NCBI RefSeq assembly: GCF_014207595.1 | Contig: NZ_JACHGY010000001.1 | Coordinates: 2,672,836 to 2,736,835, forward strand | Source of the DNA: Algisphaera agarilytica | GTDB lineage: Bacteria; Planctomycetota; Phycisphaerae; Phycisphaerales; Phycisphaeraceae | DNA: 64,000 bases | Reading direction: 5' to 3' | In this document: positions 1 to 64,000 of the stretch, piece after piece | How positions within the stretch are numbered: the stretch's first letter is position 1 | Layout: every line of letters begins with the position of its first letter | Made by a program: the position numbers and the translations under genes | Notes under the pieces: generated by a model | Seen by the model: the letters and a program-made list of their open reading frames with translations, nothing else | What the model was told of the DNA's origin: nothing | Database searches by the model: none

Positions 1-551
1 TCCATCAGCGAACGCAGCGTCTCGCCGCACGCCACGCCGCGGATCGCTTCGAGGTCGACCCGCAGCACCGGCTGCTTGTACGCCACGATCGCCAGCGTCT
101 CCATCGCCGCCGGGCTCAGCTTCGACTGCGCCTTGGTCTTGTGCAGCGCCGCCAACACATCCGCGTACTCGGGCAGCGTCATGACCTGCCACCCGCCCGC
201 GACCTGCTCGATGCGGAACGCCCGGCCGGTCTCTTCGTACTCGCCGTTGAGCCGAGCGATCGCCTCGTTCACGGGCTTGGTCCCGCCGGGGAAGTTCAAT
301 CCCAACGCCTCGGCGATCTTGCCCGACGTCATCGCCCGCTCGCTGGTCAGCAGCGCCGCTTCGACCTTCGGCGTGATCTCATCCATGTCCACGTCGATCG
401 GCTCGGCCTGCTCCGCCGCCTCGGCCTCGACCTCCTCCGCAGATTCCTCTGCCGATCCATCCTCACTCGGCGTAGAGGCTTCGGTTTCGACGGCCTCTTC
501 AGACTCCGGCGTAGACGACTCTTCCGTGGTGGCTTGCTCATTTTCTGGCAT
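1..551 (-). CDS. scpB: Segregation and condensation protein B, N-terminal part (runs off window)
   Basis: ScpB is the winged-helix kleisin-partner subunit of the SMC-ScpA-ScpB condensin that compacts and segregates the chromosome. Read on the minus strand from the ATG at 551, the protein begins MPENEQATTEES, has a strongly acidic, low-complexity first ~55 residues, and then shows typical ScpB sequence: KVEAALLTSERAMTSGKIAE, then ETLAIVAYKQPVLRVDLEAI followed by RGV, the best conserved block of the family. The frame is still open at the window edge, so about 183 codons are visible and the C-terminus is missing. The acidic N-terminal extension is longer than in many ScpB proteins. It is divergent from the GH50 gene, with about 100 bp between start codons. 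The smc gene is in the same window at 24 kb. Identification is secure from the AYKQP motif block. Confidence 0.9.
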   Translation of the reverse strand, partial: MPENEQATTEESSTPESEEAVETEASTPSEDGSAEESAEEVEAEAAEQAEPIDVDMDEITPKVEAALLTSERAMTSGKIAEALGLNFPGGTKPVNEAIARLNGEYEETGRAFRIEQVAGGWQVMTLPEYADVLAALHKTKAQSKLSPAAMETLAIVAYKQPVLRVDLEAIRGVACGETLRSLM

Positions 552-653
552 AGCGGGATTGTACTTCAATCGCCAAGCATGGGCGGATGCGGCGATAGTC
601 CACTTCTCCGCCCCATCGTGCGACGGGGCCATGTTTTCTGCTACGTTTCGGAC

Positions 654-2762
654 ATGGCCACCCCTGATTCCATGCCGCTCTTTCGGTTCACCTCCGACTT
701 CGACCTGGCCCGTGTCACGACACACGACGCCGCGGTTCAGTTAGCCGACGGCGACGGCCTGCAGATCGACACCGCCAACACCTCCCCCAGCCCGGGCATC
801 ACGCTCCATGCCCCAGACGGCCAACCCTGGGACCTCGACCCTTACCAGTGCGTCAAGCTCCACGTCGCCAACCTCGGCGAACACCCCGCAGAACTCATCT
901 TCAAGGTCGGCGATCCCGCCGACGCGATGCAGGCCTGGCAGATGGAGCACCGCGTCCACCTCCCGCCGGGTGAATCCCGGACCATCGCCAAAGACCTCGT
1001 GCCCACCCCCTGGCGTTTCACCACGCCCGTCGAGTTCCTCGCGATGCGGGCCGGCCCCGGCCAACCGCGGGCCGACCTCTCGTCCATCCCGCAGCTCCGG
1101 CTGACGCTCAACCACCCCGCGCACCCACACAAGCTGGCCATCTCTCACATCCGTGCGACCAACCCGGTGCAGCACCGATCGGCCGAGGGCTTCTTCCCGT
1201 TCATCGATCGCTTCGGGCAATACAAACACGACCACTGGCCGGGCAAAACGTTGTCGGTTGATGACCTCCAACAAGCCGCCCGTGAAGAACGGAAGCAACT
1301 TGAACAACACCCCGGGCCCGCACATTTCGATGCCTACGGCGGATGGGCCGAGGGACCTCAACTCCAAGCCACCGGACGCTTCCGCGCCGAGAAACGCAAC
1401 GACGCCTGGTGGCTGGTCGACCCCGAGGGCCGGCTGTTCTGGTCGCACGGTGCCTGCTGTGTCCACGCCGCCACCGCCAACACCGGCATCACCGATCGCG
1501 AAGACTACTTCGAGTGGCTCCCGCCCGAAGACTCCGACTTCGCCGAGTTCTACGGCAACGCCGGCCGCGCTTCTCACGGCCATTACCAAACCCTCGACCG
1601 CTACCGCACCTACAACTTCACCGGCTCCAACCTCTACCAAAAGCACGGCCCCGGCTGGCGCGAAACTTTCTACGCCACCACCCACGCCCGCATGCGTTCG
1701 TGGGGCATGAACACCCTCGCGATCGCTTCGGACCCCGAGCTCTGCCGACAAGGCAAAACCCCCTACACCGAAACCGTCTGGGTCCGAGACACCCGCAAGC
1801 TCGAGGCCTCCAAGGGCTACTGGGGCAAGTTCCACGATGTCTTCGACCCCGGCTTCCGCAGCGCTCTCCGTGACGCGCTGGCCAGACACACCCACGCCGC
1901 AGCCGATCCGTGGTGCATCGGCTTCTTCATCGAGAACGAGCTCTCCTGGGGCGCGGATGCCTCGCTGGCTCTGGCCACCCTCGCCGGGCCCGCCGACCAA
2001 CCCGCCAAGCACGTCTTCATTGAAGATCTCTATGCGAAGTACACCACCATCGATGCGCTCAACGCGCAATGGGATACGAATCACGCCTCGTGGGACGCGT
2101 TGCGGCAATGCACGCAGCCGCCCGACAGCACCATGGCTTGGGACGACCTCATCGACTTCTACACCAAGACTGTCGAGACGTATTTTGCAACGGTGTACGA
2201 AGAGATGAAGGCGGTTGCGCCCGACACGATGTACCTGGGCTGCCGGTTGGCCTGGGCGATCAGCGACATCGTCACGCGCACCGCGGCGCGTTACGCCGAT
2301 GTGTTGAGTTTCAACAAGTATCAGCCCGATGTCGCCGAGGTTGGTTTGCCCGAAGGCGTGGACAAGCCGATGGTCATCAGCGAGTTCCACTTCGGGGCTC
2401 TGGACCGCGGGAGTCTCCACGTCGGCATCCTGGCCGCTGTCTCGCAATCCGAGCGGGCCGAAAAATACAAGACCTACCTCCACTCGGCCCTGCACAACCC
2501 GTTCATCGTCGGCACCCACTGGTTCCAGTACGCCGACCAGCCCCCGACGGGCCGCGGCGACGGCGAGAACTACAACGTGGGCCTCATCGACCTCGCCGAC
2601 AAGCCCTTCCCCGAACTGACCCAGGCCGTGACCGAGGTTGGCCACGCGCTCTATCCGACCCGGCACAGCGCGGCCGTGAAAGACCAATTGCACCAGCCCC
2701 CGCCCACGCCCAAGCTCGATCACCAGACGCACGACCACGAGATGTACCAGCGCTCGAACTAG
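654..2762 (+). CDS. GH50-type beta-agarase-like glycoside hydrolase
   Basis: A 702-residue protein resembling GH50 exo-beta-agarases, which cut agarose or neoagaro-oligosaccharides in a TIM-barrel active site. The N-terminal ~230 residues form a jelly-roll-like carbohydrate-binding region, followed by the barrel from about residue 260 (GRFRAEKRNDAWWLVDPEGR). Candidate catalytic residues are Glu429 in FFIENELSW (acid/base) and Glu577 in MVISEFHFGA (nucleophile). I chose the ATG at 654 (MATPDSMPLF) because the open frame upstream runs antisense across scpB and is an arginine-rich shadow. No signal peptide is visible from this start, so the enzyme may act inside the cell on imported oligosaccharides. 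Together with the GH86 gene at 40 kb and two sulfatases it suggests agar or porphyran use. GH50 is the best family fit; other clan-GH-A families such as GH42 are less likely. Confidence 0.82.
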   Translation: MATPDSMPLFRFTSDFDLARVTTHDAAVQLADGDGLQIDTANTSPSPGITLHAPDGQPWDLDPYQCVKLHVANLGEHPAELIFKVGDPADAMQAWQMEHRVHLPPGESRTIAKDLVPTPWRFTTPVEFLAMRAGPGQPRADLSSIPQLRLTLNHPAHPHKLAISHIRATNPVQHRSAEGFFPFIDRFGQYKHDHWPGKTLSVDDLQQAAREERKQLEQHPGPAHFDAYGGWAEGPQLQATGRFRAEKRNDAWWLVDPEGRLFWSHGACCVHAATANTGITDREDYFEWLPPEDSDFAEFYGNAGRASHGHYQTLDRYRTYNFTGSNLYQKHGPGWRETFYATTHARMRSWGMNTLAIASDPELCRQGKTPYTETVWVRDTRKLEASKGYWGKFHDVFDPGFRSALRDALARHTHAAADPWCIGFFIENELSWGADASLALATLAGPADQPAKHVFIEDLYAKYTTIDALNAQWDTNHASWDALRQCTQPPDSTMAWDDLIDFYTKTVETYFATVYEEMKAVAPDTMYLGCRLAWAISDIVTRTAARYADVLSFNKYQPDVAEVGLPEGVDKPMVISEFHFGALDRGSLHVGILAAVSQSERAEKYKTYLHSALHNPFIVGTHWFQYADQPPTGRGDGENYNVGLIDLADKPFPELTQAVTEVGHALYPTRHSAAVKDQLHQPPPTPKLDHQTHDHEMYQRSN

Positions 2763-3429
2763 AGCGGCCGATCGTTTTGCGATTCATCGGAGCGACGTCT
2801 GCGTGCGCACGGCCGGTCGTGCGGGAGCCGGACGATTTAAAAAAATTTCACCCGTCTATCGCCAGTCGCTGCGGCGAGTTAGCGATTCGCGTGTCGCTGC
2901 GGTGCGCACAACCGTGACACGCTGCCCCCTATAGGAGGGAGATGTTTTCGGCACCCCGCGGCGGCGGGACGGTTAAAGGCAAGGACCGTCTCGTGAGATG
3001 CGTGGGGAGGGCCGGGCTCGCGTTTTGAAGCGTGGGGGTTTCGGCGTTCGTCGGTGAGTCACCTTGCCGACAACAGACACGATGGACCGTGGCGTAATCG
3101 CGCGGCCACCCCCCGCACGCGGGTCGAGGACGTTGGCTTGAAGTGAACCGCGCGACACGGGCCGATGCGTGTGGCGGGGTTGAGCCGGGCGTTCGCTCTT
3201 TGGAAATTAGGGGCTTGGGTGTTGGGGGCTTAGGGGCTTGGGTTGCGCAATAGCCGCGTGGCTACGCCACGCTGGTCGTCGTCTTGTAGGTCAGGTCTTC
3301 GACCTGACGCCGTCGGGGTTGGTACGGGTTGTGGGTGTCAGGTCGAAGACCTGACCTACTTCGAATGGCGGATTAAGGCTAAAATCTCAGGCCGTTTCGC
3401 TGATTCCTTTCCCTATCAGGTCTGTCATC
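2763..3429. other. Gene-free stretch with palindromes
   Basis: No convincing gene. A 28-codon frame starting at 2942 follows an AGGAGG, but the spacing is only 2 nt and the peptide (MFSAPRGGGTVKGK...) has no recognisable character. From about 3205 there is GGGGCTTGGG-type duplication (around 3208 and 3230), then the hairpin GCGTGGCTACGCCACGC near 3254-3270, then the palindrome pair described separately. The stretch looks like a landing area for short repeats rather than a non-coding RNA gene I can name. Confidence 0.5.
3286..3359. repeat. Inverted pair of a GTAGGTCAGG palindromic element
   Basis: Arms 3286-3308 and 3337-3359 are reverse complements, starting GTAGGTCAGG and ending CCTGACCTAC. 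Each arm contains its own palindrome, CAGGTCTTCGACCTG in the first and CAGGTCGAAGACCTG in the second. The 3337-3359 arm recurs identically at 5014-5036, on the other side of the sulfatase gene, and a variant pair sits at 4912-4980. This is REP-like organisation. Confidence 0.85.
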
Positions 3430-4908
3430 ATGAATGCTCTGTCTCGTCTCGCGTGTGTTTTCCGGTTTCGTGGGCTGGCCGCCATGTTCTTGGTGGGGCT
3501 GATGGTGACGGCGGCTTCGGCCGCTCCCGAGAAGCGACCCAACATCATCCTGTTCATGCTCGACGACGCGAGCCCCGGCGAGTTTTCGCCTTACGGCACG
3601 GCCGAGCGTCCCGCGGCGTTCGACACGCCGAGCGTGCAACGCCTCGCGGACCACGGCATGACGTTTACCACGGGCTGGGCGACCCCGCTTTGCGCCCCCA
3701 CGCGGGCGCTGCTGATGACCGGCAAGTACGGCATCAACACCGGGCAACTGAGCAACAGCCTGAAGCTGCCAGACGATGACTTCTTCGTGAAGCACCCGTC
3801 GATGGCCCAGACGTTGGCGGACAGCGGCTACCGGACCGCGCTCGCGGGCAAGTGGATGCTGCCGGGTTTGCCGGACGAGCCCGGCGCGGGGTTCGACGAA
3901 CACCTCGGCTACGCGGGTTACTTCGGGCGGACCTACTTCGATGTCTGGACCGGGCCGTGGTTCGGCTGGAAGGATCCCGACAAGCTGTTCCCGTCACGCG
4001 AAGAAGTGACCACGGGCGGGTACATCTCGCCGTCGATCTACTGGTACCCCGCGTTGGTGAAAGATGGCAAGATCCAACCCAGCGATGAGAAAACCTTCGG
4101 GCCGGACGAGGTGCACGACTACGCCCTCGAGTTCATCACCCGGGACCACGGCGATCAGCCGTTCTTCCTGTACTACGCCGAGTTCCTCCCGCACCGGCCG
4201 TGGGTTGGCGTGCCGACGTCGCCGGGATCGGGGCAAGCGACCGAGCCGGGTATCGCGAATCAGATCCACCACATCGATCTGTATGTCGGCAACATGCTGA
4301 AAGCTCTGGAAGACGCGGGCATCGCCGACAACACGATCTTCATCTTCACCTCGGATAACCCCACGCAGGGCTACGGCAAGAACGTTGCCTCCGAACTCGG
4401 CGCACGCGTACCGTTGATCGTGGCCGGCCCGGGCGTTGAAGCGGGACAGGTCACCCAGGCCTTGGTCGACTTCTCCGACCTGTATCCGACCGTCATGGAC
4501 CTCGCGGGGCTGGACCCGGCCGACGTCGAAGGACTCGACGGCCAGAGTTTCGTGCCGGTGCTGAGTGGCGAGAGTGACTCGGTCCGCGAGTGGATCTACA
4601 GCTACGTCGACGCGTGGCGATTCGTTCGCGATCGCGATTGGTTCCTCGCCGCGGACGGCGTGATGTGGCGGACCGCTGAGTCGGGCGACATGCTCGACTA
4701 CCAGCGCATCGACACGCCCACGCCCGAGAGCGAAGCGGCGAAGCAGCGTTTGTTGCAACACATCGCCCACCTGCCCGAGCCGACCTTTGAGGAATACGGC
4801 GAGAACCTGAACAAGGCGAAACAGAAAACCTGGGTGTTCACCTCAGGCGATCACATGCTCAACATGGGCGACAAGTGGAAAGACGACCCCGAACGCAGTG
4901 AGCCGTGA
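3430..4908 (+). CDS. Secreted sulfatase (formylglycine-type)
   Basis: A 492-residue type-I sulfatase predicted to remove sulfate esters from polysaccharides outside the cytoplasm. Residues 1-31 form a signal peptide ending in AASA. The metal-binding start of the fold is RPNIILFMLDDASPGEFSPY, and the modification motif is PLCAPTRALLMTGKYG with Cys88 as the residue expected to become formylglycine (C-x-P-x-R consensus). Later metal ligands are likely in FTSDNPTQGYGKN. Its length is typical for the family. The gene stands alone: palindromic repeats lie on both sides and no sulfatase-maturing enzyme is seen in the window. The substrate cannot be read from sequence; sulfated algal galactan is an inference from the nearby agarase-like genes. 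Confidence 0.88.
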   Translation: MNALSRLACVFRFRGLAAMFLVGLMVTAASAAPEKRPNIILFMLDDASPGEFSPYGTAERPAAFDTPSVQRLADHGMTFTTGWATPLCAPTRALLMTGKYGINTGQLSNSLKLPDDDFFVKHPSMAQTLADSGYRTALAGKWMLPGLPDEPGAGFDEHLGYAGYFGRTYFDVWTGPWFGWKDPDKLFPSREEVTTGGYISPSIYWYPALVKDGKIQPSDEKTFGPDEVHDYALEFITRDHGDQPFFLYYAEFLPHRPWVGVPTSPGSGQATEPGIANQIHHIDLYVGNMLKALEDAGIADNTIFIFTSDNPTQGYGKNVASELGARVPLIVAGPGVEAGQVTQALVDFSDLYPTVMDLAGLDPADVEGLDGQSFVPVLSGESDSVREWIYSYVDAWRFVRDRDWFLAADGVMWRTAESGDMLDYQRIDTPTPESEAAKQRLLQHIAHLPEPTFEEYGENLNKAKQKTWVFTSGDHMLNMGDKWKDDPERSEP

Positions 4909-4911
4909 GAT

Positions 4912-5036
4912 GTAGGTCAGGCATGCTTGCCTGACGCGAGGTTTCTGTGGCTTGATGTCAGGCAGGCATGCCTGACCTACAGACTGACGTTTCCCGGAAT
5001 CGAAAACTCACGTGTCAGGTCGAAGACCTGACCTAC
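4912..5036. repeat. Cluster of GTAGGTCAGG palindromic elements after the sulfatase
   Basis: Starting a few bases after the sulfatase stop, 4912-4935 and 4957-4980 form an inverted pair (GTAGGTCAGGCATGC... and ...GCATGCCTGACCTAC), and 5014-5036 is an exact copy of 3337-3359. The shared ends GTAGGTCAGG/CCTGACCTAC with different centres show one family with at least two subtypes. The hairpins may also terminate transcripts between the convergent sulfatase and amidase genes. Confidence 0.85.
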
Positions 5037-5043
5037 CGAGCGA

Positions 5044-5766
5044 TCACGCGATCACGCCGGTGCGGCGGAGGTGGTTGATGTGGGCCTGGAGGGTGCGGCC
5101 GGGGCACTGCGTGGGGTTGATTTCGCGGTGGGTGCGGACGGCGTGGGCGGGGACGCCGTGGGTCGCCATCATCTGCTTGGTGAACTCACCGAGCTTCTTG
5201 ACCTGGGCGTTGCTGGGCTTCTGCTTTTCGAAGTTGCCCAGGACCAGGATGCCGAGGTTGTTTTCGTTGTTGTTGCTGACGTGGGCGCCCTGGTATTTGA
5301 TGGGGCGGCCTTCGATGACACGGCCAGCGCGGTCGATGATGTAGTGGTAGCCGATGTCGGCCCAGCCGCGGTCGCGGGTGTGGATCTGGCGGATGTTCTC
5401 GATGCGGTCGTAGGCGGCGGTCGCGGAGGTGAAGGTCACCGGGGTCCAGCCTTCGTGGTGGATGGTGATCTTCTTGACGCCGTTCATGGCATTGACGTTG
5501 CGGCCGGTGCCGTGGCGGGTCCACTGCTTGCGGGCGATGACGCCGGGCACGGCTTGGGTGGCCGACTCCTTGGCGGGGACGGGCGTCGGGCGGGCGGCGG
5601 TGTAGTTCGGGTGGGTCTGCGAGACGCGGGTCGGGGACTTGACGCCTTCGGGCCAAATCGGTCCCACACGCTCGGCGGAGCGGCTGCTGGTCGAAGACGT
5701 GGTCGCACAGCCGGTGGCCGCGAGGCTGAGGCCGGCGATCAGGATTTCACGTCGGGAAAGATTCAT
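5044..5766 (-). CDS. N-acetylmuramoyl-L-alanine amidase (Amidase_2/PGRP fold), lipoprotein
   Basis: A 240-residue peptidoglycan amidase that should cut the bond between N-acetylmuramic acid and the L-Ala of the stem peptide. From the ATG at 5766 the N-terminus is MNLSRREILIAGLSLAATGC, a twin-arginine-like signal (SRREIL) with a lipobox-like end at Cys20, so it is probably exported by Tat and lipid-anchored. The catalytic domain starts near residue 75; zinc ligands are expected in ITIHHEGWTP (His), VRTHREINPT (His) and TQCPGR (Cys), the T7-lysozyme-type triad. An ATG 22 codons upstream is possible but would bury the signal sequence. It faces the sulfatase gene with palindromes between them. 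Confidence 0.85.
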   Translation of the reverse strand: MNLSRREILIAGLSLAATGCATTSSTSSRSAERVGPIWPEGVKSPTRVSQTHPNYTAARPTPVPAKESATQAVPGVIARKQWTRHGTGRNVNAMNGVKKITIHHEGWTPVTFTSATAAYDRIENIRQIHTRDRGWADIGYHYIIDRAGRVIEGRPIKYQGAHVSNNNENNLGILVLGNFEKQKPSNAQVKKLGEFTKQMMATHGVPAHAVRTHREINPTQCPGRTLQAHINHLRRTGVIA

Positions 5767-5899
5767 AACAGGTCGCTCAAGAGATTCCCGGGGCAGCCAG
5801 GCGTGATCAAGCAAAAAACGCCAACGGTTCATGCTATCGGCGGGCGGGGTCCGCGGGGTCGAGAATCGAACAGATTGACATTATATCGGACCTTGCGCT

Positions 5900-7396
5900 C
5901 TAGGCCGCGACGGGTTTTGCGGTTTGGAATACCGCGGAATCGGCCGCGGCGAGGACCACCGTGGGCTGATCCGGGTTCGTGGTGGCCTGCGGACGGGGCA
6001 CCGACCAGGAATGGATCGCCCGGACCTGCATCGCCAGCTCGTGGGGCAGGTAGGTGTCGGTCGGGGCGACCACCGCAAACACCGCGTCGTCCCGCATGAC
6101 CCGCGGGGCCTGGGCGATCACCCGCGTGGGGTTGGGGTGGCGGTCGATGCCCAGCGGCCAGAACACCAGGTCCATCGAATCGTCTTCCCAGGGTAGCACG
6201 CCCGGGTCGGTCTGGTGCGTAAACGTGGGCGACTGCCCGGGATAGGTCTTGCCCGCGAGGAATTGTTGCCCGAGCGCCACATGATCTGCGCTCAACTCCA
6301 CGGCCTGGACCGTCATGCCGAGCTGCGCGAGCAGGTGGGCGAGCAGGCCGTCGTTGGCACCGATGAGGCCGACGCTCAGGGGCTGAGCACGGGTGCCGGC
6401 CACCTGCCGAGCGATGGTGACGCGGAAGTCGAGCTGCTGGCGGAACGCGGCGTCTTCGCCGTAGCGTTTCCAGTGCGAGGTCTCGATGGTCGGGCGGGGG
6501 CCGGTGGCGAGGGCGTAGGCGTCCTCGCCGGGCAGGCCGAACACCTCGGGGTTCCAGAGCAGGGGGGTGCCGGCGTAACGCTGCCGCACGTAATCGAGGT
6601 CGGCCGAGAGGCGGTCGAACCCCCACTTGTCGATGAAGGACTGCCGGGCCGAGTCGATCCCGCCGTCGGTGTCGGCGTGGTTGTTACGCAGGTCGCGAAG
6701 CGAGTGGCGGTGGATGAACTCGATGTGCGGGACGGCAAAGCAGCGATAGCCTTCGAGGCGGGCACGCATGCCAAATTCGACGGTTTGTCCACGGAGGATG
6801 TTCTCGTCGTAGCCGCCGAGCTTGTCGTGGACTTCACGCTTGCAGCAGTAGAAACAGCCCATCACGTGATCGACCTCGGCGGGTCGCAGCACCTGGCTGC
6901 GCTCGGCCCCTTGGTACAGGTGGTGATAGCCCTTGGGGTGGAGCACGAAGTCGCCGAAGCTGTGGACCCACTTGCCGCCGTCGGTGAGTTGCTTGGGGCC
7001 GACAACGCCGAGTTCGGCGGGGCCCTGGTCGAACACGGCGCAGAGCTTGGTGACCCAATTCGGCGTGAGCACGGTGATGTCGCCGTCGAGGCGGACGAGG
7101 ATGTCGCCACGCGAAGCTTCGACGAGCTTGTTCGCCGTCTTGGCCAGCACGCCACAGTGCTCGGCCTCGATGAGTTTCAGGAAGCCGTCATCGCGCCACT
7201 GGCGCAGCGTTGCGAGGCTGTCGTCGGTCGAGCCGTCGTCGTAGGCGATGACCTCGAAGCGCGTGGTTTCGTGTTGCAGGGTGTCGCGCAGCGACTCGAG
7301 CAGGTCCCCGATGAGGTCCACGGCCCGGTCGCGCGACGACTCCCGGCCGTTGTTGTAATTCGGGATCAGGATCGAGACACGCGGCGCGTTGGACAT
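5900..7396 (-). CDS. GT2 glycosyltransferase with C-terminal Rossmann/methyltransferase-like domain
   Basis: A 498-residue cytoplasmic fusion. Residues 1-~260 are a family-2 glycosyltransferase: RVSILIPNYNNG at the N-terminus, FEVIAYDDGSTDDS, the metal-binding VRLDGDITVL, and an acceptor-side half with HPKGYHHLYQGAE and VMGCFYCCKREVHDKLGGYD. After a linker, ~residues 340-498 resemble a SAM methyltransferase fold, but the expected DxGxGxG motif reads LSVGLIGANDGLLAHLLAQL, lacking the acidic start. It is therefore a degenerate or non-methylating domain. The gene is divergent from a paralogue at 7524, with 127 bp between starts, and lies near asnB and the flagellins. It may modify a surface glycan or flagellin; the substrate is unknown. 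Confidence 0.75.
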   Translation of the reverse strand: MSNAPRVSILIPNYNNGRESSRDRAVDLIGDLLESLRDTLQHETTRFEVIAYDDGSTDDSLATLRQWRDDGFLKLIEAEHCGVLAKTANKLVEASRGDILVRLDGDITVLTPNWVTKLCAVFDQGPAELGVVGPKQLTDGGKWVHSFGDFVLHPKGYHHLYQGAERSQVLRPAEVDHVMGCFYCCKREVHDKLGGYDENILRGQTVEFGMRARLEGYRCFAVPHIEFIHRHSLRDLRNNHADTDGGIDSARQSFIDKWGFDRLSADLDYVRQRYAGTPLLWNPEVFGLPGEDAYALATGPRPTIETSHWKRYGEDAAFRQQLDFRVTIARQVAGTRAQPLSVGLIGANDGLLAHLLAQLGMTVQAVELSADHVALGQQFLAGKTYPGQSPTFTHQTDPGVLPWEDDSMDLVFWPLGIDRHPNPTRVIAQAPRVMRDDAVFAVVAPTDTYLPHELAMQVRAIHSWSVPRPQATTNPDQPTVVLAAADSAVFQTAKPVAA

Positions 7397-7523
7397 GTCT
7401 CATTTATCGGTGGCCCGCCGCTTGGTTCTGGATTCACGGCGCAGCGGCCCAAACCGCCGCAGAGTGAACCGGATTCGGCGGGTGAAGTAGCGAAAAGCGG
7501 GCGTGGAGACCGATAAATCCCGC

Positions 7524-8771
7524 ATGAATACTTCGTTGATCGCCGGTACCGCTGCGCCCGTTGAGTCCACTGAAGCGGGTGAGGCCGCGTCGCTGCGTTG
7601 GGAACACCAGCGGGCGGGCGGCGTGGTGGTGATCCGCCACCGCACAGCCGTGGACATGCAGCCCACCGAGACCTGGCCGGACGAACTCGCCGCCTTCCTC
7701 GGGATGAGCGGACAGGTCGGCATGGTGGGTGCCAAGCGTCTCGCGCCCGACGGCTCGATCGTCTCGATGGGCGAGTTCGTCATCCACCCCAAGGGCTTCC
7801 ACCACCACGGAAAGGGCGTGCCCGCTCAGGCCTACCGCTTCCCCGAAGAAGTCGACACGATCGCGGGTGGCGTCGTGGTGATGAACGAAGAAGTCTTCGA
7901 CGAAGTCGGCGGCGAAGCGCTGCTCGGTTGGGGACAGATCGGCTTGCTCGCTTTGGGTATTGCTGTTCGGCAGACGGGACGCAAAGTGTTGGCCGTGCCG
8001 CAGGTGCTGGTGACCGACGCGTTTACCCCCGAGTATCAGGAAGACGAAGCGAAGAAGTTCCAGGAGCGGTTCGGCTTCGATTGGTTCTGTGCGGACATGG
8101 ACGCGGTGCGTGAACAGCACTTCGAAGACGGGCTGATGTGGAACGTGCGCTACCACGCCGCGGCGATGCCGTTTGAGAAATACGAAGAGCGCGGCGCGCT
8201 GGTGTGGGAGAGCTACCAGAAGGCCGACTTCTTCCGCAAGCGGGCACACCACCTCGCGAGTGCCGCCAAGCAGTGCTGCCCCAACGAAGGCGACCTGCTC
8301 TTGGATGTCGGTTGCGGCGACGGCTTCTTCTCGCACATGTTTGCTCAGCAGGGCATCGAAGTCCTGGGCATCGACCCCGAGCCCGAGGGTGTCGAGCAGT
8401 CCCGCCAGATGACCTCCACCCAGCAATACCCCGGCAAAGCCCCGCGTTTCGAACTGGGTCGCGGCGACGATATCCCCCGCGAAAACGAGAGTGTGGACGC
8501 GGTCACGCTGTTCGACGTCATCGAACACCTGGCCAACCCGATCGTCATCCTGCGTGAGATCTCACGCGTGCTCAAGCCCGGCGGCAAGGCGCTGATCGTC
8601 ACCCCGTCGTGGCAGTTCGGCGGCTCGTCGGATGCCGTGTACCACGGCTTCGAGTACACGATGGAAGAACTCGTCCGCCAGGTCGGCGCGACGCCCGGTT
8701 TGACCGTCGTGCATACAGGTCAGATCACCGGCGTCTATCGCGACCTGGTCATCGTGGCGCAAAAGGGTTGA
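7524..8771 (+). CDS. Methyltransferase fused to an incomplete GT2-like domain
   Basis: A 415-residue protein paralogous to its divergent neighbour. Its first ~190 residues match only the second half of a GT2 domain (VGMVGAKRLAPDG, EFVIHPKGFHHHGKG, TIAGGVVVMNEEVFDEVGG). The nucleotide-sugar-binding half with its DxD motif is absent. The C-terminal part is a complete class-I SAM methyltransferase: LLLDVGCGDGFFSHMFAQQG (motif I), VDAVTLFDVIEHLANP, and ISRVLKPGGKALIVTPSW. I chose the ATG at 7524; a GTG at 7503 would add seven residues. The domain loss makes glycosyltransfer unlikely while methylation looks intact. The C-terminal end meets a hairpin formed by two copies of the 17-bp repeat. Confidence 0.78.
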   Translation: MNTSLIAGTAAPVESTEAGEAASLRWEHQRAGGVVVIRHRTAVDMQPTETWPDELAAFLGMSGQVGMVGAKRLAPDGSIVSMGEFVIHPKGFHHHGKGVPAQAYRFPEEVDTIAGGVVVMNEEVFDEVGGEALLGWGQIGLLALGIAVRQTGRKVLAVPQVLVTDAFTPEYQEDEAKKFQERFGFDWFCADMDAVREQHFEDGLMWNVRYHAAAMPFEKYEERGALVWESYQKADFFRKRAHHLASAAKQCCPNEGDLLLDVGCGDGFFSHMFAQQGIEVLGIDPEPEGVEQSRQMTSTQQYPGKAPRFELGRGDDIPRENESVDAVTLFDVIEHLANPIVILREISRVLKPGGKALIVTPSWQFGGSSDAVYHGFEYTMEELVRQVGATPGLTVVHTGQITGVYRDLVIVAQKG

Positions 8772-8773
8772 GA

Positions 8774-8834
8774 GCCGCTTGCGGCTTAGCGGGTTCCCCG
8801 CATTCATGATGATTTGGGCTAAGCCGCAAGCGGC
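8774..8834. repeat. Inverted pair of the 17-bp palindromic repeat, possible bidirectional terminator
   Basis: GCCGCTTGCGGCTTAGC at 8774-8790 and its reverse complement GCTAAGCCGCAAGCGGC at 8818-8834 face each other across 27 bp. They lie exactly between the convergent methyltransferase gene (ends 8771) and asnB (ends 8835). A long hairpin can form on either strand. No T-run follows, so terminator function is inferred. Confidence 0.85.
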
Positions 8835-11165
8835 TTAAGCGACGTGTTGATTGAAATCAAACGCGGGGGCGGATGCAATGCCGTCCGATGGTGTTGCGTT
8901 GAGCTTGGCGATGAATACGCCCTGGTCTTGCGACACCTGAACACCCTGCGTGCCCTGCGGCGTGATCGAGGCGGGTAGGGATTGCAGCGCGTGTTGGATC
9001 GTGGCTTGTTCGGAGCCGCTGAACAACGCGACCCAGAGCAGCGTCGTGGGTTGCGAGATTTGAAGTTGAGGCAGTTGGCTCGCGGCTTTCAATCCGAGCA
9101 ACACTCGTTGGTTGCAGTCGGCATCATCGGTGACGCAATAACCCAACTGCTGAGCGATCCACCCGAAATGACCGTCGTCATCGCCGACGAGGTGCAGTGT
9201 GCTGCCCTCGGCGAAGTTGCCCAGCGCCTGGGCGAACCACCGCGACTCGCCGATCGCGGCGGGGCTTTGCTCGCGGTGTGTGGCGTGCCAATGCGTTGTT
9301 TTTGAAGTGTTTTCGCTCGGCCAGGCGTTGATGTAGTCGCCGTAGTGCTCCGCCCACTTCGATAGCACCAGGCTGTAGTACACCGGCATGGTCGTTTGCG
9401 CCGAGGACTGCCCCGTCTCGAGGAAGGCCTGCCACTGCGGCGCGAACACGCCGGCGATCAGCGGGGCGGTGTCGCGGAAGTGCTGGGCGATCTGTGATTG
9501 GTTCTGTTCGAGCCAAAGCCCGAGCGGTGGGGTGAAGCCGCGCTTCGGGCGGTCGTAGGCTTCGCGGGGTAGGTAGCGTTCGCAGAGCTTGAAGAGCGGC
9601 CACTTGTTTTGGCCGTCGCGCACCTTCATCTCGGACGGGAGCGAGAGGAGGAAGTTGACCACATCGTGATCGAGCAGCGGGTTGCGTGCTTCGAGGCTGG
9701 CCGACATGGTCATGCGCTCTTCGATGGTGACCAGGTAGTCGGGCAGGTTGGTTTTCACGTCGGCGTACAACACGTTGTTGAGCGCATCGCCCGAGGTGCG
9801 CCAGAACGGCGCGACGCCGTCGGCGGGGCTGTGCGCTTCGGTCACGGCGTGGCGCAGTTCATCGCTGAACATCGATGCCCGCCCGCCGTTCCAACCCACG
9901 AAGCTGGTTCGGCCGAGGTAGGTGTTGAGGTGATCGACGGGCGGCAGGTGTTCGTGACGCGCGGCGTCTTGCGGGGCTTCCAGCACCCAGTTGTATCGCC
10001 CGGGGTAGCCCGCGGCGAGTTCGTCTCCGCCCTGACCCGAAAGCACGACGGTGAGGTGTTCGCGGCAGAGCTGGGCGAGCTTGCGTTGGGCGATGACGGT
10101 GAAGTTGCCGTAGGGCTCATCGAAGTAGCGCAGCGCATCGTCGAGGTCGCTCAGGAAGTCGCTCCCGGCATCGCCCCCGGAATCACCGCCGCGCACCATG
10201 CGCGAAATCCACTGGCATTCGTGGTGTTTCGCCACCATCTCGGCGAAGGGGAGCTCGTTGTGCGCATCGGATTCATCGAAGCCGATGCTGAACGCGCTAA
10301 TGGGTGAATCGCTGACTTTCGAGGCGATCGCGGTGATGAGCGACGAGTCGATCCCGCCCGACAACAGGCAGCCCAGCGGGACATCGCTGACCATGCGTTT
10401 GCTTACCGCGTCGGTCAGCAGTTCGTCGAGCAGTTCGACCGCGTCGTCAGCATCGGTTGGCACGTCGGCAGGGTCGTAGGTTTCGACATCCCAGTAGCGA
10501 TCGATGTTGATCTGCCAGTCGCGTGCGCTAAGCCGCAAGCGGCAACCGGCGGGGAGTTTGTGGATGCCCCGGAAGATGGTGCGGGGCGAGAGGATGTAGC
10601 CGCGGGTGAAGAACTCGTCGAGTGCTGCGGGGTCGATGTCGAACTTGCGGTCGAGGTAACGCAGCAGTGCCTTGAGTTCGCTGGCGAAGACGAGCTGGTT
10701 GCCGTCGTCGTGCCAGTAGAGCGGTTTCTGTCCGAGCCGGTCGCGGACGAGCAGGAGCTGGCGGGCGTGTTGGTCCCAGTGCGCAATAGCGAACATGCCC
10801 TCGAAGCTCTGCACGGCGTCGGGGCCCTGGGCATTGAGCGCCGCGAAGAGGACTTCGGTGTCGCCGTCGCCCTCGAAGGTATGGCCTTGTTGCTCGAGCG
10901 ATTGGCGGAGGGTGCGGTAGTTGTAGACCTCGCCGTTGTAGACGAGCGCGTGGCGCGGCTCGGCGGGCTGGTCGAGCATGGGCTGCTGGCCGTGGGTGAG
11001 GTCCAACACTTTGAGCCGGCGGTGCGCGAACGCGATTCCCGGCGCGATCCAGTCGCCTGCTTCGTCGGGGCCGCGGTGGGTGAGCGTGTCGCGGGCGGCG
11101 ATCAGGCGATCACGGTTCGTTTCGAGTTGGGGGTCGCGTTGGACGACGCCGAGGATGCCACACAT
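8835..11165 (-). CDS. asnB: Asparagine synthetase (glutamine-hydrolysing) with C-terminal extension
   Basis: A 776-residue AsnB-type amidotransferase converting aspartate or a related carboxylate plus glutamine to the amide, with ATP cleavage to AMP. I set the start at 11165 because the N-terminal nucleophile must be Cys2 (MCGILGVVQRDPQ); the longer open frame is spurious. Domains: class-II glutaminase, residues 1-~200 (HRGPDEAGDW, YNGEVYNY), then the synthetase domain with the pyrophosphate loop CLLSGGIDSSLITAIAS. About 150 extra residues follow, with STLHLVGDDDGHFGWIAQQL, which resembles a degenerate methyltransferase motif I and the C-terminal domains of the two nearby genes. A 17-bp repeat lies in frame near residue 208. 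Such AsnB proteins are common in surface-polysaccharide or flagellar-glycan clusters, so the amide acceptor may be a sugar acid rather than aspartate. Confidence 0.85.
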   Translation of the reverse strand: MCGILGVVQRDPQLETNRDRLIAARDTLTHRGPDEAGDWIAPGIAFAHRRLKVLDLTHGQQPMLDQPAEPRHALVYNGEVYNYRTLRQSLEQQGHTFEGDGDTEVLFAALNAQGPDAVQSFEGMFAIAHWDQHARQLLLVRDRLGQKPLYWHDDGNQLVFASELKALLRYLDRKFDIDPAALDEFFTRGYILSPRTIFRGIHKLPAGCRLRLSARDWQINIDRYWDVETYDPADVPTDADDAVELLDELLTDAVSKRMVSDVPLGCLLSGGIDSSLITAIASKVSDSPISAFSIGFDESDAHNELPFAEMVAKHHECQWISRMVRGGDSGGDAGSDFLSDLDDALRYFDEPYGNFTVIAQRKLAQLCREHLTVVLSGQGGDELAAGYPGRYNWVLEAPQDAARHEHLPPVDHLNTYLGRTSFVGWNGGRASMFSDELRHAVTEAHSPADGVAPFWRTSGDALNNVLYADVKTNLPDYLVTIEERMTMSASLEARNPLLDHDVVNFLLSLPSEMKVRDGQNKWPLFKLCERYLPREAYDRPKRGFTPPLGLWLEQNQSQIAQHFRDTAPLIAGVFAPQWQAFLETGQSSAQTTMPVYYSLVLSKWAEHYGDYINAWPSENTSKTTHWHATHREQSPAAIGESRWFAQALGNFAEGSTLHLVGDDDGHFGWIAQQLGYCVTDDADCNQRVLLGLKAASQLPQLQISQPTTLLWVALFSGSEQATIQHALQSLPASITPQGTQGVQVSQDQGVFIAKLNATPSDGIASAPAFDFNQHVA
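10527..10543. repeat. 17-bp palindromic repeat inside asnB
   Basis: GCTAAGCCGCAAGCGGC, exact copy, read in frame on the asnB strand as CRLRLS around residues 208-213, between the glutaminase and synthetase domains. Confidence 0.85.
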
Positions 11166-11211
11166 GGGATGAGTTATCGGCGGTTGCGGGTGGGATGCGA
11201 GATAAAAGAAA

Positions 11212-11240
11212 CCCGCAGGAGATCGGAGATCACCTGCGGG
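11212..11240 (-). terminator. Second rho-independent terminator downstream of flagellin 1
   Basis: On the minus strand, stem CCCGCAGG...CCTGCGGG with an inner GATC/GATC pairing is followed by TTTCTTTTA. It backs up the hairpin at 11278-11305 before asnB begins at 11165. Confidence 0.75.
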
Positions 11241-11277
11241 CTTTCGGTTGGCGGGTGTGTGGGGTATGAAACGAAAG

Positions 11278-11305
11278 AAGGGCGGCTTCCGAAGAAGCCG
11301 CCCTT
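11278..11305 (-). terminator. Rho-independent terminator of flagellin 1
   Basis: On the minus strand AAGGGCGGCTTC pairs with GAAGCCGCCCTT across a TTCG tetraloop, followed by CTTTCGTTT. It lies about 85 bp after the flagellin stop. The UUCG loop and 12-bp stem make it strong. Confidence 0.8.
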
Positions 11306-11389
11306 CCGCATCAGTGATCGGATGAAGGGTTTGATCCGCTTCATCCACGTTTCGAGTCGCCTCGAAACGCTTTCCGTTGCGTGCTCGGT

Positions 11390-12886
11390 TTAGCCGAGCA
11401 GCGAGAGCACGTTCTGCGGCTGGGAGTTTGCGATTCCCAGCGTGTTGGTCGCGGCCTGAACCAGGATCTGCGACCGGGTCAGCTCGGCGGTTTCCGCGGC
11501 GAAGTCGGTGTCGCGGATGGCCGATTCGGCGGCCGAGGTGTTTTCCAAGGCGATGCCCAGCGATCGGATAGTCGCCCCGACGGTGTTCTTCTGGAACGCA
11601 CCGAGTCGACCGCGGAGGGTGGAGACTTCGGCGACCGCGTCGTTGACGATCTTCTGAGCGACGGTGAGGTCGCCGTCGACCACGTTGGAGTCTTGGCCCG
11701 AGGCGAGCTGGTTGAGGAAGCCCGATTCGTTGGAGCCGAGGTTCCGCGAGGCGACGTTGGAGATGCCGATGGAGACCTGGTTGCCGATGTCGACGTTGGG
11801 GCCGAGGTTGAAGTTGGCTCCGCCGCCGGTGATGGTCACGGCGTCGATGGCGGCGAGGGCTTGAGCCCCCGCGGTGGTCAGGTCGATTTCAACATCCAGG
11901 AAGTCGCTGGACACGCGGGCCGAAGAGCCCTTGGTGGTGGCGGCGACGCCGTTGATGGTGGCGCCGATGTCCTGGCCGGCATCACGCAGCGGGTTGTTGG
12001 CGGCGGAGAACGCGGTGCCGCCGGCGGTGGATGCGGTCAGCGAGGCGTTGCTGCTGAGGTTCAGCACCGAACCGGCTTGGCCGGCATCGTCACGGATGTC
12101 GATCTGGACGAATTCGTCGCTACCCAGGCCGACGGAGTTGAATTTCACGCCGGTACCGGAGGCCACGGCGGAGACGCCGGTGATCTCGGTGAAGGTGTTG
12201 ATGGTGGCGGCGATGTCCGCCAGGGCGGTGCCCGAAGCGAAGCTGAACTCGCGGCTGCCGATGGAGCCGGCCAGGTCGAAGCGGAAGGTCGCGTCGGCGG
12301 CGGAGAGGTCCAGCGCACCGTTGGTCGAGAGGAAGAAGCCGGCGTTCTGAGCCGACTGGGTGACCAGCACCTTGACGTCACGGCTTTCACCCGCGGGGAT
12401 CTTGGCCGCGTTGACCTTAACTTCGTCAACGGTGGCGGCCTGCGATTCGAGGTTGAAGTCGTAGGTGCCGTTGAGCAGCTTGGTGCCCTGGAAGCTGGTG
12501 GTTTCGGAGATGCGGTCGATCGTTTGGAGGATCGAGTCGATCTGCAGCTGGTTCGCTTCCTTTTCGTCGGCCGAGAGGCCGGCGTCGTTGGCGGATTGGC
12601 CGACGAGCGATTGGACTTCGAGGAGAAGGTTGTTGATCTCCTGGAGGCCGCCCTCGGCGATGTTGACGACCTGTTCCGCACGCTCGGCGTTGCTGATGGC
12701 CGCCGTGATGGAGGCTTTTTCCGATCGCAGCGATTCGCTGGCGATCAGGCCCGCCGGGTCGTCCGCCCCGCGGTTGATCCGCAGGCCGGTCGAGAGGCGT
12801 TCAAGAGAAGTGTTGAGTGAACGGTTTTGTAGTCCGAGGACGCGTTGACCCAACAAAGACGAGACATTGGTATTGATCCGACTCAT
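11390..12886 (-). CDS. fliC: Flagellin 1
   Basis: A 498-residue flagellin, the subunit of the flagellar filament, secreted through the flagellar type III apparatus. The conserved D0/D1 N-terminus reads MSRINTNVSSLLGQRVLGLQ, with LSTGLRINRGADDPAGLIAS; the C-terminus shows IRDTDFAAETAELTRSQILV and LGIANSQPQNVLSLLG. The central ~250 residues are the variable surface domain rich in Ala, Gly, Ser and Thr. A GGAAGGAC ribosome-binding site precedes the ATG. A second flagellin of identical length lies directly upstream. Each gene has its own terminator, so they are separate transcription units. Proximity to glycosyltransferase, methyltransferase and asnB genes raises possible filament modification, which is inference. 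Confidence 0.95.
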   Translation of the reverse strand: MSRINTNVSSLLGQRVLGLQNRSLNTSLERLSTGLRINRGADDPAGLIASESLRSEKASITAAISNAERAEQVVNIAEGGLQEINNLLLEVQSLVGQSANDAGLSADEKEANQLQIDSILQTIDRISETTSFQGTKLLNGTYDFNLESQAATVDEVKVNAAKIPAGESRDVKVLVTQSAQNAGFFLSTNGALDLSAADATFRFDLAGSIGSREFSFASGTALADIAATINTFTEITGVSAVASGTGVKFNSVGLGSDEFVQIDIRDDAGQAGSVLNLSSNASLTASTAGGTAFSAANNPLRDAGQDIGATINGVAATTKGSSARVSSDFLDVEIDLTTAGAQALAAIDAVTITGGGANFNLGPNVDIGNQVSIGISNVASRNLGSNESGFLNQLASGQDSNVVDGDLTVAQKIVNDAVAEVSTLRGRLGAFQKNTVGATIRSLGIALENTSAAESAIRDTDFAAETAELTRSQILVQAATNTLGIANSQPQNVLSLLG

Positions 12887-13191
12887 AACTGTTGTCCTTC
12901 CGTGAACACGTGCTTTTAAAAAGTGTCACGTTCGTGGTTGAGGCGTCCTGCCTTGACCGTTAGCAGATCTGTTCATCCGATCTGAAGACTGATGCTGCGT
13001 TGAGGCGTTCCCGGTTCCGCGGAGTCGCGGGTCGGCCTCGCTGCATGCATGTTCTCGGCCTTTCCCGCAGATCACCCCCAGTCACTTCCGCATTTCCCCT
13101 TATCGGAACCGCGATCCACTCACCGCCGGGTGTCGGCGGGTCGGGTGGGGCCGTGATTGGGTCCGGAAACGGGTTATCGCGGAGTGCGCGC
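12887..13191. other. Upstream region of flagellin 1, no gene
   Basis: About 300 bp between the flagellin-2 terminator and the flagellin-1 start. It should hold the flagellin-1 promoter. A CCGATAA on the minus strand near 13098-13105 resembles a sigma-28 -10 box, but no matching -35 TAAA at the right spacing was found, so I do not call it. Confidence 0.4.
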
Positions 13192-13224
13192 AAAAAAAAG
13201 CGGCGACCCGTTGGGGCCGCCGCG
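13192..13224 (-). terminator. Rho-independent terminator of flagellin 2
   Basis: On the minus strand a GC-only stem, GCGGCGGCC...GGTCGCCGC, ends in eight consecutive T (13192-13199). It starts about 35 bp past the flagellin-2 stop. Confidence 0.9.
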
Positions 13225-13259
13225 TTCGGTATTGAGTTGTCTAAACTGTTCCGGAGAAC

Positions 13260-14756
13260 TTATCGGAGCAGCGAGAGGGCGTTCTGGGGCTGGCTGTTGG
13301 CGATGCCCAGAGCGTTGGTCGCGGCCTGCACCAGGATCTGCGAGCGGGTCAGCTCGGCAGTTTCCGCGGCGAAGTCGGTGTCGCGGATGGCGGACTCGGC
13401 GGCCGAGGTGTTCTCGAGGGCGACGCCCAGCGAACGGATGGTCGAGCCGACGGTGTTCTTCTGGAACGCACCGAGGCGGCCACGCAGGGTGGAGACTTCG
13501 GAGATGGCGTCGTTGACGACCTTCTGGGCGTCGGTCAGGCTGCCGTCGACCACGTTGTTGTCTTGACCCGAGGCCAGCGAGCTGAGGAAGCCGTTGGTTT
13601 CGGTGCCGAGGTTACGGGTGGCGACGCTGCCGATGCCGATGGAGACCTGGTTGCCGATGTCGACGTTCGCACCGAGGTTGAAGTTCGCGCCGCCGCCGGT
13701 GATGGTGGCTGCGGTGATGGAACCCAGGGCTTGAGCGCCGGCGGTGGTCAGATCGATCTCGACGTCGAGGAAGTCGGTCGAGAGCTTGGCCGTGCCACCG
13801 TTGGTGGTGGCGGCGACACCGTTGATGGTGGCGCCGAGGTCTTGGCCTTCGTCACGCAGCGGGTTGCTGGCGGCGGAGTAAGCGGTGGCACCAGCGGTGC
13901 TGGCGGCCAGCGAGGAGTCGGCCGAGAGCACGTACACGCCGCCGGCTTGGCCCGCGTCGTCCTTGATGTCCACCGAGACGAACTCGCTGGAGCCCAGGCC
14001 GGTGGAGTTGATCTTCACGCCGGTACCCGAAGCGGTCGCCGAGACACCGGTGATGTCGGTGAAGGTGTTGATGGTCGAAGCGATGTCGGCCACCGAGGTG
14101 CCCGAAGCGAAGCTGAACTGACGACTACCGCCCGCACCAGCGAGGTCGAACGTGAACGCGGCGTCAGCAGCGGACAGGTCCAGCGCACCGGCGGTGGAGA
14201 GGAAGAAGCCGGCGTTCTGAGCCGATTGGGTCACCAGGACCTTGACGTCGCGGGTGTCGCCCTTGGCGAGCTTGGCGGCGTTGATCTGGATGTCGTTGAC
14301 GGTGGCGGCTTGGCTCTCGACGTTGAAGTCGTAGGTGCCGTTGAGCAGCTTGGTGCCTTGGAAGCTGGTGGTTTCGGAGATACGGTCGATCGTTTGAAGG
14401 ATCGAGTCGATCTGCAGCTGGTTCGCTTCCTTTTCTTCCAGCGAGAGGCCGGCGTCGTTGGCCGACTGGCCGACGAGCGATTGGACTTCGAGGAGGAGGT
14501 TGTTGACTTCTTGGAGGCCGCCCTCGGCGACGTTCACGACTTGCTCGGCACGCTCAGCGTTGCCGATCGCAGCGGTGATCGAAGACTTCTGCGAACGCAG
14601 GGCTTCACTGGCGATCAGACCCGCGGGGTCATCACCACCACGGTTGATCCGGAGACCGGTCGACAGGCGTTCAAGCGAAGTGTTGAGCGAGCGGTTTTGT
14701 TCACCGAGAACACGCTGGCCCAGCAAAGAAGTGACGTTGGTGTTAATGCGACTCAT
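13260..14756 (-). CDS. fliC: Flagellin 2
   Basis: A second 498-residue flagellin, very close to flagellin 1 across the conserved ends (MSRINTNVTSLLGQRVLGEQ; IRDTDFAAETAELTRSQILV; ending LGIANSQPQNALSLLR) and with matching domain spacing, so the pair is a recent tandem duplication. Differences concentrate in the central surface-exposed domain. The start is preceded by AGGAGC at good spacing. It has its own strong terminator and a long upstream region. The two may build different filament segments or be differentially expressed. Confidence 0.95.
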   Translation of the reverse strand: MSRINTNVTSLLGQRVLGEQNRSLNTSLERLSTGLRINRGGDDPAGLIASEALRSQKSSITAAIGNAERAEQVVNVAEGGLQEVNNLLLEVQSLVGQSANDAGLSLEEKEANQLQIDSILQTIDRISETTSFQGTKLLNGTYDFNVESQAATVNDIQINAAKLAKGDTRDVKVLVTQSAQNAGFFLSTAGALDLSAADAAFTFDLAGAGGSRQFSFASGTSVADIASTINTFTDITGVSATASGTGVKINSTGLGSSEFVSVDIKDDAGQAGGVYVLSADSSLAASTAGATAYSAASNPLRDEGQDLGATINGVAATTNGGTAKLSTDFLDVEIDLTTAGAQALGSITAATITGGGANFNLGANVDIGNQVSIGIGSVATRNLGTETNGFLSSLASGQDNNVVDGSLTDAQKVVNDAISEVSTLRGRLGAFQKNTVGSTIRSLGVALENTSAAESAIRDTDFAAETAELTRSQILVQAATNALGIANSQPQNALSLLR

Positions 14757-15270
14757 ATCTTAAAGCTCCTGGAACTTATCCTTAGTTTTCCGCGATAAAG
14801 ACGACGTCATCCTTGGTCGCCCGGCGGTTTGAATGAACTCGGCTTCGAATCTTTTCACTCTCAGCCGGTTGCCACTCTCGGCACGGCCCCACGCCCACAC
14901 AGCGTGAAGTTTCCTCGTGCCGCCCGGTACCGCCGGGTCTGGCCAACGGATTGCTCATCGTCCCCACGACGAATTCAATTCAGCACGCATAATTCCGCGG
15001 ACCCGTTTTGCGGGTTGTCGGACCCAGTCAATCGTTACAACCGTTACAGACGGACCTATCTGTCCGGATAACCGGGCGTAGAACCGCCTGAATTCACCGG
15101 GAACCGCAAAAATAGTTTTGACTTGCGTAAAACAGTGGTCCGGAAAAATCACGCCGCATGCGCGATCCCCCGCATTCACTTGGGAAGCGATGCGGAGCAT
15201 AGAAAAAACCTACGACGATCTTAAAGATCGCCGTAATGTGAATTCCACAATAATAGGGTTTACCAGTGAC
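14757..15270. other. Upstream region of flagellin 2, no gene
   Basis: About 510 bp between flagellin 2 and the glycosyltransferase-receiver gene, which ends at 15271. It should carry the flagellin-2 promoter. The only open frames are short, without ribosome-binding sites, and overlap one another antisense. I looked for sigma-28 and sigma-54 boxes on the minus strand and found none with correct spacing. Confidence 0.4.
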
Positions 15271-16536
15271 TCAGCCCGCGTCGCTGTCGGTGCTGCGCCG
15301 GTTGCGTTCCAGGTCGTCGATGTACGCTTCGGTGCGATCGAGCTCACGCTTGAGGTGACGCACACGCAGCAGGCTCTTGACGCGCGTGATCAGCTCGAGC
15401 TTGTTCACGGGCTTGGTGAGGAAGTCGTCGGTGCCGGCCTCGACGCCGCGCTCGATGTCGCCGAGCTCGTTGAGCGCGGTGACCATCATCACCGGGATGG
15501 TCCGCGTCTTGGGGTTCTCTTTGATCTTCTGGCAGACCTCGAAGCCCGACATCCGCGGCATCATCACGTCCAGCAACACCAGGTCCGGCGTGGGTTGGCT
15601 GTCGTCTTCGATGATCGACATGGCTTCTTCGCCGTCGAACGCCGTCAGCGTCCGGCAGGGCAGCGCTTCGAGGTAGGCCTGAAGCAGTTCCACATTCTGC
15701 TCGTTGTCGTCCACCAGTAGCAGGGTCGAATCGGAGAGGTCCATCGGCTCGTCCTGGTCGGCACCAGTGGGCAGCGGGGCGGAGGAGGTCGGCGTGGGGG
15801 TGTCGCTCATGGTCGGGGAGGAGTCAGGGGCGAGCGGCGTGAGCCGGTCGCGGAGTGGGGTCAGGTGCGGTTCAGCGGTCGAGGCGAGGCGCTCGACCAG
15901 GGCGGCGAGATCGGCCGGGTCATCGACATCGTGCCAGCCGGGCAGCGGCTGCAGGTCGATGCCCGCATCCCGCGCGATCGCTAGCGTCTGATCGTACACG
16001 GCAGGCGTCCCCCAGTCGATGCCTGTTAATAGTCCCGGCAGGTAGTCCCGGCAGGCCAGCGTCCAATAACCCCCGTCTTCCACCGGCCCGATGACCGCGG
16101 CGGCGTGGTTCAGCGCGTCGCCGATGGATTCGAGGATGTTCGTCGGCACGTCGGGGCTGTCGACCCCGAAAAACACCACCCCGTCGTGCCCGGTCTGCTC
16201 GCGTGACCCCTGCCAAACCCGGTCCAGACGCTCTCCGAGGTCGCCCTCGCCCTGCGAGACGACGTGCCAACCCAGGCTTTTCGCGGCCTGCGGAGCCCCC
16301 GCGGGGTCATCCATCGCCAGAATCAGCCGGGGCTGACTCCCATCCGGGGCACGCAGGTGGGCCGAGACCCGGGCCAGGACCGTATCGAGCATGGCCGAGT
16401 GAACGTCGGACGCCTGAACTTCCGATAACGCGTGTTCGCCCCGCGTCAGGCGGGTTTTGACCCGCCCCGGGACGGCCGCCTTGGCCATGACGACCACCGA
16501 AAAAGTGACGTTGTTGTTCGTAACCGTTTTTTCCAT
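15271..16536 (-). CDS. DUF2064/TIGR04282-type glycosyltransferase fused to a response-regulator receiver domain
   Basis: A 421-residue fusion. Residues ~8-205 are a GT-A fold of the DUF2064 (TIGR04282) type: SVVVMAKAAVPGRVKTRLTR, VVFFGVDSPDVPTNILE, AAVIGPVEDGGYWTLACRDY and LPGWHDVDDPADLAAL. A Pro/Ser/Thr-rich linker (~210-265) leads to a CheY-like receiver domain: TLLLVDDNEQNVELLQAYLE, phospho-acceptor Asp in DLVLLDVMMPRMSGFEV, Thr/Ser switch in VMMVTALNE, Lys in DFLTKPVNKLELI. A short coiled coil ends it. An internal ATG (MSDTPTPTSS, near 15811) could start a separate receiver protein, but no ribosome-binding site precedes it and the frame is continuous. The combination is unusual. Receiver-type signalling over a nucleotidyl or glycosyl transfer is inferred, not known. 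Confidence 0.8.
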   Translation of the reverse strand: MEKTVTNNNVTFSVVVMAKAAVPGRVKTRLTRGEHALSEVQASDVHSAMLDTVLARVSAHLRAPDGSQPRLILAMDDPAGAPQAAKSLGWHVVSQGEGDLGERLDRVWQGSREQTGHDGVVFFGVDSPDVPTNILESIGDALNHAAAVIGPVEDGGYWTLACRDYLPGLLTGIDWGTPAVYDQTLAIARDAGIDLQPLPGWHDVDDPADLAALVERLASTAEPHLTPLRDRLTPLAPDSSPTMSDTPTPTSSAPLPTGADQDEPMDLSDSTLLLVDDNEQNVELLQAYLEALPCRTLTAFDGEEAMSIIEDDSQPTPDLVLLDVMMPRMSGFEVCQKIKENPKTRTIPVMMVTALNELGDIERGVEAGTDDFLTKPVNKLELITRVKSLLRVRHLKRELDRTEAYIDDLERNRRSTDSDAG

Positions 16537-16760
16537 ATTGACTTAACGGTAGAGTCCGGGGGTGCGTGGCTTGCCCGGGGCGAGAAAAAACGCTAGGATG
16601 CTTCGTTCAACACGGCCCAGGGATCCTTTCTGGTGTGTGAACGGGATTCTACCCACCTCGGCCGTGATCATGCTTGATTCAGTTTGATCGATTTGATCCT
16701 CCCTCCGCCGGCCTGCACGGCGGACGATGCTGCCGCCCCCCGAACTCCCGGAATTCCGCC

Positions 16761-17258
16761 ATGACCGCCAAACCCGCCGAACCGTTCCGCCTCGCCTGGG
16801 AAGACCAGTGGAACCCGCCCACGTTCGAGCAGCTCATGGCCCCGCAGAAAGAGCAGCACCAGGCCCTCCTGAACACCCTCCTCGAACGCCTCGAAGGCTT
16901 CGAAGGCGTGGAGAAATCCATCATCTGGCACGGCAGCGCCTGGAAGTGGACCATCGAATTCACCCTCACCACCGAGGACGGCCCGACCTCCGAGCCCATG
17001 GCCTACTTCGTGCCCGATCCCGAATCGCCGGTGTTCTGCATGCCGTTCCGCGAAGAGATGATCGCACTGCTCCCGATGAAGCGGCTCAACCGCTACATCC
17101 GCGACGGCATCCGCGGCGCGAAGTGTGCGGTCGAGATCCACTGGTGCAAGTGGTCGCCCACCGCGATGACCGAAGTCGAACACCTCACCGACCTGATCAA
17201 ACGCAAGCACAAGATCCTCACAGGCCAAACCAAGCCCACCAAAAAAGCCGCCAGCTAA
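16761..17258 (+). CDS. Conserved-looking hypothetical protein, ~165 residues
   Basis: A soluble alpha/beta protein starting MTAKPAEPFRLAWEDQWNPP at the ATG at 16761; an upstream TTG-type extension covers promoter sequence and is not chosen. It has a central strand-rich part (SIIWHGSAWKWTIEFTL, MAYFVPDPESPVFCMPF) and a basic C-terminal helix (DLIKRKHKILTGQTKPTKKA). The layout loosely recalls small DUF1801/DUF3788-type proteins, but I cannot assign a family. No membrane segment. It stands alone between a divergent gene and repeat-rich DNA. Codon use is like its neighbours, so it is probably a genuine gene. Confidence 0.7.
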   Translation: MTAKPAEPFRLAWEDQWNPPTFEQLMAPQKEQHQALLNTLLERLEGFEGVEKSIIWHGSAWKWTIEFTLTTEDGPTSEPMAYFVPDPESPVFCMPFREEMIALLPMKRLNRYIRDGIRGAKCAVEIHWCKWSPTAMTEVEHLTDLIKRKHKILTGQTKPTKKAAS

Positions 17259-17276
17259 TCGTTCGCGCTTTTCCAA

Positions 17277-17401
17277 CCGCTCCCCCTCGGGGGAGCTGTC
17301 GCCATAGGCGACTGAGGGGGCAGGTGAGTCCTCTATCACAATGAACGTGGAGTTCCCCCTCCGACCCGCTCCGCGGGCCACCTCCCCCGGCGGGGGAGGG
17401 G
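17277..17401. repeat. Inverted pair of a C/G-block dispersed repeat
   Basis: Two related arms in opposite orientation. Arm 1 (about 17280-17321) contains CTCCCCCTCGGGGGAG, then a GTCGCC/GGCGAC hairpin, then GAGGGGG. Arm 2 (about 17354-17400), read on the minus strand, has CTCCCCCGCCGGGGGAG, then a GGCCCGCGG/GCGGGTC-type hairpin, then GGAGGGGG. The same architecture with diverged loops indicates one repeat family. Confidence 0.7.
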
Positions 17402-17499
17402 TTATGCCATTGCTTGTTGAGCCAGGCGATCCACTCGCAAACCTCAAAATCTCTTCGCGATTTTCCTTGACCCGCGTCGCCAGCCTCCAAATAATCGAA

Positions 17500-17715
17500 A
17501 TGTCGAAGGCAACCTTCCCCGTCATACAGCTTGGCATGCCAAGGATGCGGCGGGCACGGAAGCGTCGGCCGGGCAAGGCTTCACGGTTGAAGCCACCCGA
17601 TCGTGCCCCGCGAGTCGTCGCGGGGCGGAGAAACTCCGGCGGCCCCAAGTCGTCCGAACCCGCAAGGTCGTGGGACGGAGACACACGGGGCGACGGCTGG
17701 AACTATTCGTTTCCG
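17500..17715 (+). promoter_or_regulatory. Hairpin-rich leader upstream of the cysteine-rich micropeptide
   Basis: About 215 bp with consecutive inverted repeats: CTTGGCATGCCAAG (17530-17543), GGCTTCA-CGGT-TGAAGCC (17577-17594), CCCCGCGA-GTCG-TCGCGGGG (17606-17625), CGGAG-AAA-CTCCG (17626-17638, abutting the previous one), and CGTCC...GGACG (17651-17677). Such dense local structure just before a ribosome-binding site and tiny gene suggests a structured 5' leader or RNA element. It matches no riboswitch I can recognise. Confidence 0.45.
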
Positions 17716-17731
17716 AAAGGAGTGTGATCCA

Positions 17732-17830
17732 GTGATTGAAGACTGTACCACCTGCCCCAGCGACTGTTGTACTCGTACCCCGTACCACTGCAGCGACTGC
17801 TGCGGGCAGAAGCAGAGCGGCCTGCGCTAG
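17732..17830 (+). CDS. Cysteine-rich 32-residue micropeptide
   Basis: Starts at GTG 17732, nine bases after AAAGGAG (17716-17722), and ends at TAG 17828-17830. The peptide is VIEDCTTCPSDCC followed by TRTPYHCSDCCGQKQSGLR, with seven cysteines (positions 5, 8, 12, 13, 20, 23, 24) arranged as C-x2-C-x3-CC-x6-C-x2-CC. A rho-independent terminator follows 50 bp later, so leader, peptide and terminator make a compact transcription unit. The cysteine spacing suggests metal binding (iron-sulfur, zinc or copper) or a disulfide-rich peptide; no signal sequence is present, favouring a cytosolic metal ligand. I do not know the family. The main doubt is whether a frame this short is translated; the ribosome-binding site spacing supports it. 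Confidence 0.6.
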   Translation: MIEDCTTCPSDCCTRTPYHCSDCCGQKQSGLR

Positions 17831-17879
17831 GCAGCTCGACGGAGACTGCCGTCGAGCGCAGTCCGAAACGACCCTACGG

Positions 17880-17912
17880 CTCACCCCGGAATCTCCGCGG
17901 GTGAGTCTTTTT
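17880..17912 (+). terminator. Rho-independent terminator after the micropeptide
   Basis: CTCACCC pairs with GGGTGAG around GGAATCTCCGC-type loop sequence, followed by TCTTTTTT. It defines the 3' end of the micropeptide unit. Confidence 0.8.
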
Positions 17913-17915
17913 TAT

Positions 17916-17965
17916 GCCGCTTACGGCTAGGCGCTCAAGCATGACGGCGCTAAGCCGCAAGCGGC
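17916..17965. repeat. 17-bp palindromic repeat and a diverged partner before dprA
   Basis: Exact GCTAAGCCGCAAGCGGC at 17949-17965, with a variant GCCGCTTACGGCTAGGC in opposite orientation at about 17916-17932. The arrangement matches the facing pair at 8774-8834. Confidence 0.8.
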
Positions 17966-17984
17966 TTTGCGTTACACTTTCTTG

Positions 17985-19157
17985 ATGGATTTCCGGGACC
18001 ATGAATCTTGTGCGCTGCTTGCGTTGATGCTGACGCCGGGGCTGGGGCAGACGCTGATCGGGCGGTGTGTTGAAGCGTTCGGATCGGCCGAGGCGGTGCT
18101 TGGGGTTTCGGGTCAGCAGCTCGGCGGGGTCAAAGGTATCTCGCCGAAACGAAGCGGTGAGCTGAAGCGGAAGCTCGACGAGGTATTGCAGAGTGGGGCG
18201 GTGGAGCGGGAGCTTGAAGCTGTGCGGGCGGCGGGGGTGTCGTTGGTGCATCGTGAGAGCGAGGCGTATCCGCGTTTGTTGAAACTCATCCCCGATCCGC
18301 CGTTGCTGCTTTGGGTGCGCGGCGAATTGCGCGAGGACGATGCGTTGGCGTTGGGGATTGTTGGGTCGCGGCGGTGTTCGCACTACGGCCGAGAGCAGGC
18401 GGATCGGTTTGCAGCGCAGTGCGCCTCGGCGGGGTTGTGCATCGTGTCGGGCGGGGCGTACGGGATCGACATCGCAGCACACCGCGCGGCGATGCGGGTG
18501 AAGGGGCGCACCATCGCGGTGATCGGGTCGGGGCTGGGGGTGCCTTATCCGAAGGACCACGTGCCGGTGTTCGACGAGATCGTGGACGAGGGTTTGGGGG
18601 CGGTGGTGAGCGAGTTCCCGATGGGCGTCGGGCCCAAGCCGGAGAACTTCCCGCGTCGGAACCGGATCATCAGCGGGATGGCGATGGGGGTGTTGGTGGT
18701 CGAGGCGGCCAAGCGGTCCGGGGCGCTCATCACGGCGAGGTTGTGCGTGGAAGACCACTGCCGGGAGTGCATGGCCTTGCCGGGCCGGGTCGATGCGCCG
18801 GGCTCGGCGGGGTGCCACAAGATCATCCGCGAAGGCTGGGCGACGCTGGTGACTTCGGCGGCGGATGTGCTGGATCAACTGGGCGACGCGGGGCAGTTGC
18901 TGAAAGCGGGGTTGGATAAGAGGGAGCAGAAAGCTAAGCCGCAAGCGGCGTCGGAAGATCAGCCGGGTTCGTTGTTTGACGTGACGCTGACCGAACCGCA
19001 GAAAAAACTGGTCGAGGCTTTGTCGGAAGGGCGGTCGTTGGATGAACTGGTGGCGTGGATGGGCGGCGAAGTAGGACCGGTGCAGGCGGACCTGACGATG
19101 CTCGAGATCCGCGGGGTGATCCAGCGGCGGGGCGGGCTGTTTGTTCGGCGGCGGTGA
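17985..19157 (+). CDS. dprA: DNA-processing protein DprA/Smf
   Basis: A 390-residue DprA that binds incoming single-stranded DNA and loads RecA during natural transformation. I use the ATG at 17985 (MDFRDHESCALLAL) rather than the TTG at 17967, which overlaps a repeat. N-terminal helix-hairpin-helix-like part (LTPGLGQTLI, GVKGISPKRSGEL), then the Rossmann core with LGIVGSRRCSHYGREQADRF, IVSGGAYGIDIAAHRAAMRV, SEFPMGVGPKPENFPRRNRI and SGALITARLCVEDHCRECMA, and a C-terminal winged-helix (~325-390). A copy of the 17-bp repeat encodes AKPQAA at about residue 317, in the linker before the C-terminal domain. It implies at least part of a competence system. Confidence 0.92.
   Translation: MDFRDHESCALLALMLTPGLGQTLIGRCVEAFGSAEAVLGVSGQQLGGVKGISPKRSGELKRKLDEVLQSGAVERELEAVRAAGVSLVHRESEAYPRLLKLIPDPPLLLWVRGELREDDALALGIVGSRRCSHYGREQADRFAAQCASAGLCIVSGGAYGIDIAAHRAAMRVKGRTIAVIGSGLGVPYPKDHVPVFDEIVDEGLGAVVSEFPMGVGPKPENFPRRNRIISGMAMGVLVVEAAKRSGALITARLCVEDHCRECMALPGRVDAPGSAGCHKIIREGWATLVTSAADVLDQLGDAGQLLKAGLDKREQKAKPQAASEDQPGSLFDVTLTEPQKKLVEALSEGRSLDELVAWMGGEVGPVQADLTMLEIRGVIQRRGGLFVRRR
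18933..18949. repeat. 17-bp palindromic repeat inside dprA
   Basis: Exact GCTAAGCCGCAAGCGGC, in frame as A-K-P-Q-A-A in the interdomain linker, a different reading frame from the copies in asnB and smc. Confidence 0.85.
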
Positions 19158-19163
19158 CTTTAG

Positions 19164-19261
19164 CCCCGGGTCAATGACCCGGGGTGCCGCGGCTCAACTT
19201 CGTGTCTTACGCCTCCAAACCTCCGCTACCCACGGCACCCCGGGCGACTCGCCCGGGGCTA
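19164..19261. repeat. CCCGGG-type palindromes between dprA and hisD
   Basis: CCCGGGTCAATGACCCGGG (within 19164-19184) and a variant ACCCCGGGCGACTCGCCCGGGG (about 19236-19258). The first kind recurs with a one-base loop change at 20710-20730 and 50143-50163. Confidence 0.8.
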
Positions 19262-19351
19262 AGTGATGGCCGGGCAAATATCTGTCAAACTACCGAATCC
19301 CGACGCGGCGATGCGTATCATCCGCCCCCGGCGTACCCCAAGGATTGTCCC

Positions 19352-20680
19352 GTGCTACCGATCTACGACCTGCAAACTCCCGACGGCCAGGCGGGCCTCG
19401 ACGCCTGCCTCGCCCGACTCCGCGACACCGCCTCGGCGACGGGCGACGCCGCCAAGACCGTGGCCGACGTGATGGCGGATGTGCAGGCCCACGGCGACGC
19501 GGCGCTGGTCAAGTACATGCAGAAGTGGACCGACCCGGCCTTCGACGCGGCCCGTATCCGTGTCACCGCCGAAGAGTTGGCCGAGGCGGAAGCCACGCTC
19601 GCGGAGAACGCCGAGCTGCGCGACGCGATCCAGCGGGCCATCGACAACGTGCGCGAATACCAGCAGCACGTCATGCCCGCCGACACGGGTACGGTCACGA
19701 TCAACGGGGCCGAGCTCGGTATGCGTTGGACGGCCGTGGACAAGGTCGGGCTCTGCGTGCCCGGCGGGACCGCGGTGTTGTTCTCAACCTTGGTCATGCT
19801 CGCGGTCCCCGCGATGGTGGCCGGCGTCGCGCCCGAAAACATCCACGTCATGTCGCCGCCGCCCACGGCCGGCACGGGCATGGGCACGAACGACATCTCG
19901 CCGATCGTGCTGGGCACGTGCAAGATGCTGGGCATTACCAACGTCTATCGCATCGGCGGTGCGCAGGGCGTCGCGGCGCTGGGGCACGGCACCGAGTCGG
20001 TCCCGCAGGTCGACCTGATCGCGGGCCCCGGCAATATCTTCGTGCAACTCGCCAAAGCGCAACTGGGTGCCGCCTGCGGCACGGACAACGGGTTCTATGG
20101 CCCGTCGGAAATCGTCACCGTCGCTGACGCCTCGGCAAACCCAAGGTGTGTCGGTGCGGACCTCATCGCCCAGGCCGAGCACAACCCCGGCAAGTGTTTT
20201 CTCGTGGCTTGGGAAGCCGGCGTGATCGACGCGATTGTCGACGAAGTCGAAACGCAGCTCTGGGAGCGGGACCGGACGGAGGCGATCGTCAATGCGTTGC
20301 GTGACGAGTCGTGCGCGGTGGTGGCCAACGACGAGGCGCACGCGATCGAGATCGCCAACACGTTTGCCGCCGAGCACGTAAACCTGGCCGTGGCCGACCC
20401 GCAGAAGATGCTCGACCAAATCCGTCACGCCGGCGAGGTATTCCTCGGCGACCAAACCCCGGTCGCCGCGGGCGACTACCACGCCGGCCCGTCGCACTGC
20501 CTGCCCACCGGCACCACGGCCCGCTTCACCAGCGGCGTGAGCGTGTACACATTCCTGAAGCGCACCGGCACCGTGGCGTACCCCAGCGGGATGAGTTCTC
20601 AGACGATCGCCGACATCGCCGCCATGGCCGAGGCCGAGGGTCTCGATGGCCACGCGGCGTCGGCCCGCGTGCGGGGTTGA
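19352..20680 (+). CDS. hisD: Histidinol dehydrogenase
   Basis: A 442-residue zinc enzyme that oxidises L-histidinol to L-histidine in two NAD-dependent steps, the last steps of histidine synthesis. I place the start at GTG 19352 (VLPIYDLQTPDGQ) behind an AAGGA; the open frame upstream runs through palindromic repeats. Family signatures: GLCVPGGTAVLFSTLVMLAV, VYRIGGAQGVAALGHGT, DLIAGPGNIFV, and GPSEIVTVAD. Zinc and catalytic residues are in LIAQAEHNPGK (Gln, His), FAAEHVNLAV (Glu-His pair), AGDYHAGPSHCLPT (Asp) and the C-terminal GLDGHAASARVRG (His). Length is normal. No other his genes are adjacent. Confidence 0.93.
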   Translation: MLPIYDLQTPDGQAGLDACLARLRDTASATGDAAKTVADVMADVQAHGDAALVKYMQKWTDPAFDAARIRVTAEELAEAEATLAENAELRDAIQRAIDNVREYQQHVMPADTGTVTINGAELGMRWTAVDKVGLCVPGGTAVLFSTLVMLAVPAMVAGVAPENIHVMSPPPTAGTGMGTNDISPIVLGTCKMLGITNVYRIGGAQGVAALGHGTESVPQVDLIAGPGNIFVQLAKAQLGAACGTDNGFYGPSEIVTVADASANPRCVGADLIAQAEHNPGKCFLVAWEAGVIDAIVDEVETQLWERDRTEAIVNALRDESCAVVANDEAHAIEIANTFAAEHVNLAVADPQKMLDQIRHAGEVFLGDQTPVAAGDYHAGPSHCLPTGTTARFTSGVSVYTFLKRTGTVAYPSGMSSQTIADIAAMAEAEGLDGHAASARVRG

Positions 20681-20699
20681 GTTGAAATCAAGGTGTTTT

Positions 20700-20730
20700 G
20701 CCGCGGCGGCCCCGGGTCATTGACCCGGGG
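20700..20730. repeat. GCCGCGGCGG + CCCGGGTCATTGACCCGGG element
   Basis: A 31-bp element identical to 50133-50163, about 29 kb away. Placed between convergent hisD and the bPH2 gene, it could also end transcripts. Confidence 0.85.
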
Positions 20731-20742
20731 TTAATGCAAGCG

Positions 20743-21375
20743 TTACCTGCGGTAACGCTTGAGCGTTTCCACGACTTTCGCGTGAACGTCGAGGGGTTGG
20801 GCGACCATCACCCAGTAGGACTCGGCGATGGCGGTGCCGGCGGTGAAGAAACCCAGGGAGCCCAACGCGAACAGGCGTTCGCGCAGCGAGAAGAGCAGCT
20901 CGCTGTGGGTGATGTTCTGCAGGGTGGTTTCGAAGACGCGGACGCGCAGCACACCCGCGACGGTGATCACCCGCTGGTCGGTCATGACGTACACCCGGCT
21001 GAGCCATTCGAGTAGTTGCCAGAAGAGGCGGGCGGTGATGAGCAACACGCCGGCGATGACGATGTTCTGGGCCAGGTCGTACGCCTCGGCGTCGCGCGCG
21101 AACAACACGCCCAGCAGCGTGAACAGCGTCATGATCGTCAACGTTTTGAGCGGCCAGAGCAGGATGTAGAGCGGGTGGGGTTTGAGCAGGAGGATGATGA
21201 CCTCGCCGGGCTGGAGCAGCTGGGCGGGGATCATCGTGGCGGCGCGGACGGCCGAGGCGTCCTGATCGATCGAGCCGTCCATTTCGACGTCGGATGCTGC
21301 TGCGTGGGCGGGCTCGTCGGACGCGGGCGCGGCGCTGAGCTTGCGGTCGGGTTGAGGCGGGGGGGTGAGGTTCAA
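20743..21375 (-). CDS. Membrane protein with bacterial PH (bPH2) domain
   Basis: A 210-residue protein with a polar N-terminus, LLQPGEVIILLLKPHPLYIL leading into one hydrophobic hairpin (~60-92), another membrane segment (~103-123), then a bPH2-type domain: RVYVMTDQRVITVAGVLRVR, ETTLQNITHSELLFSLRERL. Proteins of this YdbS/YdbT-like group are membrane-associated and of unclear role. The TTG start at 21375 overlaps the hpt stop (TTGA), which indicates translational coupling. An internal ATG at codon 32 or 47 is the alternative start. Confidence 0.72.
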   Translation of the reverse strand: MNLTPPPQPDRKLSAAPASDEPAHAAASDVEMDGSIDQDASAVRAATMIPAQLLQPGEVIILLLKPHPLYILLWPLKTLTIMTLFTLLGVLFARDAEAYDLAQNIVIAGVLLITARLFWQLLEWLSRVYVMTDQRVITVAGVLRVRVFETTLQNITHSELLFSLRERLFALGSLGFFTAGTAIAESYWVMVAQPLDVHAKVVETLKRYRR

Positions 21376-21938
21376 GCGTGTTGCTCGATGACGGATTTCT
21401 TGAGGACGCCGATCTCGGGGAGGTTGCGGTAGTAGTCGTCGAAGTCCAGGCCGTAGCCGACGACGAACTCGTCGGGGATGTCGAAGGCGACGTAGTCGAT
21501 GGGGAAGCTCATGGCTTCGGGGCGTTGCTTACGGAGCAGGGTGCAGGTCTTCAGAGCCAGCGGGTTGCGTTTCTTGAGTTCTTCGGTGACGGCCCGGAAG
21601 GTGTTGCCCGAGTCGAGGATGTCGTCCATGAGCAGCACGACCCGGCCGGTGAGGTCCTGGGGCACGGTGTTCAGGGCGTTCTCAATTTTGACACCCTGGC
21701 TGGTGGTGGCGGTGCCGGGGTAGGAGCTGACGGACATGAGGTGGATCTGCATCCGCTGGGGCAGGCAGCGGATCATGTCGGCGACGAAGATGATGCTGCC
21801 GGTGAGGATAGGGACCAGCGTGACCTCGCCGTCGTGGTCGATTTTGGCCAGATCAGCGGTGACTTCCTGGGCCAGGGCTTCGATCCGCTGGGCGATCTGC
21901 TGCCGGGTGATCAGGACTTTTTCGATGTCGTCATTCAT
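21372..21938 (-). CDS. hpt: Hypoxanthine phosphoribosyltransferase
   Basis: A 188-residue purine-salvage enzyme joining hypoxanthine or guanine to PRPP. Start at ATG 21938 (MNDDIEKVLITRQQIAQRIE); the longer frame upstream would overlap the divergent FlgI-like gene. PRPP-binding loop: VVLLMDDILDSGNTFRAVTE; other family blocks are PILTGSIIFVADMIRCL, SVSSYPGTATTSQGVKI, and VGYGLDFDDYYRNLPEIGVL near the C-terminus. Length is standard. It forms a two-gene unit with the overlapping bPH2 gene. Confidence 0.94.
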   Translation of the reverse strand: MNDDIEKVLITRQQIAQRIEALAQEVTADLAKIDHDGEVTLVPILTGSIIFVADMIRCLPQRMQIHLMSVSSYPGTATTSQGVKIENALNTVPQDLTGRVVLLMDDILDSGNTFRAVTEELKKRNPLALKTCTLLRKQRPEAMSFPIDYVAFDIPDEFVVGYGLDFDDYYRNLPEIGVLKKSVIEQHA

Positions 21939-22083
21939 GGAAACAGTGTACCCGGTCAAGAATGCTTGACCCCGGGCCGGAGGGTGCAGACAATGTTGAA
22001 TCCCTCCCACACCCGCGATACCCGGCGGCCCACCTTCGCCGGCGGCGCCGCCCACCCCGATCGATCTTCCGAAAGCCCTGCTT

Positions 22084-23961
22084 ATGTCGCTCATCTCCCG
22101 CCACGCTCTGGTTTGTGTTCTGGGTCTGCTCACGGCGGTCACGCTGGTGGGTTGCAAGACCGAAGAGGCCGGCCGTGCCCCCGCCGCGGCCCCCGGCGCC
22201 ACCTTTACCGGACCGCGTTACCTCTACAACACCGTGGGCTCGCTGGCCCGCCTGAAGAACAACCAGCCCCGCCTGGTCAGCGGCTACGGCGTCGTGGTCG
22301 GACTCGACGGCACGGGCACGAGCGAGGTCCCCGCGGCCCTGCGGCAATGGCTCATCAACGAGATGACCAAGCAGGGCGTGGGCAGCCGGCAGTACGACGA
22401 GATCCTGCCCATGAGCCCGGCTCAGTTGCTGGCCAGCCCAGACACCGCGGTCGTGCGCATCGCCGGGATCATCCCCCCCGGTTCCGTGGCGGGTAGCCGT
22501 TTCGACCTGGTCGTGACCGCCGCCGACACCAGCACCACCAGCCTGGTCGGTGGCCGGCTGTGGACCTGCAGCCTGTCCCAGGGCGGGCTGAACCCGGAGA
22601 ACTTTTACCTCACACCCCTCGCCGAGGGACGCGGCCCGATCTACCTCAGCCCGACCGACAACGCGAGTCGCGATGCGTTTGAGCTTGACGAGAACCGCCG
22701 GACGGCGCTGGTCGTCGCGGGCGGCGAGGTGTTGGAAACCCAGGCGTTCGAGCTGATCCTGAACCAGCCGAGCCACCCGCGTTCCCGGGCGATCGCCGAC
22801 CGTATCAACGAGCGTTACCCCGCCGCCCCCAGCGACAGGAGCCAGACCGCCAACGCGATATCGCCCCTGGTGATCCAGCTGAACATCCCCGCCCGTTACG
22901 CGGAAACGCCCAAGGAATTTATTGATCTGGTCATGCACACGTTCATCGATCGCTCGCCGGGGCTGGTGAAGTTCAAGGGCGAGGAGCTGATCGAGCTGTT
23001 GCGTGAAGACCCTACGCAAAGCAACCAGATCGTGATCGCGCTCAAGGCGTTGGGGCCGAATGTGCGGCGGGTGCTACAGGACTACTACACGGTGGACACC
23101 ACCAAGCCCGAGGCCGAGCGCATCCCGCTGTACCTCCGCTTGGCGGCGCTCGAAGCCGGGGCGTATGTCGGGGACGAGTTGTCCAGCCGGCACCTCCTGG
23201 AGCTGGCTGGGCACGAAGAGCCATCGGTCCGCATCCGCGTGGCCGAGGCTTTGGTGAACCTGCCCGACAGCGACTTCGGCGGGCAGGCCCTGCTGACCCT
23301 GCTCAACGACCCGGTGATCTCGGTCCGCATCTCGGCGTACGAATCGCTGGCACGCAGCGGGAACCGTCGGCTCATCGAGCGGACCGAAATCAAGGACCGC
23401 AACGGCGAGATCAAGCTGGTCATCGACCGCCTGCCCGTGAAAGAGCCGCTGGTCTACATCACCCAGAAGGGCTACCCCCGGCTGGTGATCTTCAACCCGC
23501 GTCTGGGTTTTGACGTGCCCACCATGGCGGGCATCTGGGGCGGCCAGCTGATGGTCCGACGCACCGCCGCCAGCGAGCCTGCCGAGCTGTTCTACCAATA
23601 CTCCGACCGCGATCAGAACAACAAGATGGTCTCGGACCAACACAAGATCGACCCCACGCTCGCGACCCTCGCCTACATCCTCGCCCACAATCCCACCTTC
23701 GAAGACCCCCAGCCCGGCTACAACCTGACCTACGGCGAAGTGGTGGATGCGGTCTACCAACTCGCCCAGGCCGGCGCGATCGATGCCGAGGTCGAAGTCG
23801 ACCGCAGCCTGCTCACCCGCCTGCTCGACCGGACCCGCGACGAACGCGGCGCCCCCGGCCCCGACCGCCCCGAAACCGCCCCCCGAGACACCTCCGGCGA
23901 CAGCGCCGCCTCGGGCTCGGCCCCCACCACACAGCGTGACGAGAGCTCAGCGGCGCGTTGA
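22084..23961 (+). CDS. FlgI-like (flagellar P-ring-related) lipoprotein with helical-repeat insert
   Basis: A 625-residue exported protein. The signal sequence ends in a lipobox, TLVGC, making Cys24 the lipidated residue. The region ~48-320 resembles FlgI, the P-ring subunit around the flagellar rod: SLARLKNNQPRLVSGYGVVV, GLDGTGTSEVPAALRQWL, and RIAGIIPPGSVAGSRFDLVV. From about 325 to 440 the sequence becomes helical with HEAT-like pattern (HEEPSVRIRVAEALVNLPDS, NDPVISVRISAYESLAR). A beta-rich part follows (~450-560) and a disordered Pro/Ser-rich tail. Classical FlgI is about 370 residues and not lipidated, so this is a derived form. It may be a planctomycete P-ring component or an envelope protein using the FlgI fold. 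The flagellins in the window support the first reading. Confidence 0.72.
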   Translation: MSLISRHALVCVLGLLTAVTLVGCKTEEAGRAPAAAPGATFTGPRYLYNTVGSLARLKNNQPRLVSGYGVVVGLDGTGTSEVPAALRQWLINEMTKQGVGSRQYDEILPMSPAQLLASPDTAVVRIAGIIPPGSVAGSRFDLVVTAADTSTTSLVGGRLWTCSLSQGGLNPENFYLTPLAEGRGPIYLSPTDNASRDAFELDENRRTALVVAGGEVLETQAFELILNQPSHPRSRAIADRINERYPAAPSDRSQTANAISPLVIQLNIPARYAETPKEFIDLVMHTFIDRSPGLVKFKGEELIELLREDPTQSNQIVIALKALGPNVRRVLQDYYTVDTTKPEAERIPLYLRLAALEAGAYVGDELSSRHLLELAGHEEPSVRIRVAEALVNLPDSDFGGQALLTLLNDPVISVRISAYESLARSGNRRLIERTEIKDRNGEIKLVIDRLPVKEPLVYITQKGYPRLVIFNPRLGFDVPTMAGIWGGQLMVRRTAASEPAELFYQYSDRDQNNKMVSDQHKIDPTLATLAYILAHNPTFEDPQPGYNLTYGEVVDAVYQLAQAGAIDAEVEVDRSLLTRLLDRTRDERGAPGPDRPETAPRDTSGDSAASGSAPTTQRDESSAAR

Positions 23962-24183
23962 GCGCAAGTGATTTTCCACAAATGAGTTCCCCGTGGGGCA
24001 CGAAACCCGTCATCCCGGACCAGGGCCCGCCGGGCTCAGCAGTTTTGAACGCGATTCGTTATCATGCCCGATAATGAATTGGGAGAAACGTATCGCCCCG
24101 GATTCCATCCGTGACACGAAGAGCGTGCCGCCGAGTCCGGATCAACTTCACCAGCACCCGGTCCGACACGGAGGTCGACCCGC

Positions 24184-27100
24184 ATGCGTCTAGCGAAACT
24201 CACCCTCGCCGGCTTTAAGTCGTTCGCCGACAAGACCGAGATCCCCTTCGACGAGCCCGTCGTGGGCATCGTCGGCCCCAACGGCTGCGGCAAGTCCAAC
24301 GTTGTCGACGCCATCAAATGGGTCCTCGGCGATCAATCGCCCAAGAGCCTCCGCGGCGGCGCGATGATGGACGTCATCTTCAACGGCAGTGCCAAACGCA
24401 AGCCCGCCGGCATGGCCAGCGTCACGCTCACCTTCGACAACCCCATCAAGCCGGGTGCTGAGGACCGTAGCGACGAAGCCCCGGATCAACCCCCCAAACG
24501 CGCTCTCCCCCTGGACACCGATCAGGTCTCCGTCACCCGCCAGCTCTACCGCGACGGCACCAGCGAGTACCTCGTCAACAACCAACGCGCCCGCCTCCGC
24601 GACATCAAAGAACTCTTCATGGACACCGGCATCGGCACCGACGCCTACTCCATCATCGAGCAGGGCAAGGTCGCCCGCATGCTCGAAGCCAACGCCGCCG
24701 AGCGCCGCCAGATCTTCGAAGAAGCCGCCGGCGTCTCTCGGTTCAAGGCCCGCAAAAAAGAAGCCCTCCGCAAACTCGACCGCACCGAGCAGAACCTCGC
24801 CTTGGTCCGCCAACGCCTGGAAGACACCGAGAAGCGCCTGCGCTCCGTGAAGATGCAGGCCGCCCGGGCCCGCTCGTTCCAAGAACACTCGGCAAAGCTG
24901 CGCGACCTGCAACTCACCTTCAGCCTCGCCGAGTACCACCGCCTGCAGAAGCAGCTCGGCGAAGTGCAGGAACAACTCGAACAAGCCGAGGCCGACCGCG
25001 TCGCGGCGCAGCGCGAACTCGCCAAGCACGAATCAGCCGTATCCGACGCCGAGACCGAGCGCGAGGCCGTCGCCCAGCGCAGCCAGCAGTTGCAGCAGGC
25101 CCGCGTGCAGCAGGAGTCCGCCAAGGAGCAGGCCGAGCAGCAGCGCCGCTTCGCCGAGTCAACCCTCGCGGATGTGAAGAAACAGATCGAGCGCGACCAG
25201 ACGCGTCTCAACGAACTCGACGGCCGGCAGACCCAGCTCGCCGAGGAAGCCGCGCAGCACACCGAGCAGGTCGAAGAACTCACCACCGCCCAAGCCGACG
25301 CCAAGCAGCGGCTCGAGGCCGCGCAGACCGAGCACCGCGAACTCCAGCACACGCTCAACGAAAAACGCGCCAACCTCGAAGACGAGAAGAACGGCCTGAC
25401 TGACCTCTTGCGCAGCGTCTCCAAGCTCCACAACGAGATCACCTCGATCGACGCCTTCGAGAAATCGCTCGTCGGCACGCGTGAAAAACTCGACCAGCGC
25501 ACCGGCCAGATCGCCGAGCAACTCGAAGCCCTGCTCACCCAGCGTGACGAAGCCGAGGGCCAGCTCGCCGAATCGGTCTCGCTCATTGATGCCGAGAAGA
25601 CCAAACTCGAAGAGCAGAAAGACCTCGCCGGCAAATTCGGCGAGCAGCAGAAGCAGCTCTCCGCCCGGCTCGCCGACTCGCGTGAGCAGCGGGCCGACCT
25701 CGACTCGCGCCGTCGTCTTTTGCAGGAGATGGAAGACAACCTCGAAGGCATCGCCGACCCCGTGAAGGCCGTGCTCTCACAAGCCGCTTGCGGCTTAGCC
25801 CCCGAGGACCAAGACGCCGCCGACCCCGCCTTCGACCTCGTCCGCGGCCTCGTGGCCGAGCTGATCGACTGCGACGTCCAGCACGCCGCCATCGTCGAAG
25901 CCGCCCTCGGCGAACACCAACAAGCCCTCGTCGTCGACCGCCTTGCCGAGTTGTGCGACCCCGCCACCGGCCAGGCCGCCATCGACGCCCTCGCCGGCCG
26001 CGTCACGTTCCTCTCCATCGATCAACCCCCGCTCCCCCCGCTCACTCTCAAGCCGAACGCTGCGGAGCAGAGCGACAAAGCGTCGGATGCCCTCGCGAAC
26101 CACCTCCGCCCCGTCATCGACCTGGTCCGCTACCCCGAGTGGCTGGGCCCCGTCGCCTGGCGCTTGCTGGGCCGCACCCTCGTCGTCCGTGACCTGGACA
26201 CCGCGATGATGCTCCGGGCCACGCTGCCCTCGGGCTACCGCTTCGTCACCGAAGAAGGCGAAGTCCTCGACGAGCAGTGTCGCGTGTTGGCCGGCCCCCT
26301 GAGCGCGAACGCCAGTGGCGGCTTGATCTCGCGTCGTTCCGAGCTCGCCTCGTTGCAGGCCGAGCTGTCCCAGCTCGACGCGATCATCGCGTCGGACCAC
26401 ACCACCCTGACCGCGATCTCCGACCAGGCGGCCCACATCGAAGAAGTCACCGCCGCGCTGCAGCAGTCGATCTTCGATGCCAACGCCGTGAAGGTCGAGC
26501 TCACCAGCCGGCTCGACAGCTTCCGTGGGCAGATCGAGTCGCTCGAGAAAGAGCAGCCCGTGGTCGCCGCCGAGACCGAGAAGCTCCACCGCCAGCTCGC
26601 CGAGGCCGACGAGAAGCGAACCGCCCATCGCTCCGAAGCCGAGCAACTCGAAGCGCAGTCCGCCGAGCGTGAAGCCCGCCGTGCGGCGCTTGATGCCGAG
26701 ATCACCGCAGCCACCGAAGCCGCCGACGCCGCACGCGAGAGCGTGACGTCGCTGCGGATCGACGCGGGCAAGCTGGCCGAGCAGCTCAGCGCCGCCGAGC
26801 GCCAGTCGCGTCAGTTCGAAGTCGCCCGGGCCGACGTCACCCGTCAGCACACCAAACTCTCCGAAGAACTCAAGGGCACCCACGCCCGCATCGCCGAGCT
26901 CGAAGAAACCCAGGTCAAGGCCGAGGAGGCTGCCGCCGTGGCCAAGCGTAAGCTCGACGAACTCGTCACGCAGTGCGAACTGATCCAACGCAAAGTCACC
27001 GCCGCCGACGAGGCGCTGAGCACCCTCAAGGCCGACTTCAGCCAGCGCAGCGGCGCGGTGGGCAAGCTCGAGAAGAGCGTCCATCAGGCCGAGATGAAGC

Positions 27101-28188
27101 AGCGCGAACTCGAGGTCAAGCTCGACAGCGTCACCCAGCGCACCGCCGACCAGCTCGACCTCGACCTGCCCGACGCCTACCGCAAGCAGAAGCAGCTCGC
27201 CCTGTTCCCCAAGGAGCAGCAGCACGTCGCCCAAGCCGGTTCTGAGCGAAGCGAACGGCCGGATCACGCCGATGAGAGCGATCCGGAATCCGGGATCGAG
27301 AACCCGGAAGCGCCCGCCCCCATCGCCGCCGCCGCGACCGAAGTCCAGGGCGACCCCTTCAACCTCTCGTCCGAAGACTGGGACCAGATCAAGTCCGACA
27401 TCGAAGAGCTCAAGGGCAAGATCGCCCGCCTGGGCACCGTGAACATCGACGCCATCGCCGAGGAAGACCAGCTCGCCGGCAAGCAGGACGAGCTCGCCGA
27501 CCAGGTCAAGGACATCGAAGACGCCGAGAAACAGCTGCACGCCTTGATCGAACAGCTCAACGACGACTCGCGCACCCGCTTCGAGGAAACCTTCAACCAG
27601 GTCCGCGAGAACTTCGCGGGCAACGACGGCATGTTCCGCAAGCTCTTCGGCGGCGGTCGGGCCGACGTCTTCCTTGAGCCGGACGAGAATGGCAACGTCG
27701 ACATCCTCGACTCGGGCATCGCCATCACCGCCAAGCCCCCCGGAAAAGAACCGCGTGCCCTCACGCAGCTGTCCGGCGGCGAGAAGACCATGACCGCCGT
27801 GGCCCTGCTCATGGCGATCTTCAAGTCCCGCCCCAGCCCCTACGCGATCCTCGACGAAGTCGACGCCGCGCTTGATGAAGCCAACGTCGAACGCTTCGTC
27901 AACGTGATCAACAGCTTCCTCGACCACTCGCACTTCATCGTGATCACCCACCACAAGCGCACCATGCAGGGCTGCAACAAGCTCTACGGCATCACGATGC
28001 AGGAACGCGGCGTCTCCAAACGCGTCAGCGTCAACTTCGACCAGATCGGCAGCGACGGCAGCGTCTCCCAGGAGACCCTCAACGCCAACGCCGAAGTCGA
28101 AAACCAGGCCGAGCAAGCCAAGCCCTCGTCCCGCGAGCAGCTCGCCGCGATGCTGGCCAGCAAGGAACCGGTCGAAGTCGGTAGTTGA
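24184..28188 (+). CDS. smc: Chromosome segregation protein SMC
   Basis: A 1334-residue SMC ATPase, the core of bacterial condensin. Walker A is [20 protein letters not shown] (31-50). The Q-loop region precedes long coiled coils (~170-500), a hinge (~530-680: [33 protein letters not shown]), and a second coiled coil (~720-1050). The ABC signature is [20 protein letters not shown] (~1193) and Walker [21 protein letters not shown] (~1220). It is longer than the usual ~1190 residues, partly from an insert near 1020-1050 ([18 protein letters not shown]). A 17-bp repeat encodes AACGLA at about residue 534, at the edge of the hinge. ScpB is encoded at the window start; ScpA is not seen. Confidence 0.96.
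25783..25799. repeat. 17-bp palindromic repeat inside smc
   Basis: Exact GCCGCTTGCGGCTTAGC in frame as A-A-C-G-L-A, between the first coiled coil and the hinge. Confidence 0.85.
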
Positions 28189-28200
28189 GTGCCAGGCAAC

Positions 28201-28260
28201 TCGTTTAGCGGGAGACGCGAAGCGTCCCACGCGGGGCACTCCGTGCCGCCCACTAAACGA
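28201..28260. repeat. Compound palindrome between smc and the DUF5060 gene
   Basis: Outer arms TCGTTTAGCGGG and CCCACTAAACGA enclose two inner hairpins, GGGAGACGCGAAGCGTCCC and GGGCACTCCGTGCCGCCC. It sits between convergent genes and may terminate both. It is distinct from the other palindrome families here. Confidence 0.75.
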
Positions 28261-28284
28261 TGATGTCGATCGGTTGCGAAAGTT

Positions 28285-30744
28285 TCACTTGGCGGTGATC
28301 AGGATCGCCCAGTCCTGGTCGGACTTCGACGGTGCTTTGCCGAGCGAAGCTTTTTCGCCGCCGGTGAGTGACGTCACGCTGCCGTCTTGCAGGTCACCAC
28401 CGTTGCGCGGGTCGAACCACTTCACGTCGAACGTGCCGGAGTAAGCGCTCAGGTCCAGCGTCGCGTCGCCGCCTTCGGTGAGGTAGACGACGAGTATGTC
28501 GCTGCCGTTGGTCAGGTAGTGGCCGAGCTTGTTGCCGATCAGCGAATCGTCGTTGTGCATGTCCCAGAACGGGATGTCGTGGGCGTAGAAGAAGTCGTGC
28601 ACCGCGTAGCCGGACCAGATGAGCAGGTCGTGGAAGTGGGCGTAGTCGTCGAGCTTCAGGTCCGAGCCGCCCGAGTAGTACTCAGCCCCGCCGCCGCCGG
28701 CCATGATGTTGCCCCAGAGCACATACTTCCGGCTGAGGTCGAAGCCCGCGTTTACACCCTTGTTGCCCGGTCCCTGCTCGTCACACGCCACGACCCAAGG
28801 GTGGCCCTTGGCGGCCGAGCGATCCACCCAGATCTTGGTTTCGTTGAACACGTTTTGGGTGGACGTGGCTTCGGGGGTTTGGAGGGAGATGCCGGTGAGG
28901 GAAGATTCGCCGAGGTGGGGCTTGTAGAAGTTGCTCTTGTCTTTGGATGGGCCGGTGTGGAAGACGCGGTGGTTCTGCCACGGGTCGATTTCTTCGAGGT
29001 AGCTCAGCCAGGCTTTGCGGGTGCCCGCGCCGACGGGGATCTCTTCGGAGATATTCCAGTTGAGCGCCAGGTGGTGGCCGAAGCGGGCGACCATCTCGCG
29101 GTAGTAGGTCTTTCGTTCGTCGCCGATGCCGCCGTTGCCGAAATCGAGATCGCGGGCGTTTTCGATTTCGGCGAGCTTGAAGTGCAGGTGCAGGCCCTTG
29201 CGCTCGGCGTGGTCAAACACGATCTCCCACTGATCGAGTTTGGAGCAGTCGAAGCGGAGGCGTTCTTGTTTTGAGGTGTATGGAAACGCGCGGTCGCCGT
29301 CGCCGGGGCCCGAGAGGGGGCGTTTGTCGTTCTTGGGGTCGGGCACAAGCCGGCCGATGTTGTTGAGCACCATCGAGATCGAGTTGGCGCGGGTGCTTTC
29401 GATGTAGTTGACCGCGCCGAGGATGTTCTTGCCCTTGCCGTTCTGCCAGGTCTGGCCGTCGCCCTGGTAGTGCTTGGCGTGGGCGGTGAACGGGTGTCGG
29501 ATGCCTTTGTGTCCCTTGGCGGGGGTGTTGTCGAACTTGTCGTACTCGAGGAAGTTCTCCGGCGAGTCGGGGCCATACTTCAGGAAGTAGCGTCCGCTGC
29601 CTTCGAACTGCAGGTGGTGTTTGCCGACGTAGCGGAGACGACCATCGGCGCGGAGGTCGGGGGCGGTCGCGGGGTTGTCGGCGTCGATCTCAAACGAGCC
29701 GGCCAGACCGTCGTAAGGCGCCAACGCTTTGCCGGGGTTGCGCTCGGTGCTGGTCGCCACCATCTTGCCTTCACGGAACGACACCTCGTACTCCCACACG
29801 CCCGGCTCGGAAGGGCGGAAGTGGCAATGCCAGGCGTTTCCGGCCGTCGCGCTGCTGTTGGCTGCATCGCCATCCGCCGCGAAGAAGCCCGGCACGGTCA
29901 GCGTCTTGCCCGACGCAGCGTGGGTGAAGGTCACGTCGAACCGGTAGTCGGTGAACGGGTTGGGCGTGGCGTCTTCCGCGGTGGCGGGGCCGTCCAGAGC
30001 GAGGGTGACTTTGTGCCAGGGGTGCAAGTCGCCGAGGACTTCGATCTCGCCGGAGGAAGCGGAGGCGTTGCTCGCGGCTTCCGCTTCGACGTTGGTGAAG
30101 GATGATTCGGGAAGCGATTGGAGGTCTTTGAGTTTCGCGTCGTGTGACTCATGGAAGAACACCATCCGGTCGAGATTGAACCGCGTCGATCGGCCGGACA
30201 CCGTGAAGGTGTAGGTCTCGCCCGCCTTGAACTCGTACACCGCTTCCTTGAGGTGGGCCTTCTTTTTCTTGTCGAGTCGACGCGCCTGGCCCCACGACTC
30301 GGGGGCGCCGCCGAAGAGCTTGGTGTCGGTTTGCAGGACGTCGAGCGGGATCTCGTCGCTGCCGGAGGCGAAATCGCCTTCCATGCGGACGAAGCAGTCG
30401 TTGTTCTTGTCGCCGGGGTTGCCGAGCAGGCGTTTGTGGGCGCGGAACATCAGGAAGTACCGGCCGGGCTTGTTGATCGTGAAGCGGTACTCCAGCGGAT
30501 CGACGGCCTTCTGCCCGCTCCACGGGCCTTGGTACTCGAGGTGCCCCTCGCCCACGGCACCTTTGGGGTAGCCGTCCGCGTTGGCGGGGATCAGCTTCCA
30601 CTGGCCGAGGAGCGAGTCGGTGCTCTCCATCTCGATGACGAGGTAGCCACCACGTTCCTCGAAGACTTTCTCCGCCAGTGCGCTGGGCACGCAAAACAAG
30701 ACGACGCAAAACAGCAGGAGCGATCGACGCGGGCAGTGGGGCAT
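28285..30744 (-). CDS. Secreted DUF5060-domain glycoside hydrolase-like protein
   Basis: An 819-residue exported protein. Signal peptide 1-24 (LLLFCVVLFCVPSALA). Residues ~25-205 form a beta-sandwich carbohydrate-binding-like domain (GRYFLMFRAHKRLL, YTFTVSGRSTRFNLDRMVFF). A DUF5060 domain follows at ~230-345 (LHPWHKVTLALDGPATAEDA, TVPGFFAADGDA), then a (beta/alpha)8-like region from ~375 (RYVGKHHLQFEGSGRYFLKY, LALNWNISEEIPVGAGTRKA), and a C-terminal putative collagen-binding/beta domain (FDVKWFDPRNGGDLQDGSV). DUF5060 proteins are typical in polysaccharide-degrading planctomycetes and Bacteroidetes. The Glu in WNISEE is a possible catalytic residue. Substrate unknown. Divergent from the GH5 gene with ~125 bp between starts. 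Confidence 0.8.
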   Translation of the reverse strand: MPHCPRRSLLLFCVVLFCVPSALAEKVFEERGGYLVIEMESTDSLLGQWKLIPANADGYPKGAVGEGHLEYQGPWSGQKAVDPLEYRFTINKPGRYFLMFRAHKRLLGNPGDKNNDCFVRMEGDFASGSDEIPLDVLQTDTKLFGGAPESWGQARRLDKKKKAHLKEAVYEFKAGETYTFTVSGRSTRFNLDRMVFFHESHDAKLKDLQSLPESSFTNVEAEAASNASASSGEIEVLGDLHPWHKVTLALDGPATAEDATPNPFTDYRFDVTFTHAASGKTLTVPGFFAADGDAANSSATAGNAWHCHFRPSEPGVWEYEVSFREGKMVATSTERNPGKALAPYDGLAGSFEIDADNPATAPDLRADGRLRYVGKHHLQFEGSGRYFLKYGPDSPENFLEYDKFDNTPAKGHKGIRHPFTAHAKHYQGDGQTWQNGKGKNILGAVNYIESTRANSISMVLNNIGRLVPDPKNDKRPLSGPGDGDRAFPYTSKQERLRFDCSKLDQWEIVFDHAERKGLHLHFKLAEIENARDLDFGNGGIGDERKTYYREMVARFGHHLALNWNISEEIPVGAGTRKAWLSYLEEIDPWQNHRVFHTGPSKDKSNFYKPHLGESSLTGISLQTPEATSTQNVFNETKIWVDRSAAKGHPWVVACDEQGPGNKGVNAGFDLSRKYVLWGNIMAGGGGAEYYSGGSDLKLDDYAHFHDLLIWSGYAVHDFFYAHDIPFWDMHNDDSLIGNKLGHYLTNGSDILVVYLTEGGDATLDLSAYSGTFDVKWFDPRNGGDLQDGSVTSLTGGEKASLGKAPSKSDQDWAILITAK

Positions 30745-30869
30745 GATGTTTTTCCAGGGAGGGGATTCAAGAGCAACAGATTGTGAACCATAAACAGTTT
30801 ACCGAGCTTCGTGCGGCATTGTGCTTGGCAGAGCGTCGTTCCGGGGTGGTCGGTGGTACGGTGTTGGCC

Positions 30870-31883
30870 ATGGTTGACGATGTTTTCGCCCATCGATGGC
30901 GGTTTCTCAGGTGCTCGTCAACGGTTTTGCTGACGGTATGCGGATCGGTTTTGGCGGGTCTGCTGGCGCTTTCGGCAACAAGCCAGGAGCTCCTCGCAAC
31001 CCCCGTCGAGCGTCACGGCCAACTCCGCGTCCAGGGCACGCAGATCCTCGACCAGCACGATCAGCCCGTGCAGCTCCGCGGCATGTCGCTGTTCTGGAGC
31101 CAGTGGGGCGGGGCGTTCTTCAACCCCGATGTCGTCGATACGCTGGTCGACGACTGGGGCGTCACGCTCATCCGTGTGCCCTTGGCGGTGCACCGTGGCG
31201 GCTATATGGAGCACCCCGAACGCGAGAAGGCCAAGGTGATGACGGTCGTCGATGCCGCGATCGCCCGCGGCGTGTATGTCATCGTCGACTGGCACGCCCA
31301 CGAACCCGAGCCCGAGGCGGCCGCCGCGTTCTTCGCCGACCTTGCGCAGACCCACGGCCATCACCCGCACCTGATCTACGAAACCTGGAACGAACCGCTC
31401 AACACGCACGGTTGGGCCAAGGTCGTCAAGCCGTACCACGAGCGCGTCGTCGCCGCGATCCGCGAACACGACCCGGACAACCTGATCGTCCTGGGGACGC
31501 CCACCTGGTCGCAAGACGTCGACGTCGCCGCGGCCGATCCGGTGGCCGGGACCAACCTCGCCTACACCCTCCACTTCTACGCCGGCTCCCACGGCCAAGC
31601 CTTGATAGACAAAGCCCGCCGCGCCATGGAACAAGGCGCCGCGCTCTTCGTTTCCGAGTGGGGCACGAGCATGGCCAACGGCGGCGACGGCGTCTTCCTC
31701 GACGAGTCGCGGACTTGGCTTGACTTCCTTGATGAGCATCAGCTGAGCTGGGCCAACTGGTCGCTCTTCGATAAGGATGAATCGTCTTGTGCGCTTCGTC
31801 CCGGCTCCTCGCCGCGTGGCCCCTGGCCGGAGGATCGGCTCACCGCTTCGGGCCGATTCGTCCGCGAACAACTTCAGAAGTAG
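30870..31883 (+). CDS. GH5-family endoglucanase-like hydrolase
   Basis: A 337-residue enzyme with an N-terminal membrane or signal segment (~12-38, STVLLTVCGSVLAGLLALSA). The GH5 barrel starts ILDQHDQPVQLRGMSLFWSQ, as in GH5_2 cellulases. Catalytic residues: Glu175 in YETWNEPLN (acid/base) and Glu263 in LFVSEWGTS (nucleophile); other family marks are VIVDWHAHEP and YTLHFYAGSHGQ. I prefer the ATG at 30870 over the GTG at 30783. Length is that of a bare catalytic domain, without a binding module. Activity on beta-1,4-glucan is the usual one for the subfamily but is not proven. Probably exported and membrane-anchored or periplasmic. Confidence 0.88.
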   Translation: MVDDVFAHRWRFLRCSSTVLLTVCGSVLAGLLALSATSQELLATPVERHGQLRVQGTQILDQHDQPVQLRGMSLFWSQWGGAFFNPDVVDTLVDDWGVTLIRVPLAVHRGGYMEHPEREKAKVMTVVDAAIARGVYVIVDWHAHEPEPEAAAAFFADLAQTHGHHPHLIYETWNEPLNTHGWAKVVKPYHERVVAAIREHDPDNLIVLGTPTWSQDVDVAAADPVAGTNLAYTLHFYAGSHGQALIDKARRAMEQGAALFVSEWGTSMANGGDGVFLDESRTWLDFLDEHQLSWANWSLFDKDESSCALRPGSSPRGPWPEDRLTASGRFVREQLQK

Positions 31884-32063
31884 GCTGTTTAGCCGCGCGG
31901 CCTGCTGATATTTTTACTTAGGTGTATAGCCGGATGTGAGAAATCGGTTGTATTTGACTCATCAGCACCCGCGTGTCTCATTTCCATCATCTCTATAATC
32001 GGGTCCACGTATTCAGCGTTCGCTGACTCGCGGTTTGATCCCTCGCCCTCTACAACGTCTCCC

Positions 32064-33482
32064 ATGAAACATCACGCCTCGATCCTGCTCGGCACCCTGC
32101 TCCTGCTGTTGTCGCTGTCCGCCCGCGCCGCCGAGCCGGCCCCGCCCAACATCGTCTTCATCATGATCGACGACCTGGGCCTCTACGACCTGCACTGCTA
32201 CGGCTTCGAAGCGGTCGACACGCCCAACATCGACGCCCTCGCCGCGCAGGGCATGCTCTTCACCCAAGCCTACGCCGCGTCGCCCGTCTGCTCGCCCGCC
32301 CGGGCCGGCACGATCACCGGCCAGTCGCCCGCTCGCCTCCACCTGACCAACCACCTCTCCCGCAAACACTTCGCCCCCGAGAACGCTAAGGTCCTCGACG
32401 CTCACACGCTCTTGAACCTGCCGCCCGAAACCGTGACGTATGCCGAGCGTCTCCAGGAAGCGGGCTACGCCTGCGGCTTCTTCGGCAAGTGGCACCTGTC
32501 GGTCAACGCCGCCTGGCCCAGCAAACACGCCGAGGACCCGCTCACCCTCCCCGACAACCAGGGCTTCAACAACAACCTCGGCGGCAACGGTTCGGGCGGC
32601 CCGCCGAGCTGGTTCTCGCCTTACAACAACCCCTACATCCCCGACGGCCCCGAAGGCGAATACCTGCCGTACCGCCTCGCCGACGAAGCCATCGCGTTTA
32701 TGAAGGCCCACCGGGATCGACCGTTCCTCATCAACTTCTGGAACTTCACCGTCCACTCCCCGCTGGGCACCACCCCCGAGCTCGAAGCGAAATACAAGGC
32801 CAAACGCAAGGCCGGCGCTAAGATGCACAGCCCCGTCTACACCGGCATGATTGAAGCGACCGATCAGGTCGTCGGCAAACTCCTGACCGCGCTCGACGAT
32901 CTCGGCCTGGCCGACAACACCCTCGTCGTCCTCACCTCCGACAACGGCGGCATCAAAGGCCTCACCCACGTCGGCGACCAGCCGCCCCTGCGCATGGGCA
33001 AGGGCTACCTCTATGACGGCGGACTCCGCGTCCCGTTCATCGCCCGCTGGCCCGGGAAGGTCCAGCCCGGCAGCACCAGCGACACCCGCGTCACCCACCT
33101 CGACCTCTACCCCACCTTCCTCGAAACCGCGGGCCTCGCCCCCGACCCCGGCCGCCCCCTCGACGGCGACAGCCTCGTCGCCCACCTCACCGAGCAAACC
33201 GACCTCGACCGCGACGCGATCTACTTCCACTACCCCAACTACGCCTGGCACAGCAAAAACCGCCTGGGCAGCGCCATCATCCAGGGCGACTACAAACTCC
33301 TGCTCCGCTACGACGACGATTCGGTCGAGCTCTACAACCTCGCCCAAGACCCCGGCGAAACCACCGACCTCGCCGCGGACATGTCCGAGCTCGCCGCCGA
33401 GTTAACGCAGAACCTCAAGGCCTGGCTCAAAGAAACCAACGCCCGGTTGCCCGTGCCGAACCCGGATTACGTTGCTCCATAA
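32064..33482 (+). CDS. Secreted sulfatase (formylglycine-type), second
   Basis: A 472-residue type-I sulfatase. Signal peptide 1-23 (LLLLLSLSARAAE). PPNIVFIMIDDLGLYDLHCY gives the metal-binding start, and SPVCSPARAGTITGQSPARL the modification motif with Cys76 as formylglycine precursor. Also visible are FGKWHLSVNAAWPSKH and VLTSDNGGIKGLTHVGDQPP. The C-terminal domain has DYKLLLRYDDDSVELYNLAQ, usual in arylsulfatase-like members. It is only distantly similar to the sulfatase at 3.4 kb (different spacing and C-terminus), so they probably act on different sulfate positions. No adjacent maturase gene. Confidence 0.9.
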   Translation: MKHHASILLGTLLLLLSLSARAAEPAPPNIVFIMIDDLGLYDLHCYGFEAVDTPNIDALAAQGMLFTQAYAASPVCSPARAGTITGQSPARLHLTNHLSRKHFAPENAKVLDAHTLLNLPPETVTYAERLQEAGYACGFFGKWHLSVNAAWPSKHAEDPLTLPDNQGFNNNLGGNGSGGPPSWFSPYNNPYIPDGPEGEYLPYRLADEAIAFMKAHRDRPFLINFWNFTVHSPLGTTPELEAKYKAKRKAGAKMHSPVYTGMIEATDQVVGKLLTALDDLGLADNTLVVLTSDNGGIKGLTHVGDQPPLRMGKGYLYDGGLRVPFIARWPGKVQPGSTSDTRVTHLDLYPTFLETAGLAPDPGRPLDGDSLVAHLTEQTDLDRDAIYFHYPNYAWHSKNRLGSAIIQGDYKLLLRYDDDSVELYNLAQDPGETTDLAADMSELAAELTQNLKAWLKETNARLPVPNPDYVAP

Positions 33483-33550
33483 CGGAATGGGGCCGAGTGA
33501 AAACTTAACGACTGGATATACTGGATTCTCCTTTCAGGAGTGATTCCGGC

Positions 33551-36019
33551 ATGTTCAGGTTGTTTTATGTAATCGTTGTTCTTCTGCTGCTCGTGAGCCT
33601 GTCTGCCCGCAGCAATGCGGACAAGGCTCAGTATTATCAGCGCTTTGACGAACGAGTTGAAACTATGCGTGCGGCCATAGAAGCCGGGGCTGCGCCAGAA
33701 GAGTTGGCAGATGCCGCACGTCAATTAAGAAATTCTGTGAGTACGTTGGCATCTTTAGGCCATGTCGAACGTATGGACGAGATGTTGGATGCGATGTGTT
33801 TAACGCAGGACGCATGGGTGCGGGTCTACGCCGATCCGCAGTCGACCCCCAGGAAGCTGCATCTGGAGCCGGGCGTGATCCGATCGGTCGAGCGTCGGGT
33901 TCGCGGTGAGGAGGATCGGCTTAAGCTGGATGAGGTCCGACGAAAGACTTGGGTGGCGTACGAGGCTTACCTTCCTTATGCAAAAAGAAGGGCGGTTTGG
34001 GAACCGTTAACGCTTCACGACTTCTTGGCGTCTATGCCCGGCATGGTCCTGTCCGAGGAGGATTATGCAGATAAGACGCTTGAGCTTCTGGATGAATGGT
34101 CGAGCATGATCGAGGAGCATGAGAAGGTCGGTCAGCGTGTGAAGAGCTCTTGGAAGAGTATGGCTGCGGCTATTAATAAGCAGTTCCACTGGGAGCGTAG
34201 TCAGTCTGGCTTGCTCACTTCGCGTATCGATGCGAAGCAGGTGCAGCCCGTCCTTGATTGGTTGGAAGCGAGGCCGGAGCCGTCTTTCCATTTGTTGGCG
34301 CTGCGTCATCGCATGTTGGCATCGGAGTCGGAGCAAGATCGTCTTGCCGCAGCAGAGCAGGCCTTGGAAATACTATTTCCTGAAACTGATATCGGGAGTG
34401 AGTACAAGGGCAGCTATCCCACCGAATTCTATAGCACTTATTATTTTATGGGAGCAGTCGTCCGTGACGCGATCGATGTATTGGTGCGGCAAGAGAAGGA
34501 TCAGGCGTGGTACGAAGGGGTCTTAGGAGGGGTAATCGAAAGCGGAGATGCCTTACCTCTGGTGTATCATCCCGAAGCGACCCACGCTTTGGCGTCGCGA
34601 TTGGCGAAAATCCAGTCGCGCAACTATGACAGCGCCGTCAAACGAGTGGGGCTTGATCGGTCGGCGGCCCCCGGGGATATCGCGGTGCTTCTGGTGGCGC
34701 TGCGTGAAGGGGATGTGCCCGAGGAATTCGAGCAGGTCCACCGCAGACTGATCAAGTCGCTGACCGAGGACTACAACGTTCGGCGGGAAGCTCTTGAGGC
34801 GGTACAAGAGGTCAACTCGGGCGAAGCCGAACGCAACCCGTGGTTGTCGGGCGAGTTTGTGGTGGATGAGATCGAATTCGATGCGCCGGTGGCGGACTGG
34901 GGGGTGCTCTATGCCGTCCACCCCGATGCACGGCCGGGCGAGGACTTGTCGGCGGCAGCGGTTTTTCTCAAAGGGCTCAATGTTCGCTGGCCGGGTTTGG
35001 TTGATCGAGGTCGTTTCCAGGTGACAGTGGCGGCGATGTCTTTGCAGGGGGGCGGAGCTGAGGTGTTGCATCGGTTCGATCTTGAGTGGGATGCAGCGAA
35101 CAGCAATCCCTACGGAACGAATCTTGAGTATGCGGTGTTCGGCGACATTTTTGTGTGTGTCGGGGCCGAGGATACGATCTATATCTCGACGCCTGAAGGG
35201 GTGACCGAGATCCCCTCGGATCAATTTGAACCCGGCAAGGCATATACGCCGCAGCGGCCCATCCGTGTGATGCAGAGTGGTGGCGAGTTTTATCTTGCGG
35301 GCTTTAAACGTTTCGCACGCATCGTTGCCGAAACGCAAGAGTTCGAGACTATTTATTCGTTTGCCAACGAGAAAGGAGCCGGCGATCAGCCGGTGCTGCC
35401 CGGGCTACGGGACGCGGCGATCCTTGATGCTGCGACCGATCCGGGGAATGGACGCGTATGGGTCTGCGTTGCGGTGCCGCCGTATTTGGGCTCACCACCT
35501 AAGTTCTTGGTGCTGAACCCTGATGGCGGGGGGCTGCGGGTGTACGACGCTCCTGTTCTGCCGATGGGGGTGCATGCGTGGTGGGCGACCTTCATGGAAG
35601 AGTCGCCGGTGTTCTGGGGCATCGATGGTGGGATGATGCTGACGCTTGAGTGGCCTGAATGGGTGACGCGGTACAACTCGGAAACGGATCTGCTTGAATA
35701 TCTGGAATATCCCCGCAAAGACCTGGGGGAGTACCGAGGCCCGGATGGGCGTATCCTGAAGACCATGCCGTCTCTGATGTATTCCAATCGCCTAGGGCCC
35801 TGGGTCATCATCTTGGCTAGCGATATATATTGGGCGGCCGGGGTAGGGGGGAAGGGGTATGCGCTTGACGATCTCGACGCCTTCGACGGCTCGTGGGGTG
35901 TACAGATTGATCTCGAAACGATTTGGATCGTCCCCAGCTCCCCGCGAAATGTGGGGCAGGGGCAATTGGATGAGAAGCGGAATGTGATCCAACGGCTGCG
36001 GTATCAGGCAGCGGAGTGA
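33551..36019 (+). CDS. Large exported protein of unknown function
   Basis: An 822-residue protein with an N-terminal signal or anchor (FRLFYVIVVLLLLVSLSARS). It starts at ATG 33551, ten bases after AGGAG. The N-terminal ~450 residues look mostly helical (RFDERVETMRAAIEAGAAPE; AALREGDVPEEFEQVHRRL-type segments); the C-terminal ~350 are strand-rich with repeated short motifs (FVCVGAEDTIYISTPEGVTE, VWVCVAVPPYLGSPPKFLVL), which could be a beta-propeller. I recognise no family or catalytic motif. Base composition is visibly AT-richer than the flanking genes and continues so through the next two small genes, hinting at acquisition or a fast-evolving lineage-specific protein. Confidence 0.7.
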   Translation: MFRLFYVIVVLLLLVSLSARSNADKAQYYQRFDERVETMRAAIEAGAAPEELADAARQLRNSVSTLASLGHVERMDEMLDAMCLTQDAWVRVYADPQSTPRKLHLEPGVIRSVERRVRGEEDRLKLDEVRRKTWVAYEAYLPYAKRRAVWEPLTLHDFLASMPGMVLSEEDYADKTLELLDEWSSMIEEHEKVGQRVKSSWKSMAAAINKQFHWERSQSGLLTSRIDAKQVQPVLDWLEARPEPSFHLLALRHRMLASESEQDRLAAAEQALEILFPETDIGSEYKGSYPTEFYSTYYFMGAVVRDAIDVLVRQEKDQAWYEGVLGGVIESGDALPLVYHPEATHALASRLAKIQSRNYDSAVKRVGLDRSAAPGDIAVLLVALREGDVPEEFEQVHRRLIKSLTEDYNVRREALEAVQEVNSGEAERNPWLSGEFVVDEIEFDAPVADWGVLYAVHPDARPGEDLSAAAVFLKGLNVRWPGLVDRGRFQVTVAAMSLQGGGAEVLHRFDLEWDAANSNPYGTNLEYAVFGDIFVCVGAEDTIYISTPEGVTEIPSDQFEPGKAYTPQRPIRVMQSGGEFYLAGFKRFARIVAETQEFETIYSFANEKGAGDQPVLPGLRDAAILDAATDPGNGRVWVCVAVPPYLGSPPKFLVLNPDGGGLRVYDAPVLPMGVHAWWATFMEESPVFWGIDGGMMLTLEWPEWVTRYNSETDLLEYLEYPRKDLGEYRGPDGRILKTMPSLMYSNRLGPWVIILASDIYWAAGVGGKGYALDDLDAFDGSWGVQIDLETIWIVPSSPRNVGQGQLDEKRNVIQRLRYQAAE

Positions 36020-36051
36020 GTTGAAGCTGTCATACATAGCTGATTTCGGTC

Positions 36052-36318
36052 TTAAATGAAGCGAAGACAGAAACCAATCAGAAGGTTGGTGGCGAAATTG
36101 ATGACGGCGTATGTAGTCAGGAGAGCGGGCACAAGCCACGCATTGCTAAGCGAACTCTTCTGCACAACATAGATAACGGCCATGATGGCAGCAGCCAACA
36201 TGTTTAGCTGTCCTAGTGCCATGAGGGGCGCTTCGGTCAAGAGCAGGAGACCCATGGGGAAGATTGCGAAGAAGATGAACTCGACGCCGGGTGGGATCGA
36301 GTCAGGCCAGATGAACAT
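36052..36318 (-). CDS. Small membrane protein, unknown
   Basis: An 88-residue hydrophobic protein (VEFIFFAIFPMGLLLLTEAP, LNMLAAAIMAVIYVVQKSS, AVINFATNLLIGFCLRFI) with three likely membrane spans. It starts 9 bp after the stop of the 36327-36749 gene on the same strand, so the two form a unit. No family recognised. AT-richer composition like the neighbouring 822-residue gene. Confidence 0.55.
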   Translation of the reverse strand: MFIWPDSIPPGVEFIFFAIFPMGLLLLTEAPLMALGQLNMLAAAIMAVIYVVQKSSLSNAWLVPALLTTYAVINFATNLLIGFCLRFI

Positions 36319-36326
36319 GTGGGGTA

Positions 36327-36749
36327 CTACGCCTGTTGGCGGTTACGGTTCATCCGGTTGATCCGCATCGATGCGAGGCTGAGCGGGAATAAGCCTAGGC
36401 CTATGATCATCCCGTCGTTAAGGATCATGATGGTGGTTACAAGGAGCGGATCGGGGCCTATGCCGAAGGCGTCTTGAGTAGGTAATCGCAAAGGGGTGCC
36501 GGTGGGGATGAACAGCGGGGAGCAGGCGATGGCGAGGGCGGCAGCGGCGAAGACTGGCACCATGACAAAGACACGCCACCCGCGACCCGTGGACTTGGAC
36601 CAGGCCGAGCGGATGATCACGAGGTAGGGAAGCAACAACACCGCCGCGATGATCACGGCGGTGTTGCTCAGCATGAGGAGTAACACCCAGACCCGGGAAG
36701 GCCCAGCGGACACGGTGCCCAGGCTGGGGAGTTTTTTAAGGGGGTTCAT
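36327..36749 (-). CDS. Four-span membrane protein, unknown
   Basis: A 140-residue protein with about four membrane spans (VWVLLLMLSNTAVIIAAVLL, VFVMVPVFAAAALAIACSPL, LVTTIMILNDGMIIGLGLFP) and a basic C-terminus (RINRMNRNRQQA). Upstream partner of the 88-residue membrane protein. No recognisable motif. Confidence 0.58.
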   Translation of the reverse strand: MNPLKKLPSLGTVSAGPSRVWVLLLMLSNTAVIIAAVLLLPYLVIIRSAWSKSTGRGWRVFVMVPVFAAAALAIACSPLFIPTGTPLRLPTQDAFGIGPDPLLVTTIMILNDGMIIGLGLFPLSLASMRINRMNRNRQQA

Positions 36750-36807
36750 GCGGTTAATGGTACTTCGCGACGCGTGGTCTGGAACAGCTGATTCGCTGCC
36801 CGAGGGT

Positions 36808-37734
36808 TTACTTCAGCGCGAAGACCTTCATCGACGCGGCGTATTGGTTGACGTCGTATTTCTCGAAGAGGTCGCCGAGGTCGGCGTGCATGGGTTGGTC
36901 GGTGGTTGCGGCGGGGGTGCAGCACGAGTTGGCGACGGCCTCGTCGGAAGGCGGGGCGCAGCAGGCGGCTTGGCCGTCGACTTTGGCGTAGGCGGTGAGG
37001 TCGGCTTGGCTGTCGATCAGGGCGACGTCGCGGAAGCCCGCGGCTTTGAGGCCCGACTCGAATTCGTCGATGGGGATGGCCCCGGCGATGCAGCCGACCA
37101 GGGCGGCGACGCTGTCGGCGAGCTCCTGGGGGAGTTCTTGCTTGAGCGCGATGTCGGACACGGCGACGCGGCCCCCCGGCTTGAGGACGCGGTACATCTC
37201 GGCGAAGACGGCGTTCTTGTCGGCGGCGAGGTTGATCACGCAGTTGGAGATGATCACGTCGACCGAGTCGTCGGCCAGCGGGAGGTTGTCGATGGTGCCG
37301 AGCTTGAAGTCGACGTTGGTGTAGGGCTTGCCGCCCGGGCCTTGCAGGGTGTTGCGCTGGGCGAGGGTGATCATGTCGGGGGTCATGTCTACGCCGATGG
37401 CGCGGCCCGTGGGGCCGACTTTTTGCGCAGCCAAGAAGACGTCGAGCCCTCCGCCGCTGCCGAGGTCCACGACGACTTCGCCGGGGCTCAGGTTGGCCAG
37501 GGCGATGGGGTTGCCACAGGACAGGCCCATGTTGGCCTCGGCGGGGATGGCGGCGAGTTCGTCGGCCGAGTAGCCGAAGGCCTCGGCCACGGCGTGGACG
37601 TTGATGTCGGAGCTGGAGAGTCCGCTGCGCGCGGTCTCGCCGTACTTCTCGCGGATAACCTGGGTGAGCGGCTCGGTGTTGGGGGTGGGTGAGCAGCAGC
37701 CGCTTGAGGGGTCGCAGCAGGATTCGGAAGTCAT
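36808..37734 (-). CDS. arsM: Arsenite S-adenosylmethionine methyltransferase
   Basis: A 308-residue ArsM that methylates As(III) with SAM as donor, giving volatile or less retained methylarsenicals. SAM motif I is [20 protein letters not shown]. The three cysteines expected to hold As(III) are present: Cys73 ([10 protein letters not shown]), Cys165 ([10 protein letters not shown]) and Cys215 ([10 protein letters not shown]). The N- and C-termini add Cys pairs ([26 protein letters not shown]) typical of the family. It lies 63 bp after arsR on the same strand and is surely co-regulated by arsenite. A longer Arg/Pro-rich frame overlapping it is a shadow. Confidence 0.94.
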
Positions 37735-37797
37735 GGGGTTTCCTGTGGGTTGGTGGTGAATCGTGGGGTGCAGCGGGGCTGCGGGGTTTAAAGAAAT

Positions 37798-38142
37798 TCA
37801 GCAGCAGTCGCCGCCGCACAGACGATCGCGGTCGGCCTGGAGTTCGGGGACCTCGGCGAAACAGCACTGCAGACATTCGAGCATCTTGGCGTGGAACGCA
37901 CTGCCCGACGGGGCGAGGCGGTAGTACACCCACTGCCCGTCCTTGCGGGTCTCGACCAGCTCGGCCCGCCGGAGATAAGCGAGGTGACGCGACACCTTGG
38001 CCTGGGGCAGGTCGAGGGTGTTCATCAGGTCGCAGACGCAGACTTCTTCCTGATCCTGCAGCAGATTCATCAGGCGCAGCCGCGTGGGGTCGGCGAAAGC
38101 GCGGAAGATGAGGTCGGCATGGGGAAGGGTGGCGGCTGTCAT
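37798..38142 (-). CDS. arsR: ArsR-family arsenite-responsive repressor
   Basis: A 114-residue winged-helix repressor that releases DNA on binding As(III)/Sb(III). FRAFADPTRLRLMNLLQ opens the DNA-binding domain; EEVCVCDLMNTLDLPQAKVS carries the Cys35-x-Cys37 metal site in the recognition-proximal helix. The wing is HLAYLRRAELVETRKDGQWV followed by YYRL. Further cysteines at the C-terminus (LECLQCCFAE and CGGDCC at the very end) may add ligands. First gene of arsR-arsM. Its ATG lies inside an inverted repeat that is the likely operator. Confidence 0.93.
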   Translation of the reverse strand: MTAATLPHADLIFRAFADPTRLRLMNLLQDQEEVCVCDLMNTLDLPQAKVSRHLAYLRRAELVETRKDGQWVYYRLAPSGSAFHAKMLECLQCCFAEVPELQADRDRLCGGDCC

Positions 38143-38160
38143 ATTCGTTTATGCGAATAT
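38141..38160. promoter_or_regulatory. Candidate ArsR operator overlapping the arsR start codon
   Basis: Perfect inverted repeat ATATTCG-TTTATG-CGAATAT. Its edge includes two bases of the arsR ATG, leaving no room for a ribosome-binding site, so the arsR transcript may be leaderless. ArsR operators are commonly short AT-rich inverted repeats of this kind at the promoter. Confidence 0.75.
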
Positions 38161-38298
38161 ACTGGATCGGAGCTCGACGTCAAGGGGCTGGGCTTCGGTG
38201 AGATCGGGGGTCGATTGCAGGACGTGGGTGGCCGGCGGGTGAAACAGCCGGGGCAATACTTCGTATAGCCAAGCGTTCACCGACACGGAGCTCATACG

Positions 38299-39321
38299 AT
38301 GAATGATGCGAGACGGATTGGGTGGTTGGGAATCATCGCCATCGCGGCGTGTTTTGGCGTGATCGCCGATGCCGCACCGCCGGCCTACGACCCGTTGGCG
38401 GTGGGTGCGGCAGAGCCGGTGGTCGTGGACCTGTCCGTGCACGATGCGGAACGCCAACGAGAGATTCCGTTGCGGGTCTATCTACCGGTGAACGCCGAGG
38501 GGGCAGACGAAAACGCGGATGCCATGCCCCGGCCGGTGGTGCTGTTTAGTCACGGGCTGGGCGGGTCGCGTGAGAACAACCCGTATCTGGGTGAGCACTG
38601 GGCGAAGCGGGGGTATGTCGCGGTGTTCATGCAGCACTTGGGCAGCGATGAATCGGTGTGGAAGGACGTGCCGGTGGGGCAACGGCTGCGGGAGATGCAG
38701 AAGGCGGCCAGCGGGAAGAATGCTCGGCTCCGTCGCGGCGATGTGGTCGCGGTGATCGATGCGTTGGAAGCCTGGAACGCGGACCCGGCGTCGCCCTTGA
38801 TGGACCGATTAGACCTGGATCACATCGGGATGTCGGGGCATTCGTTCGGGGCGGTGACTACGCAGGCGGTGAGCGGGCAGCGGCCGGGCTGGGGCCGTGA
38901 AGTGTGGGGCGATCCGCGGATCAAGGCGGCGGTGGCGATGAGCCCGAGTGTGCAGCGCGGCGTCAACGCGGACCGGGCGTTTAGCGAAGTGACGATGCCC
39001 TGGCTGCTGATGACCGGGACGCTGGATGTTGCGATCATCGGCGATGCGGATGTGGAAGCACGCTTGGCCGTTTACCCCGCGCTGCCCGCCGGTGACAAGT
39101 ACGAACTGGTGTTAGACCGGGCCCAGCACTCGGCGTTTGGTGATCGGGCTTTGCCGAGCGACCGTGAGCCACGTAACCCGAATCATTACCGCGTGATCCT
39201 CGCATTGAGCACGGCGTTTTGGGACGCCTACCTCCGCGACGACCCGGCGGCGAAGGCGTGGCTCCGGGGCGATGGGGCCGAGGGGGTGCTGGAGCCGGGC
39301 GACCGTTGGCAGCACAAGTGA
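38299..39321 (+). CDS. Secreted alpha/beta hydrolase (PAF-acetylhydrolase/chlorophyllase-like)
   Basis: A 340-residue exported hydrolase. Signal peptide ~1-25 ([17 protein letters not shown]). Fold marks: [29 protein letters not shown] (oxyanion region), nucleophile elbow [15 protein letters not shown] with the Ser in GHSFG, and a candidate catalytic His in [14 protein letters not shown]. It resembles the platelet-activating-factor acetylhydrolase/dienelactone hydrolase group; the substrate is not readable. Divergent from arsR but probably unrelated to arsenic. Confidence 0.82.
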
Positions 39322-39378
39322 GCGACCCGCACGCAGGATGCGATAACCGTGGCGACGCATTTCACACTGCATGCGGAA

Positions 39379-39408
39379 ATAAAAACAGCCCTCTGAATCA
39401 GAGGGCTG
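39379..39408 (-). terminator. Rho-independent terminator of the SPW-type gene
   Basis: Stem CAGCCCTCTGA/TCAGAGGGCTG at 39386-39408; on the minus strand it is followed by TTTTTATTT. It ends the 39443-39826 transcript and may also slow the convergent hydrolase transcript. Confidence 0.85.
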
Positions 39409-39442
39409 CTGGGGGTGTGGGCCGTGTCGCGAGCTGAAGGGA

Positions 39443-39826
39443 TCAGGCGGCCGACGGGGCTGGCGTGGGGGCGGACGTGCTGGCCGCGGGTTTGTGGAGG
39501 CCGACCACGATGGCGACCGCTGCGCCGTTGGCCCAGTAGAACCAGGCGTCGATGCCAGAGAATCCGAACACAAAGGGGGCGGCGAGGAAGGTGATGCCCA
39601 CCGCGCCGTCGACCGCGAGGTGGATGCGGTAGGACAGGATACGGAAGACGCCCAGCATGTGGTCGGTCAGCAGCGTAAGCACGAAGGCGGCAACGCCTGT
39701 GGTGACCGAGAGCCAGAGCGCAAGCGGGTGGGAATCGCCCAATCCGAAAATGAACGGGGCGGTGATCAGCAAGAGCGCGACGGGGTAGTCGAGCAGTGCG
39801 TGGATGTTTTTGGTGATGAATCGCAT
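39443..39826 (-). CDS. SPW-repeat-type small membrane protein
   Basis: A 127-residue protein with four membrane spans in two similar halves: HALLDYPVALLLITAPFIFG and HLAVDGAVGITFLAAPFVFG, each followed by LALWLSVTTG or DAWFYWANGA. This two-fold layout is typical of SPW-repeat/DUF-type inner-membrane proteins of unknown role. A Pro/Ala-rich tail ends it. Confidence 0.65.
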   Translation of the reverse strand: MRFITKNIHALLDYPVALLLITAPFIFGLGDSHPLALWLSVTTGVAAFVLTLLTDHMLGVFRILSYRIHLAVDGAVGITFLAAPFVFGFSGIDAWFYWANGAAVAIVVGLHKPAASTSAPTPAPSAA

Positions 39827-40204
39827 GGTAGGTCCTTGTATGGAGTTTGTAGGTTCAGGGTTGGTTTGAAATAGTCGGGAGTTAGTCGGTGGCGATCGCG
39901 CAGGTGTGGTGCCAACACGGCCGCGCGTCTACGAGGCAGACGTACGCAGGCACGGCGATCACACGCTCGAAGGCTGGGGGCCGGAAGTTTCGGGATGTCG
40001 TTGAGTAGGGGGCTGCCTTAGAACAAGGCGAGGCCGGTGCCGTTCAGCGCTGCTTGGAGCGGGTCGCGACGGTCACATCGGGGAGATTGGAACTGGGAGG
40101 GCAGGGGCCGCATAAATAAACAACCGCGCAGGCCGGCGGATTGTTCCACGGCGGGAGCAGGTATTACTTGGGAATCTAGGTGAAGACGGGACGGGGGTGG
40201 CCGA
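39827..40204. other. Gene-free stretch upstream of the SPW-type gene
   Basis: About 380 bp between the SPW-type gene start and the GH86 stop. No open frame with a plausible start, no tRNA, no strong terminator. It should contain the promoter of the SPW-type gene. Confidence 0.4.
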
Positions 40205-42076
40205 TTATTCGGCCACTGGGGACTGGACCTCGGTGACCAGAATCAAGGAACTCACATGGCCGTCGGAGTCGGGGAACGTGAGGGTGACTTCGGTGGTCTC
40301 GGTGAGGTGTTCGATGGGCACGGGGATCGGGATCGCGCCGAAGAAGTCCGAGCGGTTGGCCTGGTCGTAGCCGGGCCAGTCGTTGGGGACGTCGACGCGG
40401 TGACCGTTGACCTCGAGGACCGGCTGCTTGGACTTGTCGTGTTTCCGCCCCAGGCCCATCCGCAGGATCGCCCGGCCGTCACCCGTCGCCACGTCGTTGA
40501 ACGTGAACGTGATGGGTTTGTCGGCTTCAATGGGTTGGAGGTAGGTCTTGCTGTAGTGTGTGGTGGATTGCACCTTGGTGGTGGTGGGGATTTCGCTGCC
40601 GAACGTGTAGACGAGCATCACCGCTTCGTGCCCCCGCAGGGTCAGTTCGTTGATCAACCCGAAGGCGTTGTCTTCGATGTAGATGGCCGCTTCGCGCTCG
40701 GGGACGTGGAGCTGGCGCAACTGGAGCGAAGACTCGGCGGGCAGCTCAGTCTGGTGGTTGAGGTTGACCGTGCGCGGGTTGTCTTCGAGGTTGGTCAGGC
40801 CGACGTAGGCGGTGGTGCCGTCCACAAACGCCTGGACGTAGAGGTCCGGGTCGTCGGCAAACGCAACGGCGCGGTCGCCCTTCACATCTTTCCAGAAGTC
40901 GTAGAAGTAGAACTTGGGCGTCTTGAGGAAGCCGGTCACCTGGCCGTCGACGATCTTCTCGGGGTCGGGCCGCCAGAGGTCGACGCTGTAGGGTTCGAAG
41001 TTTTTGGACGGGTCTTCGTAGTGCCACGGGCTCTTCGTGGTGATGAAGGGGACGGTGATGGCGATGCGGTCTTGCCGGTCGAGGAAGCCGAAGGTCAGGT
41101 GGAGGAGGCTGGGCAGGTGGGCGGAGGCGTAGGCGTCGGAGTAATGGTCGCCGAAGCCCTTGGGGATATCGCCGAACTCGGAGATGGCGTGGGGTTTGGG
41201 CTGGTCCCAGAGGATGTAGCCGTAGGTTTCGATGAGGTCGAGGATGGCGTCGACGTTGGAGCCGGAGCGGCGGTTGTCCTGGCCGGTGACGTTCGTGCCG
41301 TCGTAGGGGTGGACGGAGATGGCGTCCATATACTCGCCCGCCTCGTCCATAAACATCTTCATGCGCTCGTCCCAGTGCTTGAAGTCCCAGAGCTCCTGGG
41401 AGGGCCAGGCGCTGGAGTAGCCGATGATCTGGGTGGACAGGCCGCGTCGATCGAACTCTTTGCCGATCGCTTTGAAGTACTCAGTCATCTCCTTGCGGAT
41501 CGCGGCGTGGTCCGTGCCGAAGCTCTTGGTGTGGACGAACGGCTCGTTCAGCGGCTCGTAAAAATCGGGGCGGTAGTCGTCCTCGAACAGGAACTCGAAA
41601 TAGTCCGCAGCGAAACGCGCCGCATCGGTCGGGTCTTCGCCGAGGCGGAAGGCGACGTAGGGGTGTTCGGTCACGATGCGGCGGGTGGTGCGCTCGCTGA
41701 AGGCGGGGTCGTTCGTGTCACGCCACAACTTGTCCGGCGCCATCGCCTTGACCATGTCGGTCGTGGGGTAGGGCGGCGGGCCTTTGAAGAAGTTGAACGG
41801 GCTGTTGAAGAAACGCCCGAAGCCGACGTCGTAGTCTTCGGTGAGGTGGCGGATGTCTTCGGGGGTGAACGCGAGGACGTTGGCCCAGTCGCCGTGAACG
41901 TTGATGAACTTGTCGCGCTGCAGGGCGGACTCACCGCCGATGAAACGCTGAGCGCCGAGGTCGAGGGTGACCTGAATCACCTCGTCGGCGGCGTGGTGCT
42001 CAGCCACGCTGGCGGCGGAGTAACCCAGCCCGAGGCAGGCCGCGGAGATCGAAAAAAGCGTGGGTAGCTTGAGCAT
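40205..42076 (-). CDS. GH86-family beta-agarase/beta-porphyranase-like enzyme
   Basis: A 623-residue exported enzyme. Signal peptide 1-~25 (LFSISAACLGLGYSAASVAE). The clan-A barrel (~35-390) has Glu178 in DFYEPLNEPFVHTK (acid/base) and Glu300 in KPHAISEFGDIPK (nucleophile), with SVHPYDGTN and LRLTF-like strands between. Two beta-sandwich domains follow (~400-500, AYVGLTNLEDNPRTVNLNHQ; ~510-620, PITFTFNDVATGDGRAILRM). This three-domain layout is that of GH86 agarases and porphyranases. It should cut agarose or sulfated porphyran outside the cytoplasm, feeding smaller products to enzymes such as the GH50 protein at 0.7 kb. The two genes are 38 kb apart, so there is no compact locus. Confidence 0.85.
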   Translation of the reverse strand: MLKLPTLFSISAACLGLGYSAASVAEHHAADEVIQVTLDLGAQRFIGGESALQRDKFINVHGDWANVLAFTPEDIRHLTEDYDVGFGRFFNSPFNFFKGPPPYPTTDMVKAMAPDKLWRDTNDPAFSERTTRRIVTEHPYVAFRLGEDPTDAARFAADYFEFLFEDDYRPDFYEPLNEPFVHTKSFGTDHAAIRKEMTEYFKAIGKEFDRRGLSTQIIGYSSAWPSQELWDFKHWDERMKMFMDEAGEYMDAISVHPYDGTNVTGQDNRRSGSNVDAILDLIETYGYILWDQPKPHAISEFGDIPKGFGDHYSDAYASAHLPSLLHLTFGFLDRQDRIAITVPFITTKSPWHYEDPSKNFEPYSVDLWRPDPEKIVDGQVTGFLKTPKFYFYDFWKDVKGDRAVAFADDPDLYVQAFVDGTTAYVGLTNLEDNPRTVNLNHQTELPAESSLQLRQLHVPEREAAIYIEDNAFGLINELTLRGHEAVMLVYTFGSEIPTTTKVQSTTHYSKTYLQPIEADKPITFTFNDVATGDGRAILRMGLGRKHDKSKQPVLEVNGHRVDVPNDWPGYDQANRSDFFGAIPIPVPIEHLTETTEVTLTFPDSDGHVSSLILVTEVQSPVAE

Positions 42077-42196
42077 GGTGAATCCCTTGGAGAAGCGAAA
42101 AGCAAGAAGACGGGCGGGCCGGGTGAGGGCCGATTGCCCGAAATTATATACTTAATCTTCTCGGAATCCACCCGCGTTGCGAGCGATCTCGGGGGC

Positions 42197-43264
42197 TTAT
42201 CCGGCGTTGTCGACGTCGAACGCGTTGATCTGATCGATCATCGCCCGGAGCTTGCCGTAGCCGTGCTTGGTGTGGTGGAACCACAGGCGCGGGAGCTGGA
42301 GGTGGCTGCGTTCGGTTTCGAGCGGGCCGCCTTGTTGGATCTTGCCTTCGACGATGAGGTCGGCGTATTCGTCGCTGAGCTGATCGAGCTGTTTCTCGGT
42401 GAGCGGCCGACGGATCCGCAGCACCAGATCGTTCCGCACGAAGCGTTGGCTGTGGTAGTTGCGGTAGAACCCGCTGACGTGGCGGGCCGCGGCGGCGGGG
42501 TCGTCGGTGACGAAGTAGAGGTTCTTGTCTTCGGGGCTGATCCACCCGTTCTCGAGCAGCGACTTGGTGACGTAGTTGTCCCAGTGCATCCAGTAGCCGG
42601 TGCCGGCCGCGTGGGTGCCGGGGGCGTCGATCATGACGATGGGCACGAGCGGGGCCTTGCCGGTCTGGATCAGCGTCAGGGCTTCGAAGCCTTCGTCCTG
42701 CGTGCCGAACCCGCCGGGGAACAAGGCCACGGCGTGACTCATCCACATGAACATGAGCTTGCGGGTGAAGAAGTAGCGGAAGGTGACGAGCTTGGGATCG
42801 CCGACGATCACGTCGTTCGCATTGGTTTCAAACGGCAGGCGGATGGCGACGCCGAACGCGGACTCTTTACCCGAGCCCGCGTGTCCGGCCCGCATAATGC
42901 CGTCGCCCGCGCCGGTGATGACCATCCAACCCGACTCGGCCATCGTGCGGGAGAACCGGACGCAGGCTTGATAGTCGGGGTGGTCTTCGGGGGTGCGGGC
43001 GCTGCCGAACACGCTGATCTTGGGGTGGTCGTCGTAGGGGCGGAAGACCTTCAGGGCGTAGCGGAGTTCTTTGAGAGCACGGGAGATGAGCTTGACCTCG
43101 CCGAGGTTGGCCTCGTCGGTGATCAGCTTGAGCCCGGTGTGCATGATCTCCCGGACGGACTTGCCCTGGATCGTGTCGGGGTTGCCGCCGAGTTTGGCGA
43201 CGAGTTGGTTCATTTCAGCGATCATCGATTGATCGACGGGGTTGGGGGATTTGGATTCGGTCAT
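42197..43264 (-). CDS. LOG-family (lysine decarboxylase-like) nucleotide 5'-monophosphate nucleosidase
   Basis: A 355-residue Rossmann-like protein with the LOG signature PGGFGTQDEGFEALTLIQTG and the upstream phosphate loop MVITGAGDGIMRAGHAGSGK. Members cleave nucleoside 5'-monophosphates (as in cytokinin activation or purine recycling), and many are misnamed lysine decarboxylases. The ~100-residue N-terminal extension and long C-terminal part match the larger bacterial TIGR00730-related group. Third gene of a likely operon after the Na/Pi and kinase-like genes (61-bp gap). Confidence 0.85.
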   Translation of the reverse strand: MTESKSPNPVDQSMIAEMNQLVAKLGGNPDTIQGKSVREIMHTGLKLITDEANLGEVKLISRALKELRYALKVFRPYDDHPKISVFGSARTPEDHPDYQACVRFSRTMAESGWMVITGAGDGIMRAGHAGSGKESAFGVAIRLPFETNANDVIVGDPKLVTFRYFFTRKLMFMWMSHAVALFPGGFGTQDEGFEALTLIQTGKAPLVPIVMIDAPGTHAAGTGYWMHWDNYVTKSLLENGWISPEDKNLYFVTDDPAAAARHVSGFYRNYHSQRFVRNDLVLRIRRPLTEKQLDQLSDEYADLIVEGKIQQGGPLETERSHLQLPRLWFHHTKHGYGKLRAMIDQINAFDVDNAG

Positions 43265-43325
43265 GCAATAACAAGTCTTTCTTTCGAACGGGCCGTGGCG
43301 TCATCAGTGTCGCGCGCGGCGGGGT

Positions 43326-44240
43326 TTAAGCAGGTAGTTTGGGGCCCGTGGATGAGGGCGGTGTAAGCGAAGGGTCGTCGGGTCGCAAGTCCGGCGCGAC
43401 CTCGGTGGCCGGGTCGCCCTTGCCGGTGCGGAACCCGAGCTTCACGAACAGCCACCGTCGGCCGGCGTGGATCGGGCGGATGAACTTACGCCACAGCCGG
43501 ATGCTCACGGGGCGGTAGCGGTCCAGGTCCATCTGTTCGGGCGTGAGCTGATCGGGGCGGTGGCGCCGCCAGTTCTTCATGAGGTGGTACAGGTCCGCAC
43601 GCTTGGCCGAGGGCAGCCACCACGCCCGCGGATCGAACCACGCCCGCCAGCCGCGGCTGGCGAGCAGGCTGATCTGGAAGTCGATGAGGTACGGCTCGCC
43701 GTCGTCGCCGACGAGGATGTTGTCGCGCTTGTGCAGGTCGACGATGGCGACGCGTTGGGCGTGGAACCGCCGGATGAGTTTTTCGAGCGTCGGGAAAAAC
43801 GCGTCGTGCGGTCGTTCACCTTCTTCCAGCGGGTGGCCCTCGATGTACAGCCGGGCCGCCGCACTGGGGTAGATGTATCCATCGACATCGATTTCGCCGA
43901 GGACCGTGGGCACGCCGGGCTCGCCTTGCATCCGCCGGTACACTTCTTGTTCCCGTCGGTGGAACAGCTCGCCCAGCCAGGCAAATGGAACGCCGAACGC
44001 AGACTGGCGTCGGCTGAATTTGCCCACGGCTTTTTGTGTCGCGTCGTCGGCCCGGGCGTACAACGCCGTCGCAGCGAAGGCGTCGTGTTTATAGATGTGC
44101 AGGCGACGCCAGGTGTACCCACCGGCGTCGAACCGAGCGGGCGGGTCATCGGCCCCGAGAGCACGCAGCCAACGGGGCCGGGGCCGAACCGTGGGCGCTG
44201 TGCCGTCTGGGTCAGGAGTCGTTGAGGCCGATGGAGGCAT
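43326..44240 (-). CDS. Kdo/WaaP-type kinase-like protein
   Basis: A 304-residue protein with a kinase core of the lipopolysaccharide kinase (WaaP/Kdo kinase) type: catalytic loop IVDLHKRDNILVGDDGEPYL with Asp168 and Asn173, and metal-binding Asp187 in LIDFQISLL. The N-terminal lobe is less clear (WRRLHIYKHDAFAATALYAR). Pro-rich unstructured ends. Such enzymes phosphorylate heptose or Kdo in the LPS core. Middle gene of the apparent operon Na/Pi symporter - kinase - LOG. Confidence 0.75.
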   Translation of the reverse strand: MPPSASTTPDPDGTAPTVRPRPRWLRALGADDPPARFDAGGYTWRRLHIYKHDAFAATALYARADDATQKAVGKFSRRQSAFGVPFAWLGELFHRREQEVYRRMQGEPGVPTVLGEIDVDGYIYPSAAARLYIEGHPLEEGERPHDAFFPTLEKLIRRFHAQRVAIVDLHKRDNILVGDDGEPYLIDFQISLLASRGWRAWFDPRAWWLPSAKRADLYHLMKNWRRHRPDQLTPEQMDLDRYRPVSIRLWRKFIRPIHAGRRWLFVKLGFRTGKGDPATEVAPDLRPDDPSLTPPSSTGPKLPA

Positions 44241-44299
44241 TGCGATAGTTTAGCCACAATCGCCATCACGCAAGGGGCGAACCTTGCGAACCGCGCGTT

Positions 44300-46009
44300 T
44301 TAGCCCTCCGAAGCGGGCGTTCCGCCTTCCATCGAAACCAAATCCTTGGCGATCCGTTGGGTGAGGTCTTCGATGCGGCGCATCGATTCTTTAATGTCCG
44401 AATCCAGTCTGAACGTGGCCAAATCATTGGATCCACCGTTGGCCAGGATGTCCGCCAGGTGCTGATTGATCCGGTTACGCAGCGACTTCAAGGTTGGGCG
44501 CAGCTCCCGCGCCTGCTTGGCCGGCTCCGGGTCGCCGGTGTGCAACGAATCCACGACCAGCTCCAGCGCTCGGCTGTTCGTGGCGTAAAGATCGGCAAAG
44601 GTCTCGCGCGAATCGGTCGAAACCGCGAGCGAGGTATTTGCCATGCGGCGGCCGGCCAACGCCAGGAAGTCGGTCTCGATGATGTCGGCGATCAGACGGA
44701 CGCGGTTGCTGATCGACAGCAACTCTTCGAGGCGCTCGGCCGCGTTGGCGGAGACCTCGCGCTGCGACAACTTGCCGAGGTAGGGCACGACGTGGCCGTA
44801 GAGCGTGTCGACTTCTTTGCCGAGTTGCTTGAGCCGCTTCATCCCTTCGCTGTTCTTGGGGTCGAGCGCATCGGGGACCGCGGCGAGCATGTTGCCCACC
44901 CGCCGGGCGGCGCGGCCGATCTCCATCCGGGCCAGGTCCATCGCGATCGGCGGGGTGCCCAGGGCGCTCGACGTGATGAACTTGGGCTTCACATCCGGCA
45001 CATCCGGCTCCTCGGCCGGCATCGGCAGCATCCAATCGACGACCCGGATCATCGGCGTGGCCAGCAGCAGGAAGACCACCCCGTTGATGACATTGAACAA
45101 CGTGTGGGCGTTGGCGATGGCGCGGGGCGCCTCGGCCGCCAGGCGTTCCAGGCCTTCGAGGTCGGCACGATCGGGGGTGATCATGCGCGTGAGGTCCGCC
45201 AGCTGCGGGATGAAGAAGACCCACAGCAAGACACCCAGCACGTTGAACAAGACATGCATGGCCGCCACCCGGACCGCGGCGCGGGACTTGCCGATCGCCG
45301 CGAAGATCGCGGTGACACACGTGCCGATGTTCGCGCCCAGCGCCACGGCGATCCCCGCCTCCAGCGTGAGAAAGCCCTGGGCCGCCAACACAATGACCAG
45401 GCCGGTCGTGGCCGCCGAGCTCTGCACCACCGCGGTAAACGCTGCGCCGATCAGCACCGCCAGGAACGGGTTCGACATGCGTTTCATCAGGTCCACGAAG
45501 GCGGGCTCGTCACGCAGCGGATAGGTCGCGTCGGACATCAGCCCCATCCCCGCGAAGATCAGCCCGAGGCCGAGCACGATGCCGGCGTAGTTCTTCAGCC
45601 GCGATCGCCGGGCGATCAACTGCGTGAAGACGCCCGCGGCGATCAGTATCGGGGCGTAGGCCGTGATGTTGAACGCAATGATCTGTGCGGTGAAGGTGGA
45701 GCCGACGTTGGCCCCGACGATGACGCCGAACGACCGAGCCGCGTCGATCAGCCCCGCCGAGACAAAGCCGACCAGCAGCACCGTGGTGATGGACGAGGAC
45801 TGCGTGGCCGCGGTGATGAACACGCCGCTGATGGCCGCGACGACGCGGTTGCCGGTGAGCTTGTGCAGCAACTGCCGCATGCCCTCGCCCGCGGCCGCCT
45901 TGAGCCCGTCGGCCATCATGGTCATGCCCAACAGGAACACCGCCAACCCGCCCAGCAGGTTCATGGCGATCATCGGGATGTTGAGATCGGCGAGCGTGGG
46001 GCTAAGCAA
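44300..46009 (-). CDS. Na+/phosphate symporter family protein with PhoU-like domain
   Basis: A 569-residue inner-membrane protein of the NptA/YjbB (PNaS) family. Two inverted repeat halves carry the hallmark QSSS/QSSA motifs: ITAATQSSSITTVLLVGFVS (Gln70) and FTAVVQSSAATTGLVIVLAA (Gln196). About eight to nine spans in residues 10-350, then a helical PhoU-like cytosolic domain (~370-560). Moves phosphate with sodium, often outward in bacteria with PhoU fusion. The divergent neighbour is inorganic pyrophosphatase, a phosphate-producing enzyme, so the pair fits phosphate homeostasis. Confidence 0.88.
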   Translation of the reverse strand: MLSPTLADLNIPMIAMNLLGGLAVFLLGMTMMADGLKAAAGEGMRQLLHKLTGNRVVAAISGVFITAATQSSSITTVLLVGFVSAGLIDAARSFGVIVGANVGSTFTAQIIAFNITAYAPILIAAGVFTQLIARRSRLKNYAGIVLGLGLIFAGMGLMSDATYPLRDEPAFVDLMKRMSNPFLAVLIGAAFTAVVQSSAATTGLVIVLAAQGFLTLEAGIAVALGANIGTCVTAIFAAIGKSRAAVRVAAMHVLFNVLGVLLWVFFIPQLADLTRMITPDRADLEGLERLAAEAPRAIANAHTLFNVINGVVFLLLATPMIRVVDWMLPMPAEEPDVPDVKPKFITSSALGTPPIAMDLARMEIGRAARRVGNMLAAVPDALDPKNSEGMKRLKQLGKEVDTLYGHVVPYLGKLSQREVSANAAERLEELLSISNRVRLIADIIETDFLALAGRRMANTSLAVSTDSRETFADLYATNSRALELVVDSLHTGDPEPAKQARELRPTLKSLRNRINQHLADILANGGSNDLATFRLDSDIKESMRRIEDLTQRIAKDLVSMEGGTPASEG

Positions 46010-46207
46010 ATCGGCCTCGTTAGACAGGGCAAAACACCGTTAGGAATCGATTCATCATACCGATAATGCATCGCGTTCCCGCATCGGCCGTGAACCGGCG
46101 GCCCGCGTTGGACGATACACCCGTGTGGTTGCATCACGACCGGGTGGTGCATGCGCTGCCCCGGTGTTGATGGGGCCATCCTGCCGTGTGTCCGAGAGAG
46201 AGACTTT

Positions 46208-46819
46208 ATGCCGCTGCCCAATCGTTACATGCAACTCGCGCCCGGGCCCGACCCGGAGCAGATCCCCCAGATCGTGAATATGATCGTGGAGATCCCCAAG
46301 AAGCGGCGGAGCAAGTTCGAAGTCGACAAGACCTCGGGCCTGATCAAGCTCGACCGATATTTGTACAGCTCGGCGATGTACCCCGGCGATTACGGCTTCG
46401 TCCCGCGCACCCATGCCGAGGACGGCGACCCGCTGGACGTGCTGGTGATGGTCAACGAACCGACCTTCGCGGGCTGCCTGATCGAATGCCGCCCGCTGGG
46501 CCTGTTTCGCATGACCGATAAGGGCGACAACGACTTCAAGGTCCTGGCGGTTCCCAACACCGACCCGATCTTCGCCGACTACCTGGACATCAGCGACGTG
46601 CCCAAGCACTTCCTGCGTGAGGTCGAACACTTCTTTGCGACCTATAAAGAACTCGAAGGCGGCAATCAGGTCGTCACCAACGGCTGGGGCGACATCGAAG
46701 AAGCCCACGCCGAGATCCTCAGCTGTATCGAGCGTTTTGAAACGATGCAGAAGCGTCGGGATGAAGACATCACCCAGGAAGCTCAGCGTCCGCTGCGGCG
46801 ATCCAGCGACGCGGCGTGA
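46208..46819 (+). CDS. ppa: Inorganic pyrophosphatase (type I)
   Basis: A 203-residue soluble enzyme hydrolysing pyrophosphate to two phosphates. Start ATG 46208 (MPLPNRYMQLAPGPDP) behind a GAGAGAG; the frame upstream is not chosen. Family marks: VEIPKKRRSKFEVDKTSGLI, MYPGDYGFVPRT, and the signature EDGDPLDVLVM with the three metal-binding Asp. The basic C-terminus (QEAQRPLRRSSDAA) is extra. Divergent from the Na/Pi symporter with ~200 bp between. Confidence 0.94.
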   Translation: MPLPNRYMQLAPGPDPEQIPQIVNMIVEIPKKRRSKFEVDKTSGLIKLDRYLYSSAMYPGDYGFVPRTHAEDGDPLDVLVMVNEPTFAGCLIECRPLGLFRMTDKGDNDFKVLAVPNTDPIFADYLDISDVPKHFLREVEHFFATYKELEGGNQVVTNGWGDIEEAHAEILSCIERFETMQKRRDEDITQEAQRPLRRSSDAA

Positions 46820-47006
46820 TCTAAGCCAGATTAGAAATCGTCTGTTACGAAGGCAACAGTGCCCTGCTTTATTCTGCGCTATCAAAGGTCTGAGTTGATT
46901 AAGTTGAAACAACGATCCGGGTTGCGGTCCGTATGAAATTATGGTTATTCCATCGCTCACGGTGTTTGAGATTATTGGAACTCCCGGTGTGGCGATAAAG
47001 GAATTT

Positions 47007-47661
47007 ATGAACTGTCCAAGTTCAACTTTGGAAAACGAATCTGCCGTCGCCTCCCCACACGGTTGGTTCGCTTGGGGATTAGTCGGGGTTTGGTTCGTGT
47101 TGGTCGCGTCCGGGTTTACGATCGTGAACGCGTCCGGCGCTGCCGGCCAAGCGCCTCCGTTCTGGCCATCGGGTTCGGGCTTGCAAGCCCCGTTCGACGA
47201 TTTCGAAGTGATTAGTTTTTGCCCACACCGACTGCCCGTGCACGACCGCTACGCTGGCCAACATCCGCGCGTTATCCGCGAAACACCCCGAAATATTTAA
47301 CACCCAGATCGTTTTCTTCGATACCGAACGGCGTCGCGACGAATGGGCCGTGACCCGGCTGAAAACGATGGCCCAGGGCATCCCCGGGGCCGAAGTGATC
47401 TTGGCCCACGATGGCCAAGAAGCGAAACGCTTCACGGTTGAAGCCAGCGGCCACGTTCTGGTTTACGACACGGATCACGGCTTACTGTTTAGCGGCGGCA
47501 TCACGCCCTCACGGGAGCACGAAGGCCGGACCCTGGGATTGGACGGGATCGAGTCGTTGATCAAGGAAGACACACAGCTTCCTCTCCTTCAAGACGCGAC
47601 CGTTTACGGCTGCCCGCTGAACTGCCGATGCCAAAACGCTAATCAAAATTGGGAGCTGTAA
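47007..47661 (+). pseudogene. RedB-like thioredoxin-fold protein gene, frameshifted
   Basis: Starts ATG 47007 after AAAGGAA. Frame 1: an N-terminal membrane span (WFAWGLVGVWFVLVASGFTI), then DDFEVISF. At 47216-47220 there is a run of five T. Removing one T continues directly into ISFAHTDCPCTTATLANIRA, then IFNTQIVFFDTERRRDEWAV, GAEVILAHDGQEAKRFTVEA, and YDTDHGLLFSGGITPSREHE to CPLNCRC. That is the RedB-type thioredoxin-like layout (HxxCPC, SGHVL, LFSGGIT-x-RxHEG). As written, the gene is split between two frames and ends early at 47300. It is a pseudogene, a sequencing indel in a homopolymer, or a slippage site. The next gene is also broken. Confidence 0.75.
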
Positions 47662-47694
47662 ATCGAGATTTGTAGTTACAGAAAGTATCGGATC

Positions 47695-49197
47695 ATGATT
47701 TCTATTGAACAAGACAAAGCTGATCTCATTAATTCGAAACTCGATCACGCCTACCGCGACCTCTGGCGTGGCAATGACCGCGTATTTGCCGTAGCCCTAC
47801 TCGTGCAGTGGGGCGTGTTGATTGTGCAGGCCCTGGTAATTTCGTCACGGACCTGGGTCGGCGAAGAGAGCGCGACGCACATCCACGTCTGGGCGGCCTT
47901 GCTGCTGGGCGGGGTGATCTGCCTGCCCACCGCGTTGATGGGTTGGTACCGACGTGGAACACGCACTGCCCGGCTGAGCATGACCGTCGCGCACGCGCGC
48001 GTGGTCGCGCTGATGATCCACTTCGGCGGCGGCCGGATCGAGTGGCACTTTGCGGTGTTTGTCTCGCTGGCGGTGTTGGCGATTTACCGCGACCCTTGGG
48101 TGTTGGTGGTGATGACCGTGCTGGTCGCGGGGGATCACGTGGCCCGCGGCATCTTTGGGCAGCAATCGATCTACGGCTACGTGGGCGCGAGGCAGTGGCT
48201 CTGGCTGGAGCACGCGGTCTGGGTGGTGATCGAGGTCGGGCTGTTGATGGGCGGGATCCGTCGCTCGGCCCGCGAGATGATACAGATCGCCGAACGGGAA
48301 GCTGAGCTCGAACTAGTCGGCCAAGTCGGCATCGCCCGCTCGGTCGACGGCATGATCCAGTACATCAAGCATATCGAGACCACCTGCGACCTGACCGAGC
48401 AGGTCGACTCCCGCTTCGACGGGGTGACCGTCGAGCTGGCGAACACCATGAACGGTTTCATCAAGACCCTGCGTGGCATCATCGAAGAAGTACACGGCGC
48501 GGCGCGCGAGGCGTCGTCTTCATCGATGTCGATCTCGGCGGGCACACAGGAGATGGCGCAGACGGCCGAAAGCATGCTCCAGTAAGCCAAGGCGATCAGC
48601 GGAAACGCCAGTTAAGCCAGCAGTGTGGCGGAACAGGGCAGCCAAGTGATCGGCGAAACCATTCAGGGCCTGCGTGTGATCGGCGAAGGCGTACAGCAGG
48701 GCGGCGAATTGGTGAGCCAACTCGACGGCCGGAGCCAACACATCGGGTCGCTTGTCACGGTGATCCAGGACATCGCCGACCAAACGAACCTCTTGGCGTT
48801 GAACGCCGCGATCGAGTCGGCGCGGGGCGGCGAACACGGGCGGGGCTTCGCGGTTGTGGCCGACGAGGTTCGCAAACTCGCGGACCGCACGGCGAGCGTG
48901 ACCGAGGAAATCCAGAAGGCCATCTCCGAGATCAACATCGAGACGAGCCGGGCCCGTGAGGAGATGGAACGCAACAGCCAGAAGGCCGATGAGTGCGTGG
49001 AGCAGAGCGCGACCGCTGCGGAGATCCTCGAGAGCATCCTCTATCGATAGCGGGACGTCGACGCCGACATCCAGAAGCTCAGCGCGGGTTTCTCCGAAGT
49101 CGGCGACGCCTCATCGTCCATGAGCGAGTCGGTGACGTTGTTGGCCGAGCGGAACGAGCAGCTCACCAAGCTGGCTGAGCAGTTCAAAATGCGTTAA
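47695..49197 (+). pseudogene. Methyl-accepting chemotaxis protein gene with three in-frame stop codons
   Basis: One uninterrupted frame of 501 codons without any indel, but with TAA at 48583-48585 (codon 297), TAA at 48613-48615 (codon 307) and TAG at 49048-49050 (codon 452). N-terminal ~200 residues hold several membrane spans (FAVALLVQWGVLIVQALVIS, LLLGGVICLPTALMGWY). Cytosolic part: SAGTQEMAQTAESMLQ, stop, AKAISGNAS, stop, ASSVAEQGS, then the perfect receptor tip [20 protein letters not shown] and [20 protein letters not shown], and after the third stop RDVDADIQKLSAGFSEV to the end. The two TAA fit CAA (Gln) by a C-to-T change. Without readthrough only the membrane half is made. No chemotaxis operon nearby. 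Confidence 0.85.
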
Positions 49198-49304
49198 TCG
49201 CTCAGGTGTGTATAGACAGCGTTAATATTGTCACTTGGCCGCGCAGGCCTTCCGGCTGTTCTCGTATCCTTGGTGGTATTCCGATTTTTCCACGAGGTAA
49301 TGCG

Positions 49305-50114
49305 ATGAAGCTGCGGAGCGCAAATGGCAGGACAGGTTTTGTTCTATTGGGCATCATTGGCGCGGTGGCCGGAGCGTTTCCTATTGTGGCGGGCAACGTG
49401 ACGCTCGATGCACAAGACCGCGAGACGTCGGTGTTGATCCAGGCGCGGACCGGGCCGGCGGACAATGTCGATGTCACGAACGCCGCGCCGGGCTTTGGTT
49501 TGTTCGACGACACGATCGACGAGGGCCTGGTCATTGGCGACCCGCCGCCGCAGGTCAGCAACGCGTTTGCGGCCCAGACGTCATCGCAGGGTGTGGACGG
49601 CCCCGACTTTGTTTTCGATGCGGCGGGCAATGTGTCGTACGACTCGGTCGAGACGTTCACGCTGACCTTTGCCGACAGCGAGTACGCGGTCACGTTCACG
49701 GTCGACATGAGCACGAACTACAGCCTCACCGGCACGGGCACCTACATCGACGGGGCGGGCGGCGCGGGTGGCTACCGGGTCGCGCTGCTCAAGGGGACCG
49801 AGACGTTTTCGCCCGATCCGATGGACACGGTTTTCACGTCGTTCGGCTTCGCCGATCAGGGGCCGGACTTTGACGGGCTGGTCGAGGTGGTGCCGTTCGC
49901 CGACGCGGGGACGCTGGACCCGGGCACGTACACCATCGTCGGCGACGCGGGGGTGAGCGGCGGGATCAACGCGGGCAACCCGGTGACGGGGTCGTATGAC
50001 TTCGAGCTGCGGCTGTTCGACACGGTGCCGGAGCCGACGACGGGGCTAGTGCTGGCGGGGTTGGTGGTGGCGATGGCGGGGCGGAGGCGAGGGGCGTTGG
50101 TTGGTGCGGTGTGA
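49305..50114 (+). CDS. PEP-CTERM-anchored exported protein
   Basis: A 269-residue exported protein. Start ATG 49305 behind GAGG; the signal peptide includes GFVLLGIIGAVAGAFPIVAG. The body is a beta-rich domain (YDSVETFTLTFADSEYAVTF, SYDFELRLFDT) with low-complexity Asp/Gly segments. C-terminal sorting signal: VPEPTTGLVLAGLVVAMAGR followed by RRG, the PEP-CTERM motif with transmembrane helix and Arg cluster, processed by exosortase. Function unknown; such proteins are surface or matrix components. The exosortase is not in the window. Confidence 0.82.
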   Translation: MKLRSANGRTGFVLLGIIGAVAGAFPIVAGNVTLDAQDRETSVLIQARTGPADNVDVTNAAPGFGLFDDTIDEGLVIGDPPPQVSNAFAAQTSSQGVDGPDFVFDAAGNVSYDSVETFTLTFADSEYAVTFTVDMSTNYSLTGTGTYIDGAGGAGGYRVALLKGTETFSPDPMDTVFTSFGFADQGPDFDGLVEVVPFADAGTLDPGTYTIVGDAGVSGGINAGNPVTGSYDFELRLFDTVPEPTTGLVLAGLVVAMAGRRRGALVGAV

Positions 50115-50132
50115 GTGGGATGTGTTGTGAAA

Positions 50133-50163
50133 GCCGCGGCGGCCCCGGGTCATTGACCCGGGG
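50133..50163. repeat. Second copy of the GCCGCGGCGG + CCCGGGTCATTGACCCGGG element
   Basis: Identical over 31 bp to 20700-20730. Lies between convergent genes, as the other copy does. Confidence 0.85.
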
Positions 50164-50172
50164 CTAAAGTGA

Positions 50173-50202
50173 AACCGCTCACGGTTTTGGCCGTGGGCGG
50201 TT
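50173..50202 (-). terminator. Hairpin terminator of the monomeric isocitrate dehydrogenase gene
   Basis: AACCGCCCACGG/CCGTGAGCGGTT stem on the minus strand with a short loop, followed by TCACTTT. The T-run is weak, so efficiency is uncertain. Confidence 0.6.
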
Positions 50203-50227
50203 GTGGTTTTGGGAGGGAGGGTGTGCG

Positions 50228-52513
<2,286 letters not shown>

Positions 52514-52553
52514 TCAATGCAATTTCAAGCGGGGGGTCAAGGAGACCTGCGGG

Positions 52554-54184
52554 ATGAGATGGGGTGTGGTGCTGGCTTGGGGGGTGTTGACGGCAGCGGC
52601 GTTGTGGCCCGGGTTGGCCGATGCGCCGCTGACGGGGACCGAGGGTCACCGCGCGATGACGGGCTCGCAGATGCTCGAGCGGGGGGAATATGTGGTGCCG
52701 ACGTTGTTCGGGCAGACTTATCTGCGTAAGCCCCCGGGGCAGTACTGGCTGATCGCGGGGGCCGAGGGGGTGGTGGGGCAGCCGACCGAGTGGGTCTGGC
52801 GGCTGCCCGGGGTGCTGTCGATCGCGGGGCTGGTGGCGTTGTTGGCGTGGTGGGGCGGGCGCTGGTTCGGAACGATGGGGGCGTTGGCAGCGGGGGCGGC
52901 GGCGGTGTCGTTGTTTTCGTGGTGGACCATGGCGCGATCGGCGGACATCGACGCGGCGAACACGTTGGCGGTCGGGTTGTGTGTGGTGGGCCTGATGGAG
53001 GCGGGGGTGTAGGGGAAGCGTTGGCCATGGGTGCGATGGCGATGGTGGTGATCGGGGGTATGGCGATGTGGCTGCTCAAGGGGCCGGCGGTGTTGGGGGC
53101 GTGGGTTGGTGTGGCGGTGGCGTCGAATTGGCGAGGCGGCCGGGTGCAGAGTTGGGGGCGGGGGTGGAAAGGGTTCTTCCGCAGCCTGTTCCGCGCCAAG
53201 CTGTGGCTGCCGATCGTGTTGGGAGTAGTGGGGTTCGGCGTATGGGCCACGCTGGTGTGGATGCGGATGAGCAGCGCCAGCGACGGGGCGGTCGACACCA
53301 CGGGGATGAATGAAGTGTCCGGTTACATGGGCGGATCCGGGCTGGCACGCTACGGCCGAGCCATCGGCGCAGCGCTGCTATCGCCAACGTATGCACTTCC
53401 CGCATGCCTGCTGGCGATCCCCGTGATCCTCGGGCTTCGACGCGGCACGTGGGAAGAGCGCGAACGGCGACTCCTGATCGGTTTGTTGGCGGCGTTCGTA
53501 GCCGGGGCGCTGGTGAGCCTGGTCGTGGGCCTACGGCAGCCGCGTTACTACTACACGTTGCTGGTGATGGTGCCGATGTTCGCCGCGGCGGTGGCGGGGC
53601 GGTGGGAGGCGATGGTGGGCGGCGACAAAGGGCGTGAAGCCGTGCGGGCGGGCATGTCGGTGTTTGCGATCGTGCTCGCCGTGGGCTCGGGCGTGCTGGC
53701 GAAGACGTCCACTGGAGCGCACGACATGAGCTGGCCGTGGATCACTGCGGGTCTGGCGATCGCGGCGAGCATCTGGGCGCTGGTCGAACTCGTCCGCCAC
53801 CGTGCGGGCTGGGGTTTGGTGGCGCTGTCATTAACGCTGCTCGCCACGATGAGCACCTTCGGCGGGCGCTGGCTGTCGGACAAACACGACAAAGGCGTGC
53901 TCGCCGCCTCGGCTCAGCTCCGCGAGACCGTCGCCGATGCCCCGGCGGTGTACGCCACCAAGACCGTGTTTGACCACCCGGAGATGTACCACCACTCCGG
54001 CGTCTGGCCGACGAAGCTCCCCGCGGACTGGCTCACGCTCGGCCATTCGCTGCGGCCCGGCGCGTGGTGCGTGCTGCAGGACTACGAATGGGAACTCATC
54101 CGCGACCGTGAAGACATCGGACGCTGGCAGCCGCAGGAGATCGTCCTGGACGGCGACACGATGTGGATGGTCCGCGTGCCGTGA
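52554..54184 (+). pseudogene. GT-C (ArnT/PMT-type) membrane glycosyltransferase gene, frameshifted
   Basis: Starts ATG 52554 after AAGGAG. The first frame gives APLTGTEGHRAMTGSQMLER, YLRKPPGQYWLI and WRLPGVLSIAGLVALLAWWG, the periplasmic first loop and early spans of the dolichol-phosphate-mannose-type transferases, then stops at 53010 after GLMEAGV. From the same point, the frame shifted by one base continues VGEALAMGAMAMVVIGG, MAMWLLKGPAVLGAWVGVAV, more spans, RQPRYYYTLLVMVPMFAAAV and a C-terminal domain to 54184. The junction is a run of five G (53002-53006); one more G would restore a single ~543-residue protein. So it is inactivated, phase-variable, or an assembly error. It would transfer a lipid-linked sugar to lipid A or protein. 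Confidence 0.78.
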
Positions 54185-54191
54185 TCAACGC

Positions 54192-54521
54192 CTACTTGCC
54201 GTGCACCATCTTGATCAGGTCGTCGACGGTGCGGTGCGCCTCGACGGGGTGACGCAGCGGCTGATTGCGGTGGATGGTGTAGTGGTTGCGCCGGCCTTCT
54301 TTCTCCCGGGTCACGATCCCGGCGGCTTCCAGGTCGGCGACGATCTTCTGCACGGCCCGCTCGGTGATGTTCACCTGCGTGGCGAGGTCGCGTAGCCGTA
54401 GGTCCGGCTCGAGGGCGAGCAGCAGCAAAACATGCGAGTGGTTGCTGAGAAACGTGAACTGCACGTGGTTATCGGCCTCGTCGGACGGGCGGGAGCTGGG
54501 CGCGGATTTTTTTTGGGCCAT
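54192..54521 (-). CDS. Winged-helix transcriptional regulator
   Basis: A 109-residue HTH protein: FTFLSNHSHVLLLLALEPDL, recognition region LRDLATQVNITERAVQKIVA, wing DLEAAGIVTREKEGRRNHYT. It resembles small MarR/ArsR-like regulators with a helix-turn-helix and little else; no metal-binding cysteines. Divergent from the dimeric isocitrate dehydrogenase gene, with a CACGAA-N6-TTCGTG inverted repeat between, so it probably controls that gene and itself. Confidence 0.78.
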   Translation of the reverse strand: MAQKKSAPSSRPSDEADNHVQFTFLSNHSHVLLLLALEPDLRLRDLATQVNITERAVQKIVADLEAAGIVTREKEGRRNHYTIHRNQPLRHPVEAHRTVDDLIKMVHGK

Positions 54522-54525
54522 GGGC

Positions 54526-54575
54526 TTGACACGATCCTAAAATTGGGATAAAGTTTTCACGAAAATTAATTCGTG
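54526..54575 (+). promoter_or_regulatory. Promoter and candidate operator upstream of the dimeric IDH
   Basis: TTGACA (54526-54531), a 17-bp spacer, and TAAAGT (54549-54554) make a good sigma-70-type promoter towards the isocitrate dehydrogenase. Just downstream lies the inverted repeat CACGAA-AATTAA-TTCGTG (54558-54575), well placed for repression by the adjacent regulator. Confidence 0.6.
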
Positions 54576-54626
54576 CATTTGTTTTCCAGATAGATTTTAC
54601 CATAAACCTCGTCCGGAGACCCCCCG

Positions 54627-56180
54627 ATGACCGCCGCCCTCAAGCATTCCCTGGCCGATCTCGAAGCCCCCGCCTCCCTGCTGTCCGATCAACCCCAGAC
54701 CCGGACCCGTATCGCGGTGGCCTACGGCGACGGCATCGGGCCGGAGATCATGGCCGCCACCCTCAGCATCCTCGACCTCGCCGGGGCCGACCTCGGCTAC
54801 GACACGATCGAGATCGGCGAGAAGGTCTACGAACGCGGCGTCTCGGCCGGCATCGAGCCCGAGTCCTGGGACACCCTCCGCGCCAACAAGGTCTTCCTCA
54901 AGGCCCCTATCACCACGCCCCAGGGCGGCGGCTTCAAGTCCCTCAACGTCACCACCCGCAAGACGCTGGGCCTCTACGCCAACGTCCGGCCGTGCGTCGC
55001 CTACACCCCGTTTGTCGCCAGCAAACACCCCGGCATGGATGTCGTCATCGTCCGCGAGAACGAAGAAGACACCTACGGCGGTATCGAGCACCGACAGACC
55101 TCCGAGGTCACGCAGTGCCTCAAGCTCATCTCCCGGCCCGGCTGCGAGAAGATCGTCCGCTACGCCTTCGAGTACGCCCGGTCCACGGGACGGAAGCGCG
55201 TGAGCTGCTTCACCAAAGACAACATCATGAAGGCGACCGACGGGCTGTTCCACCAGGTCTTTGACGAGATCGCCCCCGAATACCCCGAGATCGAACACGA
55301 CCACTGGATCATCGACATCGGCGCCGCCATGCTCGCCGATCAGCCCGAGCGGTTCGATGTGATCGTCACCCCGAACCTCTACGGCGACATCATCAGCGAC
55401 ATCGCCGCGCAGATCGCCGGCAGCGTCGGCCTCTGCGGCACGTCGAACATCGGCGAAGACTGCGCGATGTTCGAAGCGATCCACGGCAGCGCCCCGGACA
55501 TCGCCGGCCAAGACGTGGCCAACCCCTCGGGGCTGATCCTGGCCGCGGTGCAGATGCTCGTCCACCTGGGCAAGCCCGACGTGGCCGAGCGCATCCACAA
55601 CGCCTTGCTCGCTACGATCGAAGACGGCATCCACACGCCCGACCTCTACGACCCGGACGTGAGCCAACTGAAAGTCGGCACCGCCGAGTTCGCCGACGCG
55701 GTGATCGATCGCCTCGACCTCAAGCCCCGGCAGCTCAAGGCGGTGCAATACCACACCGCGCCCGAACCCGCCGAGGTCAAGGTGCTCAGCCGTAAGGTTC
55801 CGCCCTCCAAGCCGTTCAAGCAATTGGTGGGGGTGGATGTCTTCCTCGACTGGGACGAGCCCCGGCGTGACCCCCAACGGCTCGCGGCCCGCCTGAAATA
55901 CGTCTCGCAGAGCTCGGGCCTCGAGCTCCAGATGATCACCAACCGTGGGGTGAAGGTTTGGCCATCGGGCTTCCCCGAGACCTTCTGCACCGACCACTGG
56001 CGCTGCCGGTTCGTTCCCCGGCAGGCGCACGAAAAGTTTGAGCAAGATGTTTCAACCACGCCCAAGCAGTTGATCCTGCTGCTCACGCACCTGGACAACC
56101 ACGGGCTGGACGTGATCAAAACCGAGAACCTCTACACCTTCGACGGCAAGCCCGGATACTCCTTGGGGCAAGGCCAATGA
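54627..56180 (+). CDS. icd: Isocitrate dehydrogenase, NADP/NAD-type (isocitrate/isopropylmalate dehydrogenase family)
   Basis: A 517-residue member of the decarboxylating dehydrogenase family. N-terminal cofactor region RIAVAYGDGIGPEIMAATL; substrate loop SLNVTTRKTLGLYANVRPCV; VVIVRENEEDTYGGIEHRQT; metal-binding Asp in TPNLYGDIISDIAAQIAGSV; adenine-binding EAIHGSAPDIAGQDVANPSG. The ~150-residue C-terminal extension (VGVDVFLDWDEPRRDPQRLA, TEN-x-YTFDGKPG end) is that of the larger type-II IDHs seen in Thermus and alphaproteobacteria. The N-terminal 30 residues are extra. A strong terminator follows. Having this next to a monomeric IDH is redundant and notable. Confidence 0.9.
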   Translation: MTAALKHSLADLEAPASLLSDQPQTRTRIAVAYGDGIGPEIMAATLSILDLAGADLGYDTIEIGEKVYERGVSAGIEPESWDTLRANKVFLKAPITTPQGGGFKSLNVTTRKTLGLYANVRPCVAYTPFVASKHPGMDVVIVRENEEDTYGGIEHRQTSEVTQCLKLISRPGCEKIVRYAFEYARSTGRKRVSCFTKDNIMKATDGLFHQVFDEIAPEYPEIEHDHWIIDIGAAMLADQPERFDVIVTPNLYGDIISDIAAQIAGSVGLCGTSNIGEDCAMFEAIHGSAPDIAGQDVANPSGLILAAVQMLVHLGKPDVAERIHNALLATIEDGIHTPDLYDPDVSQLKVGTAEFADAVIDRLDLKPRQLKAVQYHTAPEPAEVKVLSRKVPPSKPFKQLVGVDVFLDWDEPRRDPQRLAARLKYVSQSSGLELQMITNRGVKVWPSGFPETFCTDHWRCRFVPRQAHEKFEQDVSTTPKQLILLLTHLDNHGLDVIKTENLYTFDGKPGYSLGQGQ

Positions 56181-56318
56181 TGAAAGATCCAGGTGAACGG
56201 TCCGCCGACCGCCCGACTTGAAATGAACATCGTCTGGAACATGCCAGACGATATCAATCCCTACCCACGGGCTGGCCGACCACAACCCGGCTTCACAATT
56301 GATCTTCCCCGTCTCCCG

Positions 56319-56357
56319 GACGGCCCGCGTCCCCTCTCCGCGGGCCGTCTTTTATTT
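56319..56357 (+). terminator. Rho-independent terminator of the dimeric IDH gene
   Basis: GACGGCCCGCG pairs with CGCGGGCCGTC across a nine-base loop, followed by TTTTATTT. It is between convergent IDH and uxuA. Confidence 0.88.
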
Positions 56358-56375
56358 CCCATCTCCAAAGATGGT

Positions 56376-57434
56376 CTACCACTGGCTGTTGCGTTGGCTC
56401 TTGGCGGCTTCCATCAGGCCTTGCAGATACATCAGGCCCAGCGAGCGGTCGAACAGGCCGTAGCCCGGTCGGCCTTCTTCGCCCCAGATCATCCGGCCGT
56501 GGTCCGGACGCAGCGGGCCGTCGTAGCCGGTGGCGACCAGCGCCTTCATCACCGCGTACATGTCCACGGTGCCGAGGCGGGAGAGGTGGGGGGCTTCGTG
56601 GAACTGCTTGTTGCCGGTGACCGCGACGTTGCGCATGTGCACAAAGTTGATGCGGTTACGCTTGCCGAACTTGCTGACGATCTGCGGGAGGTCGTTGCTG
56701 AGGCTCGCGCCCAGGGAGCCGGTGCAGACGGTGATGCCGTTGGACGGGCTGTCGACCACGCGGGTGATGCGTTCGTAGGCCGCCTCGCCCGTGACGATGC
56801 GCGGCAGGCCCAGGATCGACCACGGCGGATCGTCCGGGTGGATCGCCATCTTCACGCCCGCCTCTTCCGCGACGGGAACCACCCGCTCCAGGAAGTAGGT
56901 CAGGTTGTTCCACAGCGTGTCGGTGCCCAGCGCCCGGAACTGCTCGATGAGTTCTTTGAACCGCTCGGGCGTGTACACGGTCGACCAGCCGGGCAGGTTC
57001 GCGGCGCCCTCGGCATCAAGATCGATGTCGTTGAGCTCTTCGTAGCAGAAGCTCAGGGCGTGCGATCCGTCGGCGAGGGTGTGCTGGAGATTGGTCCGTG
57101 TCCAGTCGAACACGGGCATGAAGTTGTAGCAGAGCGTGGGGATGCCGGCCTTGCCGACATTGCGGATCGATTCGCAGTACGCATCGATGTAGTCGTCGCG
57201 TGTGGGCAGGCCGAGCTTGATGTCTTCGTGGACCGAGATCGACTCGATGACGTCGAGCTCGAGGCCTTCCTGGTTGATGATCTGACGCAGGGCCGCGATC
57301 TTCTCGAAGGGCCAAACGTCGCCGACCTCGACGTCGTAGATCGCGCTGACGATCCCGGTGACGCCGGGGATTTGACGGATTTTGCTCAGCGGCACGGGGT
57401 CATCCGTGCCGAACCATCGCATGGTCATTTTCAT
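56376..57434 (-). CDS. uxuA: Mannonate dehydratase
   Basis: A 352-residue enzyme dehydrating D-mannonate to 2-keto-3-deoxygluconate in glucuronate/alginate-type sugar acid breakdown. MKMTMRWFGTDDPVPLSKIR at the N-terminus; CYNFMPVFDWTRTNL, GVKMAIHPDDPPWSILGLPR, TVCTGSLGASLSND, RINFVHMRNV and GPLRPDHGRMIWGEE are standard family blocks with metal-binding His/Cys/Asp residues. Length normal. The start could also be the second Met (MTMRWFG). It stands alone, without uxaC or kdgK nearby. It fits catabolism of algal or plant uronic acids. Confidence 0.93.
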   Translation of the reverse strand: MKMTMRWFGTDDPVPLSKIRQIPGVTGIVSAIYDVEVGDVWPFEKIAALRQIINQEGLELDVIESISVHEDIKLGLPTRDDYIDAYCESIRNVGKAGIPTLCYNFMPVFDWTRTNLQHTLADGSHALSFCYEELNDIDLDAEGAANLPGWSTVYTPERFKELIEQFRALGTDTLWNNLTYFLERVVPVAEEAGVKMAIHPDDPPWSILGLPRIVTGEAAYERITRVVDSPSNGITVCTGSLGASLSNDLPQIVSKFGKRNRINFVHMRNVAVTGNKQFHEAPHLSRLGTVDMYAVMKALVATGYDGPLRPDHGRMIWGEEGRPGYGLFDRSLGLMYLQGLMEAAKSQRNSQW

Positions 57435-57707
57435 GGGTAAAACTCAGGGGGGATTCTGGCGGGTGAATTAAATATATAATCAAGGGGGTTGATGTCAAAT
57501 CGATCGCGGAAATCTTGCGTGAGCCGCCGAGGCGATCGCGGCGTGAGGTGGCCCGCGGGAACCCAAGCCATCGCTTGCCCGGCGAGAGGTTGTTACAAAA
57601 ACAAGTGGCGGAAGAGTTTCGGCCAGCCGATATCGGTGAAGGTGAACCTCAATCGTTCATCGATTTCGTCGTTGACATCCCCCACCCGCACGACTACATT
57701 TTCGCAC

Positions 57708-57785
57708 ATGCACCGCGACTCCCTTATTCTCTCGCTCCTCGGCAACAAGCTAAACGGCTTGCTGCTTATGGATTGGGCTGGATAA
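57708..57785 (+). CDS. leuL: Leucine-rich leader peptide of leuA
   Basis: A 25-codon frame ATG to TAA with eight Leu codons: MHRDSLILSLLGNKLNGLLL then MDWAG. Leu codons fall in two groups, 57723-57740 (CTT, CTC, CTC, CTC) and 57759-57767 (TTG, CTG, CTT), with CTA at 57750 between. It is 127 bp upstream of leuA and followed by an intrinsic terminator, the classic design of leucine attenuation: a ribosome stalling for lack of charged tRNA-Leu changes downstream folding. No clear ribosome-binding site is visible, which is the main weakness. A longer frame open upstream of this ATG is not needed. Confidence 0.78.
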   Translation: MHRDSLILSLLGNKLNGLLLMDWAG

Positions 57786-57848
57786 GGTTCGCTGCTGCTT
57801 AACGCACACACGCCAACCCTGTCCGGCCACGCCCGACAGGGTTTTTTT
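57770..57848 (+). promoter_or_regulatory. leuA attenuator: antiterminator and terminator
   Basis: Terminator stem AACCCTGTC (57815-57823) with GACAGGGTT (57835-57843) and a T-run to 57848. The competing antiterminator pairs GGATTGGGCTGG (57770-57781, last codons of the leader peptide) with CCAACCCTGTCC (57813-57824): ten of twelve positions pair, including one G-U. A ribosome at the leader stop codon would cover 57770-57781 and favour termination; one stalled at the earlier Leu codons would leave it free and favour leuA expression. Confidence 0.75.
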
Positions 57849-57911
57849 GTGTACTTATGAACCCCACGCCTCGAACCTCAACCCTTACGCCTCTTTAACC
57901 CCGAGCCTGCC

Positions 57912-59492
57912 ATGACCGACATCCGCATCTTCGACACGACCCTCCGTGATGGCGAGCAATCGCCCGGCGCTTCGCTGAACCACGCCGAGAAGCTCGAGAT
58001 CGCCCGCCAGCTCGAGGCCCTGGGCGTCGATGTCATCGAGGCCGGTTTCCCCATCACCAGCCAGGGCGACTTCGACGCGGTCAGCGCGATCGCCCACGAA
58101 CTGACCAAGCCGATCGTCTGCGGCCTGGCCCGCTGCGTCCCCCGCGACATCGATCGTGCGGGCGAGGCGGTGAAACACGCCAAGCAGGGCCGTATCCACG
58201 TCTTCTGCGCGACGAGCAAGATCCACCGCGAGCACAAGCTGAAAAAAGCCTTCGAGCAGATCATCGAGCTGTCGCAGCACAGCGTCGAGCAGGCCCGCGG
58301 CTACGTCGAGGATGTCGAGTTCTCCCCCGAGGACGGCAGCCGGACCGAGCTGAACTACCTGGTCGACATCACCGCCGCCGTGATCGAAGCGGGCGCGACG
58401 ACGATCAACATCCCCGACACCGTCGGCTACTCGGTCCCCGAAGAGTATGGCCACATCTTTGCCTACGTCCGCGAGCAGCTGCCGATCATCGACGAGAAGG
58501 GCATCTACCTGTCCAGCCACTGCCACAACGACCTGGGCTTGGCTGTCGCCAACTCGCTGAGCGCGATGCAGAACGGCGCCCGCCAGATCGAGTGCACCAT
58601 CAACGGCATCGGCGAGCGTGCGGGCAACGCCGCGCTCGAAGAGATCGTCATGGCCATGCGCACCCGCGCCGACTACTACGAGAAGTACAACACCAACATC
58701 GACATCAGCAAGCTCTACCCGACCTCACGCATGGTCTCGACCCTGACCGGCCTGCAGGTCCAGCGCAACAAGGCGTTGGTCGGGCAGAACGCGTTTGCTC
58801 ACGAGTCGGGCATCCACCAGGACGGCATGCTCAAGAACCGCAACACCTACGAGATCATGGACCCGCAGACCATCGGCGTCCCCGAGTCCAAGCTGGTGCT
58901 GGGCAAGCACTCGGGCCGACACGCGCTGGGCGACCGTATCAAACAGCTGGGCTACACCATCGACGACGACACGCTCAACCGCGTGTACGAGACGTTCAAA
59001 GCCTTGGCCGACAAGAAGAAAGACGTCTTTGATGAAGACATCGAAGCGATGATCGACACCACGCTGGAGAACGCGGCGCCCCTGTGGGAGCTGGTCAGCT
59101 TCCAGGTCAACAGCGGCTCGGGCGTTGCGCCCTCGGCCACAGTCACGATGCGTGACTCGTCCGGCGAAGAACGCGAAGACACCGAGACCGGCGACGGCCC
59201 GCTCGACGCGATCTTCTCGGCGGTGCAAAAACTCACCGGCGTTAAGGTCAAGCTCGAGGACTACAACACCCGTGCCGTCACCGGCGGCAAGGACGCCCAG
59301 GGCGAAGCCACCGTGCAGGTCAACCACCACGGCCGCAAGGTCCGCGGGCGCGGTGTCTCCACCGACGTCATCGAAGCCGCGGCCAATGCGTACGTCGCCG
59401 CGATCAACCGCATCAAAACCGCCGAGGCCCGCAAGGTCGCAGCGACGACGATGGGTGAAGACGACCCCGACGTGAAGGCGGAATCGCCATGA
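57912..59492 (+). CDS. leuA: 2-isopropylmalate synthase
   Basis: A 526-residue enzyme condensing acetyl-CoA with 2-ketoisovalerate, the first committed step of leucine synthesis. MTDIRIFDTTLRDGEQSPGA with the catalytic/metal Asp; GLARCVPRDIDRAGEAVKHA; metal ligands in LSSHCHNDLGLAVANSLSAM and ECTINGIGERAGNAALEEIV; AFAHESGIHQDGMLKNRNTY; the C-terminal regulatory LeuA-dimer domain (~400-500: WELVSFQVNSGSGVAPSATV) mediates leucine feedback. Length normal for the type I form. The upstream leader-attenuator adds transcriptional control. The stop overlaps the start of the acetyltransferase gene (ATGA). Confidence 0.96.
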   Translation: MTDIRIFDTTLRDGEQSPGASLNHAEKLEIARQLEALGVDVIEAGFPITSQGDFDAVSAIAHELTKPIVCGLARCVPRDIDRAGEAVKHAKQGRIHVFCATSKIHREHKLKKAFEQIIELSQHSVEQARGYVEDVEFSPEDGSRTELNYLVDITAAVIEAGATTINIPDTVGYSVPEEYGHIFAYVREQLPIIDEKGIYLSSHCHNDLGLAVANSLSAMQNGARQIECTINGIGERAGNAALEEIVMAMRTRADYYEKYNTNIDISKLYPTSRMVSTLTGLQVQRNKALVGQNAFAHESGIHQDGMLKNRNTYEIMDPQTIGVPESKLVLGKHSGRHALGDRIKQLGYTIDDDTLNRVYETFKALADKKKDVFDEDIEAMIDTTLENAAPLWELVSFQVNSGSGVAPSATVTMRDSSGEEREDTETGDGPLDAIFSAVQKLTGVKVKLEDYNTRAVTGGKDAQGEATVQVNHHGRKVRGRGVSTDVIEAAANAYVAAINRIKTAEARKVAATTMGEDDPDVKAESP

Positions 59493-60067
59493 GCCTGCTG
59501 ATTCCGGTTGACGACGAAGTGAGCCTGCGCCTGGTGCAGCCGCACCACGCCGAGGAGATTTACGCTGCCGCGATGACGAGCCAGGAATCGCTCTATCGGT
59601 GGATGCCGTGGTGTAAACCCGACTTGGTGGTCGATGACACGCGGAAGTGGATCGCGACGGTGCTCAAGGAGTTTGGCGAACGTAAGACGATGCCGTTGTC
59701 GGTTCTTGAGCATGGCGAGTTGGTCGGCGGATGTGGCTGGTCGTTCTGGGATGAGCACGACAACACCGACTGGAACCTCAGGTCACGCACCGCCGACATC
59801 GGCTATTGGCTGATCGACTCGGCACGCGGCCGGGGCATCATGACGCGCGCGGTCCGGGCGCTGGTGGACTACGGCTTCAAAGAGCAGGGCCTGCACCGCA
59901 TCACGATCCGAGCCGAGCCCGAGAATCATTCGAGCTGGGGTGTGCCCGAGCGTTTGGGCTTTACGCTCGAAGGAACGATGCGTCACGTGCTTGAGTGGAA
60001 CGGGCGCCGCATCGACCACCGCTGCTACGCCATGATCGCCGAGGATTGGCGAGACGCGCAGGGTTGA
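59489..60067 (+). CDS. GNAT-family acetyltransferase (RimJ/RimL-like)
   Basis: A 192-residue N-acetyltransferase: VSLRLVQPHHAEEIYAAAMT at the start, WMPWCKPD, DIGYWLIDSARGRGIMTRAV (acetyl-CoA pyrophosphate loop RGRGIMT), HRITIRAEPENHSSWGVPER, LGFTLEGTMRHVLEWNGRRI. RimL-type enzymes acetylate N-termini of ribosomal proteins or small molecules; the substrate here is unknown. The start overlaps the leuA stop by four bases, so translation is coupled and the gene falls under the leu attenuator. Confidence 0.88.
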   Translation: MSLLIPVDDEVSLRLVQPHHAEEIYAAAMTSQESLYRWMPWCKPDLVVDDTRKWIATVLKEFGERKTMPLSVLEHGELVGGCGWSFWDEHDNTDWNLRSRTADIGYWLIDSARGRGIMTRAVRALVDYGFKEQGLHRITIRAEPENHSSWGVPERLGFTLEGTMRHVLEWNGRRIDHRCYAMIAEDWRDAQG

Positions 60068-60233
60068 GGCCTTTCATCATGTCATCCCCCTGAACCGCCG
60101 TCACCAAGCGATTAACCCGCCATTAACCCTCGAAAACCGGTTTTTATCGGCAATCACCGAACCAGCCGATAGGATATATGGTAAGAGAGAAAGACTTTGA
60201 GCGGCCCACGCTCACATCCAGGAGACCCCGGCT

Positions 60234-61685
60234 TTGACTCAAGCCCCCGCCCCCCCGGAACTCACTCCTTCCGAGCCTCAAACCCAGGACGCCCCCAAGG
60301 CTCCTTCGAGTACGCAGACCAAACACTTCGTGCTCGACACCAATGTCCTGCTCCACAACCCCGGCTGTCTTTACATGTTTGACGACAACCACGTCGTCAT
60401 CCCCTTCACGGTTCTCGAAGAGCTCGACAAGTTCAAAAAGAACAACGACGACACCGGCCGCAACTGCCGGGAAGTGATCCGCCAACTCGACAAGCTCCGC
60501 GCCAAGGGCCCGCTGGCGGACGGTGTGGAGTGGAACGGCCACGGCGGCACGGTCCGCATCGCCTTCGCCTCCAAAGAACGCCCCCAGGCCTTGCGTGAAG
60601 ACGCGCCCGACAACCGCATCATCTCCGTTGCTCTTCGTTTGATGGACGAGGGCAAGAACGCGGTGATGATCTCCAAGGACATCAACGTTCGCATCAAGGC
60701 CGACTCGCTCGGCCTGCCCGCCGAGGACTTCGAGGCGCAGAAGGTCGACAGCGACCGCCTGTACAAGGGCTACGCCGAGCTCGACGTGCCCGGCGAACTG
60801 ATCGATCGGCTCTACGAAGAGAAGCAGATCGAATTCGAAGCCATCGAGCCACACCTCACCGTCGAATACGAAGACGGCAGCACCTCGACCATCGAAGTCC
60901 TGCCCAACCAGTTCGTCCACCTGCGCAACGCGCTCGACGACTCGCACACCGGTCTCGCCCGTCGCCTGGCCGACACCGACCACCTCATCCCGATCCACGC
61001 GCCGCGCAAGCCCGTGTTCGGCATCATGGCCCGCAACGTCCAGCAGACCATGGCCCTGGACCTCCTGCTCGACGACGACATCAAGCTCATCACCCTGCTC
61101 GGCACCGCGGGCACGGGCAAAACCCTACTCGCCCTCGCGGCGGGCATGAACAAGGTCTTCACCGAGCAGCGCTACGACAAGCTCCTCGTCGCCCGTCCGA
61201 TCATGCCTATGGGCCGTGACATCGGCTACCTGCCCGGCGACAAAGATGAGAAGCTCGGCGCCTGGATGCAGCCGATCTTCGACAACCTCGAATACCTCTT
61301 GAGCACCCGCGGCGTCGGCCAACAGGTCGCCGACTCCAAGCCGATCGAGCAGCGCATCGAGCAGTTCAAGAGTTCGGGCCAACTCGTGCTCGAGCCGCTC
61401 ACCTACATCCGCGGCCGATCGATCCCGATGCAGTTCATGATCGTCGACGAAGCCCAGAACCTCACGCCCCACGAAGTGAAGACCATCGTCTCTCGCGTCG
61501 GCGAGGGCACCAAGATCATCCTCACCGGTGACGTTGCCCAGATCGACAACCCCTACCTCGACGCGTCGTCCAATGGCATGAGCTACCTGATCGAGCGCCT
61601 CAAGGGCAGCGCTCAGGTCGGCCACGTCACCCTGGCCCGCAGCGAACGCAGCGAACTCGCGTCGCTGGCGGCGGACAAGCTGTAG
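60234..61685 (+). CDS. phoH2: PhoH2 protein (PIN ribonuclease + PhoH ATPase)
   Basis: A 483-residue fusion of a PIN nuclease and a PhoH helicase-type ATPase. I use the TTG at 60234, behind AGGAG at 60220-60224, because the PIN domain begins at residue ~31 (HFVLDTNVLLHNPGCLYMFD, first acidic residue) and no ATG precedes it. PIN acidic residues continue in VVIPFTVLEELDKFKKNNDD and DAPDNRIISVAL. PhoH part (~250-475): ITLLGTAGTGKTLLALAAG (Walker A), FMIVDEAQNLTPHEVKTIVS (Walker B), IILTGDVAQIDNPYLD. PhoH2 proteins unwind and cut RNA and are sometimes toxin-antitoxin related; no antitoxin gene is seen here. Confidence 0.93.
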   Translation: MTQAPAPPELTPSEPQTQDAPKAPSSTQTKHFVLDTNVLLHNPGCLYMFDDNHVVIPFTVLEELDKFKKNNDDTGRNCREVIRQLDKLRAKGPLADGVEWNGHGGTVRIAFASKERPQALREDAPDNRIISVALRLMDEGKNAVMISKDINVRIKADSLGLPAEDFEAQKVDSDRLYKGYAELDVPGELIDRLYEEKQIEFEAIEPHLTVEYEDGSTSTIEVLPNQFVHLRNALDDSHTGLARRLADTDHLIPIHAPRKPVFGIMARNVQQTMALDLLLDDDIKLITLLGTAGTGKTLLALAAGMNKVFTEQRYDKLLVARPIMPMGRDIGYLPGDKDEKLGAWMQPIFDNLEYLLSTRGVGQQVADSKPIEQRIEQFKSSGQLVLEPLTYIRGRSIPMQFMIVDEAQNLTPHEVKTIVSRVGEGTKIILTGDVAQIDNPYLDASSNGMSYLIERLKGSAQVGHVTLARSERSELASLAADKL

Positions 61686-61693
61686 GGGGATAG

Positions 61694-62554
61694 ATGCTGT
61701 GGATACTGAGCTACAGTGTAACGGTCATAGGTCCTGAGTATGCCTTTCCCGATTGGCTCGAGAGATTCGCGGAGAGTCTGACCTATCAAGAGTCGATCGT
61801 TGGTTGGCTCTGGTTTATCCTCTTTTCACTGCTTTATTCGGCAAGTTTATGGGGGCTGAGGCGATTTGGATTGCCACAGTGGGCCTGCGTAACAGGCTGC
61901 GGATGTTTGTTTATTGCATGGATATACAACATTCTCGCCGAGATTTGGATTCGCTCCGAGAACGATGATTTAAAGATTTTGAATTTTCTTTTCGAAAGTA
62001 CAACTGATGGCTGGAGTATCGCGCATCACAGGAACCATGACTCGATTTGGCTGATTGTGCTTTTGTGGCTGTGGGGGAGTTGTCTTTGGTGTCTTGTGTG
62101 CAAGCAGCGTTGGAATCGCACGATATGGGTTCCATGGGGGCTTATGGTTTTGTATATCGTTGCCATGACCGCCCACCGATCCGTTGGCAAGATTGGTGAC
62201 TTGGTTATTTTGGAATCAGGTTACGACTTGTATTATCTGGCTGCGGCCTCGCAGATGATCGCATGGTGTTTCACCTTGGCGTTTGTATTAATAGTGTTGC
62301 GTGGCGGTCGGATGAGTCGGGCTGGGTCAACGCTGGCAGGCATACAGGTTCGATGCCCACGATGTGAAGCAGAACAACTCATTACATCGCCCGAAGCACG
62401 TTGCAAGAAATGCCGGATGATCCTGCGCGTCGCGGCAATCGAGCCGCGTTGTCCGCACTGCGATTACATCTTGCATTCGCCGACGACGCCCGAGTGTCCG
62501 GAGTGTGGGGAGCGGCTGCCCGATGTGGAAATCGTCCAGCCACAAGAGTCGTAG
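61694..62554 (+). CDS. Membrane protein with C-terminal zinc ribbons
   Basis: A 286-residue protein with about five membrane spans (IVGWLWFILFSLLYSASLWG, WACVTGCGCLFIAWIYNILA, WLIVLLWLWGSCLWCLVCK, MIAWCFTLAFVLIVL) followed by two zinc-ribbon motifs: VRCPRCEAEQL...ARCKKCRMILR and PRCPHCDYILH...ECPECGERLP. It starts 8 bp after phoH2, so it may be cotranscribed. AT-richer than its neighbours. Zinc-ribbon membrane proteins of this form are frequent in planctomycetes, of unknown role. Confidence 0.72.
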   Translation: MLWILSYSVTVIGPEYAFPDWLERFAESLTYQESIVGWLWFILFSLLYSASLWGLRRFGLPQWACVTGCGCLFIAWIYNILAEIWIRSENDDLKILNFLFESTTDGWSIAHHRNHDSIWLIVLLWLWGSCLWCLVCKQRWNRTIWVPWGLMVLYIVAMTAHRSVGKIGDLVILESGYDLYYLAAASQMIAWCFTLAFVLIVLRGGRMSRAGSTLAGIQVRCPRCEAEQLITSPEARCKKCRMILRVAAIEPRCPHCDYILHSPTTPECPECGERLPDVEIVQPQES

Positions 62555-62621
62555 GGTGGGCACCGCTCACCGGCTTTGAACGTGGCAGCCATGTCGCAAT
62601 GGTGGGCGATGCCCACCCTAC
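62551..62621. repeat. GTAGGGTGGGCA inverted pair
   Basis: GTAGGGTGGGCA at 62551-62562 and its near-complement TGCCCACCCTAC at 62610-62621, with GGTGGGCGATGCCCACC inside the right arm. It begins at the stop region of the zinc-ribbon gene. Confidence 0.75.
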
Positions 62622-62652
62622 GCGGACGGATCGTGCGGATACAATCTCTCCG

Positions 62653-64000
62653 TGTCGATCAGACCCCAGGACATCCCGGACGAGGAAGAGATGGACGCCG
62701 TGCGTGAGGCGGCCAGCGGTCGGCCGCGACGGGGCGGGGTGCGGCGGGTGGTGCGTTGGGCGGTGCGGCTTAGCGTCGGCGGGGTGTTGCTGATCGCGCT
62801 GGTTGTGGCCTTCCTGCCCACGCTCATCAGCACCGGGGCGGGCACGGCTCGGATCGTCGACACGATCAACCAGCAGATCCCCGGGCACGTCGAGATCGAC
62901 GACATGAAACTCGCCTGGCTCAAGGGCCAGTCGCTGCAGGGGGTGCGGCTCTACGACCCGGCGGGGGATGTGGTCGGCTCGATCGACGAGGTGCGTCTCG
63001 AAGACGTCGGCCTGATCGCCCTGGCGCGGGGCACACGCGACCTGGGCATCATCGCCATCGAAGGCGGGGCGGTCAGCCTGGTCGAAGACGAAGACGGCAG
63101 CACCAACCTCGACCGTGCGCTGGGCACTTCGATCTTTGCCAAACCCGAGCGCCAGCCGATGCCGCCTGCAGGGCCCGCGCCGCCGAGCGAGTCCGACACC
63201 GAACCGGCCGACAAGCCCGAAGTCCGGACCGAGCCCGCGCCGCGCTCCGAGCCCAAGCCCGACACGAAAGACAACGGCCCGGTCCTGCCGGCCGACCTGC
63301 GGCTGGCTTTTGCGATGCGGGACATCAAGTTGCATGTCGTCGGCCCGACGCTGCCGGATGTGTTGATTGAAGTCCCCGAAGCGACCCTGACCGCCGACAC
63401 CCCCGCGAGCCTGGGCTTCACGCTCGACGCCACCCTCGCCCAGGGCAAAGAAAACGGCCAGGTCAAGATCGCGGGCACCGCCAAGGACTTGTTCGACGCC
63501 GCGGGGGAGTGGTCGCTGTACGACGCGGAGTTCGATGTCGAGGGGTTGGTGCAAAGCGTGCCGATGTCGGCGATCGACCGCATCGCGTCGGAGGGCGAGC
63601 CGTTCCTCCAGACCGTCATCGGCCCGATGCTCGATGCGAACATCTCCATGCAGGGGCCGACCGATGCGCTCGACGCGTTGGTCACGGTCACCAGCGAAAA
63701 CCTCAACGTCCGGCAGGGCTTGATCGCCAGCGCCCAGCGCATCAACGCATCGGACGAATCGTATTCGACCTGGGTGTTCACCCCCGAGACGTGGAAGATG
63801 CTCACCGGCGGAGGCGAGCAAGACGAGCCCGGCCCGGAATTGGTCGAGCCGTTTGTGTTGTCGTTCGGTTTGCGTGGGTTGGATGCGCCGCGGAAGGGGC
63901 AAAGCCTTGATCTGGATGCGACGCAGTTCCTGGCGTCGGTGTCGCTTGAGAACGGCCAGTCCGTGCGGCTGGCGGTGCCCGAGCAGGGCGAGATCACCGT
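62653..64000 (+). CDS. AsmA/TamB-like membrane-anchored protein, N-terminal part (runs off window)
   Basis: About 449 codons are visible and the frame remains open at the edge. One N-terminal span (VRLSVGGVLLIALVVAFLPT) is followed by an AsmA-like start, INQQIPGHVEIDDMKLAWLK then GQSLQGVRLYDPAGDVVGSI, and repeating short beta units (DLRLAFAMRDIKLHVVGPTL, EVPEATLTADTPASLGFTLD). A Pro/Glu-rich linker occupies ~170-215. This is the layout of AsmA-type proteins implicated in envelope lipid transport. Start: GTG 62653, or ATG 62692 preceded by GAGGAAGAG. Function inferred from fold pattern only. Confidence 0.65.

Follow-up and report, generated by a model that had tools for sequence, protein, structure and literature searches.

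The classical leu and trp attenuators of enterobacteria consist of a leader ORF enriched in codons for the end product of the pathway, a terminator and a mutually exclusive antiterminator, with the position of the ribosome serving as the signal. The leu leader of Escherichia coli contains rare Leu codons. A general account of classical attenuation is available (PMC4833913). Streptomyces lividans produces leader peptides from leaderless transcripts, LeuL1 before leuA and LeuL2 before leuS; a hairpin and uridines come downstream of LeuL2, and LeuL1, 15 residues long, is reported to have no typical Rho-independent terminator (PMC8079986). In the actinobacterial LEU element, leuA is preceded by an ORF in which Leu codons form a run; the element also has a pseudoknot, and its Leu codons pair with the Shine-Dalgarno box of leuA (PMC1262725). 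Upstream-ORF motifs associated with ilvB, ilvB-II among them, are described from Corynebacterium, Leptospira and others (PMC10272879). The authors of a 2010 paper on a Firmicutes case stated that they knew of no leader-peptide system demonstrated earlier outside Proteobacteria and Actinobacteria (PMC2965389).

The element analyzed here precedes leuA in a planctomycete. It is very probably a ribosome-mediated transcription attenuator for leucine in which the stop codon of the leader ORF lies inside the antiterminator. Its mechanism is classical: with the enterobacterial leu and trp attenuators it shares the end-product codons, the terminator, the exclusive antiterminator, the ribosome as signal and the use of rare Leu codons. 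The differences are the phylum, Planctomycetota, a probable leaderless start combined with a conserved leuA terminator, and a stop codon placed within strand 2 of the antiterminator. Like LeuL1 and LeuL2 of S. lividans (PMC8079986), the planctomycete leader would be a short Leu-rich peptide on a leaderless transcript; unlike LeuL1, it is accompanied by a conserved terminator before leuA, and the peptide has 22–31 residues in 42 of 43 leaders. The LEU element (PMC1262725) has a comparable upstream ORF with a Leu-codon run before leuA, whereas the planctomycete leader comes with a conserved terminator and a probable antiterminator. The ilvB-associated motifs likewise join an upstream ORF rich in branched-chain amino acid codons to a terminator stem; they belong to another gene and to other lineages, and the term 'planctomyc' does not occur in the text of the source (PMC10272879).

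Among the titles and abstract openings of open-access papers, no description of attenuation or of a leader peptide in planctomycetes was found, in agreement with an earlier sequence-only reading of this DNA that knew of no described case in the group. One source counts short leader genes in Planctomycetes generally, with no mention of leuA in its text (PMC4833913).

The leuA leader and its conservation

The features of the locus are collected in Table 1, with positions given in the window, i.e. the whole 64-kb stretch of DNA that was analyzed. The promoter, TTGACA-17-TACATT at 57672–57700, is sigma-70-like with a score of 10/12 and was absent from the sequence-only reading, whose statements on the sequence (a 25-codon peptide with eight Leu, an intrinsic terminator, a position upstream of leuA) proved correct on re-reading. 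The eight Leu codons among the 25 start at 57723, 57729, 57735, 57738, 57750, 57759, 57762 and 57765 and comprise three CTC, two CTT and one each of CTA, TTG and CTG. The whole terminator spans 57815–57848, and its stem (57815–57827/57831–57843) forms 12 pairs in a hairpin of -18.9 kcal/mol; a simple consensus scanner called no terminator at the leuA leader, probably because of a mismatch in the stem. Over the whole window and on both strands, this ORF alone combines a promoter, a terminator and a stop-region duplex.

Table 1. Positions of the features of the probable leuA attenuator in the window and of the related isoleucine leaders elsewhere in the genome
Feature	Position	Strand	Basis
-35 box TTGACA	57672..57677	+	Promoter scan; TTGAC in 39/43 order-level leaders (the search itself required TTG)
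-10 box TACATT, spacer 17 nt, 7 nt before ATG	57695..57700	+	Promoter scan
Leader ORF MHRDSLILSLLGNKLNGLLLMDWAG, 25 codons + TAA (ATG at 57708, TAA at 57783-57785)	57708..57785	+	Leu-rich ORF in 43/46 order-level upstreams
Strand 2 of antiterminator, includes stop codon 57783-57785	57776..57789	+	Cognate pairing, covariation, pairing peak centred on stop codon
Strand 3, partner of strand 2; 57815-57827 is the terminator 5' arm	57815..57828	+	Pairing, covariation, folding
Strand 4, terminator 3' arm, sequence resembles strand 2	57831..57843	+	Terminator scoring, covariation, folding
T tract of intrinsic terminator	57842..57848	+	Read from sequence
leuA, 2-isopropylmalate synthase, presumed regulated gene	57912..59492	+	NF002086 (768 bits, cut-off 532) and TIGR00973, above cut-off
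Ile-codon leaders before cimA and ileS, stop-in-antiterminator design	Own genome, outside window: C1:3150295-3150380 (L331, L411) and C1:2089056-2089139 (L386, L410)		

A gene for a GNAT-like acetyltransferase (59489–60067; best NCBIfam match below cut-off) starts within the leuA stop through an ATGA overlap; it may be co-transcribed with leuA and under the same attenuator. On the minus strand, a strong promoter-like site (57471–57498, 11/12) would serve the divergent mannonate dehydratase gene at 56376–57434.

LeuA orthologues were searched in three overlapping genome sets: the order (151 genomes, 48 close matches), the class (297 genomes, 151 matches) and the phylum (294 genomes, 141 matches). 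Upstream DNA, taken from the order-level places and from part of the class- and phylum-level ones, gave 187 loci, 185 of them with a recognizable leuA start (L220 and L226 lacked the start motif) and 178 distinct after merging of seven duplicates; one order-level place (G109) was omitted at a contig end, and L109 and L187 were excluded for too little upstream sequence. The order-level set consists of the 46 members of families f1 and f6, own genome included, whose upstream sequence extends for 300 nt or more. No LeuA reached the cut-off in two genomes of the window's own genus, so that the comparison begins with less close relatives. Leaders were picked partly by their Leu density, and the relatives are not independent.

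A Leu-rich ORF behind a sigma-70-like promoter and followed by a terminator was found in 43 of the 46 order-level upstreams. Under a stricter test, which required five Leu within ten codons and a terminator of -10 kcal/mol or lower, 39 of 46 passed, against 0 of 460 shuffles, and a Leu-dense ORF behind a promoter occurred in 0/460 and 0/528 dinucleotide-shuffled upstreams. When the leader test without the terminator was applied to eleven other amino acids, each gave at most 1 hit in 176 upstreams. All 43 order leaders have a terminator between the leader ORF and the gene, with 94.6% of the stem cells paired. A clear leader was not found in three order-level upstreams (L117, L120 and L128), the first of which holds a weaker candidate. 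In one family member (G035; L128, L373) neither a leuA nor a cimA leader was found, as if control had been lost.

Over all 176 upstreams of sufficient length, a leader was present in 83 and a leader with terminator in 77. Outside the order its occurrence is patchy (8/14 in f9, 5/5 in f17, 8/18 in f44, 3/17 in f11), and none was found in f56 (0/5), f58 (0/4) or f78 (0/3). Eight named planctomycete records include four with a leader, namely Phycisphaerae bacterium 4_bin.8 (L003), Phycisphaerales RYN_430 (L004), strain ZRK32 (L005) and a Pirellulales MAG (L007), and four without a convincing one (L006, L015, L017 and L029).

A probable antiterminator centred on the stop codon

The antiterminator proposed by the sequence-only reading, 57770–57781/57813–57824, forms ten of twelve pairs, one of them G-U, and a longer helix, 57776–57789/57815–57828, forms 13. 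Both were evaluated in an alignment of the order leaders (A1: MAFFT, pairing disregarded; 43 rows, 42 distinct). The proposed helix is 40.7% paired there, with a covariation of 0.091 versus 0.090 in shuffles (228/500 as high), and was discarded as a conserved antiterminator since its pairing and covariation are at chance level. The helix around the stop codon is 83.8% paired, with a covariation of 0.182 versus 0.103 (0/500) and 22 double-change cells versus 6.8 (0/500); the number of its pairs with any double change, five, was reached by 61/500 shuffles and is not clearly above control. Terminator covariation amounts to 0.289 versus 0.192 in shuffles (0/500), and its count of further pair types, reached by 112/500, is not above control. 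RNAalifold applied to A1 returned the terminator alone.

In most relatives, the sequence around the leader stop (GCCGGAUAGGG or a variant) is reverse-complementary to the terminator 5' arm (CCCUGUCCGGC or a variant). Across the 43 sequences, duplexes between the stop region and the terminator arm have a mean energy of -20.3 kcal/mol in cognate combinations and of -16.1 kcal/mol in non-cognate ones, and with one sequence per genus (31), 0/2000 permutations reached the observed mean in each of three draws; shuffling strand 2 gave -11.4 kcal/mol. Sliding a segment along the leader revealed a single pairing peak, at the stop codon, the values falling to about -8 to -9 kcal/mol at least 12 nt away. 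The pairing reaches -15 kcal/mol or stronger in 35 of the 43 order leaders and is weaker in eight (L090, L100, L102, L106, L114, L115, L116 and L126). For 38 leaders outside the order the peak again falls on the stop codon (mean -14.8, versus -4 to -10 at 15 nt or more), with 19 of them at -15 or stronger; the design thus extends past the order, though not in every case.

As far as sequence comparison goes, conservation in the order covers the Leu-rich frame, the position of the promoter, the terminator and the pairing of strands 2 and 3, and compensating changes accompany both the terminator and that pairing. Disappearance of the Leu frame and of such changes in relatives, named by the sequence-only reading as the observation that would count against it, was sought within the order and not found, and its main claim of a leucine attenuator set by ribosome position is well supported by the comparison.

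In the proposed mechanism, RNA polymerase would start on the leader ATG or a few bases from it, and a ribosome would load on the (almost) leaderless mRNA. With plentiful Leu-tRNA, folding suggests that the ribosome would reach the stop codon and mask strand 2, strand 3 would pair with strand 4 and the resulting terminator would leave leuA untranscribed. With scarce Leu-tRNA, the ribosome would stall on the Leu codons, and strand 2, stop codon included, would pair with strand 3 and block the terminator. The last Leu codon starts 11 nt 5' of strand 2.

Folding with a ribosome assumed a 12-nt footprint, from which it follows that the antiterminator is zero with the ribosome at the stop codon. In that position, the terminator is favoured in 43 of 43 order leaders (0.97 in the window). 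A stall on the last Leu codon leaving strand 2 free lets 37 of 43 leaders form the antiterminator before strand 4 has been transcribed; in the window, a stall at the last Leu codon gives an antiterminator value of 0.91 and a terminator value of 0.01. The mean antiterminator value for a stall exactly at the last Leu codon is 0.57. In the finished RNA after a stall, the means over all are 0.42 for the terminator and 0.51 for the antiterminator. The terminator therefore competes strongly once strand 4 exists, which implies that the switch would have to act during synthesis of the RNA and that kinetics would have to matter in many relatives.

The choice of codons in the leaders fits a role as sensor. 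The rare codon CUA accounts for 18.9% of the Leu codons of the 43 leaders versus 1.4% in 29 leuA genes, and the less common CUU 28.5% versus 7.7%; UUA, also rare, shows no enrichment in the leaders (0.7% versus 2.5%).

Isoleucine leaders before cimA and ileS

A covariance model built from the leuA leaders alone (R1) recovered the leuA element of its own genome with an E value of 4e-12, by construction, along with a weaker match before ileS (E 0.0035), and in the class-level search it matched before cimA in relatives. In the own genome, cimA (603 bits, cut-off 450) is preceded by MSFAAPQSEITISIIEDNLR and ileS by MANALRPDPRIIIGIPNLR; in both leaders the stop codon lies in CCGGUAGGG and the terminator arm reads CCCUGCC.

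A cimA leader with Ile codons occurs in 11 of the 15 cimA-bearing genomes of f1 and f6; a twelfth (L365) has two Ile codons only, and the leader is absent in two genomes of genus g4 and in G035. None was found at L379 and L380 of f11, nor at the three loci with a recognized start among 30 further class-level cimA loci. For ileS, an Ile-rich leader was present in 8 of 28 scanned family upstreams, own genome included, the stop codon falling within the conserved motif in seven of the eight, and no clear one was seen in the other 20, among them a genome of the same genus (L389).

Cognate pairing in the 29 Ile leaders averages -18.5 versus -16.3 when swapped (0/2000 permutations). Before counting, L294 was dropped, having no scored terminator. 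Alignment A2 holds 24 of the 29 (L365, L374, L378, L383 and L387 omitted). At one of its pairs, 13 of the 24 have C-G and 7 have G-C; double-change pairs and further pair types in the Ile helix are not above control (344 and 492 of 500 shuffles). A model of the Ile elements that includes the own cimA and ileS leaders (R2) found no third place of comparable score in the own genome, the next being a partial match at E 2e-4. On visual inspection, the R1 matches at 650832, 2135445 and 1931121 of the own genome did not make convincing leaders, and fourteen stretches around weak R1 matches, that at 650832 included, contained no further convincing one.

The 43 leuA leaders contain 27.6% Leu and 4.5% Ile, and the 24 cimA and ileS leaders 24.8% Ile and 4.2% Leu, both sets having been chosen partly by that density. 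That leucine codons stand at the leucine gene and isoleucine codons at the isoleucine genes, under a shared architecture, argues most strongly for the peptides being sensors.

Alternative readings and wider meaning

Any factor that masks strand 2 could in principle drive the switch between strands 2, 3 and 4, be it a protein or a T-box-like or riboswitch element, the ORF being then incidental. We regard this as highly improbable, given an ORF that is Leu-rich at leuA and Ile-rich at cimA and ileS under a shared architecture, a stop codon that sits within strand 2, and the lack of any T-box or riboswitch match in Rfam: at gathering score the window and 12 relatives returned a single tRNA (in L172) and no leader, T-box or riboswitch family, and the window searched at E values up to 10 gave three implausible matches. 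An independently functioning small hydrophobic protein as the product of the ORF, with the terminator as the end of its gene, is scarcely credible. The locus does resemble a tiny gene, its short Leu-rich peptide being flanked by a promoter and a terminator; however, apart from Leu and their final residues the peptides diverge greatly between genera, they contain little Val or Phe, CUA and CUU are enriched, and the stop region covaries with the terminator arm.

The attenuator may also be true with a leader that has a 5' UTR and a ribosome-binding site, transcription starting further upstream. This form exists in the phylum, the ATG lying 15–38 nt past the -10 box in 19 of 44 leaders outside the order, and leaderlessness is thus not general in Planctomycetota. 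For the order we hold it unlikely: the gap is 6–12 nt in 42 of 43 leaders (in a search that accepted 4–40 nt and mildly favoured short gaps), only 3 of 43 have a Shine-Dalgarno-like sequence ahead of the leader ATG, and 57300–58300 contains one promoter-like site only on the plus strand. Because transcription usually begins about seven bases past the -10 box, such short gaps would put the 5' end of the mRNA on the ATG or a few bases from it, and the leader mRNA in the order is probably leaderless, judged from promoter spacing. A promoter-to-ATG pattern search for leaderless-type starts found 14 places in the own genome versus 3 in a reversed control. The leuA leader is the sole Leu-rich short ORF among the 14; seven others are open for at least 320 codons (one of these, L282, may be spurious) and one for 130. 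By eye, the long ORFs include LacI-like and ArsR-like regulators.

Turning from the single locus to the phylum, we consider it fairly likely that Planctomycetota possess widespread branched-chain attenuators, with Leu leaders at leuA and Ile leaders at cimA and ileS, built around the stop codon as antiterminator core and leaderless in the studied order, and that their origin may be independent of that of the proteobacterial and actinobacterial ones. Such a conserved amino-acid-specific set would extend the mechanism to another phylum. Planctomycete nucleoid organization has long been debated. Since attenuation needs a ribosome close behind RNA polymerase, transcription–translation coupling becomes directly testable in planctomycetes, and the attenuator, if true, would amount to a genetic demonstration of it in their cells; it would also predict efficient leaderless translation in the group. 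The leaders further suggest ready reporters for the charging of Leu-tRNA and Ile-tRNA.

Nine distant class members (L214–L218 and L222–L225) carry putative leuA leaders, several without a clear terminator. Six of the nine have TTGCAA as -35 box, and the peptides mostly end in LLLRR or LLLRL; a different variant of the leader may exist in these genomes.
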